Assembly (NCBI GenBank): GCA_013216025.1
Contig: JABSOG010000012.1
Location: forward strand, 1 to 46,921
Length of the DNA stretch: 46,921 nt
Direction of reading: 5' to 3'
Source of the DNA: Algicola sp.
GTDB lineage: Bacteria; Pseudomonadota; Gammaproteobacteria; Enterobacterales; Alteromonadaceae
Each line of letters opens with the position of its first letter. Position 1 is the first letter of the stretch. A model generated the notes under the pieces. It saw only the letters and a program-made list of their open reading frames with translations, made no database searches and was not told the DNA's origin. Position numbers and translations under genes: made by a program. This document shows, piece after piece, positions 1 through 46,921 of the stretch.

Positions 1-987
1 AGCGATACCGTGACAGGGGTGATTGCACAACCCGAAGATTCAGAGCAACCAATTGAATTAAAAGCCAAAATGGTGGTTAATGCCACCGGTGCTTGGGCTA
101 GCAAGCTCGACCCAAAAGTGATCATCAGGCCCATCAGGGGCAGCCATATGCTGATACCAAACTGGCGCTTGCCGGTTGGCAGCGTCATGACTTTGCTGCA
201 TCCAAAAGACCGCCGCCCAGTAATGATTTATCCGTGGCAAAATACCACTTTGGTGGGCACCACCGATCCGGATCATGTCGATACATTGGACGTTGAGCCC
301 AAAATGACGCGTGAGGAAATGGATTATCTGTTTGAAGCCATTAATAGTGAGTTTCCCGGCGCGAAGGTGCAAAGGCAAGACGTTATTTCCTCGTACGCTG
401 GTGTCAGGCCAATTGTCTTAGACAAGCCAGTGGATATTTCTAAGTCGGCACTGCATGAAAAGCGGGTGCACAGCCTATTTTGCCAACCCGGGTTTATCAC
501 CGTAACCGGCGGTAAGTTAACAACGTTCAGGGTGATCGCCAATGATGTGATGAAAAAATCGGCGAAAACATTAGGATTGTCGCTGCCTATCGCCGATTTT
601 GTGTTGTTTGATAACGCGCATACAGATGATTGCGATAATACCCGCTCTTATTTAGCGGGTCGTTATGGCCGGTTCATTCGCCAGTTCAAACAACAGTGCG
701 GCGACGAAAAGTCGATGGTCAATAAAATGATGCAACCCGTCAGATACACCAAAACCCTGTGGGCCGAGTTGGTTTTTGCGGTCAAATACGAACAGGTGCA
801 GCACCTTGATGATTTGTTGCTGCGCAGAACCCGGCTCGGCAACGTGTTGCCACAAGGGGGTAGAGCAGAATTGGCTGAAATACAGCAGCTTTGCCAACCC
901 CATATGGATTGGTCTGACCAAAAATGGCAAGTTGAGACCGCGCGTTATCTCGACATTTGGCAACAATTCTACAGTGTGCCCCAGTGA
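1..987 (+). CDS. glpD: FAD-dependent glycerol-3-phosphate dehydrogenase, C-terminal part (5' end outside window)
   Basis: Open frame runs in from the window edge; NATGAWA, RPIRGSHMLIP, TTLVGTTDPDH and GGKLTTFRVIA motifs typical of GlpD-family enzymes; followed by a sugar/glycerol kinase-like gene. Confidence 0.8.
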   Translation, partial: SDTVTGVIAQPEDSEQPIELKAKMVVNATGAWASKLDPKVIIRPIRGSHMLIPNWRLPVGSVMTLLHPKDRRPVMIYPWQNTTLVGTTDPDHVDTLDVEPKMTREEMDYLFEAINSEFPGAKVQRQDVISSYAGVRPIVLDKPVDISKSALHEKRVHSLFCQPGFITVTGGKLTTFRVIANDVMKKSAKTLGLSLPIADFVLFDNAHTDDCDNTRSYLAGRYGRFIRQFKQQCGDEKSMVNKMMQPVRYTKTLWAELVFAVKYEQVQHLDDLLLRRTRLGNVLPQGGRAELAEIQQLCQPHMDWSDQKWQVETARYLDIWQQFYSVPQ

Positions 988-1007
988 TCACCGATGAGTA
1001 AGCAGTT

Positions 1008-2564
1008 ATGAGTGTAAAACCGGGGTATATCCTCACCATAGACAATGGCACCCAAAGCATTCGCGCCATCTTGTTTGATATGAATGGCGAGTTGGTGGCC
1101 AAGGCGAAAATAGAATTGGTGGCTTACTTTTCTAAGCAACCGGGCTGGGCCGAGCAAGAGCCTGATTATTTTTGGCAAAAACTGGGCGAAGTCTGCCACT
1201 TGTTGTGGCAACAGCCGGGTGTCGAAAAAGACAAGATAATGGCAGTATCGTTGACAACTCAGCGCGATACGGTGGTGAACGTCGACAAACTCGGCAAACC
1301 GTTACGCCCCGCGATTCTTTGGCTCGATCAGCGTTTAGCCGACATTCAAAAACCGATGCCATTGCTTTGGCGAGGCATTTTCAGGCTGATTGGTCAGTCC
1401 AGCGCCATCAAATACTTCAGGCGTAAAGCCAAGTCTAACTGGATAGCGCAACATCAGCCCCAAGTCTGGCAAAATACCCACAAGTTTCTCCTGCTTTCTG
1501 GCTTTTTGACTTATAAACTGGTGGGCGAATTTCGTGATTCCGTGGCCTGTACGGTCAGTTACTTACCGTTCAGTTATCGCAAAATGACGTGGGCCAGCCC
1601 GCTTGACTGGAAGTGGTTAACCACCCCAGTAACGCGTGAAATGTTGCCAGATTTGTTCGAACCAGGCCAAGAACTCGGCAAAATCGACGAAGTTGCCGCA
1701 AAACACACCGGCATCCCCTTGGGTTTGCCGTTAATTGCAGCGGCCTCAGACAAAGCCTGCGAAGTGTTGGGTTCGGGTTGTATCTCACCACATATGGCCA
1801 GCTTAAGTTATGGCACGACGGCCACGGTTAACACCAATAACAGTCGTTATATCGAACCTTTGACCTTTATACCGCCTTTTCCTTCGGCGATACCCAAACA
1901 TTACAACTGTGAGGTGATGATTTACCGGGGATTTTGGATGGTTAGCTGGTTCAAACAACAATTTGGTCAGCGCGAGCAGATAAGGGCCAAAGAATTGGGC
2001 GTTTCTCCCGAAAGCCTGTTCGACGAATTGGTCGACGAAGTACCGCCGGGTTCGATGGGCTTAATGTTGCAACCGTACTGGTCGCCGGGCATTCAAAATC
2101 TCGAAGCTAAAGGGGCTATTTTGGGGTTTGGCGATGTGCATACTCGTGCCCATATTTACCGCTCGATTCTTGAGGGTTTGGCTTATGCCTTAAGAGAGGG
2201 CAAAGAAAAACTCGAAAAACGCCAAAAGACCAAAATTACACGGCTGATGGTTTCGGGCGGTGGCTCACAGTCTGACGCCGCGATGCAATTGACAGCCGAT
2301 ATTTTTAACTTGCCCGCAGAGCGTCCGCATACCTTCGAAACATCCGGTCTGGGCGCGGCAATGAATGCAGCGGTGGGCATGGGTGTTTATCAAGGTTACC
2401 AACAAGCTTGCGAACACATGACCCGTAGCACAAAGACTTTTTACCCTAATAAAGATAACGTAAAGTTGTATGACAAACTCTATCATCAGGTGTATTGCAA
2501 GATGTACAAGCAGCTAAAACCTGTGTATCAGAAGATCAAGGAAATTACCGGGTATCCTGAGTAG
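1008..2564 (+). CDS. FGGY-family carbohydrate kinase (glycerol kinase-like)
   Basis: N-terminal ILTIDNGTQSIRAILFD phosphate-binding motif, PAILWLDQR, C-terminal LMVSGGGSQSDAAMQLTADIF; 518 aa; directly downstream of glpD-like gene. Confidence 0.85.
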   Translation: MSVKPGYILTIDNGTQSIRAILFDMNGELVAKAKIELVAYFSKQPGWAEQEPDYFWQKLGEVCHLLWQQPGVEKDKIMAVSLTTQRDTVVNVDKLGKPLRPAILWLDQRLADIQKPMPLLWRGIFRLIGQSSAIKYFRRKAKSNWIAQHQPQVWQNTHKFLLLSGFLTYKLVGEFRDSVACTVSYLPFSYRKMTWASPLDWKWLTTPVTREMLPDLFEPGQELGKIDEVAAKHTGIPLGLPLIAAASDKACEVLGSGCISPHMASLSYGTTATVNTNNSRYIEPLTFIPPFPSAIPKHYNCEVMIYRGFWMVSWFKQQFGQREQIRAKELGVSPESLFDELVDEVPPGSMGLMLQPYWSPGIQNLEAKGAILGFGDVHTRAHIYRSILEGLAYALREGKEKLEKRQKTKITRLMVSGGGSQSDAAMQLTADIFNLPAERPHTFETSGLGAAMNAAVGMGVYQGYQQACEHMTRSTKTFYPNKDNVKLYDKLYHQVYCKMYKQLKPVYQKIKEITGYPE

Positions 2565-2593
2565 CTTCCAATTTGACCGGGTAAAAGATAAAC

Positions 2594-2607
2594 TGACCAT
2601 ATGGTCA
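2594..2607. promoter_or_regulatory. Perfect 14-bp palindrome TGACCATATGGTCA, possible operator
   Basis: Perfect dyad in the short intergenic region about 25-35 nt upstream of the nuclease start codon. Confidence 0.3.
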
Positions 2608-2631
2608 AATAACACAGGTTGAACAGCTAAG

Positions 2632-4461
2632 ATGACAATTATGGTGAAGACGATGACAAATACAACAAACAAACAAACACTGGTTTGCTTGGCGCTTTTG
2701 GCGGCATTCAGTGGCGGCGCACAGGCGCATGGCAATGAGGCGTGCGATTCGACTGCCACTTTGATTTCGAAAATCCAGGGCAGTGGCAAAAGCTCGCCGA
2801 TGGTTGGCCAGCAAGTGACTGTTCGGGCTTTGGTCAGTGCGGTCAAGCCGAATATGGGCGGTTATTATCTGCAAGAAGAAAAGAGCGATTGGGACAATAA
2901 CAGCAAAACATCTGAGGGGATTTTTGTTGCCGACAACGATGCCGTTACCGTTGTTAAGAGCAAGAGCAAGCGTAAACTTCAGGCCGGAGACTTAGTGACG
3001 TTAACAGCCAAAGTCGAAGAGTCACATGATTTTACCCAACTGAGTAAACCCAGTCAGTTTAAAGTGTGTTCGCACGGACATAAAGTGGACGCTGTTACCG
3101 TTAAGTTGCCACTGACCGATAAATATCAGCTGGAAACCGTTGAAGGCATGTTGATTAAACTGCCACAAAACCTAACCATTTCTGACACCTATAGCTTCAG
3201 TCGTTACGGTCAAATGATGTTGTCTAATGGCCGACTATTTTCACCCACCAATATCGCATCGCCCGGCAAAGCGGCCAACAAAGTGGCAGCGGCCAATCGC
3301 TTGAACCAAATCATTATTGATGATTCGAGCACTGAAAAAAATCCCCCGTTGTCGATAGATACCAATCACTCGTTCAGAACTGGCAATCACATCAGTGGCA
3401 TCGAAGGGGTGGTGCATTACAGTTTTGGCAATTACCTGATTGAAACCACAGGGGCAATGGAGTTTCATACCGACAACAAACGCTTAGCCGAGCCACCAAT
3501 CAAAACCAAGGGGCAATTGCGAGTCGCCAGCTTTAATGTACTCAATTACTTTAATGGCAATGGCCCGAAAAAAGAATTCCCGACCAAGCGTGGTGCCAAT
3601 ACGCTGGCTGAGTGCGAACGCCAAACCATTAAAATTGTCGCGGGTAGGAAAGTCTTGAAAGTCGATGTTTTTGGCCTGATGGAGCTAGAAAACGATGGGT
3701 ATGACAAATACAGTGCCATTGTTGAATTGACCGATAAGCTCAATGCGGCAACGGGTGCTAATTACCAAATCGTTCGACCAAAAAGTGACAAACTCGGCGA
3801 TGGGCTAATTGCCGTAGGCATGATTTATGACTCAGCCATGGTTGAACCCGTAGGCACTGCGGCGACCTTAAGCGAATTTCCGTTTAACTTTAAAAGCCGT
3901 CAACCGCTGGCACAGTCTTTTAAAGACAAAAAGTCTGGTGAGACATTTACCGTAGTGGTCAATCACTTTAAATCTAAAGGCAGTTGCCCCAAGGATAAAA
4001 CTGATCCTAACGCCCGTAAAAATGACGGGCAGGCTTGTTGGAACGCCCTGCGAGTCGAGTCTTCACAAAAACTGGCAAAATGGCTCAAATCTAACCCCAC
4101 CGGGAATAACGACAAAGATATTCTGATCATTGGTGACTTAAATGCCAATGTCAAAGAAGACCCCATCACGGCACTTATTGGCGCTGGTTATCAAGATATG
4201 GTGGCAAAATATCAAGGTGAAGAAGCCTATTCTTTTGTTTATAGAGGGCAAGTGGGTTATATAGATCACGCGTTGGCGTCAGTATCAATGGCCGGGCAGA
4301 TTGTGGATGTGGCTGATTGGCACATTAATGCCGATGAAATGCGCTTGACCGATTACAACCTTGAAAACAAATCAGCAACGGCTCAAAAGCGGTTGTTTAA
4401 AGCCGATGCTTTTCGTTCTTCAGATCACGATCCGCTGATCATTGAGTTGTCACTGAAATAA
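2632..4461 (+). CDS. ExeM/NucH-like extracellular endonuclease (OB-fold + endonuclease/exonuclease/phosphatase domain)
   Basis: Signal-peptide-like N-terminus, OB-like region (VGQQVTVRALVSAVKPNMGGYYLQEE), EEP motifs (VASFNVLNYF, FGLMELENDGY, VVNHFKSKG, ILIIGDLNA, YIDHALAS, SSDHDPLIIEL). Confidence 0.85.
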   Translation: MTIMVKTMTNTTNKQTLVCLALLAAFSGGAQAHGNEACDSTATLISKIQGSGKSSPMVGQQVTVRALVSAVKPNMGGYYLQEEKSDWDNNSKTSEGIFVADNDAVTVVKSKSKRKLQAGDLVTLTAKVEESHDFTQLSKPSQFKVCSHGHKVDAVTVKLPLTDKYQLETVEGMLIKLPQNLTISDTYSFSRYGQMMLSNGRLFSPTNIASPGKAANKVAAANRLNQIIIDDSSTEKNPPLSIDTNHSFRTGNHISGIEGVVHYSFGNYLIETTGAMEFHTDNKRLAEPPIKTKGQLRVASFNVLNYFNGNGPKKEFPTKRGANTLAECERQTIKIVAGRKVLKVDVFGLMELENDGYDKYSAIVELTDKLNAATGANYQIVRPKSDKLGDGLIAVGMIYDSAMVEPVGTAATLSEFPFNFKSRQPLAQSFKDKKSGETFTVVVNHFKSKGSCPKDKTDPNARKNDGQACWNALRVESSQKLAKWLKSNPTGNNDKDILIIGDLNANVKEDPITALIGAGYQDMVAKYQGEEAYSFVYRGQVGYIDHALASVSMAGQIVDVADWHINADEMRLTDYNLENKSATAQKRLFKADAFRSSDHDPLIIELSLK

Positions 4462-4861
4462 AGGGTAATGTAAATAAGTTACATAAAGTTAACATTTACG
4501 CTGTCCATGGAGGGACGCCCCATTGTGTAAATACTGTACGCAACCCCAGCAAAGCCCCTGTTGATATAGCCACCGTTAAAGTCAACCGTCATCATCAAAT
4601 TGACCGTTTATCGTATGGATTTTGCCAAAATAGCCCATTGTTACATACTGATTCAAAACTACATATTACAAAAAGCTATGTAATTCAGTATGTTAAGGAT
4701 CGGTTGTTGATTATTAGTAATTTAAATTAACATTTATGTCACATTGTTAAAAAAATTCTGTTAGAATGCCAATCCTAAACGTCACCAAGGTTATATGACT
4801 ATCATTTTGACTAGAAGTACGACAAAAACATTGATTAAGAGATTGGATTGCAGGCTAAGGT

Positions 4862-5497
4862 ATGAACAAATTAATTTGGGGGGTTGTAGGATTATTGGCC
4901 ATATTGGCCGGTAGCGCAAAGGCGACGATAAACGATCTGTTTATCTCAGAGTATGTTGAAGGTCGTGGCTATAATAAAGCCATAGAGTTATATAATGGCA
5001 AAGGCCATACCATTGATTTATCTGAATATCAGCTTGAGTTTTACCTCAACGGTGCCAGCACCGCAAGCTTTTCGATTGAATTGTCGGGTTCACTGACCGC
5101 ATACACCACTTTTGTTATTGCCAACTCATTGGCGGCTTCCGAAATCTTGATTGTGACTGACCAAACCCGCAACGGTATTTGGTTTGATGGTGATGATGTG
5201 GTGACTTTGACCCATAAAAACAAAATAATCGACAGCATTGGTCAGGTCGGCATGGACCCAGGCAATGTTTGGGGCAAGAACGACAGCCAAAATAAAAGGC
5301 GTTCTTTTAAAAATGGCACTGTTCGACGGTTGCCTGAAGTAGAGCAAGCCGATGTAAATATCCTCGATAACGTTGATTTTGACGCACAATGGCAGGGTGT
5401 TGGTGAAGATAACTTCGACGGCCTCGGTTCGTACATCATTCTTGGCAACTTTGCCAGCGACTGCACCGAAGCCGACAAGTTAGAGAGCATCTGTTAA
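4862..5497 (+). CDS. Lamin-tail-domain (LTD) secreted protein
   Basis: Signal peptide then DLFISEYVEGRGYNKAIELYNGKGHTIDLSEYQLEFYLNG, characteristic LTD opening. Confidence 0.75.
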   Translation: MNKLIWGVVGLLAILAGSAKATINDLFISEYVEGRGYNKAIELYNGKGHTIDLSEYQLEFYLNGASTASFSIELSGSLTAYTTFVIANSLAASEILIVTDQTRNGIWFDGDDVVTLTHKNKIIDSIGQVGMDPGNVWGKNDSQNKRRSFKNGTVRRLPEVEQADVNILDNVDFDAQWQGVGEDNFDGLGSYIILGNFASDCTEADKLESIC

Positions 5498-5564
5498 GCG
5501 CGCTGTGTATAGGTGCTTGTTGCCGCCATTCCCTACTTTAATTGGCTTCAAAAGAAAAAAGATC

Positions 5565-5715
5565 TCAACACGGAGCCACGGAGGTTCGGAGAAAGAAAGA
5601 GGAAAAGACCAAAAGATTGAAGGGAAAAGATCGGGTTAGATTATATCGACAGTCATTATGCTTTGCTTTTGTCCTTCTCTTTCTTTCTCCGTCGCTCCGT
5701 GCCTCCGTGTTAAGG
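5565..5715. repeat. Large imperfect inverted repeat (CAACACGGAGCCACGGAG...CTCCGTGCCTCCGTGTTA)
   Basis: Left arm aacacggagccacggaggttcggagaaagaaagagg matches reverse complement of right arm aacacggaggcacggagcgacggagaaagaaagaga; loop about 45-60 nt. Confidence 0.75.
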
Positions 5716-5750
5716 CTTTTGATTTTAAACCCGGAGTGTTTGTCCTCTCG

Positions 5751-7001
5751 TCAACCACCTTGTTCACGCTCTAACCAATAATACGCCAAACTGGTCATCA
5801 ACAAGATGACCATAAACGGCAGACTCACGTACACCACCATATTCCAATCGAGCACAAACAATAACCAGCCTGCCAACAACGAAAACAATCCCTGCGTAAA
5901 AAACAGTAAAAAGTCATTCACTGCCTGCACTTTGTGGTTTTCGCCGGGCAGGTAACTTTGCGCCAGCAACAAGGTGCCGGTCAAAAACAGAAAATTCCAG
6001 CCTATGCCCAACAACAACAACGCCCACCAATAATGCATTAATTCTTTGCCAGCCAGCGCTATCATCGCCACCACAGCAAAGATGATCACGCCTGTCATCA
6101 GCATGTTTTTAAGACCAAGGCGTTTAACCAGCCAAGGGGTAAAAATAGAGGGTAAATACATTGCCGAAATATGGCTTTGGATCACCCATTTGGTATCACC
6201 GAGGCTGTGACCGTCGATTTGGTGCATGCTGATGGGCGTTGCAGTCATGATATAACTCATCAAACTGTAACCGAGCACACTGGTGAGTATGGCGATAATA
6301 AAGATCGGTTGTTTGGCGATGACACCCATTGAACGGGGTTCTGGGTAGGTTTCACCCGCTTGGGTTGAGGTGTCTTTAAATTGGCTCATTAGCATCATGG
6401 CAATCGCGACCATTATCGCTAGGCCCAAAAATGTACCGGCAAAACCTTGGGGTGAACCCAGCCAGTAGCGGGTAACCACCACCAGTTCGGGGCCGAGCCA
6501 AGCGGCAAATACCCCGGCAAACAGCAGGGCTGACAAAACCTTGGTGGTATCATCTTCGCGGACGGCGCTTTCTATCGCGGCAAAACGCAACTGCTGGACA
6601 AAAGCCAGGCTGATACCAAGACACAAACTGGCCCCCACCAACAACCCAAATAGGCTGTACAACGCGGCGAACATCGCTAATATCGAACCCACAATGGAGA
6701 TAGCAAAACCTATCAGTGTGGCGTTACGTCTGCCGAATTTTTTTGCCATCAGCGCAGCGGGTATCGAGGCCAGGCCGATACTTAAAATGATAACGGTTAA
6801 GGGCAGGGTAGACAGGCTGGGGTCGGGGGCTATCTGGCTAGATAAAATACCGCCAATAAAAACCATCACCGGATAGCTCGAAAAGCTCAACGGCTGCACC
6901 ATAAACAGCAGGCAAACGTTTTTTGGCATTTTGAAGATTTTGCGAAGGCCAAAGGTAAACAACAGCAAAGTCACTAAGGTGATAATAAAGGTGGGGGTCA
7001 T
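5751..7001 (-). CDS. Major facilitator superfamily transporter
   Basis: 416 aa, about 12 hydrophobic segments, MFS-like loop AALMAKKFGRRNATLIGF. Confidence 0.75.
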   Translation of the reverse strand: MTPTFIITLVTLLLFTFGLRKIFKMPKNVCLLFMVQPLSFSSYPVMVFIGGILSSQIAPDPSLSTLPLTVIILSIGLASIPAALMAKKFGRRNATLIGFAISIVGSILAMFAALYSLFGLLVGASLCLGISLAFVQQLRFAAIESAVREDDTTKVLSALLFAGVFAAWLGPELVVVTRYWLGSPQGFAGTFLGLAIMVAIAMMLMSQFKDTSTQAGETYPEPRSMGVIAKQPIFIIAILTSVLGYSLMSYIMTATPISMHQIDGHSLGDTKWVIQSHISAMYLPSIFTPWLVKRLGLKNMLMTGVIIFAVVAMIALAGKELMHYWWALLLLGIGWNFLFLTGTLLLAQSYLPGENHKVQAVNDFLLFFTQGLFSLLAGWLLFVLDWNMVVYVSLPFMVILLMTSLAYYWLEREQGG

Positions 7002-7008
7002 AGGTTAC

Positions 7009-7290
7009 CTAGTCGATAGATTGCTGGGGTTGATTGATGAGTGCTTCTTTTTTTGCTTTTGTCAGTTTTTTAATGACGCATTCGCGGCGGCTAGCACCGG
7101 ACCGACCATCAGATTGTTCGTGGTAAACCATTTCGACTGGCTGCCGTGCCCGGGTGTATTTGGCTGCCGATTTGGTTTTGCTGTTATGTTCTTTGACTCT
7201 GCGCTCTACATCGGTTGTGATCCCGGTGTAGAGGCTGTTGTCGGCACAACGTAGGACATAAACGAACCATTGAGACTTGTTTGTGGTCAT
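7009..7290 (-). CDS. GIY-YIG nuclease family protein
   Basis: WFVYVLRCADNSLYTGITTDVERRVKEHNS...KYTRARQPVEMVYHE, canonical GIY-YIG. Confidence 0.92.
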   Translation of the reverse strand: MTTNKSQWFVYVLRCADNSLYTGITTDVERRVKEHNSKTKSAAKYTRARQPVEMVYHEQSDGRSGASRRECVIKKLTKAKKEALINQPQQSID

Positions 7291-7968
7291 TTATTTGCTG
7301 GCTGTTCTTCTGACAATGGCCGCTTGCGCGACGAGCTGACCATTGAGTGATAATTGCAATTGGTCTTGATCATTGAGCGGACCAACCCCTTCGGGTGTGC
7401 CGGTCAGCACCAGATCACCAGCCATCAAGGGTATGTTTTGGCTGATAAACACAATCAAATCAACAATGCCAAACAACATGTTCGCGCTGTTGCCTTTTTG
7501 CCGGGTTTCACCGTTGATGGTCAGCTCAAACTCAATGTCATCGAGCGGTAACAGCGGGTCAAAAGGGATTAAAGACGAAATTGGACAGGCGTTAACAAAG
7601 CTTTTGGCCAGATCCCAAGGGTAACTTTGTTGTTTTAACTCGGTTTGCTTTTCGCGCAGGGTCAAATCTAACGCCATGCCATAGTGACTGATGGCCGCCA
7701 GCGCCTGTTCTGGGCTGGCATGGGTTAAATCGGCCCCGAGCCGGATGACAATTTCGGTTTCATGATCGCAGCGATTGAGACTCAACGGCAATTCAATCTC
7801 TGTGCTAGTCTCGCAAGCCATGGCGCATAAGGTAGAGCGAGCTTTGAGAAAGATCACCGGCTCTTTGGGAATGGGGTTGTTGAGTTCTTTGGCATGGGCG
7901 GCATAATTGCGCCCAACACAATAAATAGTGCCGATGTCTGTTGGCTCAAAACTTGTCTTTGTCATCAC
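7291..7968 (-). CDS. Fumarylacetoacetate hydrolase family protein
   Basis: IYCVGRNYAAHAKELNNPIPKEPVIFLKA, HETEIVIRLG, LVLTGTPEGVGPL motifs. Confidence 0.92.
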   Translation of the reverse strand: MMTKTSFEPTDIGTIYCVGRNYAAHAKELNNPIPKEPVIFLKARSTLCAMACETSTEIELPLSLNRCDHETEIVIRLGADLTHASPEQALAAISHYGMALDLTLREKQTELKQQSYPWDLAKSFVNACPISSLIPFDPLLPLDDIEFELTINGETRQKGNSANMLFGIVDLIVFISQNIPLMAGDLVLTGTPEGVGPLNDQDQLQLSLNGQLVAQAAIVRRTASK

Positions 7969-8057
7969 ATTCCCTAGGCTTGTGGCTTCTGAATCCGGTA
8001 TGAATCAGGTATGGAGCAAGTTATACTATCTGCGAATTTAGATAATGGAAATACCTT

Positions 8058-8453
8058 ATGCAAAAAGTTTTCGCCGCGTTCATGTTATCAACGCTCAGCA
8101 GTGCCTGCATGGCCGATGTGTCAGCCGATAAACGTCAGGAAGTCACGCACCTTTTAGAATTTGTTAAAACCTCCAATTGCATCGTCAACCGTAACGGCGA
8201 TGACTACAAAGGCAAAGATGCCGCCAAACACATCAGCAAAAAGTACAAGTACTACCGTGATGATATAAAAACCAGCGAAGATTTTATTTTGCTTAGTGCC
8301 ACCAAAAGCACGATGTCGGGCAAGATGTACAAAGTTAAGTGTCCAGGCAAGCGCGAACTGACAACCCAAGATTGGTTGCTTGGGGAGTTGAAGGTTTTTC
8401 GAAGTAAGGGGGATTTAGATGCCGAATATAAAACAAAGCGAACTCATCAGTGA
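8058..8453 (+). CDS. DUF5329-like secreted protein
   Basis: Signal peptide; EVTHLLEFVKTSNCIVNRNGDDYKGKDAAKHISKKYKYYRDDIKTSEDFI pattern. Confidence 0.7.
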   Translation: MQKVFAAFMLSTLSSACMADVSADKRQEVTHLLEFVKTSNCIVNRNGDDYKGKDAAKHISKKYKYYRDDIKTSEDFILLSATKSTMSGKMYKVKCPGKRELTTQDWLLGELKVFRSKGDLDAEYKTKRTHQ

Positions 8454-8997
8454 TGAAGATTATTTAAAGGACGAGTTGACCCGTACGGTTAAGCACGAAT
8501 ATGTCGATGGAAAAATATTTGCTATGGTTGGTGCAAGTGCCAATCACGGGCGTATTTCGGGTAACGTTTTTGCCGAGGTACGTGCACACCTAAAAGGTGG
8601 ACCGTGCGAACCCTATATTGCAGATATGAAAGTGAAAACCTCAACCGGCAGTTATCGTTATCCAGATGTTTTGGTGGTTTGTGACAAAGACTTTATCGAA
8701 AATGGTCATGTCACCCAAACACCAGTGATCCTCGTTGAAGTACTGTCTCGCAGCACCCGTAAAACCGATGAACGCGATAAGTTATTGGAATATATCAATA
8801 TCGCCACCCTCAAAGAATACGTCATCATCGAACAAGATGTGGTGGATGTTACGGTTTATCGCAAAAGCGATGACTGGCGGTCAGCCCATTATTTCCTCGG
8901 TGATAATATCCATTTTGAATCCATTGATTTTACCCTGTCAGTTGAAGAGATTTATAACCGGGTTGAGAATGAAGATATGGCTGAATTCTTGGCATAG
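8419..8997 (+). CDS. Uma2 family (PD-(D/E)XK-like) putative nuclease
   Basis: EYVDGKIFAMVGASANHGRISGNVFAEVRAHLKG, YRYPDVLVVCD, TPVILVEVLSRSTRKTDERDKLLEYINIATLKEYVIIEQD. Confidence 0.9.
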   Translation: MPNIKQSELISDEDYLKDELTRTVKHEYVDGKIFAMVGASANHGRISGNVFAEVRAHLKGGPCEPYIADMKVKTSTGSYRYPDVLVVCDKDFIENGHVTQTPVILVEVLSRSTRKTDERDKLLEYINIATLKEYVIIEQDVVDVTVYRKSDDWRSAHYFLGDNIHFESIDFTLSVEEIYNRVENEDMAEFLA

Positions 8998-9047
8998 GGA
9001 GTGGCCTCCACCGAAGTGCAGGCAATGACCACCACATATAGTCTACA

Positions 9048-10283
9048 TCATTGACCAAAAGCGTTTGTCGCGCGGGCCGACAGCTGTCCTATCAACGCGT
9101 TGGTCGCTTTGAATGCTACGCTGTTTTGATTATTTAGGTCAGCGGCATTGGTTGCTACAAATAGTGCGAGATTCTTTTCTGGATTTATCAACATTGTCGC
9201 CAGCCACATGGTGTTGCTGCCACTGTGTTGGAGGCTGTTGTTGACAACGCCCCAACCCAGCGCGTAATCGCCGATTGCCAAAGGGGTGTGCAGTTTTTCA
9301 AATTCTGCGGCACTGAGTAAACCGTCAACATCTAAGCCGCGTGCCCCTGCCAAGTGAGCGGCAAGATAGTTGCCCATGTCTGTTAATGTGACGTGAACTG
9401 TGCCCGCAGGACCCAAAATAGCTGGGTTGTCGGTGTTGCCAGACCTGATGGGTCGCCAGCTGTTGCCAGTCATTTGGTGTCCTACCGGTTGAGTCAGATT
9501 CTCTAGTGTGTCTGGTGCACCAAAACCGCTGTTGGTCATCAATAAGGCGCTGAATAGGTTGTTGCTGAGTAGCGTTTCCCAGCTGTTGCCCGTTAGGCGT
9601 TCCATCATGGCACCAGCAATCATATAACCGAGGTTGCTGTAGTTGAATTGGCCTTGGCTGACTGCCGGTGCCCGTACCAGAGACTCTTCAATCACCTGTT
9701 GGCGTTGGGTTGTGATGTCATCCGTACGATTGTAGTAAGCGTTGATGTTGTGAATGTTGGTTGTCAATCCTGAGGTATGCGAAAGCAATTCGTCGAACCG
9801 TACCGACTCATACTCTGTCCTCATTACCCCTTGTAATTCGGGGAAAACTTCTGCAATGGTGGTGTTCCACTGTAGGGTGCCTTGTTTAACCAACAGGGCG
9901 GCAAGAGTCGATGTCATTGATTTGGCTAAGGAACCCACATGCCATTTGTCGTCTGTGGTGACTGCAACGCCGCTGTTAATTGAACGTAACCCGCTGGCAC
10001 TCATTTCGATGATTTGGCCATCGTGTACCATCACCGCTGACAGTGCCGGTAAGCCGTTTTCTTTGCGAATGTATTCGACAATTTCGGTCAGTCGACCATC
10101 TCCTGCCTGACCTGTTACGGGGGCTGTGTTGTTGGCTGGCACGCTGCCATTGCCGCTATTATTGGTGGTGTCGGCGGTGCTCGAACTACTGCCACAACCA
10201 GTTAAGCCTGCCATCACACTGACGGTAACTAACATCATGGCAGTTTTTTTGATTGAGAATTTCGGCTGTTTAATTTGTTTCAT
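9048..10283 (-). CDS. Serine hydrolase, beta-lactamase/D-Ala-D-Ala carboxypeptidase family, lipoprotein
   Basis: Lipobox LTGC; WHVGSLAKSMTSTLAALL (SxxK), YSNLGYMIAGAMME (YxN), LQHSG. Confidence 0.85.
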   Translation of the reverse strand: MKQIKQPKFSIKKTAMMLVTVSVMAGLTGCGSSSSTADTTNNSGNGSVPANNTAPVTGQAGDGRLTEIVEYIRKENGLPALSAVMVHDGQIIEMSASGLRSINSGVAVTTDDKWHVGSLAKSMTSTLAALLVKQGTLQWNTTIAEVFPELQGVMRTEYESVRFDELLSHTSGLTTNIHNINAYYNRTDDITTQRQQVIEESLVRAPAVSQGQFNYSNLGYMIAGAMMERLTGNSWETLLSNNLFSALLMTNSGFGAPDTLENLTQPVGHQMTGNSWRPIRSGNTDNPAILGPAGTVHVTLTDMGNYLAAHLAGARGLDVDGLLSAAEFEKLHTPLAIGDYALGWGVVNNSLQHSGSNTMWLATMLINPEKNLALFVATNAADLNNQNSVAFKATNALIGQLSARATNAFGQ

Positions 10284-10601
10284 TTGCTTTGTCCTGTTTC
10301 AACTCGATGAAACCAGTGTAAACGAAGTCGGTGTCAGTTTCTTTTGTGAAAATGTTTAAAAGTGTCAAACGCCGTAAAAAAGTGAGGCGATTAGATGCGA
10401 GTTTCCCGGCATTGCCTTTAATCGCTGTTTTCACCAATATTTCGGCAAAACGAAAGGCGAATTGTTTAAATATTTAATGTGAAAACATTAAGGTATTGAT
10501 ATATATAGCTTATCATTTTGGCCCTATACTTGCTTGCAATAACCTCTAAATAAAATAACGATACAACACAGAAAAAGCACAGCAATTCAGTGGAGCACCA
10601 T

Positions 10602-11105
10602 ATGATTAAAAAAGTAGCAGTTTTATCGATTGGCCTCATTCTTCTTGTCGCGGGTGGGCAGGATGGTTTTGCCAGCTTCGACAGCGATTCTAACGTCAAA
10701 ATGCATCGGTTGGATGGGCAACTGAGTCATCGGCTTGAAGGATTTGAAGACCAGTTAAGAGAAAAACACCAACAACTTGACGAGCGGTTACGGGCAAAGT
10801 TTGAGCGACTTGATGGCCAATTTGGCGCGCAGTTTGAGCCGTTAGACCGCTCATTTGAAGCCTCTATTAGTTTGCTTGATACTGAGTTTGAAGTACAGAT
10901 TGACCAGCTTGACAGTCAGTTTGAAGCGAAGTTTGACCAGCTTGACAGTCAGTTTGCAGCGCAGTTTGACCAGCTTGACAGTCAGTTTGAAGCTCAGATT
11001 AACCAGCTTGATAGTCAGTTAGAAGCACAGATTAACCAGCTTGATAGTCAGTTAGAAGCACAGCTCAATCAGCTTGATAGTCAGTTAAGTGAGATGCTGG
11101 ATTAA
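10602..11105 (+). CDS. Secreted hendecad (11-residue) repeat coiled-coil protein, unknown function
   Basis: Signal peptide MIKKVAVLSIGLILLVAGGQDGFA, then tandem 11-mers of the form QLDSQFEAQID; ATG at 10602 preferred over GTG at 10590. Confidence 0.8.
   Translation: MIKKVAVLSIGLILLVAGGQDGFASFDSDSNVKMHRLDGQLSHRLEGFEDQLREKHQQLDERLRAKFERLDGQFGAQFEPLDRSFEASISLLDTEFEVQIDQLDSQFEAKFDQLDSQFAAQFDQLDSQFEAQINQLDSQLEAQINQLDSQLEAQLNQLDSQLSEMLD
10902..11100 (+). repeat. 33-bp in-frame tandem repeats (about 6 well-conserved units)
   Basis: Unit gaccagcttgacagtcagtttgaagcgcagttt recurs with 33-nt period at 10902, 10935, 10968, 11001, 11034, 11067. Confidence 0.9.
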
Positions 11106-11112
11106 TTTATTG

Positions 11113-11151
11113 ACCGAAACCGAATGCCGTTATAGGGCAATCGGTCTCGGT
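11113..11151 (+). terminator. Stem-loop, probable terminator of the hendecad-repeat gene
   Basis: ACCGAAACCGAATGCC / GGCAATCGGTCTCGGT pair with two mismatches over 16 bp, then TTATTAAAT. Confidence 0.6.
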
Positions 11152-11166
11152 TATTAAATCTGCCGG

Positions 11167-11310
11167 TTAATACTCGGCAGCTTCACCGGCCACGGTCGGA
11201 CCTGCTTTTACGCCTGTTTTCAAACGGCTTTTCAGATTCAATGTGCGCTTGGCGTTGGTTTGGGCTTTTTTAGTTTGCACGGCATTGGTTTTTCGTTGTG
11301 TTGCTTTCAT
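11167..11310 (-). CDS. Small ORF, 47 aa (MKATQRKTNAVQTKKAQTNAKRTLNLKSRLKTGVKAGPTVAGEAAEY), unknown
   Basis: ATG to TAA on minus strand; AAAGGAAG ribosome-binding sequence about 8-9 nt upstream of ATG; not in the ORF track, which reports only longer ORFs. Confidence 0.6.
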   Translation of the reverse strand: MKATQRKTNAVQTKKAQTNAKRTLNLKSRLKTGVKAGPTVAGEAAEY

Positions 11311-11330
11311 ATCAATAACTTCCTTTAGTA

Positions 11331-11490
11331 ATACCAAATCCATTAATTAACTGGTCATTTTGCTGGCTAAAATAAGCATTAGCTGCGTTATTAATCTTGT
11401 CATTAGAGTAACTAATGACGGCGATTAATGCCTTGCTACTGCTTATTTTATTTTCCCAAAACTAGACCAGTTAATTAATCTCATTGGTAT
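11331..11490. repeat. About 160-bp near-complete palindrome, MITE-like
   Basis: Terminal arms ataccaaatccattaattaactggtc / gaccagttaattaatctcattggtat; inner arms aaaataagcattagctgcgttattaat / attaatgccttgctactgcttatttt; centre cattag-agtaa-ctaatg. Confidence 0.85.
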
Positions 11491-11580
11491 AAATAGTTAA
11501 AAAAAACTCGCTTAAGAGACACCTACTATAGCGAATTAATGCGCTAAAAAAGTTAACAATTGAGCCTGGTCTTTGCTGAT

Positions 11581-12387
11581 TTAGGACACTTTTTCGCTTT
11601 TTCTGGTTTTACGCCAAATAAAACGCAGTAGATACATCAGGCAGAGCAGCACCAGTATCCAGGGGATCAAAAACGCCACTGCGGTGATGCTCTGTGATAT
11701 GCCTTTGGACAAATTGCCACCAAAACCGCTCATTGATTCGTTGATGGGTTGCCAAAATGGCAGGCTACCCTGACTGCTGAGGGTGATGTTGAGGATATCC
11801 GTTTGCACTCTTTTCAGTAATTGGGCTTTTTTACCCATGGCGTATTCAAGGTCTGTTTGTACTTTGGCTTCTTCTTGAGCCAATTTCACCAGAGCGTCAA
11901 TATCCTGTCCGCTTTTTTGCTTGAGTGCCCGTAAGCTTTTCTTATAGTCACTGAGTCTGTCGATGCTCTGTTGGGTATCGACAAATTGTTCGCCCAAATC
12001 GGTTACATCTGTAGATTGTGATGACATCTTGCCTGCATCGGTGGCGAGTTTGACTATATCGGCTACTCCGGCGGGTTGGATCCTGAGTTTTATTTGGCTG
12101 AGCTGTTGGCTGCCAGTGTCAATGCTGGCATTCAGCATGGTGCATTGGTGTGTTTGGTCTGCGTTACAGCCGTCTAGAATTGATTGGTGGGTCAGCTCAA
12201 TCTTGTCATGATGAACACTGACAAACACGGAGTGCTCGTAAGCCAGATAAGCACCTAGTCCAGATTGTTGCCTATCTGCCATCATATAAGCATGGTTTGT
12301 GCTGCTTTGGCTGCTCATTAGCGAACCTGTGCAGCCACACAAGGTCATAACCAATAGTACTAGACAAATGTTGAATGCGTTTTTCAT
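11581..12387 (-). CDS. DUF4349-like lipoprotein
   Basis: Lipobox LCGC; VDTQQSIDRLSDYKKSLRALKQKSGQDIDALVKLAQEEAKVQTDLEYAMGKKAQL; C-terminal TM. Confidence 0.8.
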   Translation of the reverse strand: MKNAFNICLVLLVMTLCGCTGSLMSSQSSTNHAYMMADRQQSGLGAYLAYEHSVFVSVHHDKIELTHQSILDGCNADQTHQCTMLNASIDTGSQQLSQIKLRIQPAGVADIVKLATDAGKMSSQSTDVTDLGEQFVDTQQSIDRLSDYKKSLRALKQKSGQDIDALVKLAQEEAKVQTDLEYAMGKKAQLLKRVQTDILNITLSSQGSLPFWQPINESMSGFGGNLSKGISQSITAVAFLIPWILVLLCLMYLLRFIWRKTRKSEKVS

Positions 12388-12518
12388 GTTAAATGCCTGA
12401 TAGGGGTTTTGCTTAGCATATCAAAGCAAGGGTTGTTAGAGCAAAGCTGTTGAGGCTGCCAAATCAGCCGACTCATGTTTGATGTTTTTGAAATATAGTG
12501 TTTAGACAAACCCAAAGT

Positions 12519-13007
12519 CTACTCGCTGTATTTGCGAATAAGCGAGACCTTGCCATCTTCAATCTCAAGTACTTCGAGCGTGGTGCTGGTTCGCTCAATG
12601 ACCTGACCATTTTGCGGATGCACTGCTTTTATTGCGCTCTCATATTTGATTACCACCACGTTAAAATCATGGGTTACGTCTAACAATTTAGCGCTGTACT
12701 TGGTATGAGCGCCGAGGTAATAAGTCATGCCTTTGCGCATTTTCTTTTTGGCGTCGTCGGCGCGGGTATCGTCAGAGTCGTAGGGGTAATGCTGGTGGCC
12801 GACATTATCGGCAAGAAACGACAAGTAGTGTTCTAACGCTTTTTTGGTCGCCGTAGGGCTTTGCGTTGCGGTCCAGGCGGCAAAATAATCTTTGGCAAAT
12901 TGTTGTGGGTTAAACGATTGCTTAGACTCGGCTGCACTGGCTTGCATGGTGACAACTGTACTGACAATGCTGACAATCGCGATGATGCTTGAAATTAGCT
13001 TCCTCAT
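12519..13007 (-). CDS. Secreted NTF2/SnoaL-like protein
   Basis: Signal peptide; FAKDYFAAWTATQSPTATKKALEHYLSFLADN...; C-terminal LEIEDGKVSLIRKYSE. Confidence 0.55.
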   Translation of the reverse strand: MRKLISSIIAIVSIVSTVVTMQASAAESKQSFNPQQFAKDYFAAWTATQSPTATKKALEHYLSFLADNVGHQHYPYDSDDTRADDAKKKMRKGMTYYLGAHTKYSAKLLDVTHDFNVVVIKYESAIKAVHPQNGQVIERTSTTLEVLEIEDGKVSLIRKYSE

Positions 13008-13144
13008 AATAAATTCCTAGATGATTAATTTTGATTGCTTAGGCGAGTGATTATCCATTGTTTGGGTCTTAGTTCAATCCATTGCGATGGTTGTGGTAAA
13101 AGATGCGATGACTTGATTGTTCAATTTGGGTTTGGGGACTTGGG

Positions 13145-14029
13145 TTAAGTTTCAAACTCCCCCCGGAACCACTGTTCAAAAATCGCTATCTTTTTCCAGC
13201 CAAAGTGTTGGTCGGGGGCGACGATATACAGTGAATAAGGGCTGATAAACGAGTAGTCTAAAACATTGATCAATTGACCACGGCGCAGGTGGTCGGCGAT
13301 CAAAAATCGACTGACAATGGCGATACCACGACCGGCCAGTGTGGCATCGATGAGCGGCACTGAATCGTTGACTTTTATCAGTGATTTTAGTCCGCTTCTG
13401 TCTACGCCGAATCGTTCACAGCACTGGGCTAATGCGGCCTGTGTATCACTGCTCGTATCCTCTAGCAGAGGGTGTGAAAATATCTCTTTTACATTATTCG
13501 TTCCGGCCTTGATCAGCATCGGGCTGGCGACCAGCACCAAAGGGTTGTCAGCAATTTTTTTAGCGGTCAGTCCGGGATAGTCACCCTTGCCAAGTCTTAT
13601 GCCTATGTCTAGCTCTGCCTGACCAAATGAGACCAGTTGATTGCTGGGGGCAAATTGCACCATGGTTTTGGGGTACCGCGCCTGAAAATCACTGATTTTG
13701 GGGATTAAAAACAAAGAAGTAAACGAGTGCAGCGAGGTTATTCGCAATAGGTTGGGATTTGGGTCTGTCTTTAACGCCTCAACCCCACAGGTTATCTGAC
13801 TAAAAGCTCTTTCGATGTAAGGGAATAGGATTTGACCTTCTTCGGTGAGGCTGGTTTGTTTACTTTGCCGGTCGAACAATTGGCATTGCAGGTGTTCTTC
13901 GAGCTGCCTGATTTGCTGACTGACGGCGGCCTGAGTGACAAACAGTTGTTCAGCGGCAGCTTTAAAGCTTTGATGTTGCGCGGCGGCTAAGAACACACGT
14001 AACGCTTTTAGTGGGGGTAGATTTTTCAT
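13145..14029 (-). CDS. LysR family transcriptional regulator
   Basis: LPPLKALRVFLAAAQHQSFKAAAEQLFVTQAAVSQQIRQLEEHLQCQLFDR helix-turn-helix. Confidence 0.95.
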   Translation of the reverse strand: MKNLPPLKALRVFLAAAQHQSFKAAAEQLFVTQAAVSQQIRQLEEHLQCQLFDRQSKQTSLTEEGQILFPYIERAFSQITCGVEALKTDPNPNLLRITSLHSFTSLFLIPKISDFQARYPKTMVQFAPSNQLVSFGQAELDIGIRLGKGDYPGLTAKKIADNPLVLVASPMLIKAGTNNVKEIFSHPLLEDTSSDTQAALAQCCERFGVDRSGLKSLIKVNDSVPLIDATLAGRGIAIVSRFLIADHLRRGQLINVLDYSFISPYSLYIVAPDQHFGWKKIAIFEQWFRGEFET

Positions 14030-14173
14030 GGGTTTTGTTAGGTCACTGTATGGTTTGACTTAAGTTTTTCTTAAGTATAGTTAACTTTATATCGTTTGTT
14101 GGCCAGTAAAACAAGGGGTATATTTAACTCGACTTCAAAAATTATTAACTCTAATAACCCATAGGATAGAAAA

Positions 14174-14509
14174 ATGAAATTGATTAAAAGTGTATTACTG
14201 ATGACCGTATTGTTTGGACAAGTGGCTAATGCTTCAATGACTACTACGACCGAGAAACTTTCTACCAACAAAGGCTACCCCTACAAAAACCTGATACATA
14301 AGGCCCAGCAGGTACGCATTCACTATGTTGAAGATGACAGCCAAAACGACAATTACGTTAATTGTCGGGTTGAGGTTAACTGGGCGGATAACGAACGCAA
14401 AACCAGTCAAATTCGGGTCACAAAAAGTGAATTCGAAGCCGAACCATTGGCCAGTTGTCTACCGCGTAAGTTGGCCAAACAGTATTTAGCGGATATTTAT
14501 GCCGATTAA
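14174..14509 (+). CDS. Small secreted protein, unknown function
   Basis: Signal peptide MKLIKSVLLMTVLFGQVANA; 111 aa; ATG preceded by taggatag. Confidence 0.6.
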   Translation: MKLIKSVLLMTVLFGQVANASMTTTTEKLSTNKGYPYKNLIHKAQQVRIHYVEDDSQNDNYVNCRVEVNWADNERKTSQIRVTKSEFEAEPLASCLPRKLAKQYLADIYAD

Positions 14510-14544
14510 GATATTGGGCAATGGCAGAATGAGCGGGGCAGAGG

Positions 14545-14570
14545 TCGGGGGCAAGCCTTGACCCCCCCGA
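14545..14570. terminator. Bidirectional terminator-like hairpin between convergent genes
   Basis: TCGGGGG / CCCCCGA stem, followed by ATTTT on + strand. Confidence 0.5.
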
Positions 14571-14593
14571 ATTTTAGATTGGCGTCTTTAGCG

Positions 14594-14941
14594 TCACTTG
14601 ATGACCAGTGTTGTGGGTTTTGGCATTTCACCATTCCAAGGTGAAGGCTGACATTGGTTATACCACATTGAGACTTTCTTCTTGCTTGTAAATGCCGTTA
14701 AAGCCGTACTGAGCATATGAGCATAACTATTAGGAAAATCAGATTGCTTAAAATGGATAACATCATTAACGGTAGATGAGGTTCCTCCCTCACAGGTTGA
14801 GGCAGTAAAGTTACTTCCCTCCAAATACATATTAAACCCTGTTTCACTAACCTCTACTTTAAGAACATTGTGATCTTTGCTACTTACGGCAAAAGCTGAA
14901 TTAGATAACATTACCAACAAAACTAAAATTAATTTATGCAT
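14594..14941 (-). CDS. Small secreted protein (paralog A)
   Basis: Signal peptide; VLKVEVSETGFNMYLEGSNFTASTCEG... aligns with the neighbouring ORF. Confidence 0.6.
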   Translation of the reverse strand: MHKLILVLLVMLSNSAFAVSSKDHNVLKVEVSETGFNMYLEGSNFTASTCEGGTSSTVNDVIHFKQSDFPNSYAHMLSTALTAFTSKKKVSMWYNQCQPSPWNGEMPKPTTLVIK

Positions 14942-15025
14942 TTTATTTCCTACAAAAAATCATTAAATTTAAGAGTCAAAGATGGGGAGACCACATTAGT
15001 GACTTGCCCCCCCTCCTGCAGCCTT

Positions 15026-15370
15026 TTATTTGGTTATAACAATATTTCTTCCGTAGCATTTGCTGGTGCTTTCATCGTATAAAACGCTTACACTCATCCC
15101 GGTTGTTAGTGCTACAAATGCAGTTGCCCGAATGGCGTTTACGCCTTCCTGGGTCATAAAGTGCATGTTGGGAAGTACATAGACAGAATTGGTGGTAGCA
15201 TCAGTGCACGCGGCATTCACTGTTGAGTCAAAATAAATGATGATGCCACCAGTTTCGACAACTTGTACTGAGGTTACTTTCTTGTCGCCTGTCCACTTTG
15301 CTGCTGCGGCACTTACATGACAGCTAGCAAGACAGCCAACCAAGGCCAATAATTTAATTACTTTTTTCAT
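15026..15370 (-). CDS. Small secreted protein (paralog B)
   Basis: Signal peptide; VTSVQVVETGGIIIYFDSTVNAACTDATTNSV... aligns with paralog A. Confidence 0.6.
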   Translation of the reverse strand: MKKVIKLLALVGCLASCHVSAAAAKWTGDKKVTSVQVVETGGIIIYFDSTVNAACTDATTNSVYVLPNMHFMTQEGVNAIRATAFVALTTGMSVSVLYDESTSKCYGRNIVITK

Positions 15371-15429
15371 TACACTTTCCGTTTTTATTTACAAATCGAT
15401 GCACATGATAACAAAAAATTCATGTCTGG

Positions 15430-16614
15430 TCATTTATTGTTCTTTAGCTTCTGCTCAGACTGCTGTTTTAGAAGTTGGGCTTTGAGTTGTTCAAAATCAG
15501 CCAGACCGGGTGATTGCGCCTTTTTTAACAATTCGATGGCTTTGTCGACAGCCACCAATGCCTGTTCAAAATCTTTTTCTTGCTGATATAGGTACGACAA
15601 ACTGTAAAACCCCTCGACTGATTCTGGATAGGTTTGCACAGCCATTTTTAAAGCGGCTTCAGATTGTTTGATTTTTCCTGCGAAAAACAGATCTCTGCCT
15701 AATGCCATGAGAGTCGATTCGGCAGAAATATCAAAGCCGTACTTGGTAGAAGAGAGTGTTTTGTAATACTTAATGATGGCTGCTGCTCCCTTTTTTACGG
15801 TGTCAGAAGTCATGCTGAGTTTTAAATCTGAAAAGACCGCCTGCAAACCTTCATTGACAGATGCACCAACCACTGACATATGGGTTGCACCTTGTATTAC
15901 CTTTGATTGCCAGACCAATTTTTGCGCGGTGCTGTTTTTAAGCGCGGTGGTCAGTTGGTCAAACGATGGACGCAAATCAGGTTCTTCTCCCAAGGTGACA
16001 TAAATGTACTTTGGTAATTGAGTTTGCGACTTGATGAATTTGATTGATTTGGTTAAAACGCTGGTTGCAGGGTCTTGCGTAAGCAACCAAGGGCTCATGA
16101 GTATAAAGGCATCAAAAAGGTCGGGTTTAGTCGCCAGTACATTGAGTCCGAACATGCCGCCCATTGAGTGTCCGGTCAAAACTCGATAGGGGGCTGTTCT
16201 GTAATGTTTGTCTATATAGGGCAATAGCTCTTTTTCAAAAAATCCCATGAATTTTTCGGCCCCTTGAGGCTTGCCATTTTCGGCCAGAGTAGGGGATAAA
16301 TCACGGCCTCTATTTGTGTTGGGTACGCCAACAACAATAAGCTCGGGAATTAGCGAATTACTTAACCAATTGACTATGCCTGTGGTTTGATGAAAGTGTG
16401 AGTCGCCATCTAACAGATAAAGCACCGGATATGTTTTGTCTTTGTTTTGCGCGTAGCTGGTTGGTAGGCTAATTAATATTTTACGCTGCTCAGCCATTAC
16501 GCTGGAGGTGATTGTGTGTGTTTCTCCTATTGTTATGGCCTCACCAGCCAGTACCGGGGTTGTGCTTGCGCACAATATCATCAAACCTAAACTAAAAATC
16601 GCACTTTTAAACAT
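15430..16614 (-). CDS. Alpha/beta hydrolase (esterase D/Fes-IroE-like) with C-terminal TPR-like repeat
   Basis: YPVLYLLDGDSHFHQTTGIV, RVLTGHSMGGMFGLNVL nucleophile elbow, TPR-like AALKMAVQTYPESVEGFYSLSYLYQQEKDFEQALVAVDKAIEL. Confidence 0.85.
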   Translation of the reverse strand: MFKSAIFSLGLMILCASTTPVLAGEAITIGETHTITSSVMAEQRKILISLPTSYAQNKDKTYPVLYLLDGDSHFHQTTGIVNWLSNSLIPELIVVGVPNTNRGRDLSPTLAENGKPQGAEKFMGFFEKELLPYIDKHYRTAPYRVLTGHSMGGMFGLNVLATKPDLFDAFILMSPWLLTQDPATSVLTKSIKFIKSQTQLPKYIYVTLGEEPDLRPSFDQLTTALKNSTAQKLVWQSKVIQGATHMSVVGASVNEGLQAVFSDLKLSMTSDTVKKGAAAIIKYYKTLSSTKYGFDISAESTLMALGRDLFFAGKIKQSEAALKMAVQTYPESVEGFYSLSYLYQQEKDFEQALVAVDKAIELLKKAQSPGLADFEQLKAQLLKQQSEQKLKNNK

Positions 16615-16736
16615 ACTCTTTTCCTCTGTTACAAATGACCCGTAGGCGATTGTTCAGAATAAGCTATGTTCATTCAGAGTCAACATCAACATTGAAACTG
16701 GTGGTTAATCCTTATTTTTGTAGTGCATCGCTTGGC

Positions 16737-18059
16737 TCAGGGTGTTGACTGGTTTAAAAATGTTGTCTTGTCATCACCTGGGCAGGTGTTAAAAGTTAAG
16801 GTAAATTCAGCACCACCCAGTGTGTTGCTCTGCGAGATGACCAGCTGCGCTTTATGCCATAGTGCGATTCGAGAAACTATCGCCAAACCCATGCCAAAGC
16901 CTTGTTTTTCGGCGATATTATCACCCCGGGTGAAGGGTTTTAGCAATTCATCACGTTTGTCTTGTGCGATGCCCGGGCCGTCATCGGCTATTGTCAGTAT
17001 TACGCCAGACAGGGTCTTGGTGACACTGACGGAAATGGCGGTTGTGGCATATTGGCGGGCATTACCCAACAGGTTGTTGACTAGCATGGTCAGATAGTTG
17101 CCGTCACCGAGTACCATTGCTTTAAGAGCAGTATCATCTGTGCCTTTCCATCTAACGGTTTTGTCGTCGGCATCCACGCAACTGACACAGTCGTTGACCA
17201 AGCTGTTAAGATCAATCGGCTGACGGTCAACTTCAATCATCGCCTGATCGAGCCGGGCGTAGCTGAGCAGAACATTCACCAGATTTTCCATTTCGTCGAT
17301 GTCGCGGCTGATGTGGTTTTGGTATTTTTCTCGGGTTTTGGGGTTCTGCGTTTCTTGCAAGGCTTCTATACCAAAGCGCAAACGGGCCAGCGGGGTGCGT
17401 AAGTCGTGAGAAACGGCATTGCCGAGCAATTTGTTGTCGCTGATCAGTGTTTCGATGCGTTGCGCCATGCGGTTAAATTCGGCTTCAATATCGGCTATAT
17501 AAGAAGTGGCTTTGGTGCTGATGCGTTGGCTCAATTGGCCCTCGCCAAACGCTTTGGCGCTGGTGCGCAATTGTTTTAATCGTGACAGTAAAGGGTAAAG
17601 CCAGCTTAATACAACCAGCAATATTCCAGCATAAAATACTGTGGTGAACGCCAGTTGCGCCGAGGTATCGTCTTGTTTAACCAATGACAACGGCAGTGAC
17701 AGGGTCAGTACTTGTTGATGGGTGGGCAAAATAAAGTGGATTGACAGTTTGTCGTCAGATTCTAGCTCCAATGGTTTGCCCTGCTGAAAATCTTTTTGCA
17801 GCGATTGGGGCAGGGGGAAGGCGGTCAAATCCATCAGGTTTAGTGTCAGCCTATTTTGTGTGGGCCAGTCGGCCACAAATTGTTGGGGTGTTTTTTGTTG
17901 ATCAACGGTTTGCGCCAATGACGAACCCATTTGGCGATAAGCGGCCAACTCGTCAGATTGTGTAGGGGATTGGTATTGGCCAAACAATTCGTCGAGGGTC
18001 CAGCCCAAGCCGAAAATGGCGATAAACACCACCAGTAACAGTGAGAATGTCAGCTTCAC
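16737..18059 (-). CDS. Sensor histidine kinase (HAMP, HisKA, HATPase)
   Basis: AVSHDLRTPLARLRFGIEAL H-box, NNLLGNARQYA N-box, ADDGPGI, GFGMGLAIVSRI. GTG start at 18059 overlaps the response-regulator stop by 4 nt (GTGA). Confidence 0.9.
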   Translation of the reverse strand: MKLTFSLLLVVFIAIFGLGWTLDELFGQYQSPTQSDELAAYRQMGSSLAQTVDQQKTPQQFVADWPTQNRLTLNLMDLTAFPLPQSLQKDFQQGKPLELESDDKLSIHFILPTHQQVLTLSLPLSLVKQDDTSAQLAFTTVFYAGILLVVLSWLYPLLSRLKQLRTSAKAFGEGQLSQRISTKATSYIADIEAEFNRMAQRIETLISDNKLLGNAVSHDLRTPLARLRFGIEALQETQNPKTREKYQNHISRDIDEMENLVNVLLSYARLDQAMIEVDRQPIDLNSLVNDCVSCVDADDKTVRWKGTDDTALKAMVLGDGNYLTMLVNNLLGNARQYATTAISVSVTKTLSGVILTIADDGPGIAQDKRDELLKPFTRGDNIAEKQGFGMGLAIVSRIALWHKAQLVISQSNTLGGAEFTLTFNTCPGDDKTTFLNQSTP

Positions 18060-18793
18060 GTCCAGGCATCCTCGACAAACAAATAACCCTTGCCCCACAC
18101 TGTTTTGATGCGATAGGGATTGGAGGCATCATCGCCTAGTTTTTTGCGGATGCGCGAGACAATAATATCCATTGAGCGGTCGAAACCATCGTATTCGATG
18201 CCGCGTATTTCACTGATCAAATCTTTGCGGTTGACCACTTTCCCTGCCTTGGCCAAATACCACAATACATCAAATTCGTTGGACGATATTGGCATGACTT
18301 GGCTGCCTAACGTGGTTTTTCGGGTATTGGCGTCTATCGTTAATTGGCCGAATTTCAGGGTGTTTGTGCTCTGTCGTGTGTTCTGCTGTGAAGTGGCGGT
18401 GGTTGCTGCCCGGCGAAACAAGGCTTTGATGCGAGACAGTAAAACGCGAGGTTTGACCGGTTTGGTAACATAGTCGTCTGCACCGAGTTCGAGCCCTAAC
18501 ACTTCGTCCATTTCTTGGTCGCGGGCGGTCATCATTAAAATTGGCCCATGATAGAAGTGGCGCACGGCTTTGCACACATCAAAACCGTCTTTTACTGGCA
18601 GCATGATGTCGAGCACCACCAAATCGGGCTGGTCTGATTCAATTAGTTCGATGGCGACATCGCCTCGGGTGACCAAGGTAATCAGATATCCCTGCTCGCC
18701 AAGATAGTCACTGAACCACTGCGCTAGCGACTGGTCGTCTTCAACCAACATGATGTGTTTGGCATCGGGCAGCTGTGTCAAAATAATCTCCAT
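18056..18793 (-). CDS. OmpR/RstA-like response regulator
   Basis: IMLVEDDQSLAQWFSDYL, PDLVVLDIMLPVKDGFDV, DYVTKPVKP; wHTH DRSMDIIVSRIRKKLGDDASNPYRIKTVWGKGYLF. Confidence 0.95.
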   Translation of the reverse strand: MEIILTQLPDAKHIMLVEDDQSLAQWFSDYLGEQGYLITLVTRGDVAIELIESDQPDLVVLDIMLPVKDGFDVCKAVRHFYHGPILMMTARDQEMDEVLGLELGADDYVTKPVKPRVLLSRIKALFRRAATTATSQQNTRQSTNTLKFGQLTIDANTRKTTLGSQVMPISSNEFDVLWYLAKAGKVVNRKDLISEIRGIEYDGFDRSMDIIVSRIRKKLGDDASNPYRIKTVWGKGYLFVEDAWT

Positions 18794-19191
18794 CTTGATT
18801 TAGAACGGGTATTGGATTTGTATACCCAGGCAACCACGACTTGGGTTTGAGCCAGTATTTTACCTGAGTCTTGGTGTCTCAGCACAAAATCATTGCTTTT
18901 GGTGCTTTGAAAATCAAAGCTGTATTGACCTTTTGTCGCCGTGTTCCAGCATTTTAGCACCTTGTTGCGCGTTGTATTGACCAAACAATAATTGGCTGCT
19001 TTGGCATATTGCCAGTCAAACGTGACCTCAAGATAACAGGTTTGGCCCTTACGCAAGGCCACGCATTGCTCGGGGGTGACACTCAGCAACGCTGAAACTG
19101 GCGCTGAATGGACGTTTATAGTGGTGAACATCGCTAAAAATGCGAATGACACACTGGTTTTGATGGTTTTTATAGCGTTAAGCATCATCAT
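18778..19191 (-). CDS. DUF3019-like secreted protein
   Basis: LSVTPEQCVALRKGQTCYLEVTFDWQYAKAANYCLVNTTRNKVLKCWNTATKGQYSFDFQST; next to TCS and MipA/OmpV-like gene. Confidence 0.75.
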   Translation of the reverse strand: MMMLNAIKTIKTSVSFAFLAMFTTINVHSAPVSALLSVTPEQCVALRKGQTCYLEVTFDWQYAKAANYCLVNTTRNKVLKCWNTATKGQYSFDFQSTKSNDFVLRHQDSGKILAQTQVVVAWVYKSNTRSKSRWRLF

Positions 19192-19201
19192 ATTCTCACC
19201 C

Positions 19202-20071
19202 TTAAAACACGTAACTGATGCTGGTGCTGAAGGTGGTTGACGTTGATCCGCTGGTGGAATGATACATTGGAGAGTTGAGCTGTTCGTCAGAATAAGACAC
19301 CACGGTTGCCGTTGCCCGATAAACCCAATCTTCGTTAATGGGATAGGTCACGCCTACCTCTGCATTATAGTTAAAACCTGCGCCCGCCTGATAGGCTGTG
19401 AAGGAGCTGCGATCGGCTTCTTCCTGTCTGACACCTTTGTAGTAGTCATTGGTTGTTGAATCTGAATATTGTACGCCCAATAGGCCGTGAAAATTCCAGT
19501 TACGCAGTTGCCAGTTGCGGCCAACCAATGCAGATGCCATGCGACCGTGGTGACGGCGAATATCTTGAGATACCGAGAACTGCAGGATATTGTTGCCAAA
19601 GTAGCCTGATAATCGGCCACCGATCATAAAATCACTGTCTCGGGTAACAAAGTCAATTTCTTGCCCATTATTTTCACCCCCCATAGCCACTCCGATCAAC
19701 TTGAGACCTGGATTTTTACTGCTGCCAATAATATCAAAAGACCAATTGTCATTGGTATAGGCGTTATACCCGATAACAAAAGGGTCGGTGCTTTCGGTGA
19801 ACTTATCGGCAAATCGTTCGAGGAAAAATCCTTTGTAGTTGTAGCTCCAGTTGAAGATGCTGTAGCTGCCGGTCCAGTCGAGCTTGCGTGGGTTGGTCGA
19901 AGGTCCCTCGTGGTTGGTGTAACCCAGACCGATCTCAAAATAGTTCTCGGTGGTATTTTGGCTGTTGCCTCGCAATGCTTGAGAGATACTTTGGGCCTGG
20001 CTGGCCGTTGCAAATGTCAGTGTTAATAGTGTGGCAATGGCCGCAGACAATTTGTTGATGGATAAATTCAT
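19202..20071 (-). CDS. MipA/OmpV-like outer membrane protein
   Basis: Signal peptide from ATG at 20071 (MNLSINKLSAAIATLLTLTFATASQA); beta-barrel-like pattern, terminal aromatic residue (SISYVF). Confidence 0.7.
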   Translation of the reverse strand: MNLSINKLSAAIATLLTLTFATASQAQSISQALRGNSQNTTENYFEIGLGYTNHEGPSTNPRKLDWTGSYSIFNWSYNYKGFFLERFADKFTESTDPFVIGYNAYTNDNWSFDIIGSSKNPGLKLIGVAMGGENNGQEIDFVTRDSDFMIGGRLSGYFGNNILQFSVSQDIRRHHGRMASALVGRNWQLRNWNFHGLLGVQYSDSTTNDYYKGVRQEEADRSSFTAYQAGAGFNYNAEVGVTYPINEDWVYRATATVVSYSDEQLNSPMYHSTSGSTSTTFSTSISYVF

Positions 20072-20193
20072 GTGATGTACTTCCGTTGTGGTTTCATTGT
20101 TGCCATTGTATTCATCGCAGAAAAAGATTGGCGTAACAAGATAAAGCATCTGTAACAAAGTGTAGGAATTGTTCGGTGTGCAAGTTTAGGGTT

Positions 20194-20616
20194 CTAAATA
20201 ACGGTCTCTGATTTTTCAAATGCTGCGGTGGGCGTACCTTGATGGAAGCGGATTTGCCATTGCCCATCATTAATCTGCCAAATTGAACAGCGTTTGGCAT
20301 GACGGCTCAATTGGCCGTCTGGTTCTAACCGGGCCTGTTGATAAATCAGTTGAATGGTATTCTCAGTCAACTGAATAAATTGCACGTTTTGCGACCAAGG
20401 GGAATGCGCTGGTTTGGCTTCGTTTAACAGCGAGTCAATGATGTCTTTTTTGCCGTAAGACGTGCCTGAATAACCAATTTCGATAAAGTCATCGTGGATC
20501 AGTTGCTCAAGATGTTGCTTGTCGTTACGGGTTGCGTATTGTTGGAGCGTCTTTTCCAGCTTTGCTAACTGTTCAAGATCCATACTGCTGCCTCTTTGGG
20601 GGGTAAACGCGCCCAT
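20194..20616 (-). CDS. DUF4440/NTF2-like protein
   Basis: LEQLIHDDFIEIGYSGTSYGKKDIIDSLLNE, RCSIWQINDGQWQIRFHQGTPT. Confidence 0.8.
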   Translation of the reverse strand: MGAFTPQRGSSMDLEQLAKLEKTLQQYATRNDKQHLEQLIHDDFIEIGYSGTSYGKKDIIDSLLNEAKPAHSPWSQNVQFIQLTENTIQLIYQQARLEPDGQLSRHAKRCSIWQINDGQWQIRFHQGTPTAAFEKSETVI

Positions 20617-20979
20617 AATATCAATATTGGCCAGGTATTCAAATTCATGTTATTTAAAGCAGGGTATTCAGGATAAAGTATGTAAAATAAAGACTTCCTA
20701 TAACCCACCAATTCATTGGCAATATGATGTAATTAAGACCTGCGGCGTAATAAAATGCTCAGTCATGAGTACAAGGAGCTTAAGATATTGGTGAAGTTGT
20801 TGAATACACAAGCCTAATTGCCCCGAGTTTAACCATTGTCATTTTGGTATAATTGTCGCAATCAAGTGGGTTTGGTCGTTAAATCACAACAACATCTGGC
20901 CCTATTTAGTTAAACGGTCTATAGTAAACACTCTAAAAAACATGACATTGACCAAAGAAACCATGTAAAGGGAATCGAA

Positions 20980-21717
20980 ATGTCGATCCTAGAGAGTAGT
21001 ATCAGCAAGAAATGTGCGAAAATCACCGATATTGGTCGTATCAGGCATCTTAATGAAGACAGCCTGCATTGCGGCGATAACCTGTGGGTTGTGGCTGACG
21101 GCATGGGTGGGCACGCTTGTGGCGATGTGGCCAGCCAGTTGGCTATCAAGGTGATTGTTGACCAGTTTACCAAATCAGCCAATTTGGTTAATGCGATTGA
21201 GTTGGCACACGACAAAGTATTGGAAGCCGGGCAAAAAGGTGAGGGTCAAAAAGGTATGGGGACCACGGTGGTGGCCTTAACTTGTGTTAATGATGAATTT
21301 GAAATTGCCTGGGTAGGCGATAGCAGGGCCTATTTATGGCAGCCAGAACATCAAAAGTTGGCGGCGTTGACAATCGACCATTCTTTGGTAGCGGGCATGG
21401 TACAAAAGGGCATTATCAGCGAAAAGCAGGCTCGTTTGCATCCCCAACGCAATATGATCACCCGTTGTTTGGGCTCAAAACATACGGCCACTTTTGAGGT
21501 CGACAAGTGTCAGGGGTTATGGCAACCAAACCAGCAAATATTGTTGTGCAGTGATGGCCTCAGTGATGAGATTTGTGAAAGCCAAATGGTTGAGTTGTTG
21601 CTTAAGGCAGGTTCAAATTGCGACAAACTCGAACAAATGGTCGATGCCGCCAAAGAAGCCGGTGGTAGGGACAATATTAGTGCGATATTGATTGACTCGC
21701 CAGTGAATACAGCTTAA
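20980..21717 (+). CDS. PP2C-family Ser/Thr protein phosphatase
   Basis: TDIGRIRHLNEDSLHCGDNLWVVADGMGGHACGDVAS, GMGTTVVAL, WVGDSRAYLW, LLCSDGLSDEI, GGRDNISAIL. Confidence 0.95.
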   Translation: MSILESSISKKCAKITDIGRIRHLNEDSLHCGDNLWVVADGMGGHACGDVASQLAIKVIVDQFTKSANLVNAIELAHDKVLEAGQKGEGQKGMGTTVVALTCVNDEFEIAWVGDSRAYLWQPEHQKLAALTIDHSLVAGMVQKGIISEKQARLHPQRNMITRCLGSKHTATFEVDKCQGLWQPNQQILLCSDGLSDEICESQMVELLLKAGSNCDKLEQMVDAAKEAGGRDNISAILIDSPVNTA

Positions 21718-21720
21718 AGA

Positions 21721-21846
21721 ATGCCACAGAAAAATACTGAGACTGGCGGCGCTGAACGACTGAATCAGCTGCTCGATACTTCATCACAGAAAAACCGCAA
21801 CGTGTTGTTAGGTTTTTTGGTAGCGCAACTCTATGTGCTGGTCTAA
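21721..21846 (+). pseudogene. Short ORF (41 aa), possible truncated 5' end of a larger membrane protein
   Basis: MPQKNTETGGAERLNQLLDTSSQKNRNVLLGFLVAQLYVLV* stops inside an apparent transmembrane helix and abuts the convergent HDOD gene. Confidence 0.35.
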
Positions 21847-22691
21847 TTCCCCAAGAGCATTTCTGCGACATCATCTTCAATGTCATCAAATTCATCCTTA
21901 CCGATATGAAGACACTCCATTACATCCATACCTATTCGTTCCCATTCTGAGGTGTCTTTAAAGCGGCGCACCCTGTTGACCACATTTTCGGCGATTTTCA
22001 AGGTGGCATACAGCAGTTTAGCCTCTTCATTCTTTTCAAAGTTGAGAAATTGTTCATCATGATGATTCAGAATGATACCGCAGATTTCTTTCGGTAGACC
22101 CCAAGCATTGGCAATGTAATAGCCCATCACGGCATGATTGGTACCATAGTATTTGTTTTCAGCGGCGGTGGGGCTTAACTGAGGGCGGTCTTCAAGTGCA
22201 GCTAACAGGTTGACATAATTCTTGTATTTGATGGCAAAAGCGGGGATTGCACAGTTTTGGAACAGCCCCACGGTATATAGTTTTTCCAGTGGTACCTTGT
22301 CTTTTATGCGGCCACCGATAAACACCATAGTATTGGCAATGTCTGTGGTACTGTCCCAAAATCGCTCTAATGAGATGCAGGATTTTTGGGTGTAGGCTCC
22401 GCGTAGGATAACCCCAACAACCAAAGCCCTAATTATTTCCATACCGAGTAACATTACGGCTTGTTTAATTTCACTGATGGTGCGGCTCATACCGTAAAAA
22501 GGGGCGTTAATGGTTTTAAGTACGACTGATGAGACCCCGATATCAATGGCGACCAAATTGGCCAGAGCCGACATGTCCGGTTCGTCGGCTTGCAGTACCA
22601 GCTCCATTTTTGTCAGTATTTCGGGTTTGCTGGGTATATGGAATCCGTCGAATGCATCGTCTACCAGTTCAAGTTCATCTGGGGAGATCAT
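21843..22691 (-). CDS. HDOD domain protein
   Basis: IPSKPEILTKMELVLQADEPDMSALANLVAIDIGVSSVVLKTINAPFYGMSRTISEIKQAVMLLG. Confidence 0.92.
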   Translation of the reverse strand: MISPDELELVDDAFDGFHIPSKPEILTKMELVLQADEPDMSALANLVAIDIGVSSVVLKTINAPFYGMSRTISEIKQAVMLLGMEIIRALVVGVILRGAYTQKSCISLERFWDSTTDIANTMVFIGGRIKDKVPLEKLYTVGLFQNCAIPAFAIKYKNYVNLLAALEDRPQLSPTAAENKYYGTNHAVMGYYIANAWGLPKEICGIILNHHDEQFLNFEKNEEAKLLYATLKIAENVVNRVRRFKDTSEWERIGMDVMECLHIGKDEFDDIEDDVAEMLLGN

Positions 22692-22795
22692 GGATGGTGG
22701 CCTTTCATTTCATGTTTATTATGTTGGTATTTTCCAGTCTAGACCTATTTGCGCCTAATTTGCAAAGGGTTTGTGGTACTTGTTACAAGGTAAGA

Positions 22796-23548
22796 TTAAG
22801 TTTTCGTCAAAAAGTCTACCAACGCCCATTTAAATTGCGGATAGTAGGAGATGTCGCCGTGCCGGGCCTCTTTAATCGTGATTGACTGGACTTGTCCGCT
22901 GGTGAAATGGCTGACTAGATTTTTGGCGTGAGCCGGTGGTACAACTTGGTCAGCTGCGGCGATAAAAACCAGGGTTTTGGCGGTGATCTTGCCGGCTAAT
23001 TGCCACGAGGCGTATTTATCTTTAATTAACATGGATACCGGTAAAAACCAGTAGGTCCCTTGGGCCACGTTGGTGATGCTGTCAAAAGGGGTGACCAAAA
23101 CCAGCCTATGGATGGCGCGGTTGGCAGCCAAATGAGACGCAACGCCGGTGCCGAGGCTTCGACCCATTGCTGAAATGGTTTGGTGTTTGGTTTTTAGTTG
23201 ATCATAAATGTACAGAGCATCGGCAAACAAACTCTGCTCAGTCGGTTCGCCAGTGCTTTGGCCATAACCTCGATAATTAATCAGGTAAACGGAATGATCA
23301 GCCAGTTTGTCGTTGAACAGACGAGTGTTTTTCTCAACTTTCTCGGCATTGCCGCCGAAATAGAGGATGGCATTTTGCTTGCCGGGGTTGAGAACCCAGC
23401 CGTTAAGGGTTTCACCTTGGTGGGTAAAACTAATAGTTTGTTCGTTAACGTCAGTGTTTGGTGGGGTGGGAAAATATAACAGGTTGCGCTGAAAAAAATA
23501 CATTAGCACCAGTATGAGAACGTAACTGACTGCCAATACTTTGATCAT
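22796..23548 (-). CDS. Alpha/beta hydrolase (membrane-anchored)
   Basis: YFFQRNLLYFPTPP, INYRGYGQSTGEP, SAMGRSLGTGVASHLAA, FIAAADQVVP; start at 23548 preferred because the ORF-track start at 23767 lies in a palindromic repeat. Confidence 0.85.
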   Translation of the reverse strand: MIKVLAVSYVLILVLMYFFQRNLLYFPTPPNTDVNEQTISFTHQGETLNGWVLNPGKQNAILYFGGNAEKVEKNTRLFNDKLADHSVYLINYRGYGQSTGEPTEQSLFADALYIYDQLKTKHQTISAMGRSLGTGVASHLAANRAIHRLVLVTPFDSITNVAQGTYWFLPVSMLIKDKYASWQLAGKITAKTLVFIAAADQVVPPAHAKNLVSHFTSGQVQSITIKEARHGDISYYPQFKWALVDFLTKT

Positions 23549-23751
23549 GCTGAGCAACACTGGGGTTAGTTTATTCAAAATAAAACCTTTAAATTTTGGT
23601 GAAAACACAGACAAAACTCCCTTTTTAGAAAGATAACCTCCTTGTTGTGGCGTAGTCATCATGCCATTGATTGTTGGTATTGGCAAAAACCCCATGGGTT
23701 TTTTGCGGATGTAGACTCCGTTCATTTCGTTTTTTATAATCTCACGCTTGC

Positions 23752-23825
23752 GTAGCGTGCATTTCATGCGTGCGACACGATTCGTTTTGTTTCCTGATTT
23801 TACTCTTGCAAGAAATGCACGTTAC
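23752..23825. repeat. Imperfect inverted repeat GTAGCGTGCATTTCATGC ... GCAAGAAATGCACGTTAC
   Basis: 18-nt arms, 2 mismatches. Confidence 0.65.
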
Positions 23826-23928
23826 AAAAGGAAATTATACTGTGTTAGGGCTTAGTTTAGGCCGTTGCCCCAACCATAAAAGCATCTATAATCAACCGTG
23901 AACGCCGTCGATAATTCAGGAGTAGGGT

Positions 23929-24672
23929 ATGAGCAGAGAAAAGTATAAGTGGAAACTGGCCGAGGGCATTAAGGCGCGGTTGAGTGATTCGAGTTACGGT
24001 CGTCAGCGAGCTATTTTTGATAGTGGCCAGTTGTTGTTGGTGCTGCATGAGCCACCCAAGCATGACGAAAAAAAGCGGGTTGTTACAGTGTTCTTACGCG
24101 AAAGTGATGGCAACTGGTCGCATAATGGTCAAAAAAAGGGCGAAAGTATGTTGCGCCGTTTGCTCGATTCCTATCGTCAAAAACTCGATGAGTTTGAGGC
24201 GTTGTATGATAAGGCAAAAACCGCTGATGAATTGTTTGCTGTGATTGAGGATCTCAATCCTTCAGTCAGGGCAGTTAAGAATCTTGATATGGCCATGCAG
24301 TCTGCTCGTGAGACGGTGCCTGATGACCGTTTGTTGTTAGAAATGCGGGATGAGGCCAGTGATGTTTTTCGCAATTATGAGCTTTTAAGTGAAGAAACCC
24401 GCTTGGCGCTCGATTATCGCATTGCCAAAAATGTTGAGTCGCAAATTAGTGAATCGCGCAAGATGGCCAAAGCGCAACATAAATTGAATCTGATGGCGGC
24501 CATTACTTTTCCGATGATGGCATTTGCTTCGCTGTTTGGCATGAATTTAATCAGCGGCCTGGAAGATATTAAAGGCGGGTTGTTTTGGGTGGTGATGTTC
24601 TTTGGCATCAGTTGTGGTGTTGCGGCATTACGCTGGATACTTAAAGACAACAAGCACAATGATAATGCTTAA
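23929..24672 (+). CDS. CorA-like protein with GMN motif
   Basis: LNLMAAITFPMMAFASLFGMNLISG followed by second TM and short basic tail; long helical region before TM1. Confidence 0.65.
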   Translation: MSREKYKWKLAEGIKARLSDSSYGRQRAIFDSGQLLLVLHEPPKHDEKKRVVTVFLRESDGNWSHNGQKKGESMLRRLLDSYRQKLDEFEALYDKAKTADELFAVIEDLNPSVRAVKNLDMAMQSARETVPDDRLLLEMRDEASDVFRNYELLSEETRLALDYRIAKNVESQISESRKMAKAQHKLNLMAAITFPMMAFASLFGMNLISGLEDIKGGLFWVVMFFGISCGVAALRWILKDNKHNDNA

Positions 24673-24720
24673 ACAAAAATAGTCGCAGTGGATAACCTCT
24701 GCAACTATTCAATCAGTGGT

Positions 24721-25419
24721 TTAGTCTATATAAGCAAAAGCATCGGCAAACATATGTTCGCGTACGGCACCTTGGGCAATAAAGTCATCTCGCACTATTT
24801 TTACCATGTCAAAATGTCCGGCGATGTAAATGTCGTAGTCTTGTAGGTTGTCGATATCTTCCATCACGGCAAGGTGAACATAGCCTGTTTTGCCCTGCCA
24901 GCCTTCGTCTGGGTGTTCAATGACTGGTACGTAGCTGAATCCCTTGTGGTCTTGTTGCCACTGCTTCATGGCTTTGTCGGCATACATCGATTGCAGGTTT
25001 TTACCACCCCAGTATAACAATACTTGGTGATCGGGTTTATGCTGTTCAAGATGACGAGCGATGGATTGTACGTAAGAGAATCCGGTGCCGCCCGCCAGTA
25101 ATAAAATCGGTCGGTCACTGTCTTGTCTAAGTTGCGCTTCACCCAATCCTACCTCTACCTCCAGCTGTCCTTGTTCTTTGCATAAATCAATAACCTGCTT
25201 TGCATAGCTGTGTCCTTCAGTGGCACCTATGTGCAGTTCCAGGTTTGTTTGGCCTGGTGTTGAGGCGATGGAAAAAGGTCGTTTGTCTTTTTCGCCCATC
25301 ACCACTTGCAGGTATTGACCGGCTTTAAAGTCAAATGACTGAGTGGTGGTCAACTCTAGGTGGTAAACGTGGTCGTTGACTTGCTCCAATTTTTTTACTT
25401 TACAGGTGATGACAGACAT
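24721..25419 (-). CDS. fre: NAD(P)H-flavin reductase
   Basis: FDFKAGQYLQVVMGEKDKRPFSIASTP, ILLLAGGTGFSYVQSI, VLLYWGGKNLQSMY, DIYIAGHFDMV; next to ubiD. Confidence 0.9.
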   Translation of the reverse strand: MSVITCKVKKLEQVNDHVYHLELTTTQSFDFKAGQYLQVVMGEKDKRPFSIASTPGQTNLELHIGATEGHSYAKQVIDLCKEQGQLEVEVGLGEAQLRQDSDRPILLLAGGTGFSYVQSIARHLEQHKPDHQVLLYWGGKNLQSMYADKAMKQWQQDHKGFSYVPVIEHPDEGWQGKTGYVHLAVMEDIDNLQDYDIYIAGHFDMVKIVRDDFIAQGAVREHMFADAFAYID

Positions 25420-25441
25420 TTATATTTCTTCTCTCTATCGT

Positions 25442-25540
25442 CCTGAAACTCACGTCCGTGAGAGATTTCAGGAAACGGTTACGTTCAAGCAAGTGGAACT
25501 TCACTCACTTTCCAACAAGTTGAAAAGACGGTACATCCAT
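25442..25540. repeat. Palindromic repeat region incl. CAAGCAAGTGGAACTTCACTCAC
   Basis: Shares segments with 41876-41990 (see findings); internal hairpin CTCACG-TC-CGTGAG. Confidence 0.6.
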
Positions 25541-25588
25541 ATACCGAATATCTATTGCCTAACTGAACCCTTTAGGAATGGGCAATAG

Positions 25589-27085
25589 CTATGATTTATC
25601 ACTGGATGATGCGGTTATTCCCAGTGAATCCCAAATCTTGTCAATGTTTTGCTTTACCTCAGGATCCATGGTGATGGGCACGCCCCATTCGCGGGTGGTT
25701 TCGCCGGGCATTTTGTTGGTGGCATCTAATCCCATTTTAGACCCTAGGCCCGACACGGGTGAGGCAAAATCAAGATAATCGATGGGGGTGTTGTCAATCA
25801 TCACGGTGTCTCTGGAGGGATCCATTCGGGTGGTGATGGCCCAAATCACGTCATTCCAATCTCGGGCATTGATATCATCGTCACAGACAATGACAAATTT
25901 GGTGTACATAAACTGGCGTAAAAAAGACCAAACGGCCATCATAACCCGCTTGGCATGACCGGGATATTGTTTTTTTATGGTGACTATGGCCAGACGATAT
26001 GAACAGCCTTCCGGGGGTAAATAAAAATCAACTATCTCGGGATACTGCTTTTGCAATATGGGCACAAAAACTTCGTTCAATGCTACGCCGAGCACAGCCG
26101 GTTCATCTGGTGGTCTGCCGGTATAGGTGCTGTGGTAAATCGGATTTTCTCGGTGGGTGAGGTGGGTGACGGTAAATACCGGGAAAGATTCTACTTCATT
26201 ATAATAGCCGGTGTGGTCACCATAAGGGCCTTCGTCGGCCATTTCGCCTGGCTCTATATATCCTTCGAGCACAAATTCGGCGCTGGCGGGTACTTCTAGA
26301 TCGTTCGAAATACATTTGACGACTTCGGTCTTGTCGCCTCTGAGTAATCCGGCAAAACCGTATTCAGACAAGGTGTCTGGCACGGGGGTTACGGCCCCCA
26401 ATATGGTTGCGGGATCGGCACCCAATGCAACCGAGACGGGAAAGCGTTCACCCGGATGTTGTTGTTGCCATTCTCTAAAATCTAGTGCGCCGCCCCGGTG
26501 AGACAACCAGCGCATGATCAATTTATTTTTGCCGAGCAATTGTTGACGGTAAATACCGAGGTTCTGTCTCTCTTTTAGTGGTCCACGGGTGACGGTTAAA
26601 CCCCAGGTGATAAGTGGGGCAACATCGCCGGGCCAGCAAGTCATGATTGGCAGGCGGGTTAAGTCGACACTGTCACCCGTTAATACGATTTTTTGGCAGG
26701 GGGCTTTTTTGACTCGCTTGGGCGCCATGTTCAGCACCTGTTTGAATATTGGGATTTTGCTGAAAGCGTCTTTGAGGCCTTTGGGTGGATCGGGTTCTTT
26801 CAAAAATGCCAGCAACTTGCCGACTTCACGCAGTGAAGCGACGTCTTCTTGGCCCATGCCCTGGGCGACTCTTTCGGGGGTGCCGAACAGGTTGGCCAAT
26901 ACGGGAATATCATAGCCTTTGACGTTTTCGAATAATAAGGCAGGGCCTTTGGCCTGTAAAGTACGATCAGCAATTTCGGTGATCTCAAGGTACGGATCGA
27001 CCGGATGGGTGATGCGCTTTAGTTGGCCCTTTTGTTCGAGCTGTTGGATAAAATCCCGCAGGTCTTTATATTTCATTGCAGACAA
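25589..27085 (-). CDS. ubiD: 4-hydroxy-3-polyprenylbenzoate decarboxylase
   Basis: [92 protein letters not shown]. Confidence 0.97.
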
Positions 27086-27314
27086 GATAGTGAGGATAGA
27101 TGGCTCTGATTATAACGTTTATCCTGCTGTTTGCATTGAATAAATTGTGCTGTTTGTATTGAGTTGTTCCTGTGGTACGGCAAAGCGTTGATTTTTTCAG
27201 CAGCTGTCGCGTGAGTCAACCAAACAAATCGGTACTCTGGTTGTCATTCTGCCATATCTGGGCTATATGTTAGGTTTATTATGTCACCCATAAATACCAA
27301 ATACAGGATGAACT

Positions 27315-28973
27315 GTGAAAATACTGGTTGTTGACGACACCGAAGAAAACCGCGAAATGCTGAGCTTTATCCTCGAAATGGATGGTCATGATGTCATCGA
27401 AGCCAGCAATGGACTCGAAGGGTTAAACGCTTTAAAAGAACATATGCCAGATTTGGTATTGATGGACGTATTAATGCCGGTAATGGATGGTTTTGAATCT
27501 ACGGTGGCGATAAGAGAGTTTTTGGGCGACATCTATATCCCTATTTTGTTTCTTACCGGGTTATCTGATGACGAAACCTTGTCTAAATGTCTCACCATTG
27601 GCGGTGATGATTTTCTTTACAAACCGATTTCAAATCAGGTGCTGCGGGCCAAAATCAATTCTCATGGCCGGGTTAAAGAGCTGACTGAACAATTAAACCG
27701 CCAAAACGAAGAACTTACCCGACTAAACAATCAGAACGAGCGCGAGCAAGAAATTGCCATTACGGTGTTTGAACGGGCGATGGGGGTCAGTTTAAAAGAT
27801 TGCAGCAATACTCGTAGTTTTATGTCTCCGGCGGCGATGTTTTGCGGGGACATTTTTCTTACTTCGATTTCTCCGGCCGGTTCGCTTTATGTTTTATTGG
27901 CTGACATTACCGGTCACGGACTGCCTGCCGCCATCGGTGCCTTGCCGGTTTCACAGATGTTTTTCGACGCCACAGCAGTGGGTGATTCGGTCAGTGAAAT
28001 TGCTCGCAGGATGAACCATACCCTCGACAACTATTTACCTGAAGAAATGTTTGCTGCGGCGACCATTTTAGAGCTCAATGCTGCGGGTACCCGCTGTACT
28101 ATTTGGACCGGCGGCTTGCCGGATATTTTGATCACCGATGCCACTGGCAATCTTAAAGAATCAATCAAATCGCAACACATGGCGCTGGGTATTTACTCAG
28201 ATGAAGATTTTAAGCGGGATGTGATCGTCAGAAGTTTCGAATTGGGTGATCGGTTGTTCTTTTACACTGATGGCATCACTGAATCATGCAACCGGGAGGG
28301 CAGTCGTTATGGCGATCCGAGGTTGTTGAGTATTTTTGATGGCGAAAGCAAAGATATCTTTCAAGAAGTGATTGACGACAATGCAGTGTTTCGCGATGGG
28401 CTTAAACAGGATGACGATATCACTTTGGTCGAGATCACTTGTATGCCGGTCGGTGCTGAGCAGATCAGTTATCAACCCAAACCTCAAGACAAAATTCCCT
28501 GGCATGTGGATATGAATTTAAAAGCCAAAGATTTGAAAGGCCGTTCTCCGATTGGGTTGCTAACCGACATCATTGGTGTTTCTGGGTGTGTTGCCCAGCA
28601 CAAAGACAATCTGCATACCATTTTGACCGAATTGTTTTCTAACGCTTTTGAGCATGGGGTGTTGCAATTGTCATCTGATTTGAAACGGGCCGAAGATGGT
28701 TATCTCGAATATTATGAACAACGCGAAGCACGATTGAAGGAGCTCGAAGAGGGTTATGTCAACATTAGCGTGGATTTTTCGGTCGAACAGGGGCAAGGAC
28801 GTTTGAAAATATCCTTTGATGACAGTGGCGACGGTTTCGATTTGAGTAATTTGCGTAAGTCGGGTGCCGATGATACGTTTGGCCGAGGATTGGGGTTAAT
28901 CAATTCAATCTGTGATGAGGTGGTTTATTCTAACGAAGGGACTAGGGTAGACATTACTTACCGGATTTATTAG
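27315..28973 (+). CDS. Response regulator with PP2C/SpoIIE phosphatase and C-terminal HATPase-like domain
   Basis: REC: KILVVDDTEENREML...LVLMDVLMPVMDGFES; SpoIIE: LLADITGHGLPAAIGALP, DRLFFYTDGITES; HATPase-like: TELFSNAFEHGVL, DDSGDGFD, GRGLGLINSICDEV. Confidence 0.92.
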   Translation: MKILVVDDTEENREMLSFILEMDGHDVIEASNGLEGLNALKEHMPDLVLMDVLMPVMDGFESTVAIREFLGDIYIPILFLTGLSDDETLSKCLTIGGDDFLYKPISNQVLRAKINSHGRVKELTEQLNRQNEELTRLNNQNEREQEIAITVFERAMGVSLKDCSNTRSFMSPAAMFCGDIFLTSISPAGSLYVLLADITGHGLPAAIGALPVSQMFFDATAVGDSVSEIARRMNHTLDNYLPEEMFAAATILELNAAGTRCTIWTGGLPDILITDATGNLKESIKSQHMALGIYSDEDFKRDVIVRSFELGDRLFFYTDGITESCNREGSRYGDPRLLSIFDGESKDIFQEVIDDNAVFRDGLKQDDDITLVEITCMPVGAEQISYQPKPQDKIPWHVDMNLKAKDLKGRSPIGLLTDIIGVSGCVAQHKDNLHTILTELFSNAFEHGVLQLSSDLKRAEDGYLEYYEQREARLKELEEGYVNISVDFSVEQGQGRLKISFDDSGDGFDLSNLRKSGADDTFGRGLGLINSICDEVVYSNEGTRVDITYRIY

Positions 28974-29024
28974 CGATTTTCTGTTAGGGAGTCAGTGCAA
29001 AAATCCCCGCATCCTTTTCTAAAC

Positions 29025-29053
29025 AAAAAAACCGAACTTGAGTCCGGTTTTTG
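29025..29053. terminator. Bidirectional terminator-like hairpin
   Basis: AAAAAAACCGAACTTGAGTCCGGTTTTTGG between convergent genes. Confidence 0.7.
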
Positions 29054-29123
29054 GTTTTGAATCATGCCGTGTTTACTGATTATCAAATGGGGGAGACATC
29101 AGCGCAACCTGCGGTTATTGGTG

Positions 29124-29426
29124 TTATTCGATAACGAACTGTTCGCCGAATCGGGCGATTTCTAAAATATTCATGACCTGGGGGTTGGCGGTTCGCAAGC
29201 GGATATCTGCGCTAGTGCCAAAATGTTTGCGTAATTTAATCAGCATACCCAAACCCGAGCTGTCCATGTAATCAGTTTTGCGAAAATCAATCACTACTGT
29301 GTGTGCTGCTGAGGGTATCCCTTCGTAAGATTGTCGAAAGGGTTTTACCTGATTGAAATCAAAATCACCACTAATTGAGATCACATATTCGTTATCACTG
29401 TTAGGGCCTGTTGACGTTATTGCCAT
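29124..29426 (-). CDS. STAS-domain anti-sigma factor antagonist-like protein
   Basis: VVIDFRKTDYMDSSGLGMLIKLRKHF contains canonical DSSGLG. Confidence 0.92.
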   Translation of the reverse strand: MAITSTGPNSDNEYVISISGDFDFNQVKPFRQSYEGIPSAAHTVVIDFRKTDYMDSSGLGMLIKLRKHFGTSADIRLRTANPQVMNILEIARFGEQFVIE

Positions 29427-29869
29427 AGCTTTCTCCTGCTAAATTGTCCTGTTTTAACTTAAGTATCTATCAATGCAGCGTTGTCGAAACAAAGGTATAG
29501 ACGTTTATTCACGCTGGTGTGTGTTTCACACAAACGATATTTTATGGGTTACGTTTAGTATTTTATAGCAGATTTAGCCATTTTTGCGAATTAATTATAA
29601 AATGATACAAATTACTTTGGGGTGTTATTTTGTACGTTAAATACTACATTTTGTCTTTTCTCAGGGTAAATATTAAATCACAAAAAACTGCAATAACAAG
29701 CGTCAGTTTATGCTTGTTAATCTATAATTACTGGTCTATATCTTACGTTTGTTAGCGGGTAAAAACTTGAATGGACGCAAAGTGATAGGTTAACGAAGAA
29801 TAAAACAACAACTTAAAAATATGAAGTGGCTGACCAGAGCAAAGTTAAGGATAAAAGGTAATAATAACA

Positions 29870-31576
29870 ATGAAATTCACTGACAGTTTAAAATTTAAAA
29901 TCGTCTTTGCCGGATTTATGCTTGGGATTGTGATAATTGTGCCTCTTTCAGTCCTGAGTTGGCAAATCAGTAATAACCTTGACGCCTCCAACGAACAAAT
30001 TAAGCTGGTTCAAAAGCAAGAAGAATCGGCCAAGTCACAAGTGAAGTTAATTGAACAACAAAAGGTCGTGCTGACCCATCAGCAAGAGCTCAACGAAGCG
30101 CAAAAAAAATTCACCTCAATGCGCACTTGGTTGTATGACTTGCAAGTCAGTATGCGCGATGAATCGGAAGACAATGCCGACAATGCTCAACAAGAACTCG
30201 AAGAATTACTGGAAAAAATCAAACAAACCGACCCTGAAGCCATTTCGCGACTGTCACCTAAAGTCGACAATCTCTATGGTTATATGATGGAAGCCATTGA
30301 TGCTTATACCGCTGATGATCGGGGTAAAGGCGATGCGCTTGTAGCCAAATCTAGAGATGTTTCCAAAGAAATCGATGACATTTTTGACTTGTTGTTGAAA
30401 CAGGCCAGTGACAGTGTTGACGCCAAAGCTGCCGAGGTTTCACAAAAAAGTAAGGAAGTCTCTCAGGTCACTGCCGCTGCTGTTTCTGTGAATGAGGATA
30501 TGGGGACGGTCACCACGTTGTCTTGGGTGATTGTTGCGATTGTGGTGATATCATTGACGGCTTTTTGTGCGTTGCTCATGCACTCGATTATCAAACCGAT
30601 AAATCGGGTGCGTAATGACATTATTCGAACTGAGGCCTCATCGGACTTGACCGTTCAAATTGATGTCGAGGGCAAACATGAAATCGCTGAAATGGCCGTG
30701 GCGTTTAACTCTATGATGGGGCGTTTCAGAACCATCATTATTTCAATATCAAAATCGGTTACCGATGTGGGCACAGCATCCCAACGAACCTGTGATGTGA
30801 TGGAAAGTGCGGCCAGGGGCATCGTTAAACAGCACGCCGAAACCGATCAGGTGGCCGTGGCCATCAATGAAATGACGGCAACGGTTGAGCATGTAGCCGC
30901 CAATGCCCAAGAGGCTTCGAATGCGGCCGATCAGGCTAACAACGAAAGTGGCACGAGCCTCAGGGTCAATCAAGAATCGCAACATTCAATCAACGGACTG
31001 TCCAAAGATGTCACAGAAGCCAGAGAGGTCATTAACGATGTTGCCCGCTTAAGTGAAAATATAGGTCAGGTGTTGGATGTGATTGGCAGTATTTCTGACC
31101 AAACCAATTTGCTGGCGTTAAATGCCGCGATTGAAGCGGCCCGGGCAGGCGAAGCGGGCAGGGGTTTTGCTGTGGTTGCCGACGAGGTCAGGATCCTCGC
31201 TCAGCGTACGCGAGAGGCGACCGAAGAAATCAAACAAACCATTGAGCAGTTACAATCAGGCACCACAAGTTCGGTAAGCGTGATGAACGAAGGGGTCAAG
31301 CAAGCCGCCGCCGCGGTGGAGCAATCTGAAAATGCCGGTAAGTCGCTTGAGCTTATTATTGGTCAAATCAATGACATTACCGAGCTTAACTTTGCCATTG
31401 CTACGGCGGCAAAAGAGCAAAGTGCAGTGACCTTAGAAATCAACAAAAACGTCGACAATATTCGTGAAATTGCCAACGAAAACGCCGAAGCGGCCAACCG
31501 TACAGTGGAAGCTGGTGAACAACTGATGTGTATGTCGGATGGTTTGCAGGCATTAATCAAAACATTCAAAGTCTAA
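29870..31576 (+). CDS. Methyl-accepting chemotaxis protein
   Basis: Two TM segments, HAMP-like linker, [43 protein letters not shown]. Confidence 0.95.
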
Positions 31577-31620
31577 ATTAAGTTTAATTCAGACAGCATC
31601 GGAGTGACAAAACCCCCGTT

Positions 31621-32739
31621 ATGAACACAGAAAAAACTTTATTGTTGGTGAGCGATGCCAGTCAGGATAAATGTCTACTTGTAGACATGCTTGGTGGATT
31701 GAAAGTCAAACTCATTGCTTGTTCGCCAAATGATCCTGTTCAACGCTCTGTGCTACAACATCAGCCAAGTTTGGTATTGTTGGCGGGATCAGCACTGGTA
31801 CAATCGTGGACAATGACCGGGTTGCCGCTTTTGTTGTTGACAGATGGTGTCGACACCGCTGCGCTGGGCCAATATATTGACAATGGGGTTGCCGACTTTC
31901 TCTTTGCACCGCTACACAAATCTCAGGTAATGCAAGTGGTCACTCGTCAGCTGGATTTGCTTGAAGGTGAAGCAATCAGACAAAAGGTTGTTCGCCAGAC
32001 TTTAAAATTTGAGGAGTTGGGTGAGCTGGTTGGATTGATCAGTCATGAGGTCGCTTCACCGCTGGGTAACGTCAATACTGCGGTCAGTTTTTTACTCGAA
32101 TCCAGTGAAAAAATTCGCGTCAGTTTTGATGAGAAAAAATTGGCTGCCAATGATTTGGAACGCTTTTTAAAGCAATTGCATAAAGCCCTGACGATGTGTG
32201 TTAAAAACGGCAGTAATGCTGGGGGTATTATCAGCAGTTTCAGGACAGTCGCAACCAATCAATGCTTGGAGAAACTTAACCAGTTTTATTTGCATCGCTA
32301 TCTTGATGACATTGTGTTGACGCTCAAATCAAAAATGAAAAAACTGCCGCACGAAATTCATATTGTCATTGGTGAAAGTGTTGAAATGACCAGTTATTCC
32401 GGCGTTTTTTCGCAAGTGATCACCGGTCTTATTAACAAATCTATCGTCCATGCTTTTGATAACAATATTGGCGGTAAGATCATCATTAATGCGGCAGTGC
32501 AAACTGGCGACAGTGACGGCGACAAGGTCGTGCTTAATTATATTGATAATGGCAAGGGCATGGACAAGGCGACGCTCGAAGGTTTGCTGTTGAAACGCTC
32601 TGACAGCCCCAAAAATGGGTTAACGACTGCGATGCTCCAGCGTATAGTGGAAGAGCAAATGCAAGGGACAATGCAAGTCAGCTCAAGCGAAGGCGAAGGA
32701 ATTCATTGTACCCTTGTATTACCACAACGATTGATATGA
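31621..32739 (+). CDS. Histidine kinase with N-terminal degenerate receiver-like domain
   Basis: LVGLISHEVASPLGNVNTAV H-box; GLINKSIVHAFDNN; YIDNGKGMD; N-terminal CheY-like pattern without acidic phosphoacceptor. Confidence 0.8.
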   Translation: MNTEKTLLLVSDASQDKCLLVDMLGGLKVKLIACSPNDPVQRSVLQHQPSLVLLAGSALVQSWTMTGLPLLLLTDGVDTAALGQYIDNGVADFLFAPLHKSQVMQVVTRQLDLLEGEAIRQKVVRQTLKFEELGELVGLISHEVASPLGNVNTAVSFLLESSEKIRVSFDEKKLAANDLERFLKQLHKALTMCVKNGSNAGGIISSFRTVATNQCLEKLNQFYLHRYLDDIVLTLKSKMKKLPHEIHIVIGESVEMTSYSGVFSQVITGLINKSIVHAFDNNIGGKIIINAAVQTGDSDGDKVVLNYIDNGKGMDKATLEGLLLKRSDSPKNGLTTAMLQRIVEEQMQGTMQVSSSEGEGIHCTLVLPQRLI

Positions 32740-32808
32740 TTTTCAACTACAATCAATTATAAGACAAAACCAAACGTTTTTACCTATTTGACTCTAAGGA
32801 ATTAAAAA

Positions 32809-33531
32809 GTGAACAAAATAACTAAATATATTACCTTAAGCAGTGTGATGTTGCTGCTGATTCTCTCGGATGTTGCAATGGCTCAATCCCATTCGGACAC
32901 TGCCAATGAACTCACCAATATCTTCCGTGCTGCGAGAAAGGTGGTTTCAGTCAACCAGGCCCATATCAATGATGCTTCGATTGGTGACAAAGGGCTGTCT
33001 GCTGATGTGGTGGCGAACAAGACCAAAGCTAATTTCAAAGAGGCAACTGGCAAGGCATTAAAAGTCAACACTGATGCCAAAAAAGCGATGATCCGCGCGG
33101 TCAAGGATGTGATGGATGAAAATCAAGATCTGATAAATGAGCCTGATATAGGACTCAAAGGATTTTTACCCGCCATTTTCGCCCGTCAGGTCGCCAACAA
33201 GTTTACTTCTCACATGAATGGCAAGATGAAGATCAAACTGACGGCACCCAAAAAATATGTTCGTAATCGCGCCAACAGACCGGACAAATGGGAAGCCAAT
33301 ATCATCGAATCGCTGTTCAAAAAAGCAGATTATGTAAAGGGCAAAGCATTTTCTGAAAATACCAAGTATAAAGGTAAAAACGTCTTTCGCTTTATTCTGC
33401 CAGAGTACTACGGTAAATCCTGTCTTAGTTGTCATGGTAAACCTAAAGGTGCCCGTGATATTACCGGTGGTAAAAAAGAAGGCGGTGTGCTTGGTGAGCT
33501 TGGTGGTGCCATTAGTTTAGTTATTTATTAA
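32809..33531 (+). CDS. Tll0287/DUF3365-like periplasmic c-haem protein
   Basis: Signal peptide; RNRANRPDKWE, FRFILPEYYGKSCLSCHGKPKG (CxxCH). Confidence 0.8.
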   Translation: MNKITKYITLSSVMLLLILSDVAMAQSHSDTANELTNIFRAARKVVSVNQAHINDASIGDKGLSADVVANKTKANFKEATGKALKVNTDAKKAMIRAVKDVMDENQDLINEPDIGLKGFLPAIFARQVANKFTSHMNGKMKIKLTAPKKYVRNRANRPDKWEANIIESLFKKADYVKGKAFSENTKYKGKNVFRFILPEYYGKSCLSCHGKPKGARDITGGKKEGGVLGELGGAISLVIY

Positions 33532-33553
33532 TGTTTGCATTTTGCGGCACTTG

Positions 33554-33620
33554 GTGAAGATTAAGCGCTTCGCCCTTAATCTTCACATGAGGCAGTACGA
33601 GCACAAAAAACGTGCTCGTA
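33554..33620. repeat. Double-hairpin repeat, copy 1
   Basis: gtgaagattaag-cgcttcgcc-cttaatcttcac (12-bp perfect stem) then tacgagcac-aaaaaac-gtgctcgta. Confidence 0.8.
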
Positions 33621-33645
33621 TTGCGTTAAAAAATAGAATATTTAT

Positions 33646-35385
33646 ATGATTAAACTGATTACTTGGTTAACAATTACCCTATCTTTCACCCTACTGCTTA
33701 CCTCATGCAACAGCAGTCAAACACCGCTTGCCACAACCTCAATTGACTGTGCAACGACTTCAACTTATACCACCGCTCCACAGCGGTTATCGCAAAGCTG
33801 TTTGTACAGCGATAGCACCAGTCTCACTGTATCATCACAACTCAAACGTTTCACCCCCAACTATCAGCTGTGGAGTGACGGGGCGGATAAACTGCGCTGG
33901 ATATATCTGCCGCCAGGCACACAGGTCAATACAGATGATCCTGATCGCTGGGTGTTTCCTGTCGGCACCCAGTTTTTCAAGCAGTTCAGCCAGATTGTTG
34001 ATGGCGACGCAATTAAGGTCGAAACGCGTCACTTGCAGAAAACTTACTCGGGTGAGGGTGTCGATTCGTGGTTGATCAGCACTTATCTGTGGAATGCTCA
34101 GCAAACCGATGCAATGCTAAGTGATGGGGCAAGCGATGTACTTGGCAGCGACCATGATATTCCAACGCAACAAAATTGCATTGATTGTCATAAAGGCAAT
34201 ACCGACTTTATTCTTGGTTTTGATGCCATCCAGTTGAGCGACAAACAAGGTAAAAACGCCTTTGGTCATGGCCCCAAACGTCAATCTGGTGAGCTGGCTT
34301 TACAGCAACTGATCAGCACTGGCCTGTTGACTAACAATATTTCTCAGCCAGTGTTGCCCGGCAATGCGCTTGAACAAAAAACTTTGGGTTATCTTCATGC
34401 CAATTGTGGCAATTGTCACAACCCACTTGGCCATGCTGCTGACAATGACGCTGCCCATCTAAAAATGCGTCACGAACTTGCATTTACTACCCTTGAAGCG
34501 ACTGATGTGTACAAAACGGCGGTCAATCAGCCGACTCAAAATTTCACTGTTACACCTTATATAGCCATGGGGGCACAGGACGAGGAATTGGCGCTGTATC
34601 AGAGCGCGATGTTTGTCAGGATGAACAGTGTCGATGAAACTTATCGGATGCCGCTGTTGGCAAGGGAAAAGGTCGATTATATGGGCCTTGATTTGGTTCA
34701 TCAATGGTTGATGACCTTGCCGACACCCCAGACATTCGAATTTAACAAAGAAGGTAAAAAGACCACAAAACAGGGAGCCACTCTGCTTCAAACCTCTGTG
34801 GCCTTGACGGGCAGGGGGTTGCAGGTTGAAGTTGAGTTTTTTGACCCGCAGCAGGCACCGCCTGTGTATGCATTGTATTGGCCCGAGGATAAATCGCTGA
34901 ACTCCACTCCAGTAATGGACCACAAAGCGGGTTATTTCACTGAAAAGCTGTTGCTGGGCAGTCAGGGCAGTACTTTGAGCCTAAAAAATTCTGACGAAGT
35001 GGGCCACACTATTTATGTCAAAGACAAAAAACAAAACGTCAAATGGCAGCTGGGTTATATGCCACCTGAATCGAGCTTTGAGCAAAAGCTGTTTTGGCAG
35101 GATGATGTGTTTGTTGAAATGAAATGTCGATTGCACCTGTATATGAGTGCTTGGGTAGGGTCTATCAGTAGCCAATACCACAAGATTGTTGAGCTTGAGG
35201 AAGGGCAGACTTTCTCGCGCGTTGAGATGGTAGATTATCCTGAGGGCTTTACCGAACTGAAAATTTGGTTGCCCAAGTTTGAGCCTATCAATACGGTTAT
35301 TGAGATTGGACAGGCGCAGTCTTTTGAACTGCGCAAAGGTGAGGTTGTTGTTGGGGCGCTGCGGCTGTCGCGCTTCGCTTTGTGA
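33646..35385 (+). CDS. SO2930-like diheme c-type cytochrome lipoprotein
   Basis: Lipobox LTSC; two haem motifs CIDCHKG and CGNCHNP; LKRFTPNYQLWSDGADKLRWIYLPPGTQ; NCIDCHKGNTDFILGFDAIQL. Confidence 0.8.
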   Translation: MIKLITWLTITLSFTLLLTSCNSSQTPLATTSIDCATTSTYTTAPQRLSQSCLYSDSTSLTVSSQLKRFTPNYQLWSDGADKLRWIYLPPGTQVNTDDPDRWVFPVGTQFFKQFSQIVDGDAIKVETRHLQKTYSGEGVDSWLISTYLWNAQQTDAMLSDGASDVLGSDHDIPTQQNCIDCHKGNTDFILGFDAIQLSDKQGKNAFGHGPKRQSGELALQQLISTGLLTNNISQPVLPGNALEQKTLGYLHANCGNCHNPLGHAADNDAAHLKMRHELAFTTLEATDVYKTAVNQPTQNFTVTPYIAMGAQDEELALYQSAMFVRMNSVDETYRMPLLAREKVDYMGLDLVHQWLMTLPTPQTFEFNKEGKKTTKQGATLLQTSVALTGRGLQVEVEFFDPQQAPPVYALYWPEDKSLNSTPVMDHKAGYFTEKLLLGSQGSTLSLKNSDEVGHTIYVKDKKQNVKWQLGYMPPESSFEQKLFWQDDVFVEMKCRLHLYMSAWVGSISSQYHKIVELEEGQTFSRVEMVDYPEGFTELKIWLPKFEPINTVIEIGQAQSFELRKGEVVVGALRLSRFAL

Positions 35386-35446
35386 ATCTTAAGCGCTTCG
35401 CCCTTAATCTTCACATAATGTCGATCGAGCACAAAAAGACGTGCTC
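35382..35446. repeat. Double-hairpin repeat, copy 2 (overlaps stop codon of diheme gene)
   Basis: gtgaatcttaagcgcttcgcccttaatcttcacat ... gagcacaaaaagacgtgctc, matching copy 1. Confidence 0.8.
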
Positions 35447-35538
35447 AAACGACAATCGCATGATTTGAATGGGAGCCGTGTCTTTTGGTCATGGATGACC
35501 ATTATATAAGGAGGCGGAGTCTTTTTTCCGTCGCCTTA

Positions 35539-38088
35539 TTAGCCCATCGCCTTGAAGCGCACTATCAAAATAGGCAGCAGCGAAAGGTTGGCAAACAGTG
35601 CTACCAGCATAGCGAAGCCAGTCAGCAGACCGAAGTAAATGGTCGGTATAAAGCTCGACATCACCAACAAACCAAAGCCTAACGTAATGGTTATCGACGT
35701 AAAGTATATCGCCTGACCGATACTGCCGTGGCACGCTTTAACAGACTCCCAGTAATCTCCCCTGACAGTATATTCATCGATAAAGCGGTGCATATAGTGA
35801 ATTGAATTGTCTACAGCAATACCTATGCTGATGGCCGCAATGGTAATGGTCATCAAATCCAGAGGAATGCCAATCCAGCCCATGATGCCCAGAATAAATG
35901 AGGCTGATATAATGTTGGGGATGAGTGCAATCAAGGCGACTTTGAACGAACGGAACAACACGATAAACATCAACAAAATCGCGAAGAACACCACGCCTAT
36001 GGTTAAAATCTGTGAACGGAACAGGCTTTGCAGCATATTGTTGTAAAGTACGGCCATTCCGGTCAGGTTGACTTGTTCTGTCTCAAGCCCAATTTCATTG
36101 ACTAGATGATCTTTGATTTTTGACAGTAGTTCACCACGCTTTAATGTATGATCAGATTCGAACAGGCGGATACTGAAACGGATTTGGTTGCCATCCTCGG
36201 TCATATAGGGCAAAAATAGCCCTTTCTTGAGGTCTTCGGGTAATGACTTGAACAAAATGGCCAGCAAGAAGCTGTCATCGGCGACTTGTGCGTTGACCTT
36301 GCGCAACATCGCCATTGAATTCTCTACCGACAGGACTTTGCCTGTTTCAGGCAGGCTGTCGAGGTAATCATGTATTTTGGCCACTTCTTTTAATTGGTAG
36401 GTATTAAACCAATAGCTGGTGGCCGTGATGTCGCCGCTGTCTTCTTCGTCTAGCCACTCTTCTGAGAAAATATCCTCATCGTCTTCTTCGTCAAAATCGT
36501 CGTCGGTTTCATCATTGGTGGCCCCAACCGTTTCTTCACCATAGTCATCAGTTTCCTCTTCAAAAAACGATTTTGGCGCGTCTATGACAACGTCCAGTGG
36601 CGTGGTGCCACCGAGTTTGCTGTCGATCAACTCCATGCCCTGATAAATCGGGGTCGATTCTTTGTAATAATCAATAAAACGGTTTTCGACGCTTAATTTG
36701 CTGATACCGATGATGCTGATGATGACAAGGCCGATAAACGCCAGTAACAATAACAGGTTAAAGCGTTCTATTTTCAATGCCATCAGGTGAGACATTCGTT
36801 TAATCACACTGCTGGCCTGTGCCATTGGTGGAGTAGGTTTGAGCAATACCAACATGGTCGGAAACAGGATAAAAGACAGCACAAACGCCACTGCGACGCC
36901 AATACTCATCATCCAGCCAAAGTCTATGATTGGCCTGATTTCGCTGATGATCAACGAACTAAACGCCACTATCGTGGTAAATGCAGTATAAAAGCAGGGA
37001 ATAAATTTTTTCTTAACAGTTTCCAGGATCAGGGTCTTGCTGTCCATATCAGGCTGTTCGGTTTGCAATTCTCGGTAGCGAACAATCAGGTGTATGGTCA
37101 AAGACAGGGTGATGATCAACATCAATGAGATAAAATTAGACGACACCACGGTTACCGGCCAATCAACCAATCCAAGCAAACCGACCATGACGATGCTGGT
37201 TGCAACACAGGTGAGTAGTGGCAATATGACCCAACGCGGTTTGCCAAAAGCGAATATCAACAGCACGATGATAAACGCCAGAATACCCAGGCTGAAGGTG
37301 ACTAAATCGCTTCTGACATAATCAATGGAATCGACGGTGATCATTGGCACGCCACCCAGATGCATTTTCGCCATCGAAGTGTGTGTGGTGATCAGGGCAC
37401 GAATATCACTGATTAATCGCACTTCTTTTTGTGACAATCTTATTGATTGAGCGGTAAATTGCTGGCTGACGTGCAACAATTGATCCTGTTCAAAATCGCT
37501 CAACTGCTCTTCACTGGCTTTAAGACGCAGGGCGTTTCTTTCGGTGAGCAGTTGGTGGAATAACTCATCACGTGCAACGGTGATCAGCAAAGCGGTGGTT
37601 TTTTGATCCCGGCTGACAATCAAATCTTGATATATCGGACCGTTGGTCAGTTCGTTGCGGGCAAGCTCGCGGTCGGTATCGGCATCACCTAGAGTACGAA
37701 TGCCCTCGCTTAATTCATTTAAGGTCACCAACGGGCTTTCAATCAGCGGCACAGTCATGATGCTCATTACTGACGCCACATGGTCTAGCTTGCCTAATTG
37801 TTTGCCAAACGTGGTGATATCATCGAGCACTGGCTGGGCAAATAAATCTTGTTTGGGGGTGTAGGTGAGGATCAAAATGTCTTCTGAGCCGAAGTTGACC
37901 TTGACCTCACGGTAAAATTTCAGCGCTGAATCGTTTTCGAGCACCAGTGAGTCGGCTGAGGCATCAAGGCGAAATTTGGTGGCATGAAACGCAAAAAAGA
38001 CCACGATGATACTGATGAGCAGTAGTACGTACTTGGGGTGATCCAGAATAATTTTTTTATAGCTGTCGATTGGTGAAAATGAGGACAC
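35539..38088 (-). CDS. RND/MMPL-family exporter with acidic periplasmic insert
   Basis: 849 aa, two sets of TM segments; MTITIAAISIGIAVDNSIHYMHRFIDEY; acidic linker DDYGEETVGATNDETDDDFDEEDDEDIFSEEWLDEEDSGD. Confidence 0.9.
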   Translation of the reverse strand: MSSFSPIDSYKKIILDHPKYVLLLISIIVVFFAFHATKFRLDASADSLVLENDSALKFYREVKVNFGSEDILILTYTPKQDLFAQPVLDDITTFGKQLGKLDHVASVMSIMTVPLIESPLVTLNELSEGIRTLGDADTDRELARNELTNGPIYQDLIVSRDQKTTALLITVARDELFHQLLTERNALRLKASEEQLSDFEQDQLLHVSQQFTAQSIRLSQKEVRLISDIRALITTHTSMAKMHLGGVPMITVDSIDYVRSDLVTFSLGILAFIIVLLIFAFGKPRWVILPLLTCVATSIVMVGLLGLVDWPVTVVSSNFISLMLIITLSLTIHLIVRYRELQTEQPDMDSKTLILETVKKKFIPCFYTAFTTIVAFSSLIISEIRPIIDFGWMMSIGVAVAFVLSFILFPTMLVLLKPTPPMAQASSVIKRMSHLMALKIERFNLLLLLAFIGLVIISIIGISKLSVENRFIDYYKESTPIYQGMELIDSKLGGTTPLDVVIDAPKSFFEEETDDYGEETVGATNDETDDDFDEEDDEDIFSEEWLDEEDSGDITATSYWFNTYQLKEVAKIHDYLDSLPETGKVLSVENSMAMLRKVNAQVADDSFLLAILFKSLPEDLKKGLFLPYMTEDGNQIRFSIRLFESDHTLKRGELLSKIKDHLVNEIGLETEQVNLTGMAVLYNNMLQSLFRSQILTIGVVFFAILLMFIVLFRSFKVALIALIPNIISASFILGIMGWIGIPLDLMTITIAAISIGIAVDNSIHYMHRFIDEYTVRGDYWESVKACHGSIGQAIYFTSITITLGFGLLVMSSFIPTIYFGLLTGFAMLVALFANLSLLPILIVRFKAMG

Positions 38089-38390
38089 GATACTCCCTTC
38101 TATGGTTTTAACGTCCGCTTGAATAAATCTGCTTAGGCAGCTTTATTTAGTGCCACGTAGTGGCAAAAAACTAGAAAAAGACGCGGGGATAAATCCTCCG
38201 CCTACATTTTGTCTCCGTACATGGTTTTTGCGGCAACTTCCTTGCTGCTGGGTCGTTTTCTGATCATATCAATTCTTTCGGGTTTTGGTTGCAGATAATT
38301 TAAACACTTAAGCTTGGTTTTAGCTCAACTTGGATAACTTTGATCAGGCTCGTATTATCACGATACCGAATGAACCTTAACTGAACAACA

Positions 38391-38562
38391 CCGGCCTGAG
38401 CTAAAAGAGCCCGGCCTGAGCTAAAAGAGTACCGGTGGGTGCCAAAACAGCACAGGCCTAAGCTAAAAGAGACCCGGCTTAAGCAAAAAAAAGTTCGAGC
38501 AACAACAAATTATCTGCGGCGCTATCGCTTTAGCACTGCTCTTAACACAGCTCTTAACACAG
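38391..38562. repeat. Cluster of short direct repeats (CCGGCCTGAGCTAAAAGAG x3-4; CTCTTAACACAG x2-3)
   Basis: Units at 38391-38409, 38411-38429, 38453-38471, degenerate 38474-38491; CTCTTAACACAG at 38539-38550 and 38551-38562. Confidence 0.8.
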
Positions 38563-38565
38563 GAG

Positions 38566-39594
38566 TTAACGCAGTACTTTAACGCGTTTTGAGCCGCTGA
38601 GTCGGGCTTCGATACGACGATTTTCCTGATGGGCTGCTTTAGTGTCGCCACTGTTGAGCAGTTTACTTTCGCCGTAACCCATGTGACTAACTCGGTTGCT
38701 ATCGACATTAAAATGACTGACCAGGATTTTGGCCACCATTTTTGCTCGGCGCTCAGACAAGTTTTGATTGTAAGTGGCTCCGCCTTTGACAGAAGTGTGC
38801 CCTTCGATGACTACGGTGGTGTCGGCGTATTTTTTCATGAAATTGGCGACTCGTTCTATTTCGCCATAATAGTGCTGGTCAACGTGATCTTTATTGTTGG
38901 CAAAGTTGATCGACAACCGCACGTTCTCGTCTTCCATGGTGTAGCGGGTGCAGCCGCTGCTGTCTACTGCGTCAACCATTGGGGTATTTGGACAACTATC
39001 TTGGTCGTCATAAACGCCATCTTTGTCACTGTCTAGCCTGACTGAGGCCGCTGGCTGTGGTGCGGGTGTTGCTGCATAAGCCGGTACTTTGTTGCCAAAC
39101 ATATAGGTCAAACCTAAGTTGATACCAAAATCATGGTAACTTCGCTCTAGTGATTGGTAAACCAAGATTTCGGCGCTCAGGTAGAGTTTGTCGCTGAGTT
39201 CAAAGCGCTTGCCAAGACCCGCATTTAACAAATTATCATCGGGGCCGGTAATGTCGGCATGTTTTACGCCGAAGATGCCATAGAGGTGTTTATCATTAAG
39301 GTGGTACAAGGCATCGACGCCGAATCCCTTGGCGCTTCCTTCGACATTGTTACCAACATCCCATCTGCTTACTATCAAACGTGCTTCCCATTTTGGCGTA
39401 AAACGATAACCCAATGCGCCAGCAAAACCGATGTCATCTTCTACTGCGGTTGCGCCGTTGTTGTTGATAATGCGACGATCAGCATCAGCATCGAAAAAGG
39501 AAGCAAAACCACTGATATTCCACGGATTATCCTGTGCGACTGCACCGCAACTCAGCAATAATAAAGCAGTGGATACCGTTGTTCGGATGGTCAT
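38566..39594 (-). CDS. OmpA family protein (beta-barrel + TSP3-like linker + OmpA C-terminal domain)
   Basis: DSDKDGVYDDQDSCPNTP; VVIEGHTSVKGGATYNQNLSERRAKMVAKILV; AHQENRRIEARLSG. Confidence 0.93.
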   Translation of the reverse strand: MTIRTTVSTALLLLSCGAVAQDNPWNISGFASFFDADADRRIINNNGATAVEDDIGFAGALGYRFTPKWEARLIVSRWDVGNNVEGSAKGFGVDALYHLNDKHLYGIFGVKHADITGPDDNLLNAGLGKRFELSDKLYLSAEILVYQSLERSYHDFGINLGLTYMFGNKVPAYAATPAPQPAASVRLDSDKDGVYDDQDSCPNTPMVDAVDSSGCTRYTMEDENVRLSINFANNKDHVDQHYYGEIERVANFMKKYADTTVVIEGHTSVKGGATYNQNLSERRAKMVAKILVSHFNVDSNRVSHMGYGESKLLNSGDTKAAHQENRRIEARLSGSKRVKVLR

Positions 39595-39778
39595 GATAAA
39601 TCCCTAATATGTTTGTGTTTTAATTATTTTGAGCATAGGTGAGATATGATATTTTACAAGTGAATCCCTTTTAAACTGTTGTCTGGGGGACAAAACCTAT
39701 AGGTCGAGTTTGACAGCTTCAAATCGCAACAATTATAATGTGCTTACTCTATGGTTGTTTAAGCATTAAGTACAGGTT

Positions 39779-40048
39779 ATGGCAGAAGATGAAAAGTCGG
39801 TTGAAACCGACCCCAGTGATGACGAAAGACGTTCACGCAAAGAAATTGAATTGCTGAAACTCCAGGCAGATTTGACCATGGCGCAAAAGGTCGCCCTGAG
39901 CGAAGTGGGTCACTACGGTTATGATTTGGCTTTTGTTAGAAATACCCCAATGGGGAAACTCGCAATCGTCATGGTGAACGGCAAAGTCATGACGATTGAT
40001 GATGAAGGAGAGATTGAGCCCAATCCGACAATTATTATCCGGGATTGA
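39779..40048 (+). CDS. Small conserved-looking cytoplasmic protein, unknown function
   Basis: 89 aa; LALVRNTPMGKLAIVMVNGKVMTIDDEGEIEPNPTIIIRD-type region; upstream spacing consistent with a gene. Confidence 0.5.
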   Translation: MAEDEKSVETDPSDDERRSRKEIELLKLQADLTMAQKVALSEVGHYGYDLAFVRNTPMGKLAIVMVNGKVMTIDDEGEIEPNPTIIIRD

Positions 40049-40081
40049 TTCTATTATGTTGCGCGACTGGGTAGCACCAGA

Positions 40082-40864
40082 TCAAAACCGGATATCACCA
40101 ATCAACCCTAGCTCAATCCACTGTTGCAAGATAGTGAGCGCTCGCATCGCAACTTCATCTTCGCCATGAAAGTTAAGCAACGCATCACACATATCGGCAA
40201 AATCGCCGCCTTTCAATGCCAAATCCAGCAACATCGCTTCATCAGGTTCCATCGACCTGAACTCGGTTAGCCGCTCTGGGTTACGCCATAATATCCACAG
40301 CGTTGGTGTTGTTAACTGCTGTGGTGGTGGCGGTTGTTTTTCTTGCTTGAGCATTTGCCAGCTTTGGACGCAGTTCCAATGGGCCCCAAAGCGTTGTACG
40401 CAGGGTCTGAATCGCAATTTCATCGTCGGCCAACTTTGTGGCGGGATGGTGCCGAGTTTTTCAGGACCCACTGCGGTGGCATCGGCAGCATCAAAGGCGT
40501 TGATCAGAATTTGTTCAAAGGCGGCCAGCTCTGCCAGTATCGGATGCTCAGAGAATGGTGCGTTATCCCGTAAAAACTGGGGAATATGTTGGCAAAAATC
40601 GCGTAAAGACGGATAACTTGAGGGATATTGTTCGATGTAAGCCGGCACCATCTGGTCAAACAGGTCATCGCCTAGATAACTGCCGAGTATCGGGTGATCG
40701 CTGTCAATGGTTTCGCGTAAACGAGAGATATAGGCGTTTTGGTATATTCCCAGCCGGGTGCTGGTGGCTACGGGTTGCTGGCTTTTGATGTGTTTGGTCA
40801 TTTGACTGGGTTTACCCTGTAAAAACGCCATAAAATCCTGTTGAATGGTTTTTAAATCAGACAT
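40082..40864 (-). CDS. DUF2063/HvfC-BufC-type MNIO partner protein
   Basis: QQDFMAFLQG, TRLGIYQNAYISRLRETIDSDHPILGSYLGDDLFDQMVPAYIEQYPSSYPSLRDFCQHIPQFL. Confidence 0.9.
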   Translation of the reverse strand: MSDLKTIQQDFMAFLQGKPSQMTKHIKSQQPVATSTRLGIYQNAYISRLRETIDSDHPILGSYLGDDLFDQMVPAYIEQYPSSYPSLRDFCQHIPQFLRDNAPFSEHPILAELAAFEQILINAFDAADATAVGPEKLGTIPPQSWPTMKLRFRPCVQRFGAHWNCVQSWQMLKQEKQPPPPQQLTTPTLWILWRNPERLTEFRSMEPDEAMLLDLALKGGDFADMCDALLNFHGEDEVAMRALTILQQWIELGLIGDIRF

Positions 40865-41718
40865 TGATACTGGCCTCTCGATTGCTCTCGATTGCTCTCG
40901 GTCAGTGCCGAATGCGATAGGGCTCTGGCGTGATCGAGTTCTTTTTCAAGTTCGGCAAATGGGGGAATATTATCATCGCGTTCGATCATGGTGCTGACCG
41001 GTCCCATCAGTTTGATGGTTTCTTTGTATAATTGCCAAACCGGATCGCGCACCGCCTGGTCGTGAGTATCTATCACGTAATCGCCGTAATCTGTGTGGCC
41101 TGCCAGATGAATTTGCTGAACCCTGTTTGGGTCGACCGCTTGAACGTACTCCATCGGGTCAAACCCATGGTTACGGGCGCTGACATAGATATTATTGACG
41201 TCAAACAGCATCAGGCAATCGGCCTGTTGGCAAATTTGATTGATAAATTCCCATTCGCTCATTTCATCGCTTTGGTAGGTCAGGTAACTGGAGGCATTTT
41301 CTAACAACATTTGTCTGCCGAGAAAATCCTGCACCTGCTTAATCCGTTCGACAACATGTTTGAGTGCTTCTTCGGTATAAGGCATGGGTAATAAATCGTG
41401 GCTGTTGACGCCGCCAATGGTGGTAAAACACAAGTGGTCAGATATCCATGCTGGTTGAATTTCGGCGGCCAGCGTGCGCAGGCTTTTAAGATAATCCATG
41501 TTCAGGGGGTCGGTGCTGCCGATGGACATCGATACTCCGTGCATCACAATTGGATAGTCTTGACGAATGGTTTCAAGGTAATGACGGGGCTTGCCACCGC
41601 CGACCATGAAGTTTTCAGAAATGACCTCAAACCAGTCAACTTTGGGTTTGTGTTCTATCACATGATGGAAATGGTCGGTGCGCAGGCCCAACCCAAATCC
41701 AAGGTTTTGTTTTTTCAT
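40852..41718 (-). CDS. DUF692 multinuclear non-haem iron oxygenase (MNIO), BufB/HvfB-like
   Basis: GFGLGLRTDHFHHVIEHKPKVDWFEVISENFM, MLLENASSYL, LMLFDVNNIYVSARNHGFDP, IHLAGHTDYGDYVIDTHDQAV, MIERDDNIPPF; ATG at 41718. Confidence 0.93.
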   Translation of the reverse strand: MKKQNLGFGLGLRTDHFHHVIEHKPKVDWFEVISENFMVGGGKPRHYLETIRQDYPIVMHGVSMSIGSTDPLNMDYLKSLRTLAAEIQPAWISDHLCFTTIGGVNSHDLLPMPYTEEALKHVVERIKQVQDFLGRQMLLENASSYLTYQSDEMSEWEFINQICQQADCLMLFDVNNIYVSARNHGFDPMEYVQAVDPNRVQQIHLAGHTDYGDYVIDTHDQAVRDPVWQLYKETIKLMGPVSTMIERDDNIPPFAELEKELDHARALSHSALTESNREQSRGQYQCLI

Positions 41719-41733
41719 ATCATACTCGTTTAC

Positions 41734-41987
41734 CCTCAGGAAACCACGTCCTTCGGCAATTGCTCCATGCATTGCTCTAATCAGCACTTCCATGTGCAAA
41801 TGTGAGGTTTCCTGAGGACGCTGCGTTCACAGTAAATTGCTCCTGCATTTACTGCATTCAGTCCATCCATGGACATCAAGCAAGTGGAACTTCGCTCAGT
41901 TTTTTTCAACATGGACGTTGTATATGCAGAAATTGCAGGAGCAATATTTCAGTCAATAAATTGAAAACGCGGCACATCCGTGTGCCG
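41734..41987. repeat. Nested inverted repeats between precursor and MNIO gene
   Basis: CCTCAGGAAACC/GGTTTCCTGAGG (41734-41745/41806-41817); ATTGCTCCTGCATTTACTGCA/TGCAGAAATTGCAGGAGCAAT (41836-41856/41925-41945); CGGCACA-TCCG-TGTGCCG (41970-41987). Confidence 0.85.
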
Positions 41988-42025
41988 CCTGGGCAAACGG
42001 TGATTTGTATTCTTATATTTGCAGA

Positions 42026-42520
42026 TTAAGCTTGGGTTTTGCCGCCGACATCACCACAGGCTGACTCGCCCATCATGACAAAACCGCTGCCTTTGCAAGA
42101 AGCGTGGCCTTTACAGGCGTTGTCGGCCGTTTTGCAGTCGTTATGACCTTTACAAACGTTGACTGAGTAACAATGGCTCAAATCAGCCGTTGATACGGTG
42201 CCGGTCCATTCTTGTGATACTGTGCCGCCGATGTCAGCACAGGATTTTGCAGGCATGGCAACAAACCCAGAACCTTTACACGAACCCTGACCTTTACAGG
42301 CATTGTTGGCGGCTTTACAGTCGTTGTGACCTTTGCATTGATTGACACTGTAACAATGAATCATGTCAGTTGTGGTTGCGGCCGTTGATGCCATGGCGCC
42401 ACCATCGGATGTTTGGGCTGTACTGCCGCATCCGGCTAGTGCTGCTGCGGCGAAAGCCAGCGCGGCTCCGGTCAATTTTTTGCTACTGTGTTTGATACTG
42501 TGTTTGTTTGGCGTGTTCAT
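42026..42520 (-). CDS. Cys-rich bufferin-type (BufA2-like) MNIO precursor with duplicated domain, putative lipoprotein
   Basis: LAGC lipobox; HCYSVNQCKGHNDCKAANNACKGQGSCKGSGFVAMPAKSC and HCYSVNVCKGHNDCKTADNACKGHASCKGSGFVMMGESAC; upstream of DUF692/DUF2063 genes on same strand. Confidence 0.85.
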   Translation of the reverse strand: MNTPNKHSIKHSSKKLTGAALAFAAAALAGCGSTAQTSDGGAMASTAATTTDMIHCYSVNQCKGHNDCKAANNACKGQGSCKGSGFVAMPAKSCADIGGTVSQEWTGTVSTADLSHCYSVNVCKGHNDCKTADNACKGHASCKGSGFVMMGESACGDVGGKTQA

Positions 42521-42854
42521 AATCGTCCTCGTTATCTTTTGTCTTTTGATCAGGTGTGTAGGGCAATACTGCTAGGTGCTTAGACAAGACCCGACAAGTG
42601 CCAAATAAATTGTTACATTGGCGAAAAAGAGTATAGGAGAGTTTGTTTTATGTGCCTGAATAAAGTTATCAAGGACCATTCAAACGGCAAAGTCAGGGTG
42701 GATTAATCGGATGGTTTTCGTGGTTGTCCCTTGAAAAATTGTGTAGGATGTACCACACAATCATTGTTTTACAATTTTTATCAGAATTTTGCTGGTGATG
42801 TCGCTGGTTTTACGTTAAGTTTTTTTACAATTTGCTTGCTTTGGGGTTTTAATC

Positions 42855-44474
42855 ATGACTGTTAATCGTTTTTCGATACTCGCAATTGGCCTGGTGGCCG
42901 TGCTAAGTGTGGCGGTGCCACAGGCTCAAGCCGGTCACAAGGCCATGGACAAAGCCAAACCCTCGCTGGCTGAAATCGAAAAAAACGTTAAAAAAGCGAT
43001 GAAAACCTTTAACGTGCCGGGTCTTGCCTTGGCCATTGTCAAAGACGACAAACTGGTGATGAGCAAAGGTTTTGGTGTTCTTGAAATGGGAAGAAAAGAC
43101 AAGGTTAACTCCGATACCCTGTTTGGTATTGCGTCTAACACCAAAGCATTTACCGCAGCGGCACTGGCAATGTTGGCCGACGATGGCAAATTGAACTGGG
43201 ACGACAAAGTCACTGATCATCTGCCGTCCTTTCAATTGCATGACCCATACGTTACCCGCGAATTTACCATTCGAGATATGTTGTCTCACCGCAGTGGACT
43301 AGGCCTGGGTGCGGGAGATTTAATGATTTGGCCCACCTCAGACATCACCAATGACGAAATTGTTAAACGGATGCGCTTTCTCAAACCAGTATCAAGCTTT
43401 CGCAGCGAATATGCTTACGATAACCTGATGTATGTACTGGCTGGAGAGATTGTGGCCAAAGCCTCGGGTATGCCGTGGCAGGATTTTGTCCGTTCACGCA
43501 TACTTAAGCCACTGAACATGCTTGATACGCGAATGAGCCATTCGAGAATTGGCAAAGACAACCGCAATGTGGCCACGGCTCATGCACCGATAGATGGAGA
43601 ATTGGGTCCTGTCGGCGGTGATTTCCTCGAAAACTTCAGCTCAGCGGGTTCTATCGCCTCAAGTGTTAACGATGTCAGCAAGTGGATAAAGGTGCAGCTT
43701 AGAGGCGGGTTGCTCAGCAGCAAAGGTGGCGAAGAAAAGTGGTTGTTCAGTGAGTCACAGAACCGACAGATGTGGGCCCCTCATACTTTGCAGAACATTT
43801 CAGCTTTCAATGAAGAAATGAATCGAACACATTTCAGGGCTTACGGGCTAGGTTGGGGGTTGAATGACCACCACGGTTATAAAATGGTCAGTCACACCGG
43901 CGGTATCATGGGTATGGTATCGCAGGTCGTTTTGATCCCCGAGCTTGAATTGGGCATGGTGGTTTTGACCAACCAGCAATCGGGTTCGGCATTTAGGGCG
44001 ATCACCACCGATATCGTTAATCGTTACCTTGGTGTTGAGCACAAAGACTGGGTTGATGTTTATAATGCACGCCTCAAAGCGCGGGTCGCATCTAGCAACA
44101 GTTATGTTGCTGACTTAATGAAAAACCGCGCCAAGGCGTCTAAGCCTTCGTTAGCGCTATCCGAATACGCCCAAACTTACCAAGATGATTGGTATGGTGA
44201 CATTGCTGTGAAGCTGATTGAAAACGGCAAAAAACTCGAAATGCGTTTCAGCCGAACCAAAAGCCTAGTTGGCCATCTCGAACACTTTCAGTACAATACT
44301 TTTATCGTGCGCTGGTATGACCGTTCAACCAACGCAGATGCTTTCGTTAACTTTCATTTGACCCCACAGGGCAAAATTGATCAAGCGACAATGGAAGCAG
44401 TATCCCCTCTGACCGACTTTAGCTTTGACTTTCAAGACTTGTTGTTACGACCCAAACCTAAACCTGAGTCATGA
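42855..44474 (+). CDS. Serine hydrolase (class C beta-lactamase-related) with C-terminal DUF3471-like domain
   Basis: GIASNTKAFTAAALAML (SxxK), YDNLMYVLAGEIV (YxN), VSHTGGIMG. Confidence 0.92.
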   Translation: MTVNRFSILAIGLVAVLSVAVPQAQAGHKAMDKAKPSLAEIEKNVKKAMKTFNVPGLALAIVKDDKLVMSKGFGVLEMGRKDKVNSDTLFGIASNTKAFTAAALAMLADDGKLNWDDKVTDHLPSFQLHDPYVTREFTIRDMLSHRSGLGLGAGDLMIWPTSDITNDEIVKRMRFLKPVSSFRSEYAYDNLMYVLAGEIVAKASGMPWQDFVRSRILKPLNMLDTRMSHSRIGKDNRNVATAHAPIDGELGPVGGDFLENFSSAGSIASSVNDVSKWIKVQLRGGLLSSKGGEEKWLFSESQNRQMWAPHTLQNISAFNEEMNRTHFRAYGLGWGLNDHHGYKMVSHTGGIMGMVSQVVLIPELELGMVVLTNQQSGSAFRAITTDIVNRYLGVEHKDWVDVYNARLKARVASSNSYVADLMKNRAKASKPSLALSEYAQTYQDDWYGDIAVKLIENGKKLEMRFSRTKSLVGHLEHFQYNTFIVRWYDRSTNADAFVNFHLTPQGKIDQATMEAVSPLTDFSFDFQDLLLRPKPKPES

Positions 44475-44555
44475 TATTTTGTTGTGCAAAGGTCGAACCC
44501 TTTATCTTGGAAAGAGCGAACCTGCTAAAACGCAACTCTGTGTCGTGCGCGACCA

Positions 44556-45179
44556 ATGATTGATTTTGCCACCATAGCCGTTTTTGCGCCGACTTTTTTT
44601 CTGGTATCGATAAGCCCGGGCATGTGCATGACGCTGGCGATGACGTTAGGTATGACCATCGGCATTCGTAGAACGCTGTGGATGATGCTCGGAGAATTGG
44701 TTGGCGTTGCGCTGGTCGGGATTTGCGCCGTAGTGGGGGTGGCCACGATGATGCTGTCTTATCCTACTGTGTTTGCGGTGTTCAAGTATATCGGTGGTGC
44801 CTACCTGATATACATCGGCGTTCAAATGTGGCGCTCAAAGGGGCAGGTCTCGTTTGCCGATGCTGAGCAGTCACCACAGAAAAAAGACAATCTTTCTATT
44901 ATAATTCAAGGTTTTGTGACTGCTATTGCCAACCCCAAAGGCTGGGCATTCATGATCTCGCTATTACCTCCGTTTGTTAATCCTTCTTTACCAATGGCTG
45001 GGCAATTGACCCTGTTACTCGCTGTTATATTGGTGTGTGAGTTTACCTGCATGATGCTCTACGCTAGCGGTGGAAAACAACTTGGCCGCATGTTGCAACG
45101 TAATGATAGCGTGGCTAATCTCAATAAAATAACCGGTACATTAATGGTGGCCGTCGGCCTATGGCTGGCGCTGGGTTAG
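44556..45179 (+). CDS. LysE family translocator
   Basis: SPGMCMTLAMTLGMTIGIRRTLWMMLGELVG, FKYIGGAYLIYIGVQMWRSK, GFVTAIANPKGWAFMISLLPPFV. Confidence 0.95.
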   Translation: MIDFATIAVFAPTFFLVSISPGMCMTLAMTLGMTIGIRRTLWMMLGELVGVALVGICAVVGVATMMLSYPTVFAVFKYIGGAYLIYIGVQMWRSKGQVSFADAEQSPQKKDNLSIIIQGFVTAIANPKGWAFMISLLPPFVNPSLPMAGQLTLLLAVILVCEFTCMMLYASGGKQLGRMLQRNDSVANLNKITGTLMVAVGLWLALG

Positions 45180-45377
45180 TTATCGTCGAAATGTCGAACC
45201 ACCAGAAACAATAGTACCTGTTTATATCTGGACAGAAGTTTCTTTTGTACAACTAAAATACGCCAAAATCGCAAAAAATAACCACTTTTAACATTTATGT
45301 CTATAATAACATTAAGTTAAGTTAAAAGAGGCCGTTATAAAAGTTAATACTGGAGCAGCTGTTTAGACCAATGAGAT

Positions 45378-46112
45378 TTGGTATTAGATGTGATTCATAG
45401 GACAAATAATTTATTGGACAAACCTAATCATCAGGAAATGGGGGATGTTAAGGTAATGATAATATCAGCATTAAATTTTGCAACGGTGGTCGGCATTCAA
45501 TTGCGCCGTAGTAGTATGCGCAATGTCGATCAAGAATTTTACTATCAATCATTGGTTAACATGTTACAGCCCTTTAGGGATAAACCTGTTGATCAGGTGC
45601 CACTGATGGAGATAAACAGGCACATTAAATCACTCAACCTTGATCCCACCACCCGGGATTGTTATCTCTATGTCGCCCATTTTTTTGATGACTGGCGCAA
45701 CGGGATTAAATCAAAACCCTGTGACGGTATTTATATGGAATGCCCATATTGTCAAGGCAGCGCACATTTAAAACATTCAGCAGAAGTCTATCAGGGCCGG
45801 GATTTTGGCTTGATTTACTTGTGCGATAACTTCCCCGAAGCTTGCGATGCCTATGTTGGTGTCCACCAAGGTGACTATCTGCCGCTTGGGCAATTGTCTA
45901 ATACCCAACTGCGTAGCCTACGGCGTTCTGTTCACCGTTTAATCGACCCATTATGGCGAGAAAGGGCTTACTCACGCAACGTGGTCTATGGCTTTTTGGC
46001 AGATATTATGGACTTGCCGATTTTAGAATGCCATGTGGCGATGTTTGATGACGATGCCTGCAAAAAGGTGTTGTCGATGCGGCCCAAGTTACTTGGGGAG
46101 TTTGTTAACTGA
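45378..46112 (+). CDS. DUF3268-like zinc-finger-containing protein (start uncertain, possibly ATG near 45438 or 45456)
   Basis: MECPYCQGSAHLKHSAEVYQGRDFGLIYLCDNFPEACDAYVGVHQGDYLPLGQLSNTQLRSLRRSVHRLIDPLW. Confidence 0.7.
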   Translation: MVLDVIHRTNNLLDKPNHQEMGDVKVMIISALNFATVVGIQLRRSSMRNVDQEFYYQSLVNMLQPFRDKPVDQVPLMEINRHIKSLNLDPTTRDCYLYVAHFFDDWRNGIKSKPCDGIYMECPYCQGSAHLKHSAEVYQGRDFGLIYLCDNFPEACDAYVGVHQGDYLPLGQLSNTQLRSLRRSVHRLIDPLWRERAYSRNVVYGFLADIMDLPILECHVAMFDDDACKKVLSMRPKLLGEFVN

Positions 46113-46239
46113 TGTTGCTCACCCGGTGCTGCCGGGGGAGGGCTTCGCTTGATTCGCTACCGCATGGATCGCTCCTGTTCATCCATGAACCCGCGACATT
46201 AGACCATCCGTGGTCGTCGTTGGCCTGCGGCCATGAAGG

Positions 46240-46290
46240 TCAAAAGATCTCACTTTTTTGCCGGGAGCATAAAAAAGTGAGATCTTTTGA
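46240..46290. terminator. Perfect 20-bp stem hairpin, possible bidirectional terminator or repeat element
   Basis: TCAAAAGATCTCACTTTTTT - GCCGGGAGCAT - AAAAAAGTGAGATCTTTTGA. Confidence 0.6.
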
Positions 46291-46308
46291 TTTTAAAGTT
46301 GCAGTAGT

Positions 46309-46530
46309 CTAACCCACAGGCAACTCTATCCAAAAAGTACTACCCTCAACCTCTACACTGTCACAGCCGATTTTGCCACCTCAGTCTGGTGTTTAAGGTA
46401 TTCGAGGGCTTCCAGACCATTCGCAGCCTCATCAACCTGATAGTTGGATGACTTCAAGGTTGTCTTGACGAATAACCGGATCATTTCATCATCGTCAACG
46501 ACCAGTAAATTTAACGATGTGGCAGAAGTG
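46309..46530 (-). pseudogene. Remnant of hybrid two-component protein (REC N-terminus and histidine-kinase C-terminus)
   Basis: Reverse strand: LNLLVVDDDEMIRLFVKTTLKSSNYQVDEAANGLEALEYLKHQTE, then in another frame GGKIGCDSVEVEGSTFWIELPVG*. Confidence 0.65.
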
Positions 46531-46544
46531 TTGAAAGGGTCATT

Positions 46545-46568
46545 CCCCGCAGCCTCCTTGCTGCGGGG
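46545..46568 (-). terminator. Hairpin downstream of the glutamate synthase-like gene
   Basis: CCCCGCAGC-CTCCTT-GCTGCGGGG, perfect 9-bp stem. Confidence 0.55.
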
Positions 46569-46586
46569 GAGTTTATTGCCGATGGC

Positions 46587-46921
46587 CTAACGGATACCAC
46601 TGAATTCAATACCCGACAGCTCAGCCATGGTTTTGTGCCAAGTGGCCAAATCATCTGGATTGAACTGATTGAGGTGGTTATGGCCGCAGGCACGGGCCAG
46701 CACTTGCATCAACTCAACCGAGGCGGTGAAGAAATTGGCCAGTTGTTGTGCCGATTTGTTAACATTAAGGCGTTGGCGCAAGTCTTTATTTTGGGTGGCA
46801 ATACCGGCTGGACAATTGTTGGTGTTGCAGATCCTCGCTGCAACACAACCGATGGATTGCATTGCGCTGTTTGAGATGGCAATGCCATCGGCCCCCAATG
46901 CCATCGCTTTGACAAAATCAG
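46587..46921 (-). CDS. FMN-binding glutamate synthase family protein, C-terminal part (continues past window)
   Basis: ALGADGIAISNSAMQSIGCVAARICNTNNCPAGIATQNKDLRQRL. Confidence 0.85.
   Translation of the reverse strand, partial: DFVKAMALGADGIAISNSAMQSIGCVAARICNTNNCPAGIATQNKDLRQRLNVNKSAQQLANFFTASVELMQVLARACGHNHLNQFNPDDLATWHKTMAELSGIEFSGIR

Follow-up and report, generated by a model that had tools for sequence, protein, structure and literature searches.

A Buf2 bufferin operon with a two-module, lipoprotein-type precursor in an Algicola genome

In a 46,921-nucleotide stretch of Algicola DNA (referred to below as the window), a minus-strand gene cluster very probably forms the Buf2 bufferin operon (BufA2-BufB-BufC) of a marine gammaproteobacterium of Alteromonadaceae type, working in the manner proposed below. 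Bufferins are chemically modified, cysteine-rich proteins thought to trap excess copper, and the family concerned here, formerly Buf_6/12Cys, was named Buf2 in a 2025 survey (PMC12452194). A preliminary description of this DNA had recognized a bufferin-type locus in which a Cys-rich precursor is followed by DUF692 (MNIO) and DUF2063 genes, and had suggested that the precursor might be an undescribed variant. All three genes are present in that order (Table 1), their products match the BufA2 (NF050166), DUF692 (PF05114) and DUF2063 (PF09836) families, and the curated BufA2 and BufB models are exceeded well above their cutoffs. Gene identities, gene order, cysteine pattern, lipobox and conservation are thus established here; the description was right about gene content and anatomy but not about novelty, and the Algicola operon falls within an already described Buf2 subgroup, of which it is an ordinary representative.

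Table 1. Positions of the operon's features in the window, and loci of related genes discussed in the text.
Feature	Position or locus	Strand	Basis
bufA2, two-module (12 core Cys) lipoprotein-type Buf2 bufferin precursor, 164 aa	42026..42520	-	NF050166; Cys positions; alignment with relatives
Lipobox LAGC, with precursor Cys31 as its last residue	42428..42439	-	Sequence; conserved in relatives
Cys module 1 (HCYSVNQCKGHNDCK...CADIGGT), 6 Cys	42221..42358	-	Sequence, NF050166
Cys module 2 (HCYSVNVCKGHNDCK...CGDVGGK), 6 Cys, 72% identical to module 1	42038..42175	-	Sequence, NF050166
GC-rich hairpin then GTTTTC, directly after bufA; terminator-like site	41969..41988	-	Site scan; relatives versus shuffles
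Inverted-repeat element of a dispersed family, between bufA and bufB	41734..41945	-	Repeat arms; genome matches; sister-species comparison
bufB, MNIO (DUF692, MbnB_TglH_ChrH) bufferin maturase	40852..41718	-	PF05114, NF050167; 3BWW alignment
bufC, DUF2063/HvfC-like partner	40082..40864	-	PF09836; NGO1945_C and NF050145 both below cutoff
Two-module BufA2 relatives without the lipobox Cys, Shewanella	L059, L092, L097, L106, L107, L111, L116, L120, L126		
Two-module BufA2 relatives without the lipobox Cys, remaining	L102, L121, L125		
HvfA-like EGKCG precursor, HvfB-type MNIO and third gene at the DUF2063 position	L003 (G000:C468):940-3135		
807-aa protein overlapping a BufB-type MNIO gene, plus DUF2063 gene	L127 (G000:C739):905-5141		

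The precursor scored 135.7 bits, in two stretches, against the NCBIfam model NF050166 (Cu_RiPP_BufA2), which has a curated cutoff of 60 bits. Its cysteines fall at residues 56, 62, 68, 75, 81 and 94 in the first module and 117, 123, 129, 136, 142 and 155 in the second. The modules carry CKG-type motifs, and all 12 cysteines are among the 45 columns that are invariant in an alignment of 20 diverse relatives. The two domains had been called near-identical, with six cysteines each; the cysteine count is correct, but with 33 of 46 residues (and 98 of 138 nucleotides) in common they are merely similar. An AlphaFold model of the precursor built from 20 sequences was of low confidence (pLDDT 57.7).

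The lipobox noted earlier at the N-terminus (ALAGC) was located in the sequence, where an Ala-rich hydrophobic stretch precedes it and both modules lie C-terminal to it. A lipid-anchored, two-module product is the right prediction from lipobox and modules, and the lipobox pattern, together with its conservation, suggests that Cys31 is lipidated. In E. coli, the Lol rule holds that a residue other than Asp after the lipid-bearing cysteine leads to the outer membrane. This residue is Gly in the Algicola precursor, and Asp occurs there in none of the 66 relatives scored (from the best 80 of 214 loci; see below), so the rule predicts an outer-membrane protein, most likely on the periplasmic face.

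BufB gave 383.6 bits with PF05114 and 393.5 bits with NF050167 (MNIO_BufB; cutoff 310 bits), and alignment with the solved DUF692 structure 3BWW showed that it retains the HG, SDH, EN, DVNN, IHxAGH, DTH and ERD motifs. Its start is most likely the ATG at 41718, since a sister species is conserved from that point and the alternative TTG start at 41799, which would give a longer frame, lies within an inserted repeat that the sister species is without. The last 13 bp of bufB are shared with bufC. A DUF2063/HvfC partner (PME type 1) is expected to have an RRE-type domain C-terminal to DUF2063. BufC matched PF09836 with 65.5 bits, while its C-terminal NGO1945_C match (24.9 bits versus a cutoff of 27) and its match to NF050145 (HvfC-like partner, NCBIfam; 61.5 bits) fell below their cutoffs, and a phmmer search against PDB sequences returned no match at E 0.1.

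How these parts would work together can be outlined from published work on the family, from which the thiooxazole chemistry and copper function of the Algicola operon are predicted. In the cytoplasm, BufC would hand the precursor over to BufB, an iron enzyme, which would oxidize CKG-motif cysteines of each module to 5-thiooxazoles. The precursor would then be exported via Sec and anchored through lipidation of Cys31, and each modified module would bind and buffer excess Cu(I). A hairpin after bufA probably permits an excess of substrate over enzymes. From this work (PMC12452194, PMC12668002), Cys is expected to lose 4 Da on oxidation to 5-thiooxazole, and Cu(I) to be bound; for Buf2 members, cysteine modification would follow mainly by analogy with Buf1 and EGKCG relatives. 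In the literature searched, we found no experiment on the Algicola precursor or a close relative. The system could also be a real bufferin system whose product buffers zinc, mercury or iron instead of, or besides, copper: MerC-Buf2 fusions are known (PMC12452194), and profile searches recognized no copper genes among the neighboring genes checked. Since characterized bufferins use thiooxazoles to sequester copper and help cells to grow under copper stress (PMC12452194), we consider this reading unlikely.

To place the precursor among its relatives, 84,980 species genomes were scanned with an alignment of seven relatives, yielding 214 loci, the best 80 of which were kept; as their ranking reflects similarity to a query that itself has two modules, they describe the normal form in the clade rather than Buf2 as a whole. 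All of these best 80 precursors have two modules. A lipobox, scored by pattern, is present in 68 (66 with the strict pattern and two with Phe before the small residue, LFSC and LFGC), and the other 12, mostly from Shewanella, are without the lipobox Cys and have a regular Sec signal in place of it, so that lipid anchoring is not essential and the anchor varies within one family. The bufB gene lies directly downstream in 79 of the 80, and bufC is also present in 77, two of the remaining three loci being cut by contig ends. The two features that had been presented as non-standard are thus the usual form of this clade.

Both features had also been published. The 2025 survey reported six cysteines in 90% of Buf2 members and 12 in the rest (about 10%), modeled a 12-Cys member in which the 6-Cys domain is duplicated, and found lipoprotein signal peptides in about 16% of the family, members that may be membrane-anchored (PMC12452194); SPII signals have likewise been noted in a subset of bufferins and oxazolins (PMC12636315, citing PMC12452194). 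We therefore rejected the reading of the precursor as a novel variant, on this literature and on the survey of the best 80 of 214 relatives.

As stated in the preliminary description, no DoxX-like partner accompanies the operon, and none occurs in the window; four DoxX-family genes lie elsewhere in the Algicola genome. A neighborhood search with five DoxX queries found such a gene nearby in just 2 of the best 80 of 214 relatives, so its absence is normal here, and the idea that it is an oddity was rejected.

In a class-wide sample, 67 of 369 genomes exceeded the curated BufA2 cutoff, a count that leaves out many sub-cutoff matches, and the precursors there were mostly single-module. From 30 single-module loci, six were set aside as wrong-frame or incomplete, and two of the 24 readable precursors had a lipobox. 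Set against 68 of 80 two-module precursors (best 80 of 214), this suggests that duplication and anchoring tend to go together, in a comparison that ignores kinship. Module duplication and lipid anchoring in Buf2 might even have co-evolved to give an outer-membrane-tethered, double-capacity copper buffer whose anchor was lost in Shewanella; we regard this as doubtful, but if true the pairing would be a functional subclass that the literature found does not describe explicitly. The same contrast could be taken to mean that the two-module lipoprotein is no Buf2 variant but forms an undescribed class of metallophore, tethered to the membrane and distinct in function. That is highly improbable: both features are described in PMC12452194, the lipobox has been lost inside the two-module family with the same maturases downstream, and the two samples are not phylogenetically independent, the first being biased by its two-module query.

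The Algicola genome contains three MNIO genes in distinct operons, and the other two carry candidate substrates of their own (Table 1). Since the chemistry of the Algicola precursor is itself predicted, it might be supposed that the precursor is an unmodified Cys-rich lipoprotein (metal-binding or disulfide-containing) and that the adjacent MNIO acts on some other substrate, but this is scarcely credible given that bufA, bufB and bufC are adjacent in nearly all of the best 80 of 214 relatives and that none of 864 genomes has a Buf_6/12Cys gene without an MNIO gene (PMC12452194 Table 3).

One of the other operons encodes an 807-aa protein that has a ferritin-like domain (PF12902) at its N-terminus and a Cys-rich stretch, Buf2-like in its letters, at its C-terminus (HSCKGSNQCKGQGGCGFV); no signal peptide is evident. 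Two further genera of the class share this order of ferritin-like protein gene, MNIO and DUF2063 (L165, L166). The protein may be an MNIO substrate of an undescribed sort, an enzyme in place of a small peptide; among the papers listed on MNIO and DUF692, none mentions ferritin-like proteins. The operon, which lies on another contig, may merit a study of its own.

Within the Buf2 operon, the bufA-bufB gap holds two further elements. A strong hairpin stands at the same place in most bufA-bufB gaps of the relatives (L047-L126; 79 scored, from the best 80 of 214). We took the most stable hairpin within the 65 bases that follow bufA and used dinucleotide shuffles and coding stretches of the same genes as controls: the median was -16.2 kcal/mol in the 79 relatives versus -7.0 kcal/mol in shuffles, and coding sequence had a mean of -10.3 kcal/mol. 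Real gaps reached -14 kcal/mol in 72% of cases, shuffles in 3.7% and coding stretches in 12.7%. Because the sequences differ among relatives, position and structure are kept but sequence is not. The simplest reading is a putative attenuator or mRNA 3' stabilizer that would favor precursor over enzyme. A scan for sigma-70 promoters gave matches no more frequent than in shuffles.

Between this hairpin and bufB lies the inverted repeat, which has 47 matches in its own genome. The corresponding gap of the sister species (CALKGI010000090.1) is without this element, and that species' genome contains only short matches to it. Pieces of the same repeat family also occur between the EGKCG precursor and MNIO gene (C468:12534-12626; about 1311-1403 of L003). 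The repeat is common, so these two placements in MNIO operons may be due to chance.

Little turns on the Algicola copy itself, because its kind was described in 2025. Judged by the best 80 of 214 relatives, a two-module lipoprotein is what Pseudoalteromonas, Colwellia and their marine relatives normally carry, and culturable members of these groups would therefore suit a comparison of the protection given by lipid-anchored and soluble bufferins.

Together, these comparisons place the operon within Buf2 / Buf_6/12Cys (NF050166; PMC12452194), with which it shares the Cys pattern, the duplicated 6-Cys domains of the 12-Cys subgroup, a predicted lipoprotein signal like that of a Buf2 subset, and the operon with MNIO and DUF2063 genes. 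No defining feature differs; the sole addition is the repeat between bufA and bufB. Two Buf2 bufferins have been shown as AlphaFold examples in PMC12452194; one of them, apparently the member with 12 Cys and duplicated domains, comes from a different species, Cognaticolwellia aestuarii (WP_077285100; Fig. 3h). The sister species, a metagenome-assembled uncultured Alteromonadaceae (CALKGI010000090.1, L047), has a precursor 94% identical to that of Algicola and the same neighbors on both sides; the two differ in the repeat insert, which the sister species does not have, and in the hairpin that follows bufA. More distantly, the Buf1 (DUF2282) bufferins and HvfA/EGKCG metallophores belong to other precursor families, whereas the MNIO and DUF2063 chemistry that installs their thiooxazole is the same (PMC12668002).
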